Shown here piece after piece: positions 1 through 64,000 of a stretch of DNA of 64,000 nt (its first letter is position 1; every line of letters starts with the position of its first letter). Below the pieces are notes generated by a model. That model saw only the letters and a list, made by a program, of their open reading frames with translations, was not told the DNA's origin and searched no databases. This DNA is from a bacterium (GTDB taxonomy: Bacteria; Campylobacterota; Campylobacteria; Campylobacterales; Sulfurimonadaceae). The stretch lies in contig JAHJEG010000049.1 in the NCBI GenBank assembly GCA_018825665.1, forward strand, positions 1 through 64,000. The letters are read 5' to 3'. The position numbers and the translations under genes are program-made.

Positions 1-55
1 GTTATTAATAATATTTAAGTACAATTCTAACAACAAAAAACTTAAGTGAGAATTC

Positions 56-1255
56 ATGCAAATAATAGAAACAACAGAAGCTTTTAAGGCCTTGATACAG
101 AATATAAAATCATCTACACCTAATTACAAAGATCCTTTGGCGTTTGGTATATGTAGAGTTGATTTGGGACAGTTGAATTTAGATAAAACTCTTCAGGCGA
201 CATACCCTGTTATAAACTGGAATGAAAATTTTGGAAGCGCTGCTATTTTTATAAAAGCATTATCAGAACAAGGTATTGAAGTTGATTTCACTCAGGACGA
301 AGTTGTATGCACTATAAATCTTGCATTTTTAAAAAATTGTCTCAATGCGTTTACGCCTTACTCTGACGAAGCGTACGGTGATGCGCACAAAAATATTCAA
401 GTCGTATCCGCACTTTACAACAAGATCGTAGAAAGCGGAAGCTTAGAGGGTGAATTCAAAGTAACTTTTATATTTAATGATGCAGCGTGCCAAAGCGTAG
501 AAGCGACTTACCTAAAACTCTATGCGATGTCACAAGCAAAGGTGCAACTCAGAAGTATTAACCTAAACGGTGCTTTTGGGGCGTTGCCAAATGTTGCATG
601 GTCAAACGGTACACCAATCGAACTTGATTATCTAAGAGAATTTGAGATTGAACTCAAACTAGCAAATGAATACCCGCATATTGACTTTGTAGATAAGTTC
701 CCTAGATTCCTTCAGCATATAATCCCTGCAGACAATACGAGAATCCTTGATACCTCAAAAGTAAGATTTGGTGCACAGCTTGCGGCAGGAACAACTGTAA
801 TGCCGGGGGCTTCTTATATTAACTTCAATGCGGGTACCACAGGTTCCGTTATGGTTGAAGGCCGTATTTCAAGTTCTGCGATAGTTGGTGCGGGATCTGA
901 TGTCGGCGGAGGAGCTTCTATCCTCGGTGTATTAAGCGGTACAGACGGAAATCCTATTTCAATCGGCAAGAATACACTTTTGGGTGCTAATTCTACCTGT
1001 GGAATACCTTTAGGCGACGGATGTATTATTGACGCAGGACTCCCGATTCTTGAGGGTACAAAAGTAGCTGTAAAAGCTCAAGAACTTGCTAAAATCAAAG
1101 AAGTGAACAAAGACTTGGCAATTAGCGGTGAAGTTTTCAAAGCTAAAGAATTGGCAGGACTTAACGGCATCCACTTCAGACAAAACTCACAAACAGGTGA
1201 AATTACTGCTTCTCGCTCAACCAGAGAGATTAAGCTTAACGCTGATCTTCACTAA
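56..1255 (+). CDS. dapD: Tetrahydrodipicolinate N-succinyltransferase, long Campylobacterota-type
   Basis: 399-aa ORF; C-terminal left-handed beta-helix-like hexapeptide region (GAQLAAGTTVMPGASYINFNAGT..VEGRISSSAIVGAGSDVGGGASILG). Confidence 0.9.
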   Translation: MQIIETTEAFKALIQNIKSSTPNYKDPLAFGICRVDLGQLNLDKTLQATYPVINWNENFGSAAIFIKALSEQGIEVDFTQDEVVCTINLAFLKNCLNAFTPYSDEAYGDAHKNIQVVSALYNKIVESGSLEGEFKVTFIFNDAACQSVEATYLKLYAMSQAKVQLRSINLNGAFGALPNVAWSNGTPIELDYLREFEIELKLANEYPHIDFVDKFPRFLQHIIPADNTRILDTSKVRFGAQLAAGTTVMPGASYINFNAGTTGSVMVEGRISSSAIVGAGSDVGGGASILGVLSGTDGNPISIGKNTLLGANSTCGIPLGDGCIIDAGLPILEGTKVAVKAQELAKIKEVNKDLAISGEVFKAKELAGLNGIHFRQNSQTGEITASRSTREIKLNADLH

Positions 1256-1285
1256 TTTTCCAGCCACATTCGGAAGTACGATTCC

Positions 1286-1295
1286 GGCATGTGGA
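1286..1295 (+). repeat. GGCATGTGGA word (intergenic, after dapD)
   Basis: Exact match. Confidence 0.85.
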
Positions 1296-1401
1296 ACTCC
1301 ACAGGATAAGAATTGTTTTTTTATAAAAAGAGCTATTTGGACTTCATAAACTTCCCTTTATCTATTTCGTAATACAATTTACAAATATCAAGGAGTCTCT
1401 T

Positions 1402-1683
1402 ATGAATATTTCAGGCAATATCTCATCCATACAAACGCATCAAAAGATGCTAGATACCAGTGCGAACAATGTCGCCAATCTAAATACGGATGGTTTTGTT
1501 CCCGGTAATACTCCTGGTGCAAGAAGTGTGTTGACAAATAATAACAATTCTTCCAAGAGTCAAACAGACATAGCCAAAGAAATTCCTAATCAAATTATTG
1601 CAGAAAAAGCAACAGCCCTGAATGTTGCCGCAGTAAGAGCACAAGATGAGATGCTTGGCTCACTGCTGGACATAAAAGCTTAA
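1402..1683 (+). CDS. Short flagellar basal-body rod-like protein
   Basis: N-terminal rod motif (QKMLDTSANNVANLNTDGF) in a 93-aa ORF; RBS aaggag upstream. Confidence 0.75.
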   Translation: MNISGNISSIQTHQKMLDTSANNVANLNTDGFVPGNTPGARSVLTNNNNSSKSQTDIAKEIPNQIIAEKATALNVAAVRAQDEMLGSLLDIKA

Positions 1684-2993
1684 TTTTCTTTCGTTAGAAT
1701 ATTCATACTTTCCAAATTTTTCAGTATTTCTGCTTCTTCATCATAATCTTCTTGATCTTTTCCAAGTTTCAAACTGCTAAAGATTGGAGCACCGATGATA
1801 ATTCTTCCGTCTGTTTCACCTTTTTTTGTTTTTATGCCCCAGGTGTTGTGAAATACCACTATCGTATCATTGTATGTGCCGACATACAATACTATATGTC
1901 CTTTTTTATACAGTAATGTTTGAAATGCGACTGCTTGTTTTTTGATGCGGGCTATCTTTTCTTCATCACTCAAATCTTTCAGAGAAATTACTTGGCCGAT
2001 TTTACTTTGCTGATACGAATTTCTAGGCAGCCAGATACCAAAAGGTGTAAATAAATCACGAAGCATGGAGGAACAGTCTCTTTGGTCATACATTCCGCCC
2101 CATCCATAATTTGTCTTGGAGACTTCATTGACTATTTGTGGCAGGTTTTTCTTGTCTAGACGCAAAATCCCTTTATGTGCAATATCCTTAGATATCTTTG
2201 AATTCAAAAATAAAGGACTGCCGTTTTTGTATATTGAAATAGCCAAGACCGTATAATGTGCGTCGCTTTCATCTATCAAAGGCATTCTCATCCCTATTCT
2301 GGATTTGAACAGAAAATTGCCTTGCATATCATAAAGAGGGATATCCTCTTTTGTAAAAACCACTTGGTGCGCTTTTTGTATGGTGTCTGTGTGCTTTTTT
2401 TCCAGATATACAACTTCATCATGCTTAACCCATCCGTTTGCAAAACTGCTAAACACATATACCCACTCTTTATCCCTGGAGTAATGCGATACAAAAAGCG
2501 GTTTGTTTGCAGCAATAGAGCTGTTTTGCAAATAATCAAACGGGAAGCCTTCCCCGGCTAAAGACGGATCTCTTAATAATGGTCTGTTGGCAGGGAATGC
2601 CCTGATATTTGTATACTTAATGCTTATAGCTTTTTTGTTTATTGTTGCAAAAGCGTCAAAGTTTGAATTTTCATACATTGCATCAAAAAAATCCTGTTTG
2701 AGCGGCTGTAAATTTTCTCCATAGGCATTATCGGCCCTGTAAGAAGTGAAAGGCCACTTGATTTCATCTACGGTTTCAAGCGGTTCTTCTATGTTCCAGA
2801 CAGAAAAATAAAGCTTATCATATGTATCTTGTATCTGATGTCCGCTTGAGTTATCATCAATATAACGGCTGAAGTGGTGAACATCCTGAGGGATAGTTAC
2901 CAAATCGTATATTTCCCCTTTTTGCAGTTGAGTTCTCTTGGAAGAGCAGGAAACAAATACGAAAGCCAGCAAAACTATAAATACATATCTCAA
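1680..2993 (-). CDS. SH3-like / NlpC-P60 (C40 peptidase) lipoprotein
   Basis: Lipobox FVSCSS; NlpC/P60 Cys motif (YGWGGMYDQRDCSSMLRDLF) and His (KGHIVLYVG). Confidence 0.75.
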   Translation of the reverse strand: MRYVFIVLLAFVFVSCSSKRTQLQKGEIYDLVTIPQDVHHFSRYIDDNSSGHQIQDTYDKLYFSVWNIEEPLETVDEIKWPFTSYRADNAYGENLQPLKQDFFDAMYENSNFDAFATINKKAISIKYTNIRAFPANRPLLRDPSLAGEGFPFDYLQNSSIAANKPLFVSHYSRDKEWVYVFSSFANGWVKHDEVVYLEKKHTDTIQKAHQVVFTKEDIPLYDMQGNFLFKSRIGMRMPLIDESDAHYTVLAISIYKNGSPLFLNSKISKDIAHKGILRLDKKNLPQIVNEVSKTNYGWGGMYDQRDCSSMLRDLFTPFGIWLPRNSYQQSKIGQVISLKDLSDEEKIARIKKQAVAFQTLLYKKGHIVLYVGTYNDTIVVFHNTWGIKTKKGETDGRIIIGAPIFSSLKLGKDQEDYDEEAEILKNLESMNILTKEN

Positions 2994-3007
2994 ATTTTAT
3001 CCTCTTA

Positions 3008-3667
3008 TTAATCTACATCACCAAATCTGCTGACAACCCTGCCGATTACTTCTATCTCATTGGGATTGAGTGTCTGTGTCGAATATACTTTGTTATCGGA
3101 TATTATATCGATTTTTCCATCTATTCTTTTTTGAACCCTTTTTATAAAAAGGCCGGCATCAGTTCTTATAGTAAATATCCCGCCTCTTTGCAAGTCAGTT
3201 TTGGCTCTGTTGATAAAAACAATATCGTTATAACTAAAAGTAGGCTCCATGGAATCACCGGAGACGTTGATTGCTTCAATATTCTTAAGCTCTTTTTCAC
3301 CACCGAGCATATTTACAAACTGTTCTGGAATCTCAAGCTGTTCTATCGCTTCACATGCAGTGTCAGAGCCACCTCCTGCAGATGCATTGACCCCGCCAAA
3401 ATACTTTACCATATAAAATTTGTTTGTGGCTTCAACCAAACTCTCCGGAGACTGACCGTAGAGTATCCAGTTTATAGAGATTGATTTTTTTGCACAAAAA
3501 TCCAAAAGCTCTCCGAATGGGATCTTATCTCTTTTTTTCATAGTGGCAAAATTCATTTGGCTTATTCCCAATATATCCGCTATGTCTTTATCAAAAATCT
3601 TTCTACCGGCATAATCAGAAGATACTATACTTTTAATCTCTTCTACAATTTCTGCAAAACTGTTCAT
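3008..3667 (-). CDS. S24-family (LexA/CI-like) transcriptional repressor
   Basis: N-terminal HTH (DIADILGISQMNFATMKKRDKIPFGELLDFC), Ala-Gly site (NASAGGG), catalytic SGDSMEPT and FIKRVQ lysine. Confidence 0.85.
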   Translation of the reverse strand: MNSFAEIVEEIKSIVSSDYAGRKIFDKDIADILGISQMNFATMKKRDKIPFGELLDFCAKKSISINWILYGQSPESLVEATNKFYMVKYFGGVNASAGGGSDTACEAIEQLEIPEQFVNMLGGEKELKNIEAINVSGDSMEPTFSYNDIVFINRAKTDLQRGGIFTIRTDAGLFIKRVQKRIDGKIDIISDNKVYSTQTLNPNEIEVIGRVVSRFGDVD

Positions 3668-3688
3668 CTCAAACTCCTCTTTTTGAAA

Positions 3689-3717
3689 ATTATAATACTA
3701 TTTTGCAATAAAGTCAA
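3689..3717 (-). promoter_or_regulatory. Sigma70-type promoter of the S24 repressor gene
   Basis: Minus strand TTGACT - 17 nt - TATAAT; TTGCAA lies inside the spacer (3703-3708). Confidence 0.75.
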
Positions 3718-3805
3718 AACTTTAATGACAAATTGCAATATTTTTTCAAGTATATTAATTTTATATGTAATATTTATACAATTAATCTTGCAAAAAGGAT
3801 AAAAA

Positions 3806-3889
3806 ATGTCGATTGTTATTAAAAATGCAGAGAGCTTGTTTAAAAGATTTGAGAACAATGTTGAAAAGTGGGCAAATAAAATCTTTTGA
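3806..3889 (+). CDS. Putative 27-aa amphipathic peptide (MSIVIKNAESLFKRFENNVEKWANKIF), divergent from the S24 repressor
   Basis: ATG preceded by aaaaaggat RBS; hydrophobic residues spaced i,i+3/4 throughout; not in supplied ORF track because of length. Confidence 0.45.
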   Translation: MSIVIKNAESLFKRFENNVEKWANKIF

Positions 3890-3896
3890 TTTGCCC
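3871..3896 (+). terminator. Inverted repeat GGGCAAAT..ATTTGCCC at the end of the 27-aa ORF
   Basis: 8-bp perfect stem around the stop codon; no strong T-tract. Confidence 0.4.
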
Positions 3897-3913
3897 AGCT
3901 ATAAACACAATAT

Positions 3914-4807
3914 TTATTTATTTGTAAATATTGAAATCTTTTTAATATTGCTCACAAGATTATTGTAGATGTTAAATCTGCCAAGAAGTCTTCTGAGTAT
4001 AAATTTTTCAATTATACCGATAACAGGAATAGTAGCGATAAAGATGATAAACAATGATATTAATATAAGCACTACATTCATTGTTCCTGCAGAATTACCG
4101 CTGAAAAATAGATTTTCTGTATTCATTCCAAAAAAACCGACTATCAGGTTCAATGGTAAAAATATCCCAGACAGTATAGTAAGCGCATAAACATTATTAT
4201 TCATCTTATCGCTTTTTAAAGAGTTGTAGTAATTATATAGAGTATCAAGTTTGTTTGAATTAAGAGCTGCCAATCTTTGATACCTTTGTATATGTTCCAT
4301 GATATCTTCAAAACCATCTTGTGGAAAAAAATCTGATTTTTTATTGTCGCCTATATAGTCTTTTAGCGCTTCATATACTCTTTCAAGCATTCTCTCGATT
4401 CTGGTTATGTCCTTTTTTAAATCAAACCAGATATCCAAAAAGATAGGTGACAGCTTACGCATATACAGTTCGTCTTCAAGTTTGTCAATCTCTTCTATGT
4501 ATTTCATCACAAGCTTTTCACTGTTTGACAGATGAAAATTTACAGAATCATAAATAGACTTGTGGGAATCTGCCATTAATTCTAATTTTTCTTCTTCCCT
4601 GTTGTAAGAATAGACACCATTTTTTTGAATCAGGTAGGGACTGGAAATCCCAACTAAACCGTCACCTTCTATGCTGAAAAAGCGTGTAATGAGCAGTTTG
4701 TATTCACTTGTTGAGAAATAATATGAAGAATGCTCGGTGTTTTTTATATCTTTTATATGCAGATGCTTTATCGCTAAGGAGATGTCGTCACTTTTCATTT
4801 TCTTCAT
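3914..4807 (-). CDS. corA: CorA-family magnesium/divalent cation transporter
   Basis: C-terminal GMN motif (GFFGMNTEN) and two C-terminal TM helices. Confidence 0.85.
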   Translation of the reverse strand: MKKMKSDDISLAIKHLHIKDIKNTEHSSYYFSTSEYKLLITRFFSIEGDGLVGISSPYLIQKNGVYSYNREEEKLELMADSHKSIYDSVNFHLSNSEKLVMKYIEEIDKLEDELYMRKLSPIFLDIWFDLKKDITRIERMLERVYEALKDYIGDNKKSDFFPQDGFEDIMEHIQRYQRLAALNSNKLDTLYNYYNSLKSDKMNNNVYALTILSGIFLPLNLIVGFFGMNTENLFFSGNSAGTMNVVLILISLFIIFIATIPVIGIIEKFILRRLLGRFNIYNNLVSNIKKISIFTNK

Positions 4808-4907
4808 CTTCTCTTTGTTTCATCTTGTTTTTATGATATCCCGAGAGTATAAATATCAAAAAAAGAATGAATAATACCACCATTATATTGTCAACAATCG
4901 GATTCAT
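4788..4907 (-). CDS. Putative 39-aa single-TM microprotein (MNPIVDNIMVVLFILFLIFILSGYHKNKMKQREDEENEK)
   Basis: ATG overlaps the trmL stop (ATGA); 3' end overlaps the corA start; hydrophobic helix with charged C-terminal tail; absent from supplied ORF track. Confidence 0.6.
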   Translation of the reverse strand: MNPIVDNIMVVLFILFLIFILSGYHKNKMKQREDEENEK

Positions 4908-5374
4908 TCTATCTCCTTAAATGCAGGGTAATTTTGTCTTATGGCTTCATATAAAACTATGCCGGTGCTAATAGCCAGGTTTAGACTTCTGCCCTCTTTT
5001 GTCATCGGAATGGTAATATTTTGTTCTTTATATTTATTTAAAACATTCTCCGGTATGCCGGCTGTTTCACTTCCAAAAAAGATATAGTCACCTGCCTTGA
5101 AGTTTGCTTCAAAATAAGGTCTGTCTGTTTTGGTAGTCGCAAAATAAGCATTTTCGGTTATGTTGTTTTGCGCAAAAAACTCCTCTATATTTTCCCAAAC
5201 ATAAAGATCCAGCTTATTCCAATAATCAAGCCCTGCCCGTCTGACAGCTTTTTCATCTATATCAAAGCCTATAGGTTTTATAAGATGCAAAGAAGCTCCG
5301 GCATTCACACAAAGCCTGCCTATGGCACCTGTATTGTTCGGGATTTGTGGATGTACTAGGACTAAATTAAACAA
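4904..5374 (-). CDS. trmL: tRNA (cytidine(34)-2'-O)-methyltransferase
   Basis: SPOUT motifs (MFNLVLVHPQIPNNTGAIGRLCVNAG; FGSETAGIPENVLNKY; SLNLAISTGIVLYEA). Confidence 0.93.
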   Translation of the reverse strand: MFNLVLVHPQIPNNTGAIGRLCVNAGASLHLIKPIGFDIDEKAVRRAGLDYWNKLDLYVWENIEEFFAQNNITENAYFATTKTDRPYFEANFKAGDYIFFGSETAGIPENVLNKYKEQNITIPMTKEGRSLNLAISTGIVLYEAIRQNYPAFKEIE

Positions 5375-5389
5375 ATGGGCTCCTATGTA

Positions 5390-6226
5390 TTAAAATATAA
5401 CTGTTTTGTTTGCATAAACAAAAATTCTATCTTCAAGAGCAAGCTTTAATGCACGTGAGAGGACAACTTTTTCTACATCTTTTCCTGAGCGCTGCATATC
5501 TCTCCAGCCATAGGCATGGTCAACATGTATAACTTCCTGAGATATAATCGGTCCCTCATCAAGATTGTTGTTTACAAAATGCGATGTAGCACCGATTATC
5601 TTCACACCCCTGTCGTAAGCTTGCTTATAAGGATTTGCACCGATAAAAGCCGGTAAAAACGAGTGATGGATATTTATGATTTTATTTTCATAAGCCTCAA
5701 CAAATCTGGGAGTTAGAATCCTCATGTACTTTGCCAGTACGACATAGTCTATATCTTTGAAGCCGGCAAGACACTCTAATATTTTTGCTTCATGTTCCGA
5801 TCTATCCAGCCCCACATGGGATATGGCTATATAAGGGATGTTGAACTTAGTGACAAAAGATTCCAGATCACTGTAATTGGAAACGACAGCCAGTATATTC
5901 GCTTCGAGCTCTCCGGCTTCGTGACGAACAAGTATATCACCAAGGGCGTGCATCTCTTTTGTTGCCATTATAATAATGTTTTTTTTCTTGGGCGCTATGA
6001 CTTCTATGCCGGATTTTTTCGGTAAAACTTCTTCAAGAGATTTTTTTAGACTCTTTAAATCTATATCTCCATCCACAACACTTCTCATAAAAAACTTATT
6101 ATTCTCTTTGTCAACAAACTCATTATTTGAAAGTATATTTAAATCATTATTGTAAAAAACACTCGATATCTTATGAACAAGACCTTTCTCATCATAAGCA
6201 TCTATAAGTACTCTGTATTGACTCAC
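5390..6226 (-). CDS. purU: Formyltetrahydrofolate deformylase
   Basis: N-terminal ACT-like domain plus formyltransferase motif (INIHHSFLPAFIGANPYKQAYDRGVKIIGATSHFV). Confidence 0.93.
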   Translation of the reverse strand: MSQYRVLIDAYDEKGLVHKISSVFYNNDLNILSNNEFVDKENNKFFMRSVVDGDIDLKSLKKSLEEVLPKKSGIEVIAPKKKNIIIMATKEMHALGDILVRHEAGELEANILAVVSNYSDLESFVTKFNIPYIAISHVGLDRSEHEAKILECLAGFKDIDYVVLAKYMRILTPRFVEAYENKIINIHHSFLPAFIGANPYKQAYDRGVKIIGATSHFVNNNLDEGPIISQEVIHVDHAYGWRDMQRSGKDVEKVVLSRALKLALEDRIFVYANKTVIF

Positions 6227-6618
6227 TGCTTTTTTCCTTTTTCTAGTTTTTCTACTCTGCTGTCTATAGTAGCCAAAACATATTCTAAAAAATTTAGAGT
6301 CAAATCTACTTTGGCTTCTATATTTGCATTGTTTGGTGCCTGAAATCCTTCAAATAAGACAAGCAGCCTTTCTCTGATAGAATTTAAAAACATCATCTCA
6401 TTGTCTGTATTTGAGCTTTGCAGCTCTTGTAAAATGTTTTTTGCTTCCGAGTCATCGGATGGAAAAAAATCTTCATTTTGAGTTTTTGTCTGAACAGAAG
6501 ATATCTCTTTGACTTCATAATCTTTGCTTGATGGCGGAACTTTATCGCTGATGTTCTCTTCCATTTCTGCCAAAGTCGATAATATTACGTCTTTTAATTC
6601 CATGATTTCAGTAACCAC
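6223..6618 (-). CDS. Conserved acidic hypothetical protein, possibly CiaD-like
   Basis: 131 aa; N-term [16 protein letters not shown] recalls Campylobacterota CiaD-like proteins; coupled to purU. Confidence 0.5.
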   Translation of the reverse strand: MVTEIMELKDVILSTLAEMEENISDKVPPSSKDYEVKEISSVQTKTQNEDFFPSDDSEAKNILQELQSSNTDNEMMFLNSIRERLLVLFEGFQAPNNANIEAKVDLTLNFLEYVLATIDSRVEKLEKGKKQ

Positions 6619-6842
6619 CTTTCAAATTCATTGAACTCTACATCCGTATCCATTTTTAAAAAGAAATCCTTCATCTGGGTATTCACACTTAAAAACTTCT
6701 TTCTCATGCCTGATAGTCTTCTTATAGCGATTTTTGCATCACTGTTTGAGGGATCTTTTTTTAGAACCTCTTTGTATATATCCAAGGCCTCCTCTTTGAG
6801 ACCTTGAAGTTCATAAATATTTGCTAATGTTAGTGTTTGCAT
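6594..6842 (-). CDS. Small TPR-repeat protein
   Basis: TPR signature [31 protein letters not shown]. Confidence 0.7.
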
Positions 6843-7906
6843 TTTGCAGAGTAATTAGCGATGATAGAACCCATCTCGCTTGTTGAACACACCTCTTTAG
6901 CATCGTACTGTGCCAAATCTTTTGTTCTGTACCCTTCACTGAGTGCTCTTTTGATAGCTGCATCGATTTTATCGGCCGCGGCAATCTCACCAAGTGCATA
7001 TCTCAACATCATTGAAGCAGAGGATATGGTGGCAATAGGATTTGCTATACCTTGACCTGCTATATCCGGAGCCGAACCGTGGATAGGCTCATAAACACCT
7101 ATTTTCGCACCGACTGAAGCTGAGGGTAAAAGACCTATAGAGCCTGAGAGCATGCTCGCCTCATCACTTAATATATCACCAAAAATATTTCCCGTAAGCA
7201 TTACGTCGAACTGTTTAGGATCTCGGATAAGCTGCATTGCTGCATTGTCTACGTACATATGAGAGAGTTCAACTTCAGGATACTCTTTTGCAACTTCTTC
7301 AACAACCTCTCGCCAAAGCTGAGAAACATCCAATACGTTTGCTTTGTCGATCGAGCAGACTCTTTTGCTTCTTTCCATAGCAATCTTAAAGGCCTGATGG
7401 GCAATACGTACGATTTCTTCACGCGTATACACCATAGTGTTCCAACCCTTATTCTCATCACGGCCTTTAGGCTCGCCAAAATAGATACCGCCGATAAGCT
7501 CACGAACAACCATCAAGTCAACGCCTTTTACAACCTCCGGCTTTAAAGATGAAGCATTTATAAGTTCATCATACACTACCGCAGGACGTAAGTTAGCATA
7601 AACGCCAAGCTCTTTTCTGAATCTTAAAAGTCCGCTTTCCGGTCTTTTTTCACGAGGCAGGTTATCCCATTTTTCTCCACCGATTGCACCGAATAAAACC
7701 GCATCACTGTTTAATGCAGTCGTAATGGTCTCCTGAGGAAGGGGGTCCCCTGTAATATCATAGGCACATCCGCCCATCAGCACTTCTTCATAAGTAAAAT
7801 GAAAATCAAAGCATGAGGCTACCGCATCAAGTACTTTTACCGCTTCATCAATGATTTCCGGACCGATTCCGTCACCTTTAATCAATGCTATTTTATATGA
7901 TTTCAT
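6830..7906 (-). CDS. leuB: 3-isopropylmalate dehydrogenase
   Basis: Family motifs ([27 protein letters not shown]). Confidence 0.96.
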
Positions 7907-8418
7907 TATTTATTCTCCTGGGCTTTTATTTCATTTTCTGCAAAATTCATCAATCCGCCTGCATCAATCAGTTCTTGCATAAATTCTGGAATTGGCGTAA
8001 AGTTGTACGTTTTGTTTGTAGTTTTGTTCGTAATAGTTCCTGTATTCATGTTTACAGTAACTTCATCACCTTCGCTTATTTCACTGCTCTCTTTGAGCTC
8101 AAAGATAGGCAGTCCCATATTAAATGCGTTACGATAAAAAATTCTTGCAAAAGTTGGAGCAATAACTGCTGCTACACCGGCAGCTTTGAGTGCTATAGGA
8201 GCGTGATCGCGAGAACTTCCGCAACCAAAATTTTCACCGGCAACTATAATGTCGCCTCTGCTCATTTTGCTTACAAACTCTGGATCAGAATCTTCCATAA
8301 CATGTTTCGCAAGTTCTTCTGGAACCGATGTATTCAAATAGCGCGCAGCTATAATCAAATCCGTATCTATATCTTTTCCAAAAGTCCAAACTTTACCATC
8401 AATATTTGCTTTTTGCAT
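7906..8418 (-). CDS. leuD: 3-isopropylmalate dehydratase small subunit
   Basis: [40 protein letters not shown]. Confidence 0.95.
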
Positions 8419-8580
8419 ATAAAAATCCTAAGTGTAATTTCTAATTAATTTTGCGATTATATCTAAAATGAGATTGTAGTTTTATAAAGAGAACCTCTGT
8501 ATACAAGAATGAAGTAAAGTTTAGCACATTTCAGTGCCTGTGATACAGTTTAAGATGCTTAATCTTTCATGATGCAGGGC

Positions 8581-8590
8581 GGCATGTGGA
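8581..8590 (+). repeat. GGCATGTGGA word (intergenic, leuD-flgG)
   Basis: Exact match. Confidence 0.85.
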
Positions 8591-8652
8591 AAGTTTGTTT
8601 TTCATAGAATAAATCTTAATATTAAAGAATATCAAGATTTATCGGGGCTTAT

Positions 8653-9441
8653 TTATCTTTTAAGGTTGTTTGTAGTCTGCAACATTTCATCACTTGTGGT
8701 GATTACTTTTGAATTAGAGTCATAAGCTCTTTGCCCTGTAATCAGATCTGTCAACTCAACGACAAGCTCAACATTACTAAGCTCAACAAAGCCTTGTCTA
8801 AGCACACCGAGCCCGTCAAGACCGGGTGTACCCTCTACAGGTTGTCCCGAACTGTCAGTCTCTATATACAAGTTATCCCCCATAGAGTGAAGTCCTGCAG
8901 GATTGATAAAATTTGTGGTCGTAACCTGACCTATTTGCGTGGCCTGTGTTTGACCGGGCTGAACAACCGTAACGGTACCGTCAGTACCAATGCTTATATT
9001 TGTTGCATCAGGCGGAATAACGACTTCTGGCACAAGTTTATAGCCGTCGCTGTTGACAACCGTTCCGTTATCATCGATTTTAAAAGCGCCGTTTCTTGAA
9101 TACACTTCAGTTCCATCCGGAAGTTCAAGCTTGAAAAAACCTTTGCCTGTTATCGCAAGGTCCAGTTCGTTATCCGTCTGCTTAAGACTTCCTTCCGAAA
9201 AAATCTTATTGATGGCTGTAGGTCTTACACCGAGTCCAACTTCTATTCCCGTGGGACTTTTGGTCACGTCACTTGTGGATGTTCCTGCATATTCCATTAC
9301 TTGATACATAAGGTCAGCAAATTCCGCGCGAGATTTCTTAAAGCCTATAGTGTTGACATTGGCGATATTATTGGCTGTTGTATCTATCTGCGTCTGCATT
9401 CCCAACATTCCTGTCGAGGCTGTATAAAGTGATTGCATCAT
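8653..9441 (-). CDS. flgG: Flagellar distal rod protein
   Basis: MMQSLYTASTGMLGMQTQIDTTANNIANVNTIGFKKSRAEF; C-term ELTDLITGQRAYDSNSKVI. Confidence 0.95.
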   Translation of the reverse strand: MMQSLYTASTGMLGMQTQIDTTANNIANVNTIGFKKSRAEFADLMYQVMEYAGTSTSDVTKSPTGIEVGLGVRPTAINKIFSEGSLKQTDNELDLAITGKGFFKLELPDGTEVYSRNGAFKIDDNGTVVNSDGYKLVPEVVIPPDATNISIGTDGTVTVVQPGQTQATQIGQVTTTNFINPAGLHSMGDNLYIETDSSGQPVEGTPGLDGLGVLRQGFVELSNVELVVELTDLITGQRAYDSNSKVITTSDEMLQTTNNLKR

Positions 9442-9456
9442 GGCTTTTTCCTTAAA

Positions 9457-10278
9457 TTATGCTTTTCTGGCAATTTTTTCAATTGCATCTCTATTCATAT
9501 CGTTCATCTGGGTATCCATAGCTTTTTGATACATCCCGACCAAGCGATTTGTCTCTATCATCTGTGTCATCATCTTTACGGCATTCACATTACTTTTTTC
9601 TACAAAACCCTGCAGGACGGCACCGCTTTCATCCATACTGTAAAGTTGTGATATGTTTTCATATTTGTAAAGATTGTCACCCTCTTTCTCAAGCAGGGCA
9701 ATATTGTCAGGTTGCGCTATAAAAAACTTTGAAGATTGTGTAAGTTTCACGGAATTCGGCAGGTTTGTAAAAAGCTGACCGTTTTTATCGGCTTCTATAA
9801 TTGTATCCTGCTGATTTATCGAAATTCCGTTTTTACTCATAAAATAGTCATTTGGCAAAACTTCATACCCCTGTTTTGTTATGATTTTTCCATCATCATC
9901 AGTTGTAAACGAACCGTCTCTTGTAAGTCTTATCCCTTGGGGAGTCTTAACCATAAAGAAAAGATTCTCACGAGAAAGTGCAAAATCAAGAGTATTTCCG
10001 CTTTTTTGCATTACGCCGACAGAGTGGTCCGTGTATGCATCCACGACCTGCGGAGCTTTTGTCATGGCTCTATTTAAAAACTGAGCCGATTCTTTCGTAT
10101 TGTTTTCATTTGGAAGCTCGTCCCTTGCTTCTTTATAAAGACGCATAAAATCACCGACAACAAGATTATCTTCTTTAAATCCGACTGTATTAACATTTGC
10201 AAGATTATTGGCAATCGTATCAAGTCTGTTAAACTGAGTAACCATGCCCGCTGCGGAACTATAGTAACCTGTCTGCAT
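9457..10278 (-). CDS. flgF: Flagellar proximal rod protein FlgF (FlgG paralog)
   Basis: Rod motifs (YYSSAAGMVTQFNRLDTIANNLANVNTVGFKED); adjacent to flgG. Confidence 0.85.
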   Translation of the reverse strand: MQTGYYSSAAGMVTQFNRLDTIANNLANVNTVGFKEDNLVVGDFMRLYKEARDELPNENNTKESAQFLNRAMTKAPQVVDAYTDHSVGVMQKSGNTLDFALSRENLFFMVKTPQGIRLTRDGSFTTDDDGKIITKQGYEVLPNDYFMSKNGISINQQDTIIEADKNGQLFTNLPNSVKLTQSSKFFIAQPDNIALLEKEGDNLYKYENISQLYSMDESGAVLQGFVEKSNVNAVKMMTQMIETNRLVGMYQKAMDTQMNDMNRDAIEKIARKA

Positions 10279-10312
10279 AAAATCCCTTTATTAGATCTGT
10301 TTTCAGCTAAAC

Positions 10313-10329
10313 AGCAAATAATGTTCCAA
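10313..10329 (-). promoter_or_regulatory. Sigma54-type promoter upstream of flgF-flgG
   Basis: Minus strand TTGGAACATTATTTGCT: GG-N10-GC spacing, about 35 nt upstream of flgF start. Confidence 0.7.
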
Positions 10330-10421
10330 AAATAAATGCTATATAAAAAAGTTATAGTTAAGTTGATTTGGGTATAATCCACTCTTTAAAAAATCTTAAA
10401 CTTCAAAAGGCATACTCAAAT

Positions 10422-12281
10422 ATGACTGCTAAAGAACTCAATAAAGCCATAGAATCTTTTTTCAATGACAAAAAATCAAAAGACTGTTCCACATATGAAT
10501 CACTCATTCAACTTTTTGATAAACAACCTACAGCCGCACAGGCAAAAAATATTTATAAGCTTATAGTTAAAAACAAGGCTTGTATCTATACTGCTTCAGA
10601 ACATGCAAAAAGACTTAACGACAGAGAAGCCGATGCAAGAAAAGCTGCACAGAGAAAAATGCTTGAAAGTAATGAATTAGACAGCTTTGATATTCTAAAG
10701 GAGCATGAGTTACTTGAATGGTCACGTTCTGATTCACCGGTACGTATGTACCTTAGGGAAATGGGGCAAATACCTCTTTTAACAAAAGAAGAGGAGATAG
10801 AGATATCTAAAAAAATTGAAAGCGGTGAAGGAATCATAATTGACGCAATATGTTCCGTTCCTTATCTTATTGAATTTATTTTAGACTACAGAGAGCCTCT
10901 TATCAATCGTGAAAGAAGAGTAAAAGAGTTATTTAAAAGCTTTGAAGATGAAAAAGATGATGACAGCGACAACGACAATGACGACAATGATGATGATGCC
11001 GATGATGACAAGACAACACTGACTGCCAAAGACAAAAGCAGAGTTGAAAAAGTAACAACAAGCTTTAAAGCCTTAGAAAAAGCAAAAAAAGAGTGGATAA
11101 AACTGGCAGAAAAGATGCCTGACAATCTCGAGGGCGAATTAACGGAAGAGATAGTAAATTATTTCCTCGGAATTACATTTAAAAAAGATGTGCTCAAAGA
11201 AAAACTTTTGGAACTCGGTCCAACCTCAAAACTTATCAATGAACTTGTAAAAGCGATGGAGACTGCACTTAAGAGTGATGAAGGCTACGATAAAGAGTTA
11301 AAAAGACTTGAATACAAGCTTCCTCTTTTCAATGCAACCCTAAAAGCAAATCACAAAGTTCTTATAGGAAAGATCTGCGACCTTAACAAAGAAGATATAG
11401 CGGGAATGGTCCCTGAGGCTACCATGGTCAGTACATATATGGAAATCAAAAAACTTGTACAGACAAAAGAAGCTTCAAAAAACAGCTTTGATATGGAACC
11501 TGAAAAACTGGCAGATATTCTAGAACAGATTAAACGCGGTAAGAATATATCTGAAATCTCCAAAACAAAAATGGCAAAATCAAACCTCAGACTGGTTGTG
11601 TCTATTGCCAAGAGATATACAAATAGAGGTCTTCCTTTCCTTGATCTTATCCAAGAGGGCAATATCGGTCTAATGAAAGCGGTTGACAAGTTTGAATACC
11701 AAAAAGGGTACAAGTTTTCAACCTATGCCACATGGTGGATTCGTCAAGCTATTTCTCGTGCTATTGCGGATCAGGCAAGAACTATACGTATTCCGATTCA
11801 TATGATAGAAACAATCAACCGTATCAACAAAATCATGCGTAAACACCTTCAAGAGCATGGTAAAGAGCCGGATGTGGATACGATTGCAGAAGAGGTCGGC
11901 TTGTCTGTAGAGAAAGTTAAAAATGTTATCAAGATAACTAAAGAACCGATATCTCTTGAAGCACCTATCGGGAACGAAGATGATGGACGTTTTGGAGATT
12001 TCATAGAAGACAAATCATCGATATCACCGTCTGACGCCATACTCAAAGATGATTTAAGAGTACAGATAGAGCATGTACTGGAGCAGCTCAATGAGAGAGA
12101 AAAAGCGGTAATAAAACTCCGCTTTGGTATTATGGACGACGAGAGTGACAGAACGCTCGAAGAGATTGGAAAAGAGCTTAGTGTAACACGTGAAAGAGTC
12201 CGTCAAATCGAATCCAGTGCAATTAAAAAACTGAAGCATCCTAAAGTTGGAAGAAAACTTAAAAATTACATAGAAGAATAG
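10422..12281 (+). CDS. rpoD: RNA polymerase primary sigma factor (sigma70)
   Basis: Region 2 ([42 protein letters not shown]) and region 4 ([21 protein letters not shown]); start refined to MTAKEL. Confidence 0.96.
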
Positions 12282-12287
12282 TATTCA

Positions 12288-12977
12288 ATGAAAATGACTT
12301 TTGAACAACAATGGCTAGAGTATGATTACAATCCGTTTATACTCTTTAGCTCCAGCGGAAAGGTGCTCTCACTAAACTCTGAAGCACAATTCCTTCTTAG
12401 CGCAACGACGAATCAGGAAATATTCGAACTTGCAACTGCTTATGCGAATGTGACATACGGATTTAAAACTACATTTATTGAATTGGAATTCGGAAGATAT
12501 AAGTTTTTTGGTCTTACAATCGGGTATGAAAATGAGGAAGAGATAGGTATCAAACTTTATCAGGCACCCTCTTTTAAAGTAAACAATCCAAGACCTGACG
12601 GACAACTTACCAATATCTATACTCTTATTGATCTTTGTATATCTACAAACTCTATAAGCTCAAAAATAAACTTCACCAAAAATTTCGACCCGACGATACC
12701 CTCTATAATCATAAATTCAAACAACATAATAAAGCTTTTGAATAAAATATACTCCTGCTTTATGGATAATACGGAAATAGATACAAAGGTATTTATAAGG
12801 GTGGGAGAGCATATAAAATTTGAAGGTAAAAAATATTCCATATTTTCGATTCAAATCAGCGCAGATACAATCGATAGCGCTAAAGTGAACGAGCTTCGAT
12901 ATTTAACCGAGAACAGTAATTTTTATATAGATATCCAAAAAAATATCACGGTGAACATCCCTATGATTTTTTCCTAA
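12288..12977 (+). CDS. PAS-like/sensor-type conserved hypothetical protein
   Basis: N-term PFILFSSSGKVLSLNSEAQFLL resembles a PAS fold; no kinase ATPase motifs; follows rpoD by 6 nt. Confidence 0.4.
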   Translation: MKMTFEQQWLEYDYNPFILFSSSGKVLSLNSEAQFLLSATTNQEIFELATAYANVTYGFKTTFIELEFGRYKFFGLTIGYENEEEIGIKLYQAPSFKVNNPRPDGQLTNIYTLIDLCISTNSISSKINFTKNFDPTIPSIIINSNNIIKLLNKIYSCFMDNTEIDTKVFIRVGEHIKFEGKKYSIFSIQISADTIDSAKVNELRYLTENSNFYIDIQKNITVNIPMIFS

Positions 12978-12990
12978 GTGTTTGCTTAGG
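12973..12990. terminator. Bidirectional intrinsic terminator between convergent genes
   Basis: CCTAAG-TGTTTG-CTTAGG flanked by T-run on the left and A-run on the right. Confidence 0.7.
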
Positions 12991-13510
12991 CAAAAATCTC
13001 TTTGGCACTCATATAGCCCGCTACGATTCCGGCCAGCAACGATGGAAGATAGACAGATATATTTAGCACTTCATTGTTCTTCAAAGCTATAAAACCCAAA
13101 ATAAGAAAAACATACGGAACCAGTCTAAAAAACGATACGCTGCCTCTTGAACCGTGCTTTATACTCTTAAGGCTCAAGGTTTTGATTTTTGCTTTTTCCT
13201 CTTTGACGATAGTTTTTAAATCCAACTCTTCGGCAGGAGTCTCATTTACAGTATCTTCTTCATAAAGCTCATAAGGGTCTTCAATGGTATCGAGCAGATC
13301 TCTTTTTTCTTCTATATTTTCAGATGCAAGCTGCTGGCGTATCATTTTTTTATAAGCAAACATAGAACCCATAATAATAAAAAAACTGCTTAAAAAGGCA
13401 ACTTGAAGATTTATGAAAAATTCAAATGAAATAAAATAAGAAGCCAGGATCAGAAACTCTGAAATACCGAAAAACTTAATAGCTCTTTTCACCATAGTCC
13501 TCATCATCAT
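12986..13510 (-). CDS. Conserved hypothetical membrane protein
   Basis: Four predicted hydrophobic segments; overlaps the upstream AtpZ-like gene. Confidence 0.6.
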   Translation of the reverse strand: MMMRTMVKRAIKFFGISEFLILASYFISFEFFINLQVAFLSSFFIIMGSMFAYKKMIRQQLASENIEEKRDLLDTIEDPYELYEEDTVNETPAEELDLKTIVKEEKAKIKTLSLKSIKHGSRGSVSFFRLVPYVFLILGFIALKNNEVLNISVYLPSLLAGIVAGYMSAKEIFA

Positions 13511-13805
13511 CTTCTTCTAGTTTCTTTTTAACAGCGTATCTCGGTTGTTTTGCGAGTTCTTCATAATCCTTGTACTGTTTTGAATACGCCTTGTACACAT
13601 TTAAGACAGCGGCAGCAATACCGATAAATACACCTACCCAGAACAACCATCCTATATCTGTTAAACTACGCAACAAATAACCGATACCCACACCCATAGC
13701 AACCGCTACGACCATAGATATTCCCAAAGAAAGACTGTCTGCGGCTTCTATTATAGGTTTTATTCTTGGTTTTTCTTCTTCTGTTTCATTTTCATTCTTA
13801 GCCAT
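13476..13805 (-). CDS. AtpZ/AtpI-family membrane protein
   Basis: [47 protein letters not shown]. Confidence 0.75.
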
Positions 13806-15090
13806 TTGTGATTACCTTCAATACTTTTTCGCTTGCTTTGATTGTGTTTTCTATCATCTCATCAGTTACTGCCGTGGAGATAAAGCCTGTTTCATAGAGT
13901 GAGCAGGCAAAATAATACCCTTCTTTAAGCATGCCCGCATGAAATTTTGCAAAAAGTTCTGCATCTGAGTCACAGGCGTCTGCGAAGTTCTTAACAGGCT
14001 TCTCATTGAAAAAGAATCCGAACATGCTTCCCCTGACGTCAATCTGCATCGTAATTCCACATGCCAAGGCAGCGTCCCTCATCCCCTCTACCAATCTTTT
14101 TGCACGCCCTTCAAGAACTGATATCACTCTCGCGTTTTGCTTGAGTTTGCTCAGTGCTGCATATCCGGCCGCCATTGCTACAGGATTGCCGCTTAAGGTG
14201 CCTGCCTGATACACCGGTCCTTCAGGCGAAAGCATAGACATAATTTTGCGGGATGCTCCAAAAGCACCGACTGGCATACCGCCGCCTATAACCTTTCCAA
14301 GCGTCACGATATCCGGTTTCGTGCCTGTGATAGACTCAGCACCGTTTACGCTTGCTCTAAAACCGCTCATAACTTCATCAAAAATCAAAAGAGTTCCGTT
14401 TTCATCACAAAGCTTTCTTAATTCTGCCAAAAACTCTTTATCTGCCGGAACCAGCCCCATATTTCCGGCTATTGGCTCGATAATAACACAGGCAATATCT
14501 TTGGAATCTTTGAAACATTTTTTGACACTTTCTATATTGTTGTATTCAGCCAAGAGCGTATGTTTTGTAAAATCTGCAGGAACACCCGGTGAACTCGGGT
14601 TTCCAAAAGTGGCAGCTCCGCTTCCGGCTTGAACCAAAAGAGAGTCACTGTGTCCATGATAGCAGCCCGTAAACTTGACAATATCATCACGACCTGTAAA
14701 ACCGCGCGCCAAACGTATAGCACTCATCACAGCTTCTGTTCCGCTGCTCACAAATCTCACCTTCTCAATCGAGTCAAAAAAGGAGATAACAAGTTTTGCA
14801 AGTTCTGTTTCAGCCTGCGTAGGCGCACCAAAGCTTAATCCGTGTTTTACCGCTTCGATTACGGCCGCTTCTATACTCTCATCTCTGTGTCCAAAAAGAA
14901 GAGGACCCCAGCTTTGTACAAAGTCAATATATTTGTTGCCATCAACATCTGTCAAATACGCACCCTCACCTTCTGTAATGAATAAAGGTGTGCCGCCAAC
15001 GCTTTTAAATGCTCTAACGGGAGAGTTTACCCCGCCCGGAATTAAACTTTGTGCCTCTTCAAATGCTTTTATCGATGCTTCTGTGCTCAT
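13798..15090 (-). CDS. hemL: Glutamate-1-semialdehyde 2,1-aminomutase
   Basis: Family motifs ([51 protein letters not shown]). Confidence 0.96.
14056..14065 (-). repeat. GGCATGTGGA word (in hemL)
   Basis: Exact match on minus strand. Confidence 0.85.
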
Positions 15091-15181
15091 TTATATGCCT
15101 TAGTATTTTTTCGTAATTATAGCGAAGTTGTATTAATCTATATTTGTTATAATCATTCAAATCTTTTTAAAATTGGAAAAT

Positions 15182-16069
15182 ATGAACCGTTCTTCTTTTG
15201 CTTTCTTTGTTGCATTGTTAATCCACTTCGTATTCATATTGTTATTTTGGCTGCTTGGGACTTTGGCACCTGAAATAAAATCTGAACAAGATACAGAGAA
15301 GAAAATCAGGATATCCCTAAAAGAGATGCCTCCAAAAGATAAAATATCCGGAATTACAAAAGAAAAAATTGAAAAAACACCCATCGCTCCACCGATGCCC
15401 AAAGGTTCCCAGCTTGAAAAACTTGTCAAAAAACCAAATATAAAATTTGAGCCAAAAGAAGTAAAAAAACAGCCTGCCATCAATAAACCCGCAGATGCTC
15501 CGCAACAACAAACTCCGCCTGAGCCAAAAGTACACCCTTTACCTCCCAAAAAGCCTTATATTGAGTTGCTTGATGAAAAACAAGAGCCCGAAGTCCCGCT
15601 CAAGACTAAGCCCGAAAAAGAAAAAGTAGATCCTTTGTATGCCTTGCTTTCTCAAGACAAATCCGAACACGAAGAGAATAAACAAAGTAAAAAAACCGCA
15701 TCAGGGAGCAGTATTAATCAAAATATTAAAGAGCTTTACGGTGACGAATTCGGCAAGCTCACACATGGACAACAGCAGTATATACTGGATAATCAGGAAA
15801 TTATGAGACGTATTACACAGCAGGTCCTCAACCGGGTTGCAAGAGTAAACCTCTCACGTGAGCTGAATGTTAACAGAAGCAATGTGATTGAGTTTTATCT
15901 TCATCCAAACGGAGATATGACAGATTTCAGGTTCCTCAAAAAAAGCGGCTACTACGTCTTAGATGACACAACCAAAGAGACTATAGAATATGCCTACAGC
16001 AGGTATCCAAGACCAAGTGAAAAAACCCTTATAAGATATAATGTTTTTTATAATTTAGCCAGATATTAA
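15182..16069 (+). CDS. TonB-like energy transducer
   Basis: N-terminal TM, Pro/Lys-rich linker, TonB C-terminal-like domain. Confidence 0.75.
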   Translation: MNRSSFAFFVALLIHFVFILLFWLLGTLAPEIKSEQDTEKKIRISLKEMPPKDKISGITKEKIEKTPIAPPMPKGSQLEKLVKKPNIKFEPKEVKKQPAINKPADAPQQQTPPEPKVHPLPPKKPYIELLDEKQEPEVPLKTKPEKEKVDPLYALLSQDKSEHEENKQSKKTASGSSINQNIKELYGDEFGKLTHGQQQYILDNQEIMRRITQQVLNRVARVNLSRELNVNRSNVIEFYLHPNGDMTDFRFLKKSGYYVLDDTTKETIEYAYSRYPRPSEKTLIRYNVFYNLARY

Positions 16070-16083
16070 ATGGCGGTAAAAAA

Positions 16084-17016
16084 TCAGTTATTATCCAGCA
16101 AAGCCAAGGCCCCTTTGTAAACGGGCTCATCTATAAAACCGTACTCCTCATCTACAAAACCTGTTATCCCCATCTCCGCATGCATCTCAAAAAGCTTGAT
16201 TATCACCCGGGCTTTTTTCAGTTCTTCTTTTTTATTGATAAATATCTCATTTACCATTTCTACCTGTTTTGGAGAGATGCACCCTTTTGCATCAAATCCC
16301 ATACTTTTTTCCAGAGATATCCACATGCCAAACTCTTCAAGATTTTTAAAGTCCTGATACACGAATGAAACAGGCTTTACAAAAACTGATTTGCATGTGA
16401 TGAGAAAATGTGACAGCATATACAGCATAGTCGGATTGGAACTCTGTATAAGACTTTGCGGGAGTTTCATATCTGCAAACAGGTCCAAAATACCGAGATA
16501 AAAGGTTGTGACTCTCTTGTCAACCTTAAGCGATGAAAGATTATGCCATGCCGAAGCGGTTTCTATTGAAAGATGGAGTTCGGTTGTTTCATTCAAAAGC
16601 GCCAGCACGCTTTTCACCTCGCTTTTGTCTCTTATTTTTGGAACCCTGATGGCATCGGGCATGAACTGGTTCAAGTATGTTATCTCTTCATAACCGCCCT
16701 CATCCAATGCATTCACACGGACTACCAGTTTTTTATCGCACTCTTTTAGCTCAGATAAAAAAAGAGCACATAAGACCAGGGCAAAGGGTTTTTCCTCTTT
16801 GCTTACCCCGTCCTCAAGATTCAGCATGATACAGTCGGCCTGCAAAGAAGCTATTTTTGACAAATGCTTTATATTGTTACATGAGAGCATCAATGCGGAG
16901 CGAAAATTTTTCTTTTTGTTTATAACCCTGAACGTGGGTTTTGCAAGTTTATCAAGAGCACTTAAGTCTCTGGTGTCATATGCTTTTTGAATTTCATCTA
17001 AAAGATTATTTCTCAT
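16084..17016 (-). CDS. HpcH/HpaI aldolase / citrate lyase beta-subunit (CitE)-like protein
   Basis: RSALMLSCNN..DCIMLNLEDGVSKEEKPFA; LSIETASAWHNL. Confidence 0.75.
   Translation of the reverse strand: MRNNLLDEIQKAYDTRDLSALDKLAKPTFRVINKKKNFRSALMLSCNNIKHLSKIASLQADCIMLNLEDGVSKEEKPFALVLCALFLSELKECDKKLVVRVNALDEGGYEEITYLNQFMPDAIRVPKIRDKSEVKSVLALLNETTELHLSIETASAWHNLSSLKVDKRVTTFYLGILDLFADMKLPQSLIQSSNPTMLYMLSHFLITCKSVFVKPVSFVYQDFKNLEEFGMWISLEKSMGFDAKGCISPKQVEMVNEIFINKKEELKKARVIIKLFEMHAEMGITGFVDEEYGFIDEPVYKGALALLDNN
16320..16329 (-). repeat. GGCATGTGGA word (in citE-like gene)
   Basis: Exact match on minus strand. Confidence 0.85.
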
Positions 17017-17384
17017 TTTTTTACATCTTTGTTTGGTTTTTTCTTTTCATCTTTTTTCTTATCATCTTTATGCAGATAAAAATAAAGTGCCTTTATCTCT
17101 TTATCTGTCAAAAAATATCTTGGCATTGCACTTTTTCTTTCATTCAGAGCCTTATAAAACTCCTTGAATTCAAGCGTATTGATTGCAGGCCCTTCAAATA
17201 TCATCTTTTCTTTTTTGTGCATATATCGGGCAACGATTCTGCCCTCTCCGTGCTCGCCATGGCAATTCTGGCACCCTATGCCTCTTGGATTCTTATAGAG
17301 TTGTGATGCATATTCCGCCGGCGTAATAAAGCTGCTTTTTGAGAACAACAGGAGCGGTAACATTAAAATAAGCATGGTTTTCAT
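17013..17384 (-). CDS. Monoheme c-type cytochrome
   Basis: Signal peptide and CQNCH heme motif; distal Met (SAMPRYFLTDKEI). Confidence 0.85.
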   Translation of the reverse strand: MKTMLILMLPLLLFSKSSFITPAEYASQLYKNPRGIGCQNCHGEHGEGRIVARYMHKKEKMIFEGPAINTLEFKEFYKALNERKSAMPRYFLTDKEIKALYFYLHKDDKKKDEKKKPNKDVKK

Positions 17385-17445
17385 GTAAAGCGACCTTTTA
17401 TCATTAAAACGATATTATAATAAAAAAATAATTTATGGGGTTTAA

Positions 17446-18303
17446 ATGCAACTTCTTGATGGTAAAGCACTCTCACAAAAAATAGAAAAAAATGTAGCTG
17501 TTGGAGTAAAAGAGTTTAAAACAGACACCGGTTCGGTGCCTGGTTTAGCGGTTATACTCGTTGGTCACGACCCGGCTAGCGCAGCTTATGTAAATATGAA
17601 GAAAAAAGCCTGTGACAGAGTGGGTTTTTACTCGGTTACACATGAGATGCCAGAAGATATCTCTCAGCAGGCTATAGAAAACACCATCACTATGATGAAT
17701 AACAATCCCAATATTGACGGTATCCTCATCCAGCTTCCTCTTCCTTCACAGATAGATACTACGAAGATTTTAGAACTCGTAGACCCGAGCAAAGACGTAG
17801 ACGGTTTTCACCCATACAATGTTGGAAGACTCACAACTGGGCTTGACGGTTTTGTTCCGTGTACGCCTCTTGGCGTTATGGAGCTTTTGTCTGAATACGA
17901 TATAGACGTAAAAGGGAAAAACTGTGTAGTCGTAGGGGCTTCAAATATCGTCGGCAAGCCTATGGCCGCTCTGCTTTTAAATGCAAATGCAACTGTTGAG
18001 ATTTGTCATATATTTACGGATGACCTGAAAAAACACACCCTCAATGCAGATGTACTTTTGGTCGGTGTGGGTGTTATAAACCTTATCAAAGAAGATATGG
18101 TCAAAGAAGACGCGATTATCGTTGATATAGGGATCAACAGAGCAGACAACGGCAAACTCGTGGGTGACGTTGACTATGACAATGTAAGCAAAAAATGCTC
18201 CTACATCACTCCTGTTCCAGGCGGAGTCGGACCAATGACAATTGCTATGCTTCTAAGCAATACACTTAAAGCCGCGCAAATAAACGCAAAACAAAGAGGA
18301 TAG
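17446..18303 (+). CDS. folD: Bifunctional methylenetetrahydrofolate dehydrogenase/cyclohydrolase
   Basis: DGILIQLPLPSQI; PCTPLGVMELL; TPVPGGVGPMTIAML. Confidence 0.96.
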   Translation: MQLLDGKALSQKIEKNVAVGVKEFKTDTGSVPGLAVILVGHDPASAAYVNMKKKACDRVGFYSVTHEMPEDISQQAIENTITMMNNNPNIDGILIQLPLPSQIDTTKILELVDPSKDVDGFHPYNVGRLTTGLDGFVPCTPLGVMELLSEYDIDVKGKNCVVVGASNIVGKPMAALLLNANATVEICHIFTDDLKKHTLNADVLLVGVGVINLIKEDMVKEDAIIVDIGINRADNGKLVGDVDYDNVSKKCSYITPVPGGVGPMTIAMLLSNTLKAAQINAKQRG

Positions 18304-19113
18304 ATGAAAAAATTTTTACACAAGACATATAAATTTTCAAACTCTTGGACCGGAACGATTATCATAGTTTTATTTGTTATATTTTTTATAGCTCAGGCCT
18401 TTAGAATTCCCTCCGGATCGATGAAAGACACTCTTTTGGTAGGTGACCATCTTTTTGCAAAAAAATTCGCTTACGGTATCGCTATGCCCCATATACCTTT
18501 TTTGGAGATGTCTATCATGCCATGGAGTGACAAACTTCGCCTTATTGACGGCGACACTCCTTCAAGAGGAGATATCGTTATTTTCAGATATCCTCATAAT
18601 ATCAAACAGCATTTTGTAAAAAGATGTGTAGCTCTTCCGGGTGATGAGCTCTTTGTTTTGGAGAAAAATCTGTATATCCACCACAAAGAAGGGGATGAGT
18701 GGATTCAAAAAGAGTTTCAGGACTACGAGATAGTTGAGTTCTCAGGAAAACTCTGGGTTAAGAACCCTTATATGAAAAAACATCCGGGGATACATCATGA
18801 TGACAAAATCATCAATGACGGACGCTATCCTCAGCAGCTTTTTAATTTTGCTCCTATAAAAGTTGAGCAGGACAATTATTTTATGATGGGTGACAACCGT
18901 GACCATTCAAATGACAGCCGTTTTTGGGGAGCTGTTCCTTATGACAATATCGAAGGAACACCATGGTTTGTGTATTTTAGCGTAACTGACAAATGGGAAA
19001 TCAGATGGGACAGAGTCGGCAAGACTCCGGCAGATTTGGAATCTCAGCACTATCTTGATCTTGCAAAAGAAGAGAGACTCAAAGAAGATAAAGAAGATCA
19101 TGGAATCTATTGA
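18304..19113 (+). CDS. lepB: Signal peptidase I
   Basis: IPSGSMKDTLLVGDHLF; VKRCVALPGDEL; MMGDNRDHSNDSRFWGAVP. Confidence 0.95.
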   Translation: MKKFLHKTYKFSNSWTGTIIIVLFVIFFIAQAFRIPSGSMKDTLLVGDHLFAKKFAYGIAMPHIPFLEMSIMPWSDKLRLIDGDTPSRGDIVIFRYPHNIKQHFVKRCVALPGDELFVLEKNLYIHHKEGDEWIQKEFQDYEIVEFSGKLWVKNPYMKKHPGIHHDDKIINDGRYPQQLFNFAPIKVEQDNYFMMGDNRDHSNDSRFWGAVPYDNIEGTPWFVYFSVTDKWEIRWDRVGKTPADLESQHYLDLAKEERLKEDKEDHGIY

Positions 19114-19777
19114 TATACTAAAAATATCTGCAGCGGTACTTGCCCTTGCAGTTGCCATTATCGGGCATGAGATTATGCACGGTCTTATTGCTTATCTCTA
19201 CGGAGACAGCACTGCAAAAAATGCAGGCAGACTCTCTGTAAACCCGCTCATACATGTTGATTTGGTTGGTACTATTATTGTTCCGGCCACCATGTACTTT
19301 TTGCCTATACTCTTAGGCGGAGAGAGCGGATTTTTATTTGGCTGGGCAAAGCCCGTCCCGATCAATATGGCTACCGTAATAGGCAGAGGCGGATACAATG
19401 CGGCGATGCAAGTGGATTTGGCAGGAATTGTTTATAATTTCACTCTGGCGGCATTTGCTTCCATAGCCGTAGTCTCTATGAGCCAACCGACATCTGCGGA
19501 TAGTCTGGTCTATATATTCTTATATATATTTGTGTTTCAGCTGCTCATCATCAATGTTGTTTTAGGAGTGTTCAACCTCCTTCCTATTCCGCAGTTTGAC
19601 GGTGCACATTTTGTGATGCATCTTGCATTGAAGCACAAGATCAATGCCGTTGCAGAATTTTTCTACAAAAATGAGCGTTACGGCATCATAGTTGTTTTGA
19701 TTATCTTAATGACTCCGTTAAAAGATTATCTGCTGCTTATGCCTGTTCAAACCATACTTAGTTTATTATTATCATAA
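19100..19777 (+). CDS. Site-2 protease family (M50-like) membrane metalloprotease
   Basis: HEIMH zinc motif and NLLPIPQFDGAH; start refined to MESIDI. Confidence 0.85.
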   Translation: MESIDILKISAAVLALAVAIIGHEIMHGLIAYLYGDSTAKNAGRLSVNPLIHVDLVGTIIVPATMYFLPILLGGESGFLFGWAKPVPINMATVIGRGGYNAAMQVDLAGIVYNFTLAAFASIAVVSMSQPTSADSLVYIFLYIFVFQLLIINVVLGVFNLLPIPQFDGAHFVMHLALKHKINAVAEFFYKNERYGIIVVLIILMTPLKDYLLLMPVQTILSLLLS

Positions 19778-19787
19778 AAGGAAAAAA

Positions 19788-20225
19788 ATGAAATTTTATA
19801 TTGCTACTGACCACGCCGGTATCGATCTTAAGGACTATACCGTTGAATTGTTAAACGAAAAAGGACACGAGGTAATAGACCTGGGCCCTTTTTCAAAAGA
19901 CAGAGTGGATTATCCGGATTATGCCGTAAAGGTATCCAAGAGCGTACTGGAAGACAAAGAAGCCCAGGGAATTCTTATTTGCGGTTCGGGAATAGGGATG
20001 AGTATGGCTGCAAACCGCCATCATGGAATACGTGCAGCACTTTGCCATGATGCCTATACGGCGATGGTTGCACGCGGACATAATGACGCGAACATCCTTT
20101 GTTTTGGCGAGCGTATCGTCGGACGAGGCGTTGCTGAATCTATTTTAGATGCGTGGATTGCCGGAAGTTTTGACGGTGGTCGCCACACAGGCCGTGTTGA
20201 GAAGATCGAAGCTATAAACTCTTAG
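19788..20225 (+). CDS. rpiB: Ribose-5-phosphate isomerase B
   Basis: IATDHAGIDLKDY; ICGSGIGMSMAANRHHGIRAALCHD. Confidence 0.95.
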   Translation: MKFYIATDHAGIDLKDYTVELLNEKGHEVIDLGPFSKDRVDYPDYAVKVSKSVLEDKEAQGILICGSGIGMSMAANRHHGIRAALCHDAYTAMVARGHNDANILCFGERIVGRGVAESILDAWIAGSFDGGRHTGRVEKIEAINS

Positions 20226-20244
20226 TAATACACAAGGAAAGAAC

Positions 20245-20577
20245 ATGTTTTGGGAATGGTCACTTTTAACACTTTTATCGATTTTATCCATCTTCTTATT
20301 TGTAAAAATGTTTTACTTCAAAAGCATAACAAACAAAGAACAAAGAAGTAACGACCTGATGAAGATGACTCTGCAGGAGGCTGAGATACTGATAAGAAAG
20401 TATCAGATACAGCTGCAACGTGCCCTGGGCAATGTTGATATTTTAAGTGAAGAATTGACTAAACTCAGGAATGAACTAAAAGTTCTAAAACAGAGAAATT
20501 CCAAACACAGACAGGAAACAGATCGTCTAAACGGAAAAATAAAAGCACTTGAGGGTCGTATAGACGCTCTTTTATAA
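20245..20577 (+). CDS. Membrane-anchored coiled-coil hypothetical protein
   Basis: N-terminal TM then heptad-rich region; in rpiB-apt-trpB gene string. Confidence 0.6.
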
Positions 20578-20593
20578 CAGGGAGAACCTTACA

Positions 20594-21142
20594 ATGAAAC
20601 TAAGCGCAACCGAGAGAAAAATTTTAGAAAACTCTATCAGAGATATAAAAGATTTTCCAAAACCAGGGATAGTTTTTAAAGACATCAGCACCTTGCTCAA
20701 TGATGCAAAAGCCTATGGTGTTTTAATGAATCACCTTTATCAAAAATATAAAGAATACAATTTGGACTATGTAGCCGGTATAGATGCAAGAGGTTTTATT
20801 TTCGGTGCGGCGCTGGCTCAAATGCTGGGCATAGGTTTTGTACCGATAAGAAAAAAAGGCAAACTTCCCTATACGACAATAAGTGAAAAATATTCACTTG
20901 AATACGGGATAGATGAAATAGAAGTTCATATAGATGCTTTTAGCAAGATTCCACATGCCAAGGTGCTTTTAATCGATGATCTGATTGCAACCGGGGGAAC
21001 TGCAAATGCGGCTGCCAAACTTATCAATCAGGCTGGTGCCGAATGTGTTGAGGCTTGTTTCATAATAGCGCTTAACTTTTTAAACGGCAAAAAAGATCTC
21101 CAAGAGATCACAAATGTTTACACTTTAATAGAGGTTAATTAA
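20594..21142 (+). CDS. apt: Adenine phosphoribosyltransferase
   Basis: [36 protein letters not shown]. Confidence 0.95.
20950..20959 (-). repeat. GGCATGTGGA word (in apt)
   Basis: Exact match on minus strand. Confidence 0.85.
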
Positions 21143-22344
21143 TGTATATTCCAAGTGCTTCAAAATTCGATCCAGATGAAAATGGACATTTCGGTATCTT
21201 CGGCGGCAGGTATGTTCCAGAAACATTGATGCCAGCACTCCTAAAACTTCGTCAGGAATATGAGAGTATTCGCTTTGACAAAAATTTTTGGAGCGAGGTT
21301 GACTACTACCTCAAAGACTACGTAGGCCGCCCTTCCCCTTTGTATTTTGCAAAAAATATTTCAGATGAACTCGGTGCGAAAGTTTATTTTAAAAGAGAAG
21401 ACCTAAACCATACAGGTGCACATAAGGTCAATAATGTAATTGCCCAGGGACTCATGGCCAAAAGACTTGGCTATAAAAAAATCATCGCAGAAACAGGTGC
21501 CGGACAGCACGGAGTAGCTACGGCTACTATATGTGCTTTGCTTGATTTGGAGTGTGAGATATTTATGGGTGCAAAAGATGTTGCACGTCAGGAACTCAAC
21601 GTATTTCGTATGAAACTTCTCGGAGCAAAAGTAAACTCGGTCGAGAGTGGTTCACGCACGCTCAAAGATGCGATGAATGATGCCATCCGCCATTGGGTAA
21701 CAAATGCCAGAGATACTTTTTATATTATAGGAACAGTTGCCGGTCCCCATCCGTATCCGATGATGGTCAGAGACTTTCAGGCTATCATAGGCTATGAAGC
21801 ACGAGCACAGATAATCGAAAAAGAAAACCGTCTTCCCGATCATGTTATCGCCTGTATCGGAGGCGGGAGCAATGCGATAGGGATGTTTCAGCATTTCCTC
21901 GAAGATGAGGAGGTGGAATGTATCGGCATTGAAGCCGGAGGCAAGGGTATAGGCTCGGGCCAACACGGATGTTCATTAAACCAGGGCAGACCCGGGGTAC
22001 TTCACGGCCAAATGAGCTACCTTCTTCAAGACGAAGACGGTCAGATACTCGAAGCACACTCTATAAGTGCAGGTCTTGACTACCCGGGTATCGGCCCCGA
22101 ACATGCATTTCACAATGACAACAAATCTGTTTCGTATGACTACATAACAGATGAAGAAGCACTCAACGCCTTTGTGTGGCTCTCCCGCAAAGAGGGAATT
22201 ATTCCTGCTTTTGAGAGTTCGCATGCCGTAGCTTATTTAAAAAAACTGCCGGATATCAAAAACAAACTCATAATCGTAAACCTTTCAGGCCGCGGGGACA
22301 AAGATATGATTCAGGCGAAAGAACTGCTCGATTTCGACAAATAA
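21142..22344 (+). CDS. trpB: Tryptophan synthase beta subunit
   Basis: [39 protein letters not shown]. Confidence 0.96.
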
Positions 22345-22353
22345 ACACACTGT

Positions 22354-22381
22354 ACACCCCAAGAATACTCTTGGAGTGTAT
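22354..22381. terminator. Hairpin between convergent trpB and the 71-aa gene
   Basis: TACACCCCAAGA-ATAC-TCTTGGAGTGTA, 12-bp stem with one mismatch. Confidence 0.65.
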
Positions 22382-22385
22382 GCAA

Positions 22386-22601
22386 TCATTCTTTAACAAT
22401 TTTATCTTTTATTTCTATCAAAGCTTCTATCTCTTTTTTTAGCTCCTCTTTTTTATTACTGTCTTCAGATTTTTTCATCTTTTCTTTCATTGATGCTATC
22501 TTTTCGTCCAAAGCGTTCAGTAAATCTTCCCTTTTTTCTTCATCTTTTTTGCCTTTGCTAAAAAACTTTTCGAGTTTTTTATATAACCTGCCTATCTTCA
22601 T
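22386..22601 (-). CDS. Small Lys/Glu-rich coiled-coil protein
   Basis: 71 aa; overlaps upstream Na/Pi transporter gene by 4 nt. Confidence 0.55.
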   Translation of the reverse strand: MKIGRLYKKLEKFFSKGKKDEEKREDLLNALDEKIASMKEKMKKSEDSNKKEELKKEIEALIEIKDKIVKE

Positions 22602-24358
22602 CTTACTTCCCCCAAAGCCTGTATTTCTGTATCTTTAATCCACAAGAGTTTTGCAACATGGACAATGTTTTTGGATATTTCCAAGGCAAAAAAGCTGTCA
22701 TTGATAAGTGAGGTAGCCATTTTGGAGTCAATATCCCCGTTTCTTATCAGCTTATCAATTCTGCCGTTTTTAATTATATCAAGTTTATCTATATTTGATT
22801 CGAGAACTTTAATTTTAGCCAAAACTTCAAAATCGTCTCCGTTTTTTTGAATCTGGTATATTGAGTCCAATGTCTTGGCTATTTCAACTCTAAGATAGTT
22901 ATACTCATCTTTAATAAATTTATTTTTACCTTTCATATATCTGTTTATATTTTTTTGGAGTTCTTTTGCGTCTTTGATTGCTTCGACAATATCCCTGCTT
23001 GCAAGTTTTAATGAATAGATTTTATTTTTATCCAAGGGTGTCATATTTTCCTGAGAGACTGTTGCATAGTGAATAATATCCCCATAAAGGGATTTAATCT
23101 TTTTTTCATAAAACTCGTCTATATTGGTATCTATTTTTTGAACCGATTTTTCCACAACCGTGACAATTTTGTCTTCATCCAGACCCATAAAGGTATGTCT
23201 GTGCAAAGACAGGGCATGCGAGAGCACCTCAATAGCATTTTCGTATAGGTTTTCTATCTCTTTTTTCAGAGCCATAATAGCTGCTTCTGGAACCTCCACG
23301 ACAACTTTGTCAAGATATTTTGCTCTGTTTATATCTTTTGGCTCTTTATTGAACAAGCCCTGAAGATAAATTACAAGTCTGCCCGTAAAAGGGGAGACCA
23401 AAAGGACCCCGATAATATTAAAAATTGTATGAAACAGTGCGAGTTTCATCGCGTAATCATCATCTGCTATGGATATTTTCAAGGCTATAAACTCCACAAG
23501 GTCTGCTAAATAAAACAAGAACACGATAGCAAAAGCACCTGTTACAATATTGAAGATAAAATGGGCGACAGCCAGTCTTTTTCCGTTTGCATTTGAGGTG
23601 AGCGAGCCAATGATTGCAGTAACCGTCGTCCCTATATTTGCACCTATTGCCAACTCAAGGGCATTGAAATATTCTATCTGATTTGTGGCAAGCGCTGTTA
23701 TTATCAGAGCCATTGTCGCACTGCTTGACTGAATGATTACCGTTGCTATTCCTCCGAGCAGAACATATACCAACACTCCAAGGTAGCCTTCCATGGCATA
23801 CTGGGCAAGGTCCAAACCGCTTTTTAATGCTTCAAAGCCGTCTTTCATATATCCGATACCCAAAAAGACAAAACCAAGACCAATCAGTACGCCTCCAAGC
23901 CCCCTGTAGCTTTTATTTTCATGAAAACTAAAGATGGAACCAAAGATAATCATAGGCATAGCATAATAGGCTATATCGATCTTAACTCCGAATGAAGACA
24001 CGATCCATGCCGTTGTAGTCGTTCCTATATTTGAGCCGAATATCACACCTATGGCTCCGCTTAAGGTTATAAGCTCTGCACTTAAAAATGAAATAATTAC
24101 TATTGAAATCAGTGAAGAACTCTGGGCAATGGATGTAGATAAAAAACCGGTAGCTATTGCACGAGGAAGAGTTTGGGTGCTTTTTTCCAAAACACGCTCA
24201 AGCATCCCTCCGCTAAAAAGTTTAAAACCATCCTCCATAAAAGTCATGCCGATTAAAAATATTGCTATGCCCGCTATGATAATCTTGGCATCATTGCTTG
24301 AAAATAGTATATAAGCTATTGCAAGTAAAAATAACGGATACACCGAACCTTTCAACAT
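22598..24358 (-). CDS. Na+/phosphate cotransporter family protein with PhoU-like tail
   Basis: Repeats STSIAQSSSLISI and ATVIIQSSSATMALI; GANIGTTVTA. Confidence 0.9.
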   Translation of the reverse strand: MLKGSVYPLFLLAIAYILFSSNDAKIIIAGIAIFLIGMTFMEDGFKLFSGGMLERVLEKSTQTLPRAIATGFLSTSIAQSSSLISIVIISFLSAELITLSGAIGVIFGSNIGTTTTAWIVSSFGVKIDIAYYAMPMIIFGSIFSFHENKSYRGLGGVLIGLGFVFLGIGYMKDGFEALKSGLDLAQYAMEGYLGVLVYVLLGGIATVIIQSSSATMALIITALATNQIEYFNALELAIGANIGTTVTAIIGSLTSNANGKRLAVAHFIFNIVTGAFAIVFLFYLADLVEFIALKISIADDDYAMKLALFHTIFNIIGVLLVSPFTGRLVIYLQGLFNKEPKDINRAKYLDKVVVEVPEAAIMALKKEIENLYENAIEVLSHALSLHRHTFMGLDEDKIVTVVEKSVQKIDTNIDEFYEKKIKSLYGDIIHYATVSQENMTPLDKNKIYSLKLASRDIVEAIKDAKELQKNINRYMKGKNKFIKDEYNYLRVEIAKTLDSIYQIQKNGDDFEVLAKIKVLESNIDKLDIIKNGRIDKLIRNGDIDSKMATSLINDSFFALEISKNIVHVAKLLWIKDTEIQALGEVR

Positions 24359-24489
24359 TCATTTACCTTTGAAAAAATAATATAGACTCCAATTATTCTA
24401 CTCTTAAGAATCCTAAACGGGACTTAAAGTAAACTCTAATTTATCTTCTTTAGGCTATTATCTCACATATTTTAGATTATGGATTACAG

Positions 24490-25905
24490 ATGAATATACA
24501 ACTTTTAAACAAAAATACTTCAGATGTTAAGGCAGATGTTTTAGTGCAATTTTTAACGCCCGATGACCTGGCCGGGCATGTGCAAATCAGAGTTTTAAAT
24601 CAGGCTGGCTTCAAAGCAGAACAGGATTCAATATGTTTTTTACATGAAAAAGGGATCTTGGCATGTGGAATTGCGAGCAAAGATGCAGATGATGTCAGAA
24701 GCGCCTGTGCATGTATGATTAAAACACTCAAGTCCACCAACTACGAAAGTGCGAAGATAGAGGTGATTTGCAATGACACCCTGCCCGCTATAGTAGAAGG
24801 TGTCGTATTGGGCGGTTATGAGTTTAATGATTATAAATCTGAACCGAAAAAAAGCGCTTTGAAAGAAATTCTATTATCCTCGGATGCTTTGGATTTTGAT
24901 GTACTTGAAAAAACTTTCAACGATGCCGTAATAATTGCTAATGCCACATGTTTTACACGTGATATAGTAAATACGGCTCCTCAGGAGATGCATCCTCAAT
25001 CCATGGTCGCTTTGGCTCAAAAACTTGCATCTGAGAACTCTTTGGAGTGCAATATTCTTCAAGAAGATGATTTGGCAAAAGAAAAGATGGGAGCGATGCT
25101 CGCAGTGGGTCGGGCATCGATACACGGCAGTGCTTTGATTCATCTAAGCTACAAGCCCACAAATCCGAAAAAAGTAATCTCTCTTATAGGCAAGGGGCTT
25201 ACATATGACAGTGGCGGTCTCAGCCTGAAACCTGCCGCGTCCATGGTAACTATGAAAATGGATAAGGCCGGGGCATGTGGAGTTTTGGGGATGATAAAAG
25301 CAGCAAGCGAACTAAAACTGGATGTAGAGATCCATGCTTTTATCGGTGCGGTTGAGAATATGATAGGAGGAAATGCCTACAAACCCGATGACGTGCTTGT
25401 ATCAAGAAGCAAGACGACCATAGAGGTAAGAAACACGGATGCCGAGGGGCGTTTGGTACTGGCGGACGTTCTGGACTATGCACAAGACACTGTAAAAGCT
25501 GACTATATTTTTGATTTTGCGACACTTACGGGTGCCTGCATGGTCGCTCTTGGTCAATATACTACGGGTATTATGGGACATTCGCATAAACTCAAACATG
25601 ACATCTCCAAGGCTGCAAGCAACTCGGGAGAGCTTACGGGTTCACTTCCCTTCAACAGACATCTTGCAAAACTTTTAAAAAGCGAGATTGCAGATATCAG
25701 CAACACTTCATCCAAACCTTATGGCGGAGCGATAACAGCGGGCTTATTTTTGGATAAGTTTATCAAAGAAGAGAACAAAAAGAGATGGCTGCACTTCGAT
25801 ATAGCAGGCTCTGCATATACGGAGACTCCCTGGGACTGTAACGGTTACGGTGCGACCGGAGCAGGCGTGCGTCTTATAAGCCAATACCTCAAGAGTATAA
25901 AATAA
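24490..25905 (+). CDS. pepA: Leucyl aminopeptidase (M17)
   Basis: NTDAEGRLVLADVLDYA signature; GKGLTYDSGGLSLKPAASM. Confidence 0.95.
   Translation: MNIQLLNKNTSDVKADVLVQFLTPDDLAGHVQIRVLNQAGFKAEQDSICFLHEKGILACGIASKDADDVRSACACMIKTLKSTNYESAKIEVICNDTLPAIVEGVVLGGYEFNDYKSEPKKSALKEILLSSDALDFDVLEKTFNDAVIIANATCFTRDIVNTAPQEMHPQSMVALAQKLASENSLECNILQEDDLAKEKMGAMLAVGRASIHGSALIHLSYKPTNPKKVISLIGKGLTYDSGGLSLKPAASMVTMKMDKAGACGVLGMIKAASELKLDVEIHAFIGAVENMIGGNAYKPDDVLVSRSKTTIEVRNTDAEGRLVLADVLDYAQDTVKADYIFDFATLTGACMVALGQYTTGIMGHSHKLKHDISKAASNSGELTGSLPFNRHLAKLLKSEIADISNTSSKPYGGAITAGLFLDKFIKEENKKRWLHFDIAGSAYTETPWDCNGYGATGAGVRLISQYLKSIK
24660..24669 (+). repeat. GGCATGTGGA word (in pepA)
   Basis: Exact match. Confidence 0.85.
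25272..25281 (+). repeat. GGCATGTGGA word (in pepA)
   Basis: Exact match. Confidence 0.85.
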
Positions 25906-25910
25906 CCTCA

Positions 25911-25941
25911 TTTGCACATGCCAAACCCCGGCATGTGCAAA
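25911..25941. terminator. Perfect 12-bp inverted repeat between convergent pepA and nifJ, built from a variant of the GGCATGTGGA word
   Basis: TTTGCACATGCC-AAACCCC-GGCATGTGCAAA. Confidence 0.75.
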
Positions 25942-25943
25942 TC

Positions 25944-28900
25944 TCACTCTTTTTCTAAGATATCCCTGTAATTAAGCTGTGCCAGATTCTCATATCTTTT
26001 ATACATCTCTTTAGCGTGAAAAGATGCCGTATCCAAAAACTCCTGTGCATGTTTCGCATCCATTGCCTCAACCATTTTAAACCTTGCCTCATTATACATA
26101 TACTCTTTTACAGGTATTTCTGGTCCCTTGTAATCAAGTTTCATCGGATTCTCACCCCTGGCCTCACGTCTGGGATCGTATCTGAAAATTGGCCACAGGC
26201 CGCAGTCCACCGCAAGCTTTTGTTGATGTAGTCCCTGTTTTAGATCGTATCCGTGCGCGATACAGTGCGAATATGCGATGATAAGGGATGGACCGTCATA
26301 CTGTTCAGCCTCCATAAACGCTTTAAGGGTCTGTGTATCGCTTGCTCCCATGGCTACTCTGGCTACATAGACATTGCCATAAGAGATAGCCATCATTGCT
26401 ATATCTTTTGGAAGCTGGGCCTTTCCGGCGGCTGCAAATTTGGCAACTGCTCCCGTTGGTGTCGCCTTTGACTGTTGTCCGCCCGTATTTGAGTACACCT
26501 GGGTATCCAAAACAAGTATATTTACATTTTTTCCACTCGCTAGCACATGGTCAAGACCGCCGTAGCCGATATCATAGGCCCAGCCGTCTCCGCCGATTAT
26601 CCAGACAGATTTTTTTACAAGATAATCGGCCAAATCCAGAAGTTCTCCTGCATGTGGACTTTTCATTGTTTCTAGTTTCTTTTTCAGCTCCTGGACTCTT
26701 TTTCTTTGCGTATGTATCTCACTCTCCTCTTTTTGCGGAGCATTTAAAATATCATGAACAAAGCCGCTCTCAAATTCACAAGACAGCTTGCCAAGCAGCT
26801 CTTTTGCCTGCACTTCGTGCTTATCCACACTCAGCCTGAATCCAAGCCCAAACTCTGCATTGTCTTCAAAAAGTGAGTTAGACCATGCCGGACCGTACCC
26901 CTCTTTGTTTTTGCTCCATGGAGTGGTTGGGAGATTTCCTCCGTATATAGAAGAGCAGCCTGTCGCATTTGCAACCAGCATCCTGTCTCCAAAAAGCTGT
27001 GTGGCAAGCTTGATGTAAGGCGTCTCTCCGCAACCCGGGCAGGCTCCGGAAAATTCAAAAAGGGGTTCTAGAAGCTGGCTCTCTTTGAGCTTTGAATGGT
27101 CAAGTTTGGCTCTGTCATATTCGGGCAGGTTTAAAAAATATTCCCACTCCCGTATCCCTTTTTCCCGGATTGAAATCTTTGGAGTCATGTTTATAGCTTT
27201 GGTTTGCGGATCTTCTTTACTTGTGGCAGGACAAATTTCTACACACAAAGCACAGCCTGTGCAATCCTCAACGCTCACGGCTATGCTAAATCTCTCATCA
27301 TCTGCAAAGCTTTTTCCTTTGGAGGGTATGCTTTGAAAACCCTCCGGAGCATTTTTGAGTTCACTTTCGTTTACGACTTTTGAGCGTATGACGGCATGTG
27401 GACATACGAAAACACACTTGTTGCATTCTATACATACAGCACTCTCCCAAAGAGGTACCTCTAGAGCTATATTTCTTTTTTCATATTGAGTAGTATCACT
27501 CGGCCATGTGCCATCCGGAGGCATCATGCTCACCGCTATCTCATCGCCCCTGCCCTCGACTATATGCGCAGTAACATTGGCAACGAACTCTCCAAACCTG
27601 CCTTTGAGCGGAGGCTCCATGGAATGCGTACTGCTTGCTTCTTTTGGAAGACTTACTTTATACATATGAGAGAGCGAGCTCTCTATGGCTTTGTAGTTTA
27701 GTTCCACGATCTCTTTGCTTTTGTCCGCATAGCTTTTTTGTACATATTTTTTTATCTGTTTTATCGCTTCATCATGTTCCAAAATGCCGGAAATCTCAAA
27801 AAAACATGTCTGCATGATTGTGTTTATCTTTCTTCCCATGCCCACATCTTTTGCGATTTTATACGCATCCACCACATAAAACTCAATCTCTTTTTCAATA
27901 AGCTCCTCTTGAATATTCCTAGGAAGATGCTTCCATATATGTTTTTCATCAAAAGGTGAGTTTAAAAGAAAGCTTGCACCTTTTTTTGCGTGCCACAATA
28001 TGTCAAATTTTTCCATAAATACGCTTTGGTGGCATGCGACAAAATCAGCCTTGTCTATAAGGTATGCTGAGCGTATGGGTCTTGGACCGAATCTAAGGTG
28101 TGAAGTGGTCATAGAACCTGATTTTTTTGAATCATATACAAAATAGCCCTGCGCATAATTATCTGTTTGCGTGCCTATTATCTTAATAGAGTTCTTGTTT
28201 GCGCCCACCGTTCCATCCGAACCAAGCCCAAAGAATATAGCCTCAACCGTGTCTTTGTCTTTTAGTACAAACTCCCTGTCCCAAGAAAGAGAAGTGTGTG
28301 TCACATCATCATTGATCCCTATTGTGAAATGGTTTTTCGGCTTATCCTTATCCAGCTCATCAAATACGGCTTTTACCATGGCAGGAGTAAACTCTTTTGA
28401 GGACAAGCCGTATCGTCCCCCTATAACTCTTGGCATGTGGAAATCCGCTTCATTGTTTTGACTGGCTTCACTTAAGGCACCCACTACATCGAGATAAAGC
28501 GGTTCTCCAAGGGAACCGGGTTCTTTTGTCCTGTCTAAAACAGCTATGGATTTGAGTGTTTTTGGCAGGGAAGCTATAAAGTGCTTTAGAGAAAAAGGTC
28601 TATAGAGTCTCACTTTTAAGACGCCTGTTTTTTCATTGAGTGTATTTAAATATTCAACACACTCATGCACCGTCTCAGCTCCCGAGCCCATAATGATGAT
28701 GAGTTTCTCTGCATCAGGAGCACCCGCATAGTCAAAAAGCCTGTACTCTCTGCCTGTGAGTTTATAAAACTGCTGCATCACACCTTCGACGATATTCGGA
28801 GTTTGATTATAATAGCTGTTTACACTCTCCCTGCCCTGAAAATAGACATCGGGATTTTGTGAAGTTCCTCGGATAAAAGGATGGTCGGGGCTTAGAGCCC

Positions 28901-29516
28901 TGCTTCTATGTGCATGTACGAGATCTTTATCTATCATCTCCTTCATAATCTCTTCATCTATAAGCTCTATCTTATTTACCTCGTGCGACGTTCTGAATCC
29001 GTCAAAAAAATGTAAGAAGGGTATCCGCGTTTTTAAAGATGAAGCCTGCGCTATCAAAGCCATATCGTGGGCTTCTTGAACTGAATTTGAGGGCATCAAT
29101 GCGAATCCGGTTTGACGCACAGCCATAGTATCCGAATGGTCACCGAAGATGGAGAGCGCCTGTGTAGCGATGGAACGGGATGCCACATGAAAGACACTCG
29201 GAGTCAGTTCCCCTGCAATTTTATACATATTTGGAATCATCAGTAAAAGACCCTGTGAGGCGGTAAACGTAGTGGTCAATGAGCCGCTTTGAAGCGAGCC
29301 GTGAATTGCGCCGCTCGCACCGCCTTCGCTTTGCATCTCCACAACGCTGGGCACCGTGGAGTATATGTTCTTTTCTTCCAAAGAAGCGTAGATATCGCAG
29401 AGCTCTCCCATGACAGAGGCCGGTGTTATGGGGTATATCGCAATGATCTCATTGAGTTTATAAGCAACTCTGGCAACAGCTTCGTTTGCATCGATTGTAT
29501 CTATACTTTTTTTCAT
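25944..29516 (-). CDS. nifJ: Pyruvate:ferredoxin/flavodoxin oxidoreductase, single-chain
   Basis: 1190 aa; IYPITPASVMGE; two 4Fe-4S motifs (CIECNKCVFVCPHA; CTGCALCVEICPA); TPP-binding GGDGWAYDIGYGGLDHVLA. Confidence 0.95.
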   Translation of the reverse strand: MKKSIDTIDANEAVARVAYKLNEIIAIYPITPASVMGELCDIYASLEEKNIYSTVPSVVEMQSEGGASGAIHGSLQSGSLTTTFTASQGLLLMIPNMYKIAGELTPSVFHVASRSIATQALSIFGDHSDTMAVRQTGFALMPSNSVQEAHDMALIAQASSLKTRIPFLHFFDGFRTSHEVNKIELIDEEIMKEMIDKDLVHAHRSRALSPDHPFIRGTSQNPDVYFQGRESVNSYYNQTPNIVEGVMQQFYKLTGREYRLFDYAGAPDAEKLIIIMGSGAETVHECVEYLNTLNEKTGVLKVRLYRPFSLKHFIASLPKTLKSIAVLDRTKEPGSLGEPLYLDVVGALSEASQNNEADFHMPRVIGGRYGLSSKEFTPAMVKAVFDELDKDKPKNHFTIGINDDVTHTSLSWDREFVLKDKDTVEAIFFGLGSDGTVGANKNSIKIIGTQTDNYAQGYFVYDSKKSGSMTTSHLRFGPRPIRSAYLIDKADFVACHQSVFMEKFDILWHAKKGASFLLNSPFDEKHIWKHLPRNIQEELIEKEIEFYVVDAYKIAKDVGMGRKINTIMQTCFFEISGILEHDEAIKQIKKYVQKSYADKSKEIVELNYKAIESSLSHMYKVSLPKEASSTHSMEPPLKGRFGEFVANVTAHIVEGRGDEIAVSMMPPDGTWPSDTTQYEKRNIALEVPLWESAVCIECNKCVFVCPHAVIRSKVVNESELKNAPEGFQSIPSKGKSFADDERFSIAVSVEDCTGCALCVEICPATSKEDPQTKAINMTPKISIREKGIREWEYFLNLPEYDRAKLDHSKLKESQLLEPLFEFSGACPGCGETPYIKLATQLFGDRMLVANATGCSSIYGGNLPTTPWSKNKEGYGPAWSNSLFEDNAEFGLGFRLSVDKHEVQAKELLGKLSCEFESGFVHDILNAPQKEESEIHTQRKRVQELKKKLETMKSPHAGELLDLADYLVKKSVWIIGGDGWAYDIGYGGLDHVLASGKNVNILVLDTQVYSNTGGQQSKATPTGAVAKFAAAGKAQLPKDIAMMAISYGNVYVARVAMGASDTQTLKAFMEAEQYDGPSLIIAYSHCIAHGYDLKQGLHQQKLAVDCGLWPIFRYDPRREARGENPMKLDYKGPEIPVKEYMYNEARFKMVEAMDAKHAQEFLDTASFHAKEMYKRYENLAQLNYRDILEKE
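27393..27402 (+). repeat. GGCATGTGGA word (in nifJ)
   Basis: Exact match. Confidence 0.85.
28432..28441 (+). repeat. GGCATGTGGA word (in nifJ)
   Basis: Exact match. Confidence 0.85.
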
Positions 29517-29662
29517 AACAGCACCTTTGGGAAAGATAGTTGCTTTTATTTTAGCACTTATTGGATAAAAATTATAAATAACCCAGATACATTAAGCCTG
29601 TTAGATATATAATTTATTCTCGATACTTTGTCTATCCGACACTATTTGCAAAAGGATTTAAG

Positions 29663-30172
29663 ATGAAAACGAATGCCTTGCCAAAATATGATATGAGTGA
29701 TAATCCTACCCAGTGTTGTCCGAGATTCAATCCCCAAGGCTGGGATGAACAGGAACTGCATTTCCGGGATAAGCCCTTCGTAAAAGCAAAAACAATAAGT
29801 TTTTTTCACATTCCCTTAAATATGGGTTCTGTGTATCCAAAAACTTTTGAAGCGATACAAAATGCGGGAGCATACAGCGAGGATGATTTCATCGTCTTGT
29901 CTTACGATTCCTCCCCGTGGCGCTCGGAACACTATTTTTCCGTGACAAAAGAGGTTTTGAATCAGGAGATGGTACGCATGAGCGGAGATTTTCTTACGAA
30001 AGTCTTTGAAGGTCCATACAAAAACGCACCTCTTTGGGAAAAACAGATGAAAGAGTTTGTCCGGAGCAAATCAAGAGAAGTAAAAAAGATATACTTTTTT
30101 TATACGACATGCCCGAAATGTGCCAAATATTACGGCAAAAACTATATGGTGGCAGTAGCTGAATTACTCTAG
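29663..30172 (+). CDS. Conserved hypothetical protein (Cys-containing)
   Basis: 169 aa; CC and CPKC cysteine pairs; convergent with the next gene. Confidence 0.55.
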   Translation: MKTNALPKYDMSDNPTQCCPRFNPQGWDEQELHFRDKPFVKAKTISFFHIPLNMGSVYPKTFEAIQNAGAYSEDDFIVLSYDSSPWRSEHYFSVTKEVLNQEMVRMSGDFLTKVFEGPYKNAPLWEKQMKEFVRSKSREVKKIYFFYTTCPKCAKYYGKNYMVAVAELL

Positions 30173-30173
30173 T

Positions 30174-32105
30174 TTATTCTTTACTTTCTTTAGCTAAGAG
30201 CCGGAGAAAATCTTCTTCACACATAGGTTTTGCAAAATAATACCCTTGGATGATGTCGCACTCCCTTTGTTTGAGGAATTCGTATTGCTCTTTGTTCTCA
30301 ACACCCTCAGCCACGACTTTTAGTCCGAGAGTTTTACCCATAGCCAGGATTGTATTGATCAACAGCTCTTTGTTATTGGAAGTGCCGTTTATATCATCGA
30401 CAAAAGTTTTGTCTATTTTCAAAGTATCAATCGGGAACTTCTTAAGATAGGACAAGGAGGAATAGCCTGTTCCAAAATCATCGATATAGATAGAGATACC
30501 CAAGTCTTTTATCTTCTTAAGAGCCAGGAGTGTCTTTTCTATATACTGCATCATAACACTCTCTGTTATCTCGATACCCAGTTGTTTTGGATTGATATCA
30601 TTTTCAATTATCACATCTTGCAAATCCTGAAACAAGTCCGTATTTTGGAACTGTCTTGTTGAGACGTTTATGGAAATAAGAAGATTATCGTAGCCCATCA
30701 TCTCGAATCTTTTAATAGCCTTGGCGCTCTCTTCAATGACAAATTTTCCCAGAGTCAATATAAAACCTGTACTCTCGGAAATAGGGATAAATATATTTGG
30801 AGCAATCATACCTTTTTCATAATGATGCCATCTAAGCAAGACCTCTGCACCGATAATTTTTTCACTTTTTACATCAATTTTTGGCTGATAGTACAGCTTG
30901 AACTCATTATCATAGAATGCCCTTTGCATATCATTGATGATATCCACTTCATTGTGTATCTTCTTATTTAATTTTTGAGTAAAAAAGCCGAAATTGTCCC
31001 TTCCGTCGGACTTGGCCTGATACATAGCTATGTCGGCGTATTTCATAAGTTCATTTATATTTGTCGAATCATCCGGAAAAAGGGCAACCCCTATACTTGC
31101 GGAGAGTCTCAGTGAATAGCCCTTGACAAAAAACTCTTTTCTGAATTCTTTTAGCAGATTGTTAATAACGGGCAGCAAGTCATTTTCATTTTTGAAGCCG
31201 GGAATGACGATTATAAACTCATCTCCTCCGATTCTTGTAATAAGACTCTTCTCGTCAATATTGTTTGTCAATATATTTGCCACAGTCTGCAAAAGAGCAT
31301 CCCCTATATCATGCCCCAAAGTATCATTGATATTTTTGAAATGGTCCAAGTCCAAAAAAATTATCGCGAACTTTTCATCATTCTTAATAGCATTTTTCAT
31401 CACTTTTTGTATCTGCTGGTTGAGATAAAGTCTGTTTGGAAGACCTGTGAGACTGTCATGCAAAGAGGTGTGTTCAAGTTCTTTGTTTAATTTGCTGACC
31501 TGGTCCTGCGTAATATTGAGATGAACACTGTGCTCAATCTGCATTCTAATAATATACCCCAAAACAAGAAGTTCACTTATAACAAAAATCGCATGCAAAA
31601 TAACAATATCAAAACCGCATCCGTAATTAAAGACCATGACCGGCATATCAAAAAGTGATATCTCATAGAGCTGAAGATAATTAAACACGATATGATGTGT
31701 AATCGTCGTTGCTGCTGCTATGACAATGGGAAGGATGTCTTTGTATAAAGTCAAAATCGCCATAGCTATAAAAACATGAAAGTGCATCTCTATGCGACCC
31801 AGATACTGTTGAATGTATATCACCGAAAACAGCATCATTGCAATAGCGATAAAATACCTGTAGTATCTTTCCCCTTTTAGGTAGGGAAACAGGATAATAA
31901 TCGGCACAACTATAAGTGCCCCGCCAAAAAATCCGTAGAGATAGGTATTGTAATAAATCGAAGTGATAAAGGTAGAGATTATCCACTGCAGAATCAGCAG
32001 TGAAATCATCACCTTGTCTGACTGTATATGAAAAAGTCTAAAACTGTTTTTAGCAAAATTTGGAATTTGCGGATACACAAATATACGATTAAACACTCTT
32101 ATCAT
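30174..32105 (-). CDS. Membrane GGDEF-EAL cyclic-di-GMP protein
   Basis: RIGGDEFIIV; EVLLRW; DDFGTGYSSLSYLKKFPIDTLKIDK; His-rich multi-TM N-terminus (IEMHFHVF; ITHHIVFNYLQ). Confidence 0.92.
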   Translation of the reverse strand: MIRVFNRIFVYPQIPNFAKNSFRLFHIQSDKVMISLLILQWIISTFITSIYYNTYLYGFFGGALIVVPIIILFPYLKGERYYRYFIAIAMMLFSVIYIQQYLGRIEMHFHVFIAMAILTLYKDILPIVIAAATTITHHIVFNYLQLYEISLFDMPVMVFNYGCGFDIVILHAIFVISELLVLGYIIRMQIEHSVHLNITQDQVSKLNKELEHTSLHDSLTGLPNRLYLNQQIQKVMKNAIKNDEKFAIIFLDLDHFKNINDTLGHDIGDALLQTVANILTNNIDEKSLITRIGGDEFIIVIPGFKNENDLLPVINNLLKEFRKEFFVKGYSLRLSASIGVALFPDDSTNINELMKYADIAMYQAKSDGRDNFGFFTQKLNKKIHNEVDIINDMQRAFYDNEFKLYYQPKIDVKSEKIIGAEVLLRWHHYEKGMIAPNIFIPISESTGFILTLGKFVIEESAKAIKRFEMMGYDNLLISINVSTRQFQNTDLFQDLQDVIIENDINPKQLGIEITESVMMQYIEKTLLALKKIKDLGISIYIDDFGTGYSSLSYLKKFPIDTLKIDKTFVDDINGTSNNKELLINTILAMGKTLGLKVVAEGVENKEQYEFLKQRECDIIQGYYFAKPMCEEDFLRLLAKESKE

Positions 32106-32689
32106 TTTAAATTGTCCGAATATTTTAGGTCCATAATATCACGAATGAGCTTTTGTGCACTTAATGGATGCGTGAAATATATTTTCTTTAATATTATTGA
32201 ATGAAACCTATTTTCAATCAAATACAAGTAGTCCGTATGGTTCAACTCCGTCTTATCATTCAGGTCTTTGGAAAAAAACACGCCAAAAGTTCTGTCCAGG
32301 CTGAGAATCTCTTTGTTGGACAGATAGACTCCCTTAAAATCTTCATGAAAGAATTTTGCAAACAGCGCAGGACCGAAACTCTCTGTATCCGGAGTAAGAT
32401 TGATAAACAAGACGTCCACATCTTTTTTCAGTTCTTTTAATTCATCTGAATTATACAGAGTGCTGATTTTTTGCAATGCAGGCGTACATACGTCCGCACA
32501 CCCGACATAGCCAAAATAGATTAGTAAAATCTGCTTGTCACTCTTTATAAAATCAGCTCTTATCTCTTTGTCAATCTCAATAACACCGCCTGACTTACCG
32601 CTAAAAAGCAGGGATTGCAGCAAAGGAACCATCAAAAAAAACGATAGCAGCAATGCAGCCATATAGTACTTGTTTTTCTTAGTTTTCAA
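32102..32689 (-). CDS. Sco1/SenC-like copper/thioredoxin-fold protein, membrane anchored
   Basis: GCADVC (CxxxC) and HTDYLYLI conserved His. Confidence 0.8.
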   Translation of the reverse strand: MKTKKNKYYMAALLLSFFLMVPLLQSLLFSGKSGGVIEIDKEIRADFIKSDKQILLIYFGYVGCADVCTPALQKISTLYNSDELKELKKDVDVLFINLTPDTESFGPALFAKFFHEDFKGVYLSNKEILSLDRTFGVFFSKDLNDKTELNHTDYLYLIENRFHSIILKKIYFTHPLSAQKLIRDIMDLKYSDNLK

Positions 32690-34193
32690 ATTTTATTATT
32701 CCTATGAGCAAAGAGGGTGCATGATTGATATATTCGGTATACATAATATGCGTCACATTAAATACCTCTTTTTTTGAACTCACTATTTTATGTTTAAATG
32801 TTAAGGTTTTTTTCGTTTCTTTGGCTTGATTCACATTTTCCAAAAAAAGCTTTTTGTCATTTTCATGTATGAAATAAGAGAGCAGATTCACATCATCTTT
32901 GTATATAGCATTATCAATTACCAAACGCTCCAGTAAACTCTGGGAAACAAACAATTCCTCCGTTTGGGTATTGAGCTTCCAATATCCTATAGCTACAATT
33001 GAAAATATATTATTTATAAATTGATCTTTTGAGCTTAGTTTTGATTTTAGATTTTCTATCTCCTGCACACTGTTTGAGCGTTGGGAACATTTTTTTCTCT
33101 GTATCGCATACATTAAAATCATCCCGACCGCCAATATAAACAAGAGTGTTACCAGGATATTTAACAATACAGATGTGTTTTTTTCTATAAAACCTTTATC
33201 TTTGCCTATAATCGTAGCGTTTCTTGAGATGTATTCCGAAAGGATAATCCTTGACTCGGTAAGTTCTTTTGAGTCAAACAGGTAGAGGTTCGGACTATGC
33301 GTCAAAGAAGAAAGATTCTGCATAGAGTTGTCTTCTAAAAATTTTATGACCAGCTTTGCCGCTTCCTCTCCCTGCTTTATTCCGCTTGTCACATATCCGC
33401 CGACAACACCTTTATGCATATACGCATCTTCCATACTTAAAATAATCAGGTTTGGATTTTTTTTCATCTCCTCTATGGACTCTTTTGGCAAAAGCGTATT
33501 GTTGTTATCGTCTTTGAAGTTTCCTATAGTCGTTAGCAGCACAAAACTTCTTGGCTTGTTTGGCAATGCATCTTTTATTTTTGATATATGCATATCACTG
33601 AGATAATAAAAGTTTAAATTTTTAAAAGTATCATGCTGGAGTTGAATCTCCTGCTGAATTGAAGCATATGTGTCTGAATCGTCACCGACAAAATAAATAT
33701 CTCTGGTTTGTGGAGAGAATTGTTTGATCAGTTCGATATTTTGTTTTATCTCCTTGACCTCATACACACCTGCAAAAGTATCTTTGGGCAGAATACTGTG
33801 CATACGCAGGTTATTTATTCCTGAAAAAAAGAGCGGTATCTTTTTTTTGTTTTTAAACAGACTTTCATGATTTTTATACATAAAAGCAAGAGCATTATCA
33901 TCTGTCACATAGATAAGGTCAGGCTCAAGAGCAGAGTATTTGTGTTTGAGATATGCAAGAAACCTGTTCTGATATTCTTCAGTCATGCTTAATCTTTTTG
34001 TATCCAGATATTCACTGTAGTATTCAAATTTTTTATCTCTTGCCTCAAGCGTGGAAACAAAAGAGTTGTGCTGACTTTTCGTCCACTTGTATTCCTGAGA
34101 ATAGGAATGAAGTACAAAAATCTTTGTTTTTTCTGAAGCAAACAAAGAAATAGATACACTAAAAACAATAAAAAATATTTTAAATAAATTCAA
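32679..34193 (-). CDS. ABC-type substrate-binding-like periplasmic sensor with TM and C-terminal PAS-like region
   Basis: Signal peptide; IFVLHSYSQEYKWTKSQHNSF; TM (ILVTLLFILAVGMILMYAI); no kinase output motif. Confidence 0.7.
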   Translation of the reverse strand: MNLFKIFFIVFSVSISLFASEKTKIFVLHSYSQEYKWTKSQHNSFVSTLEARDKKFEYYSEYLDTKRLSMTEEYQNRFLAYLKHKYSALEPDLIYVTDDNALAFMYKNHESLFKNKKKIPLFFSGINNLRMHSILPKDTFAGVYEVKEIKQNIELIKQFSPQTRDIYFVGDDSDTYASIQQEIQLQHDTFKNLNFYYLSDMHISKIKDALPNKPRSFVLLTTIGNFKDDNNNTLLPKESIEEMKKNPNLIILSMEDAYMHKGVVGGYVTSGIKQGEEAAKLVIKFLEDNSMQNLSSLTHSPNLYLFDSKELTESRIILSEYISRNATIIGKDKGFIEKNTSVLLNILVTLLFILAVGMILMYAIQRKKCSQRSNSVQEIENLKSKLSSKDQFINNIFSIVAIGYWKLNTQTEELFVSQSLLERLVIDNAIYKDDVNLLSYFIHENDKKLFLENVNQAKETKKTLTFKHKIVSSKKEVFNVTHIMYTEYINHAPSLLIGIIKFEN

Positions 34194-34389
34194 GGCCGTC
34201 CCCTGCTCAAAATGACTTTTATTATAACACTTTATATTATAAAATCAATGCTGTTTGAGCATGAAAGCAAATAAGTAAATATAATATCTCTGCCGATATA
34301 CGATAGGCAATAGCAGGATTTATAAAAACTACAAGTAAACTTTGGCTATTATTGCATTATTATTTCAATACGCTAAACAAAGGGCTAAA

Positions 34390-35490
34390 ATGGGTTTAAG
34401 TATAGGTCTAGTAGGACTTCCAAACGTAGGTAAATCAACAACTTTCAACGCACTGACAAAAGCACAAAATGCAGAAGCTGCAAATTATCCGTTTTGTACC
34501 ATCGAACCAAACAAGGCTGTGGTTCCTGTTCCGGACAAAAGACTCTCAGAACTTGCCAAAATCGTAAATCCCGAGCGTTTGCAGTATTCCACTTTAGACT
34601 TCGTGGATATCGCAGGGCTTGTAAAGGGTGCGAGCAAAGGTGAAGGCCTTGGAAACAAGTTTTTATCCAATATACGTGAAACAGAAGTTATTCTTCAAAT
34701 TGTACGCTGTTTTGATGATGAGAACATCGTACACAATGAGGGAAGCATAGACCCTTTAAGAGATGTTGAAATTATTGAAGGGGAACTTGTTCTTGCAGAT
34801 ATCGAAGTTTTACAAAATAGAATCGACAGACTTAAAAAGCAGGCCAAATCAGACAAAGGTGCTGCAGGAGTGCTGGCTGTGGCTGAAGAGTTGTTGGAGT
34901 TTTTGGCTGATGGAAATTTAGCCAGAAATTTTTCCGATACACAGAGTGATGCATACAGACAATTAAATAACGAAGTCAGGTTTTTAACCAACAAAGAGAT
35001 CATGTACGGTGCCAACGTGGACGAAGACGGTTTGCTCGAAGACAATGATTATGTTTTGGCACTCAAAGAGCATGCGGCCAAAAATAACTGTGAAATTATT
35101 AAACTGTGTGCAAAAGTGGAAGAAGAACTGATAGGACTTGACGAGGAAGAAGCAAGCGAATTTTTAAGTGAACTTGGAGTGAGTGAATCGGGTCTTGATC
35201 AGATTATCCATAAAGGTTTTGATAAACTTGGTCTTATGAGTTATTTTACGGCAGGCGTAAAGGAGGTGCGTGCATGGACTATCAGAAAAAACACTACGGC
35301 TCCAAAAGCGGCTGCAGTAATCCATAATGATTTTGAAAAAGGTTTCATACGTGCAGAGGTTATCGCGTACAAAGATTTTGTTGAGCTTGGCGGTGAAGCA
35401 AAGGCAAAAGAAGCCGGAAAGATGAGACTAGAAGGTAAAGAATACATAGTGCAAGACGGAGATGTTATGCACTTCAGGTTTAATGTTTAA
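34390..35490 (+). CDS. ychF: Redox-regulated ATPase / Obg-family GTPase YchF
   Basis: GLPNVGKSTTFNALTKAQNAEAANYPFCTIEPN; TGS domain; start refined to MGLSIG. Confidence 0.96.
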   Translation: MGLSIGLVGLPNVGKSTTFNALTKAQNAEAANYPFCTIEPNKAVVPVPDKRLSELAKIVNPERLQYSTLDFVDIAGLVKGASKGEGLGNKFLSNIRETEVILQIVRCFDDENIVHNEGSIDPLRDVEIIEGELVLADIEVLQNRIDRLKKQAKSDKGAAGVLAVAEELLEFLADGNLARNFSDTQSDAYRQLNNEVRFLTNKEIMYGANVDEDGLLEDNDYVLALKEHAAKNNCEIIKLCAKVEEELIGLDEEEASEFLSELGVSESGLDQIIHKGFDKLGLMSYFTAGVKEVRAWTIRKNTTAPKAAAVIHNDFEKGFIRAEVIAYKDFVELGGEAKAKEAGKMRLEGKEYIVQDGDVMHFRFNV

Positions 35491-35533
35491 AAACATATAA
35501 AGAGTGATACGTAGTTTTTTGTAAGGAGTTTTT

Positions 35534-36133
35534 ATGGAATTAAAATATGTCGGTCCAAAACCTATTATTTCTCATACGGGTGTGGAGTTTGATAATAACA
35601 AGGATGATAAATTTGCTTACCTCGAAGTTGCCGTTGATCTTTTAAAAGCATTAAGTCATGACTACATTGAAGACAGAACCTATACCTACGAGACTGAGAT
35701 ATACAAGCTCTCCTCTGAGGAACTGCTTCATGAACTAAGAAAATACTGCCCAAATATAGATTCTTTGATGAAGAGAGAGAATCACGTCATCGAAGATGAG
35801 ATACACCATGAAATACAAAGAGCAAGAGAGAGCTTGGTGCTTACAAGCATAGAAAAAGAGGTTCTCGAAAACAATATAGAAATGATGCACGATTACCTCA
35901 TTCAAAGGTCAATCAATAAAAGTATATATTACTGTGCTATAAATGCTTTGGCCGAATTACTGAAAAAAGATCATATAGACCATATAATCGCACCGATGCT
36001 TCAAAGATTTATTCATGTTTTTCATTCAATCGAGGGGTGCCTAAAACTGCTGAAGACCCCAATTGACACAAAACTGGACATCTACAAAAAAAACGGGCAG
36101 CTCCTCGTAAGACTGCAAATCATCCATACTTAG
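35534..36133 (+). CDS. Conserved hypothetical protein
   Basis: 199-aa ORF with aaggag RBS, fits gene spacing. Confidence 0.6.
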   Translation: MELKYVGPKPIISHTGVEFDNNKDDKFAYLEVAVDLLKALSHDYIEDRTYTYETEIYKLSSEELLHELRKYCPNIDSLMKRENHVIEDEIHHEIQRARESLVLTSIEKEVLENNIEMMHDYLIQRSINKSIYYCAINALAELLKKDHIDHIIAPMLQRFIHVFHSIEGCLKLLKTPIDTKLDIYKKNGQLLVRLQIIHT

Positions 36134-36138
36134 AGATA

Positions 36139-36190
36139 TTGAAGCAGTAAATTTTTTATCTGCTTCAACATGAACGCACTTGCGTTCTGT
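36139..36190 (+). terminator. Tandem hairpins between convergent genes
   Basis: GAAGCAG..CTGCTTC and GAACGCA-CT-TGCGTTC. Confidence 0.5.
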
Positions 36191-36199
36191 ATTTTAAGA

Positions 36200-37018
36200 T
36201 TATTTTATTTTTGCTATGGTCTGCCCATATTTTACATTTTCACCGGCTTTGACATCCAAATCCAGCATATCTTTTTCAGCCAAGATAACAATCGTTGAAC
36301 CCATCTCAAAACATCCGAAGTCATCACCTTTGTTTAGATGCAAATTGTCATATTCATAGATACTGCAGTTTTGCGCATCGGCATTTGTTTTGATTTTCGG
36401 CTCAAAAGAAACCTGCATAACTCCTACATTCAGAGCGCCGACAAGAACCATAAAAAATCTTTTCTTCTCTGTTGTTTCACACATCAAGACAACTCTTTCA
36501 TTCTCTATAAAAAGGTTTAGCCTCTTTTTTAGAGAGGGGAAGTTTACAGGATAAAGTTTTCCAGGAATATGAACAGCCTTTAATACTTTCAGGTTTAAGG
36601 GGATGTGGTAACGATGATAATCTTTTGGCGAAAGATAAAAGTTGACAAAATCGCCGTTATGGATACTTTTTTTCTCATCATCCGTAAAGTTCTCGCCAAG
36701 AAGCTCATCACATTTGTATCGCATCCCTTTTATCTGAAGTGCATACTCATCTTTTAGTTCTCCGCATTCAGAAATCAAAGAATCACACGGAGAGATAAAA
36801 TCATCTGCATCAAGCGAATATTTTCTGTCCTCTTTTAATCTTCTTGTAAACAGGGCATTCAAACTGGCATAGGTACTTGGTGAATGGAATTCACTCATAT
36901 CCAAGCCCATTAAATTGACATAGCTGCTGTTTACAATTTTTTGAAACCATTTCGGAAACTCTTTTGATGCAAACTTTCCGAAATTTTGTGAAATCGCCGA
37001 TGTAATATGTTTTTTCAT
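36200..37018 (-). CDS. psd: Phosphatidylserine decarboxylase
   Basis: FYLSPKDYHRYHIP; FEMGSTIVILAEK. Confidence 0.92.
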   Translation of the reverse strand: MKKHITSAISQNFGKFASKEFPKWFQKIVNSSYVNLMGLDMSEFHSPSTYASLNALFTRRLKEDRKYSLDADDFISPCDSLISECGELKDEYALQIKGMRYKCDELLGENFTDDEKKSIHNGDFVNFYLSPKDYHRYHIPLNLKVLKAVHIPGKLYPVNFPSLKKRLNLFIENERVVLMCETTEKKRFFMVLVGALNVGVMQVSFEPKIKTNADAQNCSIYEYDNLHLNKGDDFGCFEMGSTIVILAEKDMLDLDVKAGENVKYGQTIAKIK

Positions 37019-37039
37019 TTTATCCCCAATGTAGTATTT

Positions 37040-38113
37040 TTAAATAAGCTTGCGCTTTGCTATCTCTTCGACTAAGACCGTTGCATAAGAACCTTTAGGA
37101 AGTGTGAAGTTCATCTCGTACTGGGCTTCTACAGGCTTAAATCGCCCTTCCACCTCTGTAGGATATACCCAGGCGTATCTTCTTGCCCCATCGGCGTTTA
37201 TCTGATCATCGAAATCTTTTTCTATAGTTCCCGCAATATCCGAAGATGTCCTTACTTTTTTCCCGCATAAAAGACCTGTGACCGTAATCCCGCGTTCATT
37301 GAATCTTTCAAAGTCATGCTCAGTGCCTTCAAAATCAAAAAGTCTGCCATGTGGATAATGTTCCATGATATCTCCGGATATAAGCTTAAACGGATGCTTC
37401 TGTTTTTTAAGTTTTTCAAGCTCATTATTTGGCATATTCAACAAGGATTCAAGTTCTGAAATCTCAAAGCTCTCGATCAGGGTGTTTATCTCAAGTCTTC
37501 TGCTGAGCCAAAGATTAAACAAATGGCTTTGATAGGCACTGATAAGGAGTTTTTTTATCTTTGGATTACGCTCTTTTTTCTGACCCTTGGCAACCTGTTC
37601 GCCAAGAACATGATTATCTCCGTCATTTCCGAATCTCTGGTATCCAAAAAAGTTTGGCATACCCAGGTCCGATATGTTTTTCAATGCTTCATCTATCTTC
37701 TGAGCGGAAGTAGGATTCACTTTTTTTACTTTAATATAAAATCTGTTGCCTTTTAAATGCCCTATTCGTATCTTGTTGTTATGATAATTTTTTGATACTA
37801 TCTTTATATTTTCATGTTCGAACTTTTCAAGCGCTTCTTCATGTTTTTTATGTAAAGAGATATACTGTTTCGTCATTGCGTGCTTGTCTTTTAGTCCTGC
37901 ATAGCCAATCTCTTTATTTTGAATACCCAGATATTTTGCCAATATGCCGATAAGCTCAAGCGTTGAGAGGTTTTTCTTTCTTACAAATAAGACCAGATGC
38001 TCACCCTCTCCAGACAACTCATAAAGAGGGATCTCTTCAACTACGAAGTCTCTTGGACTCTGCTTAAAATGAAAATCTATACTGGAATGCCCCAATGAAT
38101 AAAATCTATCCAT
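37040..38113 (-). CDS. truD: tRNA pseudouridine(13) synthase
   Basis: IGYAGLKDKHAMTKQYIS; PNFFGYQRFG. Confidence 0.95.
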   Translation of the reverse strand: MDRFYSLGHSSIDFHFKQSPRDFVVEEIPLYELSGEGEHLVLFVRKKNLSTLELIGILAKYLGIQNKEIGYAGLKDKHAMTKQYISLHKKHEEALEKFEHENIKIVSKNYHNNKIRIGHLKGNRFYIKVKKVNPTSAQKIDEALKNISDLGMPNFFGYQRFGNDGDNHVLGEQVAKGQKKERNPKIKKLLISAYQSHLFNLWLSRRLEINTLIESFEISELESLLNMPNNELEKLKKQKHPFKLISGDIMEHYPHGRLFDFEGTEHDFERFNERGITVTGLLCGKKVRTSSDIAGTIEKDFDDQINADGARRYAWVYPTEVEGRFKPVEAQYEMNFTLPKGSYATVLVEEIAKRKLI

Positions 38114-38122
38114 TTTCTACCT

Positions 38123-38953
38123 TTAAAAATGATTCGACTTGCATCGATTTGTATATTTTGCTCTTCTTGAAGTCGCAAAAATATTAAGTTTTGTTCTGCT
38201 TGCTTTAGCCAATCTCAGGAGTGTTTTTCTTTTTCTCTTATCAAAAGCTACGAGCATTTCATATTCTTCGCCGCTACAGCCTATTCGCCTGGGCATTTTC
38301 TTGTCAAATTTGAACCCAAGTCTGTTTACTGATGCAAGTTTATCCAAATCACTGAAAAGACCGTCTGAAATATCCATACCTGCACTTAAAAATCTTGTTG
38401 ATTTTTGAATAAACCTGTCTTTTAGCTTAATATTTACAAATTTGGAGTTTGTGTGGATACTACCCAGATTCAAAAGTTTATGTAAATCTTTTTTTGATCT
38501 GCCGAGTTCTCCGGTATAAGCCAACAAATCTCCCTTTTTCATGCCGCTTCTAAGTAAGGGACTATTAGTTTTTGAAATTATTGTGACCGTGATATCGAGC
38601 TTAGTGTTACTTATGGTATCTCCGCCGATTATCTCAATACCGTACATTCGGGCAGCATCCTGAAATCCACATGCCAGCTCTCTCATCTCTTGTTTTGAGA
38701 TACCCTTTGGCATAGCGACGCTCAACAACGCATATTTGGGTCTGGCATTCATAGCTATTGCATCTGAAATATTCACAATCATAGCTTTTTTTGCTATCTG
38801 ATGATGCGTCATCCATTTCGTTTTAAAATGGATATTTTCAAAGAAAGCATCTTTGGAATACACAAACCCATTTATCAAAGCACCATCATCACCAATATAT
38901 TTATTACTAAACTGTGATATAAAATAATTTTCTAAATTCAAAAAAACTTCCAA
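38123..38953 (-). CDS. thiL: Thiamine-phosphate kinase
   Basis: DDGALI; IGGDTISNTKLDITVTII; GMDISDGLFSDL. Confidence 0.9.
   Translation of the reverse strand: MEVFLNLENYFISQFSNKYIGDDGALINGFVYSKDAFFENIHFKTKWMTHHQIAKKAMIVNISDAIAMNARPKYALLSVAMPKGISKQEMRELACGFQDAARMYGIEIIGGDTISNTKLDITVTIISKTNSPLLRSGMKKGDLLAYTGELGRSKKDLHKLLNLGSIHTNSKFVNIKLKDRFIQKSTRFLSAGMDISDGLFSDLDKLASVNRLGFKFDKKMPRRIGCSGEEYEMLVAFDKRKRKTLLRLAKASRTKLNIFATSRRAKYTNRCKSNHF
38666..38675 (-). repeat. GGCATGTGGA word (in thiL)
   Basis: Exact match on minus strand. Confidence 0.85.
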
Positions 38954-39049
38954 AAAAACGGTCTAAAACCTTATATTTCGATTAAGTGTGAATTAATCAC
39001 TATCGATATAAAATAACACAATATTATAACATTAGTTTAGGAAATTATA

Positions 39050-40255
39050 ATGAAACATTCAATAAATAAAATCTTTAACAATTTATCCTTATTCTTACTA
39101 ACAATGTTGACAGTAGCTTCTATAGCTACGCTTCTCATCTTTGAGAGCAATGCATCCCACTCAAAAATAGATAATCTGAACAAGCAAAAAGAGATAATAT
39201 CTTCTTTGACCACTTTGGAAAAAAAAGACATCGAGCTTGCCATAATTCAGTTTAACGGCAAAAGCATACAACTCCATCATGAGATTGAAAAACTAAAAAA
39301 TTTGTATAAATATGACTACACGGGAAGATATATACTGAATAATTCTCAGGAATATTTATCGGATTTGGACACACTAAGTGACTTGACTACTCAGTTTAAT
39401 ATGCAAGCAGGTCACTATTATACAAAAGATACAGACAAGGAAGCTCTCAAAAAAGAAGCCTTGAAAAATGCCTTTGATGCCATCAACACGCATATCAACA
39501 AGATCATTTTTAAAAACATAGAGTACGACAAACAAAAATTTGCTCTGCTTGAGAAGATGTCACTGGCCTCCTTTGCCCTTATATTCATATTTACTATATG
39601 GTATCGCAAGAGATTAAACGCCATATATCAAGATATCTTATTCCTCTATTCTGTCGATAAGAACAAAAAAGATTACACCATTTTTTCCGAGGAGATAGAT
39701 GCCATATATCTCCGTATGAGAAGAAAGCCGGTCATAACCGACAATCCTGCGATGATAGACTCGCTTACGGGAATAAACAATGTCAAAGGTATGCTCAGGT
39801 CCTACAGTGAAAAGAAAGGGATGAAAGACAGCAACTTTACATCCCTGAGTGTTTTGGAGATAAACAACTTTTCAAAGTCAAACAGGGCTTTTTCACAAGA
39901 ATTTACACAGTCGGTTCTCAAAAAGCTCGCCTTTACCATATCTTTATATGAACAGGCAACGGATGTTATCGCCAGAACCGACTACAACCAATTTACCATA
40001 ATTCTCTCAAGAGCCAGCAAAGAACAATCTTTTAAAGATATTGATATCATCCGCCAAAGTATTTCTGAACTAAAATTCAAAACTCCAGACAAAGAATCTG
40101 TTCAGATTACAGTCAGCGGAGGTTTTGTCATAAAACCGAGCAATATCAGCCTTGACGAATCCATCAAACATGCCAAAGAAATTTTAGAATATGCAAAAAC
40201 ACATGGCAGAAATAAGATTCTGCAACAAAGAGACTTGACCGAACTTGATCTTTAA
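39050..40255 (+). CDS. Membrane protein with degenerate GGDEF domain
   Basis: Two TM segments; DSLTGINNVKGM fold start; signature replaced by RTDYNQF. Confidence 0.85.
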   Translation: MKHSINKIFNNLSLFLLTMLTVASIATLLIFESNASHSKIDNLNKQKEIISSLTTLEKKDIELAIIQFNGKSIQLHHEIEKLKNLYKYDYTGRYILNNSQEYLSDLDTLSDLTTQFNMQAGHYYTKDTDKEALKKEALKNAFDAINTHINKIIFKNIEYDKQKFALLEKMSLASFALIFIFTIWYRKRLNAIYQDILFLYSVDKNKKDYTIFSEEIDAIYLRMRRKPVITDNPAMIDSLTGINNVKGMLRSYSEKKGMKDSNFTSLSVLEINNFSKSNRAFSQEFTQSVLKKLAFTISLYEQATDVIARTDYNQFTIILSRASKEQSFKDIDIIRQSISELKFKTPDKESVQITVSGGFVIKPSNISLDESIKHAKEILEYAKTHGRNKILQQRDLTELDL

Positions 40256-40414
40256 GATGTTGGAGAAAGTTACATCCAATAATATAAGAGTTTGTAAAGT
40301 GTCTGAAATAGTAACAAACTCAAACTTCATATAAACAAAGCCAATATTTAACCTTTACAAAGTCTTCTAACGATATAATCTGCATTATTTTAATTTCTTT
40401 ACGAAGGAAAGTTA

Positions 40415-42127
40415 ATGAGTATTCCTATTTATACTTACGATGCAATTATTGTTGGAGCAGGCCTAGCCGGCTGTGCTGCAGCTAGAGAGTTGCAAAACGC
40501 AGGAAAAAAAGTTGCTGTTATCACAAAACTTCATCCACTTAGAAGTCACTCCGGTGCAGCTCAAGGTGGTGTTAATGCAGCATTCAGTGACGCAGACAGT
40601 GTAGAACTCCATGAGTTTGATACAGTAAAAGGTTCTGATTATTTAGCAGATCAGGATGCAGTTGAATTTATGTGTCAAAAAGCACCTGAAACTATTCGTT
40701 GGATAGAAAGAATGGGTGCAGCGTTTAGTCGTACGCCGGATGGTAAAATCGCTCAAAGACCTTTTGGAGGCCAATCGTCTCCTCGTGCATGTTATGCAAA
40801 GGACAGAACAGGCTTAACATTACTTCAGACCATCTATGAACAGGCACATCGCGCAGGTGTGAAGTTTTGGGATGAATGGTACGCTGCCGACCTTATCTAT
40901 AAAGACGGAAAAGTATCCGGAATCGTAGCCTTTAACATCCGTGATATGCAAACAGTTATATTCAATGCCAAATCGGTAATGTTTGCAACGGGCGGATATG
41001 CACGTTCGTATAAGATAAACTCAAATGCTCATGCCAATACGGGTGACGGTCTTTCTATAGTAGCCCGCCATGGTCTTCCTTTGGAAGATATGGAATTTGT
41101 ACAGTTCCATCCATCGGGTCTTTCCGGAAACGGTGTTCTTATTTCCGAAGCGGCACGCGGTGAAGGCGGTCGTCTTTTTAACTCTCTTGGTGAGAGATTT
41201 ATGGAAAAATACGCTCCAAACGCTATGGAACTTGCATCTCGTGACGTTGTATCCCGCGCAATTATCAATGAGATCAGAGAGGGTCGCGGTGTAGGTCCGA
41301 GAAAAGATGCCGTATATATTGATGTAACACACTTAGGAAAAGATCTAATCATGGAAAGACTTCCTGAGCTTCGTGATTTGGCTATCACTTTCTTGGGACT
41401 CGACATGATCAAGGAACCTATCCTTATCTCTGCTACGGCACACTACTCTATGGGTGGTATTCCCGTGAATATTGCCGGAAATGTTCGTAAGAACAATGAT
41501 GAGTTTATAGAAGGTTTTTATGCTGCGGGAGAATGCTCATGTGTTTCAGTTCACGGAGCCAACCGCCTGGGTGCGAACTCAGTTTTAGAAGCCCTGCTTT
41601 TTGGCCGTTTCGTCGGTAAGACTATGGTAAATGAGATAGAAGCTATTGAGCTTCGTCCTGCAACGCAGGAAGATGCACAAACTGCCTTGGATGAGATAAG
41701 CTGGATTCTTAGCAATAACGGTGATGAAACCGTACCTGGACTTCGTGAAGAGCTGCAGCAGTCTATGACGGCAAATGCAGGAGCCTTTAGAACAAAGGAA
41801 ACCTTGGAAACAGCGATAAAAGATATAAAAGAACTTCGCAGCAGATATAAGAACATACGCATAAAAGATAAATCAAAAGTCTTTAATACGGAATTGCAAG
41901 AAGCGATAGAATTCGGTCACATGCTTGACTATTCATTATTTATCGTAGAAAGTGCAGTAGCGAGAAATGAGAGCCGCGGAGCACACTTCAGAGAAGATTT
42001 TGATACTCGTGATGATGAAAATTTCTTAAAACACACGATGGCTTATATGGACGAAAATGGTGATATTTCACTTGATTACATGGATGTTGTTCTCGGCAAA
42101 CATGAGCTTAAAGCTAGAAACTACTAG
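40415..42127 (+). CDS. sdhA: Succinate dehydrogenase/fumarate reductase flavoprotein subunit
   Basis: FAD motif GAGLAGCAAARE; RSHSGAAQGGVNAA; HANRLGANSVLEALLFGR-like region. Confidence 0.93.
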   Translation: MSIPIYTYDAIIVGAGLAGCAAARELQNAGKKVAVITKLHPLRSHSGAAQGGVNAAFSDADSVELHEFDTVKGSDYLADQDAVEFMCQKAPETIRWIERMGAAFSRTPDGKIAQRPFGGQSSPRACYAKDRTGLTLLQTIYEQAHRAGVKFWDEWYAADLIYKDGKVSGIVAFNIRDMQTVIFNAKSVMFATGGYARSYKINSNAHANTGDGLSIVARHGLPLEDMEFVQFHPSGLSGNGVLISEAARGEGGRLFNSLGERFMEKYAPNAMELASRDVVSRAIINEIREGRGVGPRKDAVYIDVTHLGKDLIMERLPELRDLAITFLGLDMIKEPILISATAHYSMGGIPVNIAGNVRKNNDEFIEGFYAAGECSCVSVHGANRLGANSVLEALLFGRFVGKTMVNEIEAIELRPATQEDAQTALDEISWILSNNGDETVPGLREELQQSMTANAGAFRTKETLETAIKDIKELRSRYKNIRIKDKSKVFNTELQEAIEFGHMLDYSLFIVESAVARNESRGAHFREDFDTRDDENFLKHTMAYMDENGDISLDYMDVVLGKHELKARNY

Positions 42128-42145
42128 AATAAGGAAGAAAGACTT

Positions 42146-43126
42146 ATGAGTACACATAAAATTACTACACAAAAAGTAAACTTCAAAGTATTTCGTTTCA
42201 ATGCTGATGAAGATTATCTTCCGTATTACGAAGATTATAACATGGAAGTAACTTCTGAAGAAGTTGTTTTGGATGTTTTAAACAGAATCAAATGGGACCA
42301 TGACGGTAGTTTTTCTTACCGTCGCAGCTGCCGTCACGGTATTTGCGGGGCTTGTGCTATTAAAGTAAACGGCCGTTCAACATTAGCCTGTAAAGAGCGT
42401 ATGCATGATATGACTGAGCTTTTTGGTGCAGAGTTGACCTTAGAACCTCTAAGCATTAAAAGAGCAGTAAAAGATATGATTATCGACAAAGGCGATTTTT
42501 GGGAGAAGCATGATGCTATCCATCCATATCTTATCTCTGATGTTGATGAGCACCCTGAGCATGAGCACCTGGTTACACCGCATGAAGCAGAAGAGCTTCT
42601 TGAAGCAGATCTATGTATACAATGTGGCGCATGTCATTATGCTTGTCCTGTTGTTGAAATAAATGATGACTTCTTCGGTCCGGCTGCATTTGCAAAAGCG
42701 TATCGTTTTGAAGCGGATGTGCGCGATGACGCACACACAGAAAGACTTCAAGAGCTGCACGAAGAGAAGCAAGGCCTTTGGGATTGTGTTAAATGTTACG
42801 AGTGTGCTGAAGTTTGTCCAAAAGATGTTAATCCGATTGACAAGATTACAAAACTGCACCAGATGCTATTCAAAGAGGGAGTTGCGACTTCCAATGTTGC
42901 GACAAGACACGCTGTTGGTTTCTTACATTCAATCAAAAAACATGGTGTGCTTGATGAGGGGGGACTTGTTCTGTATTCAGAGGGTCCAGGCATCGTAAAA
43001 CATGTTCCGGTTGCATTAAAAATGTTTACAAAAGGCAAAATTGTTATGCCTTGGAATATGCCAAAATCTGATAACCTTGATGAGATTCAAAAACTAGTAA
43101 AATCATCATCTACAGCAAAGTTCTAG
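42146..43126 (+). CDS. sdhB: Succinate dehydrogenase/fumarate reductase iron-sulfur subunit
   Basis: RRSCRHGICGACAIKVNG; CIQCGACHYACP; CVKCYECAEVCP. Confidence 0.93.
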   Translation: MSTHKITTQKVNFKVFRFNADEDYLPYYEDYNMEVTSEEVVLDVLNRIKWDHDGSFSYRRSCRHGICGACAIKVNGRSTLACKERMHDMTELFGAELTLEPLSIKRAVKDMIIDKGDFWEKHDAIHPYLISDVDEHPEHEHLVTPHEAEELLEADLCIQCGACHYACPVVEINDDFFGPAAFAKAYRFEADVRDDAHTERLQELHEEKQGLWDCVKCYECAEVCPKDVNPIDKITKLHQMLFKEGVATSNVATRHAVGFLHSIKKHGVLDEGGLVLYSEGPGIVKHVPVALKMFTKGKIVMPWNMPKSDNLDEIQKLVKSSSTAKF

Positions 43127-43136
43127 GAGTAGCCAA

Positions 43137-44018
43137 ATGGAAAAATTAAGATACGCACTATTTACGGGATGTACGGCAAAACAAAGTACGCCTGAACAGA
43201 TGATGTCAACTATGGCTGTTGCAGATAAACTCGGAATTGAGTTGGTTGAGCTTACGGAGGCTTCGTGTTGTGGAGCTTCCCACTTACAGGACTATGATGA
43301 TTTCTTGTCTTTGGTATTAAATGCCAGAAATATAGCTTATGCCGAAAAGCACAGTTTGACCATGGTTACTATCTGTAATACATGCCAGTTAAATACTGCT
43401 ATGACAAAACATCGTTTAGATAACAACGCCGAATTAAAAGCAAAAGTCAACGAGAAGCTTAAAGAAGTTGGTCTGGAGTACAAAGGTACTTCAAATGTAA
43501 CTCACTTTTTATATGCAATCATTGATGACTTCGGTCTTGACAAAATTAAAGAGATGGTTGTAACACCGCTTAGCCAGTTTAATATAGCACCGTTTTACGG
43601 ATGTCATAACATTCGTCCTTCTGAGCTTCAAAACGAATCGCATAAGACTCCTGAAAATCCGTATAACCCTACTTCGCTTGATGACCTGATTATCGCTTGC
43701 GGCGGTGCAACGGTAGACTACAAAGAAAAAAACAAATGCTGTGGTTTCCATGTTGAGCTTCAGGCTCCGCACACTGCTGCCGTTTTAACAGGTACTGCTA
43801 TCGCGGGCGCTATGGATGGAAATGCTGACTGGATGGTAACTCCATGTCCTCTTTGTCATCTTAAACTAGACACGCAAACAGGCCACGCTTCTGAAGCTAT
43901 CGGGCGTGAAGTTGCACTTCCTGTATTACATATGCAACAAATGTTGGGACTTGCTCTTGGCTGCAGCCAAGAGCAGTTGGGTTTAAAACATCACTTGACA
44001 AAAGTAGACTTCGTTTAA
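43137..44018 (+). CDS. CCG-domain (HdrB/SdhE-like) quinone-reactive subunit
   Basis: CCGASH and CCGFHVELQAP; PCPLCHLKLD; adjacent to sdhAB. Confidence 0.9.
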   Translation: MEKLRYALFTGCTAKQSTPEQMMSTMAVADKLGIELVELTEASCCGASHLQDYDDFLSLVLNARNIAYAEKHSLTMVTICNTCQLNTAMTKHRLDNNAELKAKVNEKLKEVGLEYKGTSNVTHFLYAIIDDFGLDKIKEMVVTPLSQFNIAPFYGCHNIRPSELQNESHKTPENPYNPTSLDDLIIACGGATVDYKEKNKCCGFHVELQAPHTAAVLTGTAIAGAMDGNADWMVTPCPLCHLKLDTQTGHASEAIGREVALPVLHMQQMLGLALGCSQEQLGLKHHLTKVDFV

Positions 44019-44043
44019 ATCACTGCATCATAAACACTTCGTC

Positions 44044-44066
44044 ATTCTCGGGTCTGCCCCGAGAAT
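44044..44066. repeat. REP-like palindrome / hairpin
   Basis: ATTCTCGGG-TCTGC-CCCGAGAAT, preceded by cgtc. Confidence 0.6.
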
Positions 44067-44130
44067 CTGCTGCCTTATATTTTAATTGTCATTCAATTAC
44101 ATTCTAAAAAATTATCAAAATGGAAATACT

Positions 44131-44907
44131 ATGTCAAACTCAATAGAAATAATATCATGGAACGTTAATGGAATTCGTGCTGTAGCGAACAAAGAAGCTC
44201 TTAAATGGATTGATGAAAGAGAAACCGACATATTATGTCTGCAGGAGATAAAAGCCCTTGAGGAGCAGATACCTACGCAAATGTTTGAAAAAGAGTATCA
44301 GGATGTTTTAGTAAATTCTGCTGCAAAAAAAGGCTACAGCGGGACGATGACCTGGAGTGTGCTCCAGAGTGATTACAGTTCCACATGCCAACACGTAGAC
44401 ACAACAAGCGAAGGCAGAATCGTGGAAACACATTATGATGATATAGTGCTTTTTAATGTATATTTTCCAAACGGTCAAAAAGATGAAGAAAGACTTGCCC
44501 ATAAAATGAAGTTCTATGATGATTTTTTAGAACACTGCGAAGCTTTAAGAGAGGACGGAAAATCAATTATAATATGCGGTGATGTAAACACGGCCCATAA
44601 GGAGATAGACCTGAAAAACCCAAAAGCAAACTCTAAGACCTCAGGTTTTTTACCCATTGAAAGAGAGTGGATAGACAAGCTTTTAAACCACGGATATATT
44701 GACACTTTTAGATATGTAAACGGTGACGAGGCAGACAGATACAGTTGGTGGTCTTACCGTTCAGGTGCAAGACTAAAGAACGTAGGCTGGAGAATCGATT
44801 ATTTTTTTATCTCCGATGATTTGGCTGAAAATTTGGAAGACGCTTTTATTTTAGACTATATAGAAGGCTCCGACCATTGTCCTGTGGGTATCAGACTCTC
44901 TTTATAA
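44131..44907 (+). CDS. xth: Exodeoxyribonuclease III
   Basis: ISWNVNGIRAV; LCLQEIKA; ICGDVNTAHKEIDL; GSDHCPVG; start refined to MSNSIE. Confidence 0.93.
   Translation: MSNSIEIISWNVNGIRAVANKEALKWIDERETDILCLQEIKALEEQIPTQMFEKEYQDVLVNSAAKKGYSGTMTWSVLQSDYSSTCQHVDTTSEGRIVETHYDDIVLFNVYFPNGQKDEERLAHKMKFYDDFLEHCEALREDGKSIIICGDVNTAHKEIDLKNPKANSKTSGFLPIEREWIDKLLNHGYIDTFRYVNGDEADRYSWWSYRSGARLKNVGWRIDYFFISDDLAENLEDAFILDYIEGSDHCPVGIRLSL
44380..44389 (-). repeat. GGCATGTGGA word (in xth)
   Basis: Exact match on minus strand. Confidence 0.85.
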
Positions 44908-44931
44908 GAGAGCCTGAGGCGTATCAAACGA

Positions 44932-45747
44932 CTAGAAGAAACTTGAAGCGCTCAGATAAAACAGTACCGTTTTATCTTTTTCCACACCGTCTATCTCTTC
45001 CAATAAGGGAATCTTCACACCAAGTCCAAGAGGCACGCCGTTTACTATTTTGCTACTGTTCCAGCTTAACCAAAGATTTCCGCTTTTGAGTTCCCCAAAA
45101 CCGTTCACGGCATCCACCCCAAAATAAGTAACTTTTGCGCTCGTTTTTACCTTGTCCCAAAAAAGGCAAGGCATGGAACCGCCGGCCATCACCATATACG
45201 AATTTCCGGATATCATCTCGTCATTGACGGTATAAGACAGAAGTCCGTTTACTTGATACCTGGTGTCAATATCCTTTGTAATTCTATGGGATAATGTAAA
45301 AGCTTCATAACCCGAACCAAGAACTTTATCCTTATCACCGGTTGTTGTCTTGTAGAGCAAAGTGGTGATATTTGTACCGCTAGGATCCCAAGGCTTGCCA
45401 AAATGAAAATTACCGCCCACAGAAATATCACCCAGTCCGCTTTCTGTAGTGGAAGCCACTTTTACGCTTACCAAAGGTATATTGACCTCCAAACCAAAGT
45501 TTGAACCGATATTCAGGCCAACAGGAACGTTAAGCAAACTAATATCATTTGAATAAATATATTGGGCAGTCACGCCTACTGTCTTGTCGCTGCTCACAAA
45601 ATCGACCTTGGGCGCATCACTGACAACATCATTTACGACCGTCTGATTGATAATCAACGTATCACCGTCAGTCGTATCAGCATTGTGAAACGGAGAGCCA
45701 AAAACAAGAGTAGAAACTGCCAACAAAGAAAGTGTGATTTTTTTCAT
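44932..45747 (-). CDS. Putative outer-membrane beta-barrel protein
   Basis: Signal peptide, alternating beta pattern, C-terminal aromatic (LSASSFF). Confidence 0.6.
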   Translation of the reverse strand: MKKITLSLLAVSTLVFGSPFHNADTTDGDTLIINQTVVNDVVSDAPKVDFVSSDKTVGVTAQYIYSNDISLLNVPVGLNIGSNFGLEVNIPLVSVKVASTTESGLGDISVGGNFHFGKPWDPSGTNITTLLYKTTTGDKDKVLGSGYEAFTLSHRITKDIDTRYQVNGLLSYTVNDEMISGNSYMVMAGGSMPCLFWDKVKTSAKVTYFGVDAVNGFGELKSGNLWLSWNSSKIVNGVPLGLGVKIPLLEEIDGVEKDKTVLFYLSASSFF

Positions 45748-45808
45748 ATAACATCCTTAATTAATAATGTTAAATCATATAACTTAAAATATTAAAAGTT
45801 TGTTAATT

Positions 45809-46342
45809 TCACTTTGCTTTTGGTCTAAAGGCTTTGATAATATTCTCGTTTGTCTCAATAAACGGACCTTCGATCAGGTCGATACAGTATGGTACAGCGG
45901 GAAAAACTGCATCGAGACATTCACGAATGGACTTTGGTTTTCCAGGTAAATTGATAATCAGAGATTTGCCTCTTATACCTGCAGTTTGACGGGATAAAAT
46001 GGCCGTTGGAACGTACTGCAGGCTTACCTGACGCATAAGTTCACCAAAGCCCGGCATCATCTTTTGACAAACATTTTCAGTCGCTTCGGGAGTAACGTCT
46101 CTTAGTGCAGGTCCTGTTCCTCCCGTCGTTACAACCAAACAGCAGCCGGCTTCATCACACAATTCTTTCATAGTAGCTTCCAATACATCCTGCTCATCAG
46201 GGATACATCTGTACTCTATTTCAAAGCTGCTCTTTAGATACTCTTTCATCGTGTCTTGTATTGCCACTCCTGAGATATCTTCATATATCCCTTTGCTGGC
46301 TCTGTCGCTCGCAGTTATGACCCCTATTTTAATTTCGTTCAT
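45809..46342 (-). CDS. mog: Molybdopterin adenylyltransferase
   Basis: VVTTGGTGPALRDVTPEAT; INLPGKPKSIRECLDA. Confidence 0.9.
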   Translation of the reverse strand: MNEIKIGVITASDRASKGIYEDISGVAIQDTMKEYLKSSFEIEYRCIPDEQDVLEATMKELCDEAGCCLVVTTGGTGPALRDVTPEATENVCQKMMPGFGELMRQVSLQYVPTAILSRQTAGIRGKSLIINLPGKPKSIRECLDAVFPAVPYCIDLIEGPFIETNENIIKAFRPKAK

Positions 46343-46351
46343 TTGTTTCTC

Positions 46352-46873
46352 CTAATTGGTTTGTAAAAAATGGTTTGCATTTTTGATGAAAGTAACAGTT
46401 GCCGTGTCAAGAAAAAATTCTTTTGCCCCAAAAACATCTATCACCTTATCTTCGCTGCCTAAATATACTTCTATCTTTACACCCTTATCACTTAATTCTT
46501 TGAGTGACAAAGGATTCCATTCATAATGCAGTAATTCATGCAGTTCATCCACACAAGTGGTGCTGTATTGTACTTTTTTCTTTGCATATGGAGAAAAGCA
46601 TGATGCGATAAAGGTTCTCAGATACAACTCTTCATTCTTTGAGTACGAAATAGTTTGAAGACGTTTAAATTTGGATGATTTTGTCTGAAAAAATGCCGGA
46701 GAAAAAAGCTGCAGCGTATCGATTCTTTTTCCACATGCCAAACTTTCTTTGACATATTCATAGGCTTTGATAGCACCATAGCTAAATCCACATGCCGAAT
46801 ATTTTGAAGTATTTATATATTCTTCAAAGAAAGAATCTTCATTCTTGAGAGAAAAACCGCTATAAAACTTCAT
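46352..46873 (-). CDS. bioV: Pimelyl-ACP methyl ester esterase
   Basis: GFSYG nucleophile elbow; short alpha/beta-hydrolase; same neighbourhood as H. pylori BioV (HP0287, from memory). Confidence 0.8.
   Translation of the reverse strand: MKFYSGFSLKNEDSFFEEYINTSKYSACGFSYGAIKAYEYVKESLACGKRIDTLQLFSPAFFQTKSSKFKRLQTISYSKNEELYLRTFIASCFSPYAKKKVQYSTTCVDELHELLHYEWNPLSLKELSDKGVKIEVYLGSEDKVIDVFGAKEFFLDTATVTFIKNANHFLQTN
46730..46739 (-). repeat. GGCATGTGGA word (in bioV)
   Basis: Exact match on minus strand. Confidence 0.85.
46787..46796 (-). repeat. GGCATGTGGA word (in bioV)
   Basis: Exact match on minus strand. Confidence 0.85.
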
Positions 46874-48530
46874 CTATATACTTTTTGACCTCTGTCTTTG
46901 TGATACTTTCTCTTTCATATAAAACAGCTTCAATATTTTTTATTGTCTTTGACATAGACTCAAGAAGCATTTTTGTCTCATCGTACTGTCTTTTTATAAT
47001 CACTTCCTCTTCATTCGAAGATGCAATCAGCGCTCTGCCCATCCCATACTCTTCTACCATACTTTTGACAAGCTCTTTGGCTTCATCCAAATCATCTTTT
47101 GCACTGCTTGCATGTTCGCCAAACTTAATCGAACATGCCGCCATTCCGGCTAAAAGCATTTTTATTCTTGATTCAATCTCATGTTTGATAAGCGGCTCAC
47201 CGGTTGAAGGTGTCAACTTTTCATTTGAGAGCATAAGCTTTTCAAACGGAAGGTCAAAATAAGTCGCACACAGGGCTTTTCCGGCCTGATAGGTTATGCG
47301 GTATTTTTTTTGTTCATCATTGAGCATTTGAAGTTTTCTTTTTCCAAACATCACCTTGTCTTTGACCTGATGAAAATGTTCTATAGTTACATGAAAATCA
47401 TTTTGTCTCAATGAGAGCAGCGCCGCCTCATTGACAAGTGCTGCCAAAGACGCTCCGTTAAATCCTACAGTCATATTTGCAACAGCTTTTACATCAAGTT
47501 CATGCGGAACATGCTGCAAATATTTGGTTAAAATAGATTCTCTCTCCCTTTTTGTAGGAAGCTCTACAAATACCCTTCTGTCAAATCTCCCTGCACGAAG
47601 GAGAGCGGAGTCAAGTACATCTATCTTATTGGTTGCGGCTATAACTATCACGCCGCTTGAGCCTTCAAAGCCGTCCATTTCAGTCAAAAGCTGATTTAAA
47701 GTTGCCTCACGTTCATCATTTCTCTGTCCGTCTCTTTTTTTGCCTACAGCATCTATCTCATCTATAAATATAATAGAGGGAGAATTGTTTTTTGCAGCAG
47801 CAAAAAGTTCATGCACCCTTTTTGCACCCATTCCCACATAGATCTGCACAAAAGATGCACCGCTTTGATAATAAAACGGGACTCCCGCCTCATGCGCCAC
47901 AGCCTTGGCTATCATAGTCTTACCAACGCCCGGAGGACCTACAAGCAGTACCCCCCTTGGCATTCTGGCTCCAAAACTCTTGTATCTTTTTGGATTTTTC
48001 ATAAAGTCTATTATCTCTTCAAGCTCTATTTTAACATCAGAAATCCCGCCGATGTCATTAAAGGTAACATCACTTTTTATAGCTTCTACCGGAGTATCTA
48101 TCCCTATGCCTGATGATGCGCTTCTGTTTATGATTCCGCTTCCCTGCATCTCACCGGAGTGCTTCTGCCACCATCTAAGAGCCAAAGTCCCGAGTCCCAA
48201 AAACAAAACGATAAAAAGAAAATAGATCAAGATATTGGACCCGCTATCCACTTCCACCTTGTAATCGATAAACATCTTGGGAGTGACCTGGGAAGAAGCA
48301 ATTTTATAAAAATCGTTTTTTGTTTTTAAATATACATTTTCTTTTGAGACTATTACATTCTCAACCGTATGGTTTTCAAGTATTTTCATAGCATCACGTA
48401 AGGTTATCTCCTCCGCATTATCCCTCAGTATGGCAAACAAGACCAAAGCTATTATAAAAAATGCCGAGGCAAAGAGAGCTATTCTGTTTGTTTTAGAATT
48501 TAGCATAATTGTAATCCTCCCGTACTTCAT
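46860..48530 (-). CDS. FtsH-like AAA+ protein lacking the zinc-protease motif
   Basis: Walker A GPPGVGKTM, Walker B IIFIDEIDAVG, pore loop FVQIYVG intact; HEAGH replaced by YQAGK at 47277-47291. Confidence 0.92.
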   Translation of the reverse strand: MKYGRITIMLNSKTNRIALFASAFFIIALVLFAILRDNAEEITLRDAMKILENHTVENVIVSKENVYLKTKNDFYKIASSQVTPKMFIDYKVEVDSGSNILIYFLFIVLFLGLGTLALRWWQKHSGEMQGSGIINRSASSGIGIDTPVEAIKSDVTFNDIGGISDVKIELEEIIDFMKNPKRYKSFGARMPRGVLLVGPPGVGKTMIAKAVAHEAGVPFYYQSGASFVQIYVGMGAKRVHELFAAAKNNSPSIIFIDEIDAVGKKRDGQRNDEREATLNQLLTEMDGFEGSSGVIVIAATNKIDVLDSALLRAGRFDRRVFVELPTKRERESILTKYLQHVPHELDVKAVANMTVGFNGASLAALVNEAALLSLRQNDFHVTIEHFHQVKDKVMFGKRKLQMLNDEQKKYRITYQAGKALCATYFDLPFEKLMLSNEKLTPSTGEPLIKHEIESRIKMLLAGMAACSIKFGEHASSAKDDLDEAKELVKSMVEEYGMGRALIASSNEEEVIIKRQYDETKMLLESMSKTIKNIEAVLYERESITKTEVKKYIDEVL

Positions 48531-49740
48531 AGTTTTCTACATGGATCCAGTTCCCCTCAAGGTCCTCATCCGATTCGACTATAATTTTGTTAAAATGCTG
48601 GTCCAAGCCGTGATACAAGCCATCTTTGTGCGTCTCAATCAATACGTCCAAATTTCCGCGATATGCTTTTCTAAATTCAAAATTCTTCTCTTTTATCAAA
48701 GCTTCCAGTTCATGGAGTCTCTCTTTTGCGACTTTTCCGCTTACCTCAGGCTTCATAACCGCCGATGGCGTGCCGTCTCTTTTGGAATAGGTAAATGCAT
48801 GTATATGCGTCAGGGGAAGTTCTCTCGCGTTTATCATAGCTTCCTTCCAGAGCGCATCACTCTCCCCCGGATGACCTGTGATAAAATCGGTACCTATGGC
48901 AAAGCCCTTTTCGCGTAAAAATTCAAAGAGCTCTTTATCCTGCTTGTAGACATTTCGTCTATTCATGAGTTTCAGCATTTGCGGTGAGGTATGCTGAAGT
49001 GCGATATGGAGATGTTTTTCAAGCCATGGCTCATCAAGTATTTCTCTAAATTCATCAGTAATCTGAATAGGTTCAACACTTCCGAGTCTGATACGTCTTA
49101 CTCCACGGATTTGAGAGATTTTTTTCATTAGCTTTGCCAAAGACGTATTGACTCCCTGACCGTAACTTCCGACATTTGTTCCCGTAAGAATAAACTCGCC
49201 GAAGCCGTTTATGGCCAATCTTGAAATCTGTTCCAGTATTCTGGACTCGTCCATGCTTCTTGCGTCACCGCGGACAAAGGGGATTATGCAGTATGAGCAG
49301 CGAAAGTTACACCCCTCTTGGACTTTGATAAAAGCCCTGCTCTTTCCAATAAAATCATCAACAATCACTTCATCTATATGATTTAAATCGCCGGGTTCAT
49401 AAAAAGGGTTCTCTTTTGCGAGCATAAAATCTATTTTTTGTTTTTCACTTTGTCCAAAGACTCCATGCACTCTCTTTTCCTGCAGAAGTTTTTCCCCTTT
49501 TGTGTGTGCTCCGCAGCCAGTCAAGAAAATCTTGGCACCGCCGTTTTTTTCCACATGCCCGATATAAGAACGGACATGAGAATCTGCACCGTTTGTGACT
49601 GTACAGGAGTTGACCACGATAACATCCGCTTCTGCCTCGTTTTGTGTGACTTCATACTCCTGTAGTGAACTCATCATAACCTGGGAGTCATAAAGATTTG
49701 TTCTGCATCCGAATGTTTTAAAATATACTTTTTGTTTCAT
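48493..49740 (-). CDS. mtaB: tRNA t6A37 methylthiotransferase
   Basis: GCRTNLYDSQ; radical-SAM CNFRCSYCIIP; QHTSPQMLKLMNRR. Confidence 0.93.
   Translation of the reverse strand: MKQKVYFKTFGCRTNLYDSQVMMSSLQEYEVTQNEAEADVIVVNSCTVTNGADSHVRSYIGHVEKNGGAKIFLTGCGAHTKGEKLLQEKRVHGVFGQSEKQKIDFMLAKENPFYEPGDLNHIDEVIVDDFIGKSRAFIKVQEGCNFRCSYCIIPFVRGDARSMDESRILEQISRLAINGFGEFILTGTNVGSYGQGVNTSLAKLMKKISQIRGVRRIRLGSVEPIQITDEFREILDEPWLEKHLHIALQHTSPQMLKLMNRRNVYKQDKELFEFLREKGFAIGTDFITGHPGESDALWKEAMINARELPLTHIHAFTYSKRDGTPSAVMKPEVSGKVAKERLHELEALIKEKNFEFRKAYRGNLDVLIETHKDGLYHGLDQHFNKIIVESDEDLEGNWIHVENYEVREDYNYAKF
49550..49559 (-). repeat. GGCATGTGGA word (in mtaB)
   Basis: Exact match on minus strand. Confidence 0.85.
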
Positions 49741-51417
49741 TTATACTATCTCATGTGCTTGGGTATCAAATGGGGGAGCTTTTTTTGAGCTTTCAATATG
49801 TAACTTTTGAGTAGGATATGCTATGTTAATATCGTCTTCATTATTGAATGCATCGATTATTTCCGTAGAGATTATACTTCTCAAAGTAAGCGTTGCATAG
49901 GCATTCGTCAAATACCACGAACTTATATTTATTCCGTTTGGCTCAATAAAAGAAAAAATTCTAGGCTCCACATTTGTGTTTTTCAGACTGTAATGGTTTC
50001 TTATTTTATTTAACTGTTTTCTTGTGATATCCGTATACCCCTTGGAGTATTTTTTCGTTATGTTTTTACAAAGATGAATCGCTTTTTTATGGTTGGATTC
50101 AAAGGTGATCACTATATCTATCCCGTCCCAGACAGTTTTTAATGAGCTGTGCGAATAATTTGATATCATTCTTGTAAACACGTAATTATTCGGTATAAAC
50201 ACTATTCTTCCTGCACGTCTGTTTGTCATATAGGTGGTAAGTGTCACATCCTCAAACAGGGTCATACGAAGAAGTGATATATCCATGACATCACCCACAT
50301 AAACGGCGCCGTCCATCTCGACTCTGATTCGGTCACCGACATGAATACTTCCGCCAAAAACAATGACAAGCCACCCTAAAATGCTCATAAACCAGTCTTT
50401 CATGGCGATTGCTATACCCGCAGATGCAAACCCAAGGATAGTCACAAGATAACTGACATTTTCAATATAGTTGAAAAATATAATGAGGATTATCAGAGTT
50501 ACATTCGTAAAGTTTATTATCTTGTTTGCCATATAAAATCGTTCATTATCTGTAATATATTTTTTAATGACCAGTTTCAGCAATAAGAACACGAGAAATA
50601 CGACTAGGATGATAATGCCTATATTTACAAGTCTGTACACCTGGGTTTCAATATTTTTATTGATATTTATCTCGATTACTTCGAGTCTTTTTTGATACAC
50701 CTCTGCAGTTACTTCTATAGTATCAAGAGCCGTCTCAAATCTCTCAAGCTGTTTTTCTTTTGCTTCGGCTTGCAGGGTGTATTTATTTTCTGTGTCCAAA
50801 TTTTTAATTTCATTATATATCTCACGCTCTTTTCTAAGCAGCGCTATTAACTCCGTAAGCTCCTCTTTTCGTTTTACATATTCGTCAAAATCAGCATTGA
50901 TGGTTTTAACAAAGGACATTCCCGTGAAAATATCAAACGGATTAGAGATTGTAATCGCCTCATCAATATCAGGAGGAGTTAAAAGTTTTGAAAAAGGAGC
51001 GCTGTCTTTTTCTTTTAACTGTTCTATTTGAGAGGTCAGTATTTTTTCTTTAGAGACAAGAGCATTCAGTTCATCCATGTCACTCACGGATTTTCCATTC
51101 TCTCTTAGATACTTAATCCTTTTTGTAATCTTTTTCAGACCTTCTCTGACATCAAGCGAGGTGAGATAAGAAGCATAGCTTTTCATCCAAACTTTTTCCT
51201 TGGACACCTCTCTGTCTATCTCTTTTAGCTTGCTTACATATTCTAAGATTCTTTCTTTTCTCTCTTCTTCTTTTTTCAGCTCAAGATTTTCCAAGTCCGC
51301 TTTACTGATTTTTTGCGGCACTGCCTCAGTCTTGGATACCTGCACAACAGCTGTTTCATTTTGAGAAAAGAGCAATGAGGAGATAAAAAATAATAAAAGG
51401 AGTATCCTAGTCATCAA
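49741..51417 (-). CDS. MscS-family mechanosensitive channel
   Basis: Signal peptide, coiled-coil periplasmic domain, MscS core (GFASAGIAIAMKDWFMSILGWLVIVFGGSIHVGDRI). Confidence 0.9.
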   Translation of the reverse strand: MMTRILLLLFFISSLLFSQNETAVVQVSKTEAVPQKISKADLENLELKKEEERKERILEYVSKLKEIDREVSKEKVWMKSYASYLTSLDVREGLKKITKRIKYLRENGKSVSDMDELNALVSKEKILTSQIEQLKEKDSAPFSKLLTPPDIDEAITISNPFDIFTGMSFVKTINADFDEYVKRKEELTELIALLRKEREIYNEIKNLDTENKYTLQAEAKEKQLERFETALDTIEVTAEVYQKRLEVIEININKNIETQVYRLVNIGIIILVVFLVFLLLKLVIKKYITDNERFYMANKIINFTNVTLIILIIFFNYIENVSYLVTILGFASAGIAIAMKDWFMSILGWLVIVFGGSIHVGDRIRVEMDGAVYVGDVMDISLLRMTLFEDVTLTTYMTNRRAGRIVFIPNNYVFTRMISNYSHSSLKTVWDGIDIVITFESNHKKAIHLCKNITKKYSKGYTDITRKQLNKIRNHYSLKNTNVEPRIFSFIEPNGINISSWYLTNAYATLTLRSIISTEIIDAFNNEDDINIAYPTQKLHIESSKKAPPFDTQAHEIV

Positions 51418-52463
51418 AGCTCACCAAACGCATTCAATACCTCAATAATAGTGCTTTTATCTATACTGTCTGTTATCTCGACACCGCCTATTCCTGCAGG
51501 TATGATAAATGTGATAGCCGAATCGGAACTTTTTTTATCCAGATAAAACGTTTCATAAAACGTATCGACGTTTTTAATCTTATACTCTGTCGGAAGATTA
51601 TATTTTTGCAGTAAATTTTTAATTCTCAAGGCCTCATCTTCACTCATGAGATTCATTTTACGGGCTGTCTCATTTGCCATGACCATGCCGATTGCTACAG
51701 CTTCTCCATGTAGAAACTTTTTGTATCCTGTCTCGTTTTCGATGACATGTCCGAACGTATGCCCGTAATTGAGTGCAGCTCTTAAGCCGTGCTCTTTTTC
51801 ATCCTGGGCCACAACATCCGCTTTTGTTTGAACAGCCTGCCTGATCGCATTTTGCAAAACAGCAGTATCCTTCAGGTCCTCAGTTTCAAGAAATTCAAAA
51901 AACTCTTTATTGAAGGTAACCGCCATCTTAACTATCTCTGCTACTCCCGCACCAAACTCTCTTGGGGGAAGAGTATTTAAAAAATAGGGATCGATATACA
52001 CTGATTTTGGCTGATGAAATGCACCTATGAGGTTTTTTCCAAATTCATTGTTCATTCCTGTTTTACCGCCTACACTGGCATCGACCTGCGACAAGAGAGT
52101 AGTCGGTATCTGAATAAAGTCTATCCCTCGTTGGTATATGCTCGATACATATCCTGTCATATCGCCGATTACGCCCCCGCCAAAAGCTATAAGCATGGAT
52201 TTTCTGTTAAAACGGTGATTAAAAAGCGATTCCAAGACAGTGTCGATACTTTTCTGGTTTTTATATTCTTCACCGTCCGGTACGGTGATAATATAGAGTT
52301 CTTTAGCACTTATCTTTGATAACAGATAAGCAAGGTGGAGTCCTGCTACTTTCGGGTTTGTCACAATGGCTACTTTTGTATCAAAATGAATCTTTGGGAG
52401 AGTGTCTATTGTTATATCGTATGAGTTATCAACAACTTTTTTCAGTGCTATATTTACTTGCAT
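51414..52463 (-). CDS. aroB: 3-dehydroquinate synthase
   Basis: AFGGGVIGDMTGYVSSIYQRGIDFIQIPTTLLSQVDASVGGKTGMN. Confidence 0.96.
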   Translation of the reverse strand: MQVNIALKKVVDNSYDITIDTLPKIHFDTKVAIVTNPKVAGLHLAYLLSKISAKELYIITVPDGEEYKNQKSIDTVLESLFNHRFNRKSMLIAFGGGVIGDMTGYVSSIYQRGIDFIQIPTTLLSQVDASVGGKTGMNNEFGKNLIGAFHQPKSVYIDPYFLNTLPPREFGAGVAEIVKMAVTFNKEFFEFLETEDLKDTAVLQNAIRQAVQTKADVVAQDEKEHGLRAALNYGHTFGHVIENETGYKKFLHGEAVAIGMVMANETARKMNLMSEDEALRIKNLLQKYNLPTEYKIKNVDTFYETFYLDKKSSDSAITFIIPAGIGGVEITDSIDKSTIIEVLNAFGEL

Positions 52464-52541
52464 TCTATATCCAAAATATTTAATTTATAAGGGATATATA
52501 ATACTTAAAAAAGGATAAAAAATGACTAAAACATTCGATTT

Positions 52542-53945
52542 TTACAGTTGAACCGGAATAAAAATCTGATGATACTCATCAAGTTTATAATAAAGTCTTT
52601 CACTGTCGGTAGTAAACAATGAGTAGATACGTCTTTGGGTCAATTTTTTTGTAAAAGGCAGAATATGGATAAAGTTGTCTTTTTTCTTTAAGGTTCTAAT
52701 TGGGTTGCTACTCTCTTTAATGACCTTGATTGACTTGGAAAAGATTGTTGAGAGATTGTTGTAATGTTCTATAACCTGTTCATTCTCTTCTTGATGTTCA
52801 TTCAGATAGTTGTACAGCTCTATATTAAAGCCCATCTGCTGTGAGATATCGAAGATTGTCGTAGATACTTTTTCCAGATCTCTGTTGTCCGACAATATCA
52901 GGGCGGCATCTTTGACTGAGGAGAAGGATCTATCGGAAATCTTAAGGACAGGGACATGGGATTCATAAAGGACACGTCTCATATGACAGTCTGCAAATGT
53001 TTCTTTTGAAACGATTACAAGTCCGATATGGTATGATTTAATATCATTGTGAAAAGATGCATCAGGCTCTTTTCGCTCATACTCAATATCAATTTTTACA
53101 TTCTCACTGCTAAACTCTTTAATATATTGAAGAACCGATATATTACCCGGATTGACAATTTTAATAATCAGGTCATGCTTAAACTTTTTATGTGCAAATA
53201 CAGCACGCTCTACCAACTGTTCTATCGTATTGTTATTTGCAAGATTCATATCTATATAAAGATACAGGTTTGATCCAAAAGGCTCGGGGAATTGTCCAAG
53301 TTCTCTCTTGATGGCACGGTACACAGACCTTAAAACTGCAGGATCACCGACTAATATGAGTAGGTCATTTGGCTGAATCATTCGGCGCCGTGATGGCATC
53401 AGGAGTTTTCTGTTCCTGTACAAAGCCACAATTCGCCAATTTTTCTGTTCTATTACGCCTATGTGTCTGTATACGAAAGAACTTCCAAAAGGAACCAAAA
53501 CCTCCATGATCTCACCCTCGCCTATACCCACATTCTGTGCTATTACAGGAACATTTGGAAGGTAGTCGATAAGCCTTGAGGCCAAGATTTCATTTGAATT
53601 GACCAAGACGACATTGGAATCTTCATTTTTTAAATTCCATTTATTCAAAACGATGACACGAAGCTGTTTTTTTATAGTTCTAATATTTTTTATCGTATTT
53701 TCTACGTCAATAACATTGTCCATAGCAATAAAGACCTGTACGAACTCCATCTTAAGCAGGTTTGACAACTTGTATAAACTTGTAGGATCAAACTGATAGA
53801 ATTTAAAACGGGCAGGATTCGCATCTTCGTATACGTTCTCTTTTAATTGGACTATATAATAAATATTTTCACTTGTATATGTAGAAATAACTCTTTTAAT
53901 AAAATGCTCGCCCGTAGTACCGTCACTAATAATTAAAATTTTTTT
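52542..53945 (-). CDS. TrkA-type potassium-channel regulatory protein
   Basis: N-terminal nucleotide-binding fold (MKKILIISDGTTGEHFIKRV), TrkA-C-like region (PFGSSFVYRHIGVIEQKNWRIVALYRNRK). Confidence 0.8.
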   Translation of the reverse strand, partial: KKILIISDGTTGEHFIKRVISTYTSENIYYIVQLKENVYEDANPARFKFYQFDPTSLYKLSNLLKMEFVQVFIAMDNVIDVENTIKNIRTIKKQLRVIVLNKWNLKNEDSNVVLVNSNEILASRLIDYLPNVPVIAQNVGIGEGEIMEVLVPFGSSFVYRHIGVIEQKNWRIVALYRNRKLLMPSRRRMIQPNDLLILVGDPAVLRSVYRAIKRELGQFPEPFGSNLYLYIDMNLANNNTIEQLVERAVFAHKKFKHDLIIKIVNPGNISVLQYIKEFSSENVKIDIEYERKEPDASFHNDIKSYHIGLVIVSKETFADCHMRRVLYESHVPVLKISDRSFSSVKDAALILSDNRDLEKVSTTIFDISQQMGFNIELYNYLNEHQEENEQVIEHYNNLSTIFSKSIKVIKESSNPIRTLKKKDNFIHILPFTKKLTQRRIYSLFTTDSERLYYKLDEYHQIFIPVQL

Positions 53946-54045
53946 CATATCTGTCTCTAATATATTTTTTGCCATTATATCATTTTTAAAAAGCTATTAA
54001 CTTATATTAACTATAATTGAAAGTTAATTAACCAAAGGACAAAAT

Positions 54046-54555
54046 ATGAAATTACTTTTCACAATAATGATGCTGTTTTCTTTATCGTATGCAGATTCTT
54101 ACGAGGCTGACCTAACGGCTGAAGAAGCTTATGAGATGCAAAAAGAGGGAAAAGCGATTATAGTAGACGTGAGAACTACATTGGAGTTTTTATACACAGG
54201 CCACGGCGAAGGTTTTATTAATATACCTTCACATTTTTGGACATACGATCCAAAATCTATAGAAACCCGCGTAAAAAGCGCTGAGTACGAAATTCAAAAC
54301 TCAAAAGTAAAGGATCATCCATCCTCTATGAAACTCTACAACGCAAAAGAAGTAATAAACAAAAACTTTGTCAGCGAAGTGATGAAGGCTATGAAAATCA
54401 GAGGAGCCGACAGTGTCATTCTTGTTTGCCGCAGCGGACCGCGCTCAAAATTCGCAGCAAACATGCTCTCAAAAGAAGGGATAACAGCCTATAATCTTGA
54501 AGACGGGTTTATCTTCGGCTGGAAAGAAGAAAAAATGCCCTGGGGCGGAGAATAG
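54046..54555 (+). CDS. Periplasmic rhodanese-like protein
   Basis: Signal peptide; VDVRTTLEFLYTGH; active-site CRSGPRS. Confidence 0.88.
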   Translation: MKLLFTIMMLFSLSYADSYEADLTAEEAYEMQKEGKAIIVDVRTTLEFLYTGHGEGFINIPSHFWTYDPKSIETRVKSAEYEIQNSKVKDHPSSMKLYNAKEVINKNFVSEVMKAMKIRGADSVILVCRSGPRSKFAANMLSKEGITAYNLEDGFIFGWKEEKMPWGGE

Positions 54556-54563
54556 TCCTAAAA

Positions 54564-54734
54564 CTATTCATCATCCAAAAGACTCTCTAAAAAGCCCTTC
54601 TTCTCTTTTGGCTTTTTATAGGGGGTCGTTCTTTCATCTACAAAGTCGGGATCCCCTCGTTCAAACTCGTTCTGAGAGACCCTCTTGATATGTTTTTTTG
54701 GACTGTCATCTACGTAACCGCTGTCCTTCTTCGC
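54564..54734 (-). CDS. Small hydrophilic hypothetical protein
   Basis: Likely start MAKKDSGY; short charged ORF filling the gap. Confidence 0.4.
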   Translation of the reverse strand, partial: AKKDSGYVDDSPKKHIKRVSQNEFERGDPDFVDERTTPYKKPKEKKGFLESLLDDE

Positions 54735-54827
54735 CATAGCATTGTGGGATAGACACATAAGAACTCCTTACGTTTATTATCCCTATATGATACATCCATA
54801 AAACTTATTGTAAAATAAATCCAGTTT

Positions 54828-55670
54828 TTAATCCAAAATCTTTTTATTTATATTTGATTCTTTTATCCACATCTCTTTTTCAGACCTTTGCCATTTCTTA
54901 TCCACAAAATATCCGGTTATCTTCATCCATCCGGAGGCTTTTTGATTGGAGGTAAAGGATCTTTTTTCTTCCCATTCCTCTATCGCATTGCCGTTGATCG
55001 CATCATATATATTACTCTGCGTATTTAAATAGAAGGTTGCTGCTTCAAAGCTTTCAAGCACGATCTCCACAGATGCATTCTCGTCCGAATACTCTTCTTT
55101 CATCATTAGCTTAGGAAAAACATTTTTTTCCTCACACTCTGCATCTTTTTTAAGAGCCTGCGCATTGATTTTATTTTTCAAATATTCTATCTCTTTATCT
55201 TTGGCTTTTATTTTTTCAATATTATTATTTATCAAAGTTAAAATATCATTTTCTTTTGCTTTTAAAAGATTATTCTTTGTTTTTAGTTCTTTTTCAAGTT
55301 TATTGAGTTTATTGCCTAAATTAGTTTCATCTTCATTTGAAACACTGTAATTATCAATTTCAGACTTCAATATTATATTTTTTTCCTTTTCGTCTTTAAG
55401 GATTCTTCTGTTCTCATTGATCATATCTTCTTGCTTTTGAATTCTTAAAAGCAGTTCTTCATTTTTTTGTGCGCATTCAGACAAATGCTTATTTTCATCT
55501 GTTGACGCTTCTGAAGTTTTGGCATGTGGAAACTTCGCTTTTAATTGTAACTGACACTCTTCATAGTCATTTCTCAACTCTTTTATATCTTTGACAATAG
55601 ACTCTATTCTTTGTATCTCATCTGCATGTAACAATGACATAAACAGTAAAGCGACAAGTAGTAACTTCAT
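54828..55670 (-). CDS. Secreted coiled-coil hypothetical protein
   Basis: Signal peptide, long heptad region, C-terminal SH3-like region; overlaps trmA. Confidence 0.6.
   Translation of the reverse strand: MKLLLVALLFMSLLHADEIQRIESIVKDIKELRNDYEECQLQLKAKFPHAKTSEASTDENKHLSECAQKNEELLLRIQKQEDMINENRRILKDEKEKNIILKSEIDNYSVSNEDETNLGNKLNKLEKELKTKNNLLKAKENDILTLINNNIEKIKAKDKEIEYLKNKINAQALKKDAECEEKNVFPKLMMKEEYSDENASVEIVLESFEAATFYLNTQSNIYDAINGNAIEEWEEKRSFTSNQKASGWMKITGYFVDKKWQRSEKEMWIKESNINKKILD
55521..55530 (+). repeat. GGCATGTGGA word (in coiled-coil gene)
   Basis: Exact match. Confidence 0.85.
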
Positions 55671-56788
55671 AACAGACCTTTTTTTACAAGTTTAACACCC
55701 ATCTCGACGTGATGCGTGTAAGGAAACTGATCAAAAACAGCCATATCCAGGACATCATGGCTTTTTGTCAGCATCTCCAAATCACGCACCAGGGTCTCTG
55801 GATTGCACGAGATATACAGTATATGCTCATATCTTGAAGCAAAGGCGCAGGAAGCTTCGTCCATTCCGCTTCTAGGCGGATCTACAAAAATTGTATTGAT
55901 ATTATATGCGTTTATATCCGTATCTTTCATTCTGCGAAACTCTCTGAACCCGTCTAAGGCCTGAACAAATTCCTCTACGCTCATACGGACGAATTCAATG
56001 TTTCCTACTTTGTTTAAAAGCATATTGGTTTTTGCCGCATTTATTGAAGATTTGGAAATCTCAGTTGCGAGCACCTTATCAAACCTGCTCGCAAAGGGGA
56101 TAGTGAAATTTCCTGCACCGCAATAGAGCTCCAGTAAATCTCCGCCTATATCCGAAAGATTTTTCAAAGACCATGATATCATCTGCTCATTTACCCTTGG
56201 ATTCGGCTGTGTAAAGCTGTTTTCAATATGCTTGAACTTATATACCTGGGAGTCTATATTCAAAGTCTCTGTTACATAATCCTGCCCGACCACGATTTTT
56301 TGCTTGCGACTTCTCCCGATGATATATATCCCCAGATTCGCTGCTATTTTCTTAGCAAGTTCGTGCCAGGACTCATCGAGTCTTCTGTGATATAAAAGTG
56401 AAACAACCGTTTCGCCGCCGCTCGTGCTTAAAAAGTCCGCTCCAAAAAGCTTAAACTCAATATTCTCTTTTTTTATCTCTTGTAAAAGTTTGGGCATAAG
56501 GGCTGATATATGTTCATTCACCTGCGGGCATTCATCGATAAGGACGACACCCTTATGATGCAGAGAATTCATGCCATAATGGATATCACCGTCCAAATGC
56601 CATATTTTAAATTCACTTCGGGAACGATAATGCGAATCCGGTGATCTAAAAACAGATATCTCACCAGTATAAAAGGGTGAGAATCTTTTTTTATTTATTT
56701 CTAGTTTTTGCAGCAGTTGCGCTTCATAGCCCAGGTCATAAAGTTTACAGGCTCCACATTCTCCAAAGTATTTACAGTCCAATTTCAA
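55667..56788 (-). CDS. trmA: tRNA (uracil-5-)-methyltransferase
   Basis: FTQPNPRVNEQM; LELYCGAGNFTIP; FVDPPRSGMD; YISCNPETLVRDL. Confidence 0.93.
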   Translation of the reverse strand: MKLDCKYFGECGACKLYDLGYEAQLLQKLEINKKRFSPFYTGEISVFRSPDSHYRSRSEFKIWHLDGDIHYGMNSLHHKGVVLIDECPQVNEHISALMPKLLQEIKKENIEFKLFGADFLSTSGGETVVSLLYHRRLDESWHELAKKIAANLGIYIIGRSRKQKIVVGQDYVTETLNIDSQVYKFKHIENSFTQPNPRVNEQMISWSLKNLSDIGGDLLELYCGAGNFTIPFASRFDKVLATEISKSSINAAKTNMLLNKVGNIEFVRMSVEEFVQALDGFREFRRMKDTDINAYNINTIFVDPPRSGMDEASCAFASRYEHILYISCNPETLVRDLEMLTKSHDVLDMAVFDQFPYTHHVEMGVKLVKKGLL

Positions 56789-56805
56789 TTCCTAACAATA
56801 TATAT

Positions 56806-57540
56806 TTATTTTATGGAAGCTATCAAGTTTCCTATAAGAAGGTTCCATCCATCGATAAGCACAAAGATAAGTATCTTAAACGGCAAAGAGATCATAACAG
56901 GAGGAAGCATCATCATCCCCATAGACATCAGGATAGATGCGACAACCATATCAATGACCAAAAACGGCAAAAAGAGTAAAAAGCCTATCTCAAAAGCAGT
57001 CTTTAATTCGCTGATGACAAATGCTGGGATTACTACAGAGAGTGGTACATCAGCGACAGTTTGCGGATTTTGCATCTTTCTGATTCTGAAAAACAAGGCT
57101 AAATCTTTCTCCCTTGTATTTCTGATCATGAAATTTTTAAACGGCAGTGCAGTTTTGTCAAATGCTTCTTCATATCCTATTTTTTCTTCTATATATGGCT
57201 TAATCCCGTCTTCATAAGCCTTGGTTCCAACCGGTTCCATTACAAAAAAAGTCAGTATCATCGCCAGCATTACCAAAAGCTGGGTAGGTGGAACCTGCTG
57301 TGTACCAAGCGCTTGTCTCAAAAAACCAAACACTATGACAAAACGCGTGAAAGTTGTCATCACAAGCACCATGCTTGGTGCTAAAAAAAGAAGGGTTAGG
57401 ACTACGAGAACATTTAATGAGCTTACAAGCTGACCCGGTGTATCAGGAGCGGAAAGAGCAAAATTCATCGTCGGGATAGAAACGGCTTCTGCTCCAAGCA
57501 TCGAAGCAAAAGCGAGCAATACAATAACTGTTTTTGTCAT
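56806..57540 (-). CDS. fliP: Flagellar type III export protein
   Basis: FTRFVIVFGFLRQALGTQQVPPTQLLV; MGMMMLPPVMISLPFKILIFVLIDGWNLL. Confidence 0.96.
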   Translation of the reverse strand: MTKTVIVLLAFASMLGAEAVSIPTMNFALSAPDTPGQLVSSLNVLVVLTLLFLAPSMVLVMTTFTRFVIVFGFLRQALGTQQVPPTQLLVMLAMILTFFVMEPVGTKAYEDGIKPYIEEKIGYEEAFDKTALPFKNFMIRNTREKDLALFFRIRKMQNPQTVADVPLSVVIPAFVISELKTAFEIGFLLFLPFLVIDMVVASILMSMGMMMLPPVMISLPFKILIFVLIDGWNLLIGNLIASIK

Positions 57541-58316
57541 TACTTCGCCGGTGCCTTGTCTAAAATAGAGCGTTTCATTTTAGCTTCATCGGCAGATTTT
57601 TTACCGAAGAAATGTAGTTCCACCCTGCGATTTTTTTCCCGTCCGCTTTTTGTAGCATTGGTTGCCAGCGGTGAATATTCGGCATATCCTGCAGCACTTA
57701 TTCTAGCAGGGTCCACTCCATCAAGCAAAAGCTCCTGCAAAACAGAAATAGCTCTTGCTGAAGAAAGTTCCCAGTTGTCTTTAAACGGGCTGGTCTTTCC
57801 AGGGCCTTGGTTATCGGTATGCCCCTTTACGGTTACTTCCATATTATTGGGCAACTCCTCAATTATCAAAGCAACTCTTTTAAGAAAAAGAAGTGCATCA
57901 TCATTTTCTATAACCGCACTGCCGGATTTAAACAAAAGTGAAGCCGGAAGCTCTATAACAAAGCCTTCCTGTGCTTCTTCTAGCGAAATTGTAGGCCCGT
58001 GCCCTTTTTCCATCATCTCATTTGCATCGATTGCTGCCTGAGTGATTCTATTGACCATCTCAGATGTCTCATCCTGGGATTCTATAGGCGTTGATTCCTG
58101 AATACGTCTTTTTGAAATTTCAGTTTTTGTACCGCCCTCCAGCACGCTCATCGCACCGGAAAGTGATCCTATGGCTTCAGAGATTTTTTTTGCATCCATA
58201 CTCGACATGGAAAGAAGTAAAACGAAAAAGCACAGAAGAAGAGACATCAAGTCTCCAAAGGCCGCCAGCCAGGCAGGAAGACACTCTTCACATTCAGGAC
58301 ATTTTTTTTTACCCAT
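57540..58316 (-). CDS. motB: Flagellar stator protein
   Basis: PAWLAAFGDLMSLLLCFFVLLLSMSSMD; OmpA-like VKGHTDNQGPG. Confidence 0.95.
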   Translation of the reverse strand: MGKKKCPECEECLPAWLAAFGDLMSLLLCFFVLLLSMSSMDAKKISEAIGSLSGAMSVLEGGTKTEISKRRIQESTPIESQDETSEMVNRITQAAIDANEMMEKGHGPTISLEEAQEGFVIELPASLLFKSGSAVIENDDALLFLKRVALIIEELPNNMEVTVKGHTDNQGPGKTSPFKDNWELSSARAISVLQELLLDGVDPARISAAGYAEYSPLATNATKSGREKNRRVELHFFGKKSADEAKMKRSILDKAPAK

Positions 58317-58328
58317 TACTTGGTTCCA

Positions 58329-59093
58329 TTAGTCAAACTGGCTTACACGATCATTTGGAGCTAAATAACTCAGAAGTTTAGCTTCGAGAACCCTCGGTGC
58401 ATCACCGGACTGAATCGACATGATTCCTGAGAGGATCATCTCTTTTACAAGTGTCTCCTCATCATTTCTAATAGACAAGATATTGTATATAGGTGTTCCA
58501 AAGATATTACCGATCATCGCACCGTACATCGTTGTAAGCAAGGCAACCGCCATAGACGGACCAATCGCAGAAGGGTCTGCCATATTAAGGAGCATCGCAA
58601 CAAGCCCGATAAGCGTACCGACCATACCCATAGCCCCTGCAAGCCCTGCCCACTGGTTAAATATGGAACCGTGTATCTTGTGTCTGGTGCTCGTCTGCTC
58701 CATCTCAATCTCTAAAAGCTCACGAATGGTATCGGGTTCGCTTCCGTCAATTGCCATGGACAAGCCTTTTTTCAAAAAGGCGTTAGGCTCCGCGTTGACT
58801 TCACCTTCCAAAGCCAGTATTCCATCTTTTCTCGCCTTTGTCGCGAATTCCACAAGTTTTTTTATCAGCTCAGCCACATCCTCTTCAGGAGGCTTAATCG
58901 CTATCATAAAGACTTTTGTAAATGCTTTCATCTGAGACGGTTTGAACGATATCATCAAAGCACCGATACTACCGCCCACAACAATTAAAACAGACGGAAT
59001 ATCTATATACGCACCAACACCAACACCCATCGTCATAGCGCCCAGAAGAAGCGCCATAATCAAAACTATACCAATGACCGTACCTAAATCCAT
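58329..59093 (-). CDS. motA: Flagellar stator protein
   Basis: GIVLIMALLLGAMTMG; GMVGTLIGLVAMLLNMADPSAIGPSMAVALLTTMYGAMIGN. Confidence 0.95.
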   Translation of the reverse strand: MDLGTVIGIVLIMALLLGAMTMGVGVGAYIDIPSVLIVVGGSIGALMISFKPSQMKAFTKVFMIAIKPPEEDVAELIKKLVEFATKARKDGILALEGEVNAEPNAFLKKGLSMAIDGSEPDTIRELLEIEMEQTSTRHKIHGSIFNQWAGLAGAMGMVGTLIGLVAMLLNMADPSAIGPSMAVALLTTMYGAMIGNIFGTPIYNILSIRNDEETLVKEMILSGIMSIQSGDAPRVLEAKLLSYLAPNDRVSQFD

Positions 59094-59226
59094 CCAAAAA
59101 CCTTACAAATTTATAATTGGCTTATAATACCACAAAAAATATTAGCTCTAACACTAAAAAAGATTTTTTTCTCTATTTTACTTCATTAATGGGTTCTAAA
59201 AGTGTACAATACAGGTATTAAAATAT

Positions 59227-60636
59227 ATGGATTGCCCCGCTATGCTTGAACTCCTACACAAAACACCAAAAAAAAGTGCCTATGCGATTATTGTATTCTT
59301 AGCCGTCTTTAGCACCATTTACAACTCGTATCTGCCTCTTCACGGGGATGAAGCGTATTACTGGATGTGGAGTCACCATCTTCAGACCGGCTACTACGAC
59401 CATCCGCCGATGATTGCTTATATGCTATACCTTACAAATTTTATTTCCCAGTCAGAATGGGGCGTAAGACTCACGAATGTGATAAGTATGAGTATAGCTG
59501 CCCTCTATATTTTCAAGCTTGCATCCGAGATGTTTGATGAAGAGATTGCACTTAATTCCATTATAATTTTTACAAGTGTTATCCTTGTTCATGCGGGCTA
59601 TATCATAACCACTCCGGATTCCCCTTTAATATTGTTTTTTACCCTTGCCTTGTATTACTCTTATAAAGCTCTCTTTCACGGAAGAAGAAAAGACTACCTT
59701 CTAACGGGTATTATGCTTGGCTTGATGATGCTCAGCAAGTACACTGCCATACTTTTTGTACCCATTATCCTCCTGTTTATCCTGGTTAAAAGAAGAGATA
59801 TACTTTTAAATCCCAATTTTTATCTGGCATCCTTACTTACGATACTTATCATTTCACCTATGTTGTTCTGGAACTATCAGCATGACTGGATAAGCTTTAC
59901 TTTTCAGTTGGAGCACGGCTCTACAAAGAGCTTTGAGATCTATCCCGGCATGATGCTGGAATTCTTTGCCGGCCAGTTTGGGATATTTTCACCCGTATTT
60001 ACGGCAGTTTTGTTTTATTATTTAGTCAAAGAGAAATTATTTGTCAGGGATGACAAACTGTTTTTTCTCTCTCTTAGTGTTGCCGTAATTTTGTTGTTCT
60101 TTTTATACAAGGGTTTATATACAAGGATGGCTTTAAACTACACCGCTCCGGCATATGTGGGAGGGGCGATACTCAGCGCATATATTTTTACACACTACAG
60201 ACTTGTGAAAACTTTTAAAATCGCCTTGATGATTGCAATAACTTTTACTCTTATGGGCAGAATAGGTTTTATGTTCTATCTGGAAGTCGTTCAAGACAGG
60301 ATGTATGGGAATAAAGAAGCCGTAAAACTGCTTCAGAAATATGTCAAAGAAGAGGACAGACTCTATGGTGACCATCTGACAATGGCCGCATACCTGAAAT
60401 ACTATCTCAAAGGTCATCCTGACACAGATGTCGTGCCCCAAAGCAGGTTTTCCCAATATGACATGTGGAGAAAAGACGATTATCTGCAAGACGGACTTGT
60501 CCTCACAAGAGATCCTGAGCATATCAGACTCTCTGAGCTTTATAAAGAGGTAAAACTTCTGGAGACTTTGACTGTAAAAAAAGGGCTCCATGGAGAAAAA
60601 ACCCTTTATATCTACAGAGTTGGCGATGTCAAATAG
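59227..60636 (+). CDS. GT39/ArnT-like polyprenyl-phosphate glycosyltransferase
   Basis: HGDEAYYWMWSHHLQTGYYDHPPMIAY; multi-TM. Confidence 0.88.
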   Translation: MDCPAMLELLHKTPKKSAYAIIVFLAVFSTIYNSYLPLHGDEAYYWMWSHHLQTGYYDHPPMIAYMLYLTNFISQSEWGVRLTNVISMSIAALYIFKLASEMFDEEIALNSIIIFTSVILVHAGYIITTPDSPLILFFTLALYYSYKALFHGRRKDYLLTGIMLGLMMLSKYTAILFVPIILLFILVKRRDILLNPNFYLASLLTILIISPMLFWNYQHDWISFTFQLEHGSTKSFEIYPGMMLEFFAGQFGIFSPVFTAVLFYYLVKEKLFVRDDKLFFLSLSVAVILLFFLYKGLYTRMALNYTAPAYVGGAILSAYIFTHYRLVKTFKIALMIAITFTLMGRIGFMFYLEVVQDRMYGNKEAVKLLQKYVKEEDRLYGDHLTMAAYLKYYLKGHPDTDVVPQSRFSQYDMWRKDDYLQDGLVLTRDPEHIRLSELYKEVKLLETLTVKKGLHGEKTLYIYRVGDVK

Positions 60637-60688
60637 AAAATTAATCATTATTTTGATAAAATCACGTCAATTTCAAATACGGTAGAAT

Positions 60689-61594
60689 ATGAAAAACTTT
60701 TTAAAACTTTTAATCACTATTGTTATGTTTTATTTTCTGTTTCAATATATTGATTTTGAAAATCTGATTAACATACTTGCCAAATCTCACGGCGGGACAA
60801 TACTTATTGCTCTTCTTTTTCAACTCGGAAGCACATTTATAGCTGCATACAGATGGCGTCTCATCATGCAGCTTTTAGTCTTTAAAGAGAGCGTTTCCTA
60901 CTATGTCCAAAGTTACTTCAAAGGAACTTTTTTTAACCAGGTCCTTCCAAGCAGTATAGGCGGAGATGCAGTCAGAATCATAGACCTGACAAGAAAAGGG
61001 TATGATAAAAAAGACACGTTTTACGGTGTTTTTGTAGACAGGATTGTCGGATTGGTCGGTTTACTTGTCTTAAACCTTATTGCCACGATAATTTTTTACG
61101 GTACCTTTGACAAAGATTTTTCATTTTTGATCATACTCTTGACGGTTGGAGGGATAAGCGGATTTATCCTCCTGTTTCATTTGGAAAAAATCACTTTTTT
61201 GGCCAACTATAAATTTTTAAACCTTTTTCACAGGCTCGCAAGAAGACTCAACAATCTTTATAAAGACAAAACTTTACTCTACAAGCATATAGCGATATCC
61301 GTAGGTGTGCATATGCTCTCCATACTGACTATATATGCACTTGCTCTAAGCATAGATTTTCATATGAGTTTTCAGACCTTTTTAATAGCGGTACCTCCGG
61401 TATTCCTTCTTACTATAATCCCTATTTCACTTGCAGGATGGGGCATTCGAGAGGGTGCTATGGTTGGTATATTTATGCTTGTAGGCGCAAGTAATGAAAA
61501 AGTTTTGGCAATGAGTATCCTTTATGGTTTACTCCTGATAATCAGTTCACTTCCCGGCTCTTACTTCTGGGTAAAAAGTAAAAAAGCAACTTAA
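60689..61594 (+). CDS. Lysylphosphatidylglycerol synthase TM / flippase-like (UPF0104) protein
   Basis: QVLPSSIGGDAVRIIDL; SLAGWGIREGAMVGIF. Confidence 0.85.
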   Translation: MKNFLKLLITIVMFYFLFQYIDFENLINILAKSHGGTILIALLFQLGSTFIAAYRWRLIMQLLVFKESVSYYVQSYFKGTFFNQVLPSSIGGDAVRIIDLTRKGYDKKDTFYGVFVDRIVGLVGLLVLNLIATIIFYGTFDKDFSFLIILLTVGGISGFILLFHLEKITFLANYKFLNLFHRLARRLNNLYKDKTLLYKHIAISVGVHMLSILTIYALALSIDFHMSFQTFLIAVPPVFLLTIIPISLAGWGIREGAMVGIFMLVGASNEKVLAMSILYGLLLIISSLPGSYFWVKSKKAT

Positions 61595-61615
61595 AATTTC
61601 AAAGGATTTAATCAA

Positions 61616-62839
61616 ATGAATGTAGATACAATGAGACATATTGACCATTATGCAGGTGTTCCGCTTACTTTTATCGGTACACTCATAAAAAAATCTGTTC
61701 ACTTTTTCGTTCCGCCTAAAAAAATAAAACCAAAAAATGTTCTTTTAATTGAACTCTCAGAAATGGGCAGTGCAATCATTGTTGATCCTGCTATGAGAAA
61801 AATAAAAGAAAATATCGATGGTGAATTGTTTTTCGTTATTTTTTCAAAGAACAAGGTAAGTCTTCAGCTTCTTGAGACTGTAAAAGAGGAAAATATCTTC
61901 ACAATAGATGAGAGCGGACTTATCCCTTTGGCCACGAGTTCATTGGCATTCTTAAAATGGTGTAGAGAAAAAGAGATTGATTCTGTTATAGACCTGGAAC
62001 TTTTCTCAAGATTTACCGCCCTTCTTACTGCGGCATGTGGAGCTGTCAATACCGTCGGTTTTCATGCCTTTCATAACGAAGGACTTTACAGAGGAGATTT
62101 TTTAAGCAAAAAAGTCGCTTATAATTCCCATCAGCATATAGCAAAAAACTTTATCGCGCTTGTAGATGCGCTCTTTAGCGAAAAACAGGAACTTCCATTT
62201 ACGAAAAGAATCATCTCTGATGAAGAGATAGTTATAGCAAAAGCCACAATCAGCGATGAGGAAAAAGAAAACGTTATAGCTGTGATTACCGAAAAATATG
62301 AAGGTTTTGAGAAAGAAAAGAATCCCGTTATCCTTGTTAATTCAAATGCCTCGGATCTTCTTCCCCAACGTCGCTGGGATAAAGAAAACTACGGTGATGT
62401 TATTACAAAGATTCTAGCCTACAATCCACATGCCATAGTGCTTCTCACTGGTGCGCCTGCCGAGAAGGAAGGTGCCCAGCTTTTAACTGATTATGTGAAT
62501 GATACACGATGTATAAATTTTGCCGGTGCGGTTAAATTCTTACAGTTGCCTGCCCTGTACAGCGTAAGCAAGTTTATGCTTACAAACGATTCCGGACCTG
62601 CGCATTTTGCTTCGATTACAGATATGCATACCTTTGTTATCTTTGGACCTGAAACGCCTGCTCTTTACAGTTCGCTCGGGCCTACTACACCGATTTATGC
62701 AGGTATGTCCTGCAGCCCGTGTGTAAGTGCTTCGAACCATAGAAAAACACCTTGTTCCGACAATCAATGTATCCAAGTTATCACGCCTGACTGGGTATTT
62801 AATACACTTAAATTTAAACTTGATGAACTTAACAGCTAA
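61616..62839 (+). CDS. Glycosyltransferase family 9 (heptosyltransferase-like)
   Basis: FMLTNDSGPAHFASITDMHTFVIFGPETPALYSSLGP. Confidence 0.88.
   Translation: MNVDTMRHIDHYAGVPLTFIGTLIKKSVHFFVPPKKIKPKNVLLIELSEMGSAIIVDPAMRKIKENIDGELFFVIFSKNKVSLQLLETVKEENIFTIDESGLIPLATSSLAFLKWCREKEIDSVIDLELFSRFTALLTAACGAVNTVGFHAFHNEGLYRGDFLSKKVAYNSHQHIAKNFIALVDALFSEKQELPFTKRIISDEEIVIAKATISDEEKENVIAVITEKYEGFEKEKNPVILVNSNASDLLPQRRWDKENYGDVITKILAYNPHAIVLLTGAPAEKEGAQLLTDYVNDTRCINFAGAVKFLQLPALYSVSKFMLTNDSGPAHFASITDMHTFVIFGPETPALYSSLGPTTPIYAGMSCSPCVSASNHRKTPCSDNQCIQVITPDWVFNTLKFKLDELNS
62032..62041 (+). repeat. GGCATGTGGA word (in GT9 gene)
   Basis: Exact match. Confidence 0.85.
62425..62434 (-). repeat. GGCATGTGGA word (in GT9 gene)
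   Basis: Exact match on minus strand. Confidence 0.85.
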
Positions 62840-64000
62840 AGAGCATCAAAACTTTTTAATCTTCATCTCTTTTGTAGCCTTTTTAAGGCTGCTGCTCTCT
62901 GCGTTTGTCGGTTTGGGCGTTGATGAAGCCCACTATGTTCTTTATGCCCTAAATCTTGATTTAAGCTATTTTGATCATCCCCCTTTGGTTGGATGGATTC
63001 AGTATCTTTTTACCTCTGTCTTCGGCTCAGGTGAGTTTGGATCCCGCGTGGCCGCTATTATCATAGGTTTTATGACTTCTGTATTTATCTACAGACTTGT
63101 CTATGATATCGGTAAAAACGCTTCCCATGCCTTTATTGCTGTTTTGGCGCTGCATGCCTCCTTTTTATTCAATGCCCTTTTTATTATGCTTATGCCCGAC
63201 ACATTGCTTTTTTTACTTCTGCTTCCAATTATATTTACGACCGTCGCGATTGAAAAATACAATCAGCGCAGCATGTGGATTCTATTGGCGATACTTCTTG
63301 GACTCGCCGGTCTCTCCAAATATACTGCCGTTTTATTTGTTGTCCCTATTATTTTATATTTCATCCTCAAAAAAAGATATCAGTTTTTTTATTCACTCAA
63401 TATTCTTATCACAATTGTAATCTCTCTGGCTATCATATCTCCCGTGATTATTTGGAATATACAAAACGACTGGTCGAGTTTTGCGTACCAGAGTGAGCAT
63501 GTAGTCGGTAAAAGCGGTATAGGATGGAGTGGTTTTTTCAGCTCCATTGCGGCTCAAATCGGGGCTTATAATCCATTTTTGTTCCCTCTTGCCTTTTATG
63601 GACTCTATAAAGCGTTTCGAAGCAAAAACGACACACTCTTTTTAAGTTCACTCTTTGGGCTTGTTCTGATTGCCTTTTTCACCTATGCCTCCTTGTATAA
63701 AACAGCTCTTCCCCATTGGAGCGCATTGTTTTATATGCTCTTTATACCCATTGGCTCTTATTATCTGCTGCAGAGTTTTAAACCGGCTCTGAAGTATCTT
63801 AAATTTTCCATAGGTTTTGGACTGATTCTAAGCACCCTTGCCTATGCGGAACTCGGATTCAAATTTTTGCCGCTGCCGGACTATCAATCACTTCACCGTG
63901 ATATTTACGGCTGGGATACGATCATGAAAAAAGCAAATGCCCAACTCACAGATACAAAGACACAGGCTATAGCCGTGACAAACTGGACGCTTGCATCAAG
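62823..64000 (+). CDS. GT39/ArnT-like glycosyltransferase, truncated by window end
   Basis: Open frame from ATG 62823 (MNLTAKEHQNFLIF..VGLGVDEAHYVLYALNLDLSYFDHPPLVGWIQ) to window end; absent from ORF track because it has no stop. Confidence 0.88.
   Translation, partial: MNLTAKEHQNFLIFISFVAFLRLLLSAFVGLGVDEAHYVLYALNLDLSYFDHPPLVGWIQYLFTSVFGSGEFGSRVAAIIIGFMTSVFIYRLVYDIGKNASHAFIAVLALHASFLFNALFIMLMPDTLLFLLLLPIIFTTVAIEKYNQRSMWILLAILLGLAGLSKYTAVLFVVPIILYFILKKRYQFFYSLNILITIVISLAIISPVIIWNIQNDWSSFAYQSEHVVGKSGIGWSGFFSSIAAQIGAYNPFLFPLAFYGLYKAFRSKNDTLFLSSLFGLVLIAFFTYASLYKTALPHWSALFYMLFIPIGSYYLLQSFKPALKYLKFSIGFGLILSTLAYAELGFKFLPLPDYQSLHRDIYGWDTIMKKANAQLTDTKTQAIAVTNWTLAS

What the first reader, a model, noticed from the sequence alone, without database searches (positions are those of the whole stretch)
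3008..3896. S24 autocleavable-type repressor divergent from an unannotated 27-aa amphipathic peptide: possible regulated toxin-like/membrane-active module
Upstream of the repressor lies a clean sigma70 promoter (TTGACT-17-TATAAT on minus) with a TTGCAA palindrome in its spacer (3703). Further TTGCAA copies sit at 3733 (30 bp away) and 3788, just before a divergent micro-ORF. That ORF encodes MSIVIKNAESLFKRFENNVEKWANKIF. Its hydrophobic residues (I3, V4, A8, L11, F12, F15, V19, W22, A23, I26, F27) fall on one helical face, net charge about +2. It has a plausible RBS and a hairpin across its stop. The repressor has the Ala-Gly site and Ser/Lys dyad of LexA/CI-like proteins. The functional link is inference.
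Basis: partly seen in the sequence, partly recalled or inferred. Interest (0 to 1): 0.6.

Follow-up and report, generated by a model that had tools for sequence, protein, structure and literature searches.

The report
LexA-like SOS switch plus microprotein
In a group of bacteria (Campylobacterales) whose best-studied members lack the usual DNA-damage (SOS) switch LexA, this spot encodes a phage-type self-cleaving repressor that appears to do LexA's job, back to back with a real, previously unannotated 27-amino-acid protein that is conserved across several families and is probably made when DNA is damaged.

Summary
The micro-ORF is a real gene. In Sulfurimonas it sits divergent from the S24 repressor in 67 of 74 loci with enough upstream sequence. 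It is 27 aa in all but two of them and is under purifying selection. Related 21-34 aa peptides occupy the same slot in at least five Campylobacterales families. They share a C-terminal amphipathic pattern that shuffles never reproduce.

The intergenic region carries two 13-bp dyads (TGnCA-N3-TGnCA type) 22 bp apart, overlapping both promoters. A model of this operator, scanned over seven Sulfurimonas genomes, finds sites before recA (28/28 readable recA promoters), recG, radA, nadK-recN, comM/yifB, rmuC, a Y-family polymerase and an integron integrase. No true LexA exists in the 60 genomes searched. The S24 protein has invariant Ala-Gly, Ser and Lys, and a LexA/phage-CI fold.

So the S24 protein is most likely the LexA-equivalent SOS master repressor, built on a phage-CI DNA-binding domain, and the peptide is an SOS-induced microprotein. 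By position it resembles the lexA-divergent cell-division inhibitors (YneA, SosA). Its activity is untested.

The parts
3008..3667 (-). S24/CI-type autocleavable repressor, 219 aa; predicted SOS master repressor
   Evidence: Pfam Peptidase_S24 (4e-19) and Phage_CI_repr HTH; A97-G98, S139, K176 invariant in 150/150; fold matches phage 186 CI and LexA
3689..3717 (-). repressor promoter TTGACT-17-TATAAT
   Evidence: sequence; ATTATA and GTCAA blocks nearly invariant in 68 aligned intergenic regions
3704..3716 (.). operator dyad 1, TGCAATAAAGTCA, overlaps the repressor -35
   Evidence: conserved block in 68 loci; dyad reading is inference
3726..3738 (.). operator dyad 2, TGACAAATTGCAA, followed by ATATTTTTT
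   Evidence: conserved block; same motif upstream of recA, recG, nadK-recN, comM, Y-polymerase; the 3703-3746 stretch is the best model hit of the genome, and was part of the model
3768..3773 (+). -10 box (TAATAT within TGTAATATT) of the peptide gene
   Evidence: T, A and A-T positions nearly invariant in 68 loci; promoter function is inference
3794..3799 (+). ribosome-binding site AAAGGA
   Evidence: AAAGGA conserved in nearly all of 68 loci shortly before the ATG
3806..3889 (+). 27-aa microprotein MSIVIKNAESLFKRFENNVEKWANKIF
   Evidence: same place and length in Sulfurimonas, pooled pN/pS 0.41, third-position entropy highest, E16 invariant; C-terminal pattern shared with peptides of four other families

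Best explanation
The S24 protein is the LexA-equivalent of this lineage. It binds TGnCA-N3-TGnCA operators and represses its own gene, the divergent microprotein gene, recA and a set of DNA-repair genes. When RecA forms filaments on damaged DNA, the repressor cuts itself at Ala97-Gly98 (Ser139/Lys176) and the regulon is released. The divergent 27-aa amphipathic peptide is made at that moment and most likely acts as a checkpoint effector that slows growth or division, probably by docking its helix on a membrane or on a division or replication protein. Shown by sequence: gene reality, conservation, operator, regulon, catalytic residues, fold. Inferred: binding, RecA-triggered cleavage, damage induction. 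Least certain: what the peptide does (about 0.4 for a division or growth checkpoint).
For: Peptide conserved in place and length under purifying selection. Homologous peptides in the same divergent slot in Sulfurospirillaceae (29 of 30 loci, one truncated), in family f7 (20 of 22) and in families f9, f10 and other f1 genera. Operator with two dyads over both promoters. Operator model hits in the own genome at E<=0.05: itself plus seven places, five of them recA, recG, comM/yifB, Y-family polymerase and nadK-recN. recA operator in 28/28 readable Sulfurimonas loci. The operator variant changes together with the repressor in G042 and G055. No recA hit in the 11 relatives that lack a close S24 orthologue. 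No protein over the LexA cut-off in 60 genomes. In families f4, f16 and f18 the same divergent slot holds umuC. Catalytic residues and LexA/CI fold. The slot divergent from lexA holds SOS division inhibitors in B. subtilis, S. aureus, M. tuberculosis and C. glutamicum (PMC6851548).
Against: No expression, binding or cleavage data. The known lexA-divergent division inhibitors are longer, membrane-spanning proteins; this peptide is short and has no transmembrane stretch. A few Sulfurimonas loci lack a recognisable peptide, and in one the peptide lies about 410 bp away. Some operator hits lie before genes with no obvious repair role.
Confidence: 0.72

Rival explanations
1. The peptide is a TisB-like membrane-depolarising toxin controlled by the SOS repressor, producing dormancy rather than a division block.
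For: Similar size to TisB (29 aa), SOS-type control, amphipathic pattern (TisB described in PMC11449926, abstract seen).
Against: Low mean hydrophobicity (0.17 over the best 18-residue window), conserved charged residues K6, E16, E20, K25, net charge near zero across the genus. Predicted leader only about 25 nt, leaving little room for an istR-type RNA antitoxin.
Confidence: 0.2
2. The peptide acts on the regulation itself: it binds the S24 repressor or RecA and tunes cleavage or resets the response.
For: Constant pairing with the repressor gene over families; a conserved C-terminal end ([IVL][FL]-COOH) and helix face suited to docking on a protein.
Against: In several families the slot holds umuC instead, so the repressor works without the peptide. 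The pairing could be explained by the shared operator alone.
Confidence: 0.25
3. The S24 protein only regulates its own locus, like a domesticated prophage CI, and the regulon hits are chance AT-rich palindromes.
For: The N-terminal domain is phage CI-type; AT-rich genomes give many weak hits.
Against: recA operator in 28/28 readable loci at one nearly fixed distance; five of seven non-self hits in the own genome precede repair genes, about 1e-6 if 3% of genes are repair genes; repeated across genomes; the pattern read backwards gives far fewer hits in the own genome, 5 against 22.
Confidence: 0.05

Closest known systems
LexA/SOS system (E. coli, B. subtilis and others)
   Same: S24 self-cleavage domain with Ala-Gly, Ser, Lys; predicted control of recA, recN, recG, radA, a translesion polymerase and its own gene
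   Different: DNA-binding domain is phage CI-type, not the LexA winged helix; scores far below the LexA model cut-off (25.9 against 110.95 bits); operator is TGnCA-N3-TGnCA
lexA-divergent SOS division inhibitors (YneA, SosA, DivS, ChiZ)
   Same: small gene divergent from the SOS repressor and sharing its operator region (PMC6851548)
   Different: those are longer membrane-spanning proteins; here 21-34 aa, no transmembrane stretch, no sequence similarity shown
TisB and SidA (small SOS peptides)
   Same: 27-29 aa, SOS-type control
   Different: TisB and SidA are hydrophobic membrane peptides (SidA from my own knowledge); this one is charged and amphipathic
UmuD-UmuC / S24-umuC pairs
   Same: S24 orthologues of families f4, f16, f18 and of Sulfurospirillum plasmids are head to head with umuC
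   Different: in Sulfurimonas the umuC-like gene is elsewhere and only shares the operator
Phage CI repressors (186, lambda)
   Same: HTH plus S24 domain; closest structure matches are the lambda-186 hybrid and phage 186 repressors
   Different: chromosomal, in a conserved neighbourhood, predicted to control recA and repair genes

Membership tests
LexA (orthologue) | LexA family model over curated cut-off | tested here: not met
   25.9 bits against 110.95; 0 of 60 genomes over the cut-off
LexA (orthologue) | winged-helix LexA DNA-binding domain | tested here: not met
   N-terminus matches Phage_CI_repr HTH; no LexA DNA-binding domain among the matches
LexA-like SOS master repressor (function) | Ala-Gly site and Ser/Lys dyad | tested here: met
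   invariant in 150/150; core aligns with LexA 1jhf
LexA-like SOS master repressor (function) | operator at its own gene, recA and repair genes | tested here: met
   (sequence only; binding not shown)
LexA-like SOS master repressor (function) | RecA-dependent self-cleavage and DNA-damage induction | not testable with these tools
   needs biochemistry and RNA-seq
lexA-divergent SOS division inhibitor | gene divergent from the SOS repressor, shared operator | tested here: met
lexA-divergent SOS division inhibitor | single transmembrane segment | tested here: not met
   27 aa, mean hydrophobicity 0.17 over the best window, conserved charges; no dedicated transmembrane predictor was available
lexA-divergent SOS division inhibitor | blocks division when expressed | not testable with these tools
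   needs expression and microscopy
type I toxin (TisB-like) | hydrophobic membrane-spanning peptide | tested here: not met
type I toxin (TisB-like) | antisense RNA antitoxin | not tested
   no RNA data; predicted leader about 25 nt
UmuD | S24 protein paired with umuC | tested here: not met
   umuC-like gene on another contig in the own genome; an HTH domain is present, which UmuD lacks (own knowledge)

The most novel reading that the evidence does not exclude
A lineage thought to lack SOS has a complete SOS regulon run by a recruited phage-CI-type repressor, with a new, widespread microprotein family as its most tightly linked output, acting through a soluble amphipathic helix on a division, replication or regulatory target by a mechanism unlike SulA, YneA or TisB.
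Probability: 0.45. Interest if true: 0.88.

Novelty: new variant of a known kind. Interest (0 to 1): 0.8.

Why it matters
Papers describe epsilonproteobacteria, including Campylobacter and Helicobacter, as lacking LexA (PMC2390758), and H. pylori as apparently lacking an SOS response (PMC2912397). Environmental relatives appear to have one, run by a different repressor. It gives a testable regulon, an operator and a new microprotein family, and it places an integron integrase under predicted SOS-type control in this phylum, relevant to how these bacteria shuffle genes under stress.

Tried and rejected
TTGCAA as operator: not enriched in the window and the third copy is not conserved. The stop hairpin as a conserved terminator: not conserved. 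True LexA: model below cut-off. Phage defence or phage cargo: no PADLOC hit; PHROGs match only for the repressor, none for the peptide. Cationic lytic peptide: charge not conserved. A single-sequence PDB search of the repressor found nothing; a profile was needed. The f6 slot peptides do not fit the C-terminal pattern and were left out of the family. Literature searches found no description of SOS in Sulfurimonas or Sulfurospirillum, but the library holds open-licence papers only.

Full report
OBSERVATION. The repressor is an S24 peptidase with a phage CI-type HTH. The micro-ORF has AAAGGA before its ATG. TTGCAA is not enriched in the window.

THE MICRO-ORF IS A GENE. In a search of 60 genomes the peptide gave a match in 32 of the 36 other same-genus genomes (one of them weak, E = 0.36), next to the S24 gene, and nowhere convincingly outside the genus by sequence. 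The genus is Sulfurimonas by record titles. Of 80 S24 loci, 74 had at least 319 bp of upstream sequence, and 67 of these carry the peptide within 420 bp: 65 are 27 aa long and two (L089, L129) are 25 aa. In one more (G001) it is about 410 bp away. Pooled pN/pS is 0.41, third positions vary most, and E16 is invariant in all 66 distinct 27-aa sequences, the window included.

THE OPERATOR. Aligning 68 intergenic regions shows three conserved blocks: the repressor -10/-35, the peptide -10 (TGTAATATT) with AAAGGA, and between them GTCAA...TGnCA...TGnnAT. I read these as two 13-bp dyads centred at 3710 and 3732, 22 bp (about two helical turns) apart; occupancy of both would cover both promoters. That reading is inference.

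THE REGULON. A sequence model of this region was scanned over seven Sulfurimonas genomes and a consensus pattern over five. Genes next to the hits cluster into recA, recG, radA/sms, recN (in the own genome nadK-recN), comM/yifB, an integron integrase, the Y-family polymerase, an rpsF-divergent gene, a small zinc-finger-like protein and ORF6N-like proteins (the last three named by eye); rmuC was seen once (G031). NCBIfam names recG, sms, recN, YifB, DNA polymerase IV-like, integron integrase (378 bits, cut-off 265), RmuC and NAD kinase, several of them below the curated cut-off because the sequences were truncated or divergent. recA was recognised by sequence and by a search giving about one copy per genome. 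All 28 readable Sulfurimonas recA promoters carry the dyad at -77 to -81 from the start codon. The Y-polymerase carries it in most genomes examined.

CO-VARIATION. In G042 and G055 the repressor's own operator reads TTTCA-N3-TGAAA, and recA (and the G042 polymerase) carry close variants of it. The model finds hits at recA in three of 20 non-Sulfurimonas genomes, all three with S24 orthologues, and in none of the 11 lacking a close one.

THE PEPTIDE FAMILY. Sulfurospirillaceae (named through a plasmid match) and family f7 have 23-34 aa peptides in the same slot; f9, f10 and other f1 genera have them too. Aligned without gaps from the C-terminus, 23 peptides are hydrophobic at -1, -2, -6, -9, -13, -17 and -20 in every case and at -16 in 22, with E/D at -12 in 21. 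Eight such columns occur; 5000 shuffles gave at most one. Peptides were picked by slot and ribosome-binding site, not by this pattern, except that the f6 peptides, which do not fit, were set aside. In f4, f16 and f18 the slot holds umuC; in G151 the peptide ORF overlaps a frame that runs into umuC.

THE REPRESSOR. S96-A97-G98, G137-D-S139 and K176 are invariant in 150 sequences. The profile reaches LexA structures. The AlphaFold model (pLDDT 82.8, pTM 0.56) matches the lambda-186 hybrid repressor, phage 186 CI, LexA and RecA-bound LexA; whole-chain TM-scores are modest (about 0.45), C-terminal-domain ones about 0.7-0.8 by target length. It is not a LexA orthologue.

MECHANISM. Most likely RecA-triggered self-cleavage releases the regulon, including the peptide. 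Position mirrors the lexA-divergent division inhibitors (PMC6851548). The peptide's activity is not shown; a growth or division checkpoint is my first choice at about 0.4, a regulator of the repressor or RecA at about 0.25, and TisB-like action at about 0.2.

KNOWN WORK. Papers state that Campylobacter and Helicobacter lack LexA (PMC2390758, PMC2912397). I found no paper on this system in the held library; subscription papers were not searchable.

Noticed in passing
L248 (G011:C1:1125337), L206 (G005:C2:78922), L188 (G032:1459383): Integron integrase genes carry the operator about 150 bp upstream, suggesting SOS control of integrons in Sulfurimonas.
   Followed up: partly
L252 (G011:C1:1740747); G030:C19:4210: A short HTH-only relative of the repressor (about 70-90 aa, common in the genus) has the operator close upstream.
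   Followed up: partly
L190 (G000:C46:1444): A P-loop protein that looks by eye like a zeta-toxin-type kinase lies downstream of a strong operator hit in the own genome; not tested by family search.
   Followed up: no
L389, L391, L392, L393, L394 (family f6): The slot next to S24 holds a different 35-48 aa ORF type that does not share the C-terminal pattern.
   Followed up: no
L396 (G151): The peptide ORF overlaps an ATG-started frame that runs into umuC, like a peptide-umuC operon.
   Followed up: partly
window 3869-3897: A 9-bp hairpin spans the peptide's stop in this genome; it is not conserved in relatives.
   Followed up: yes
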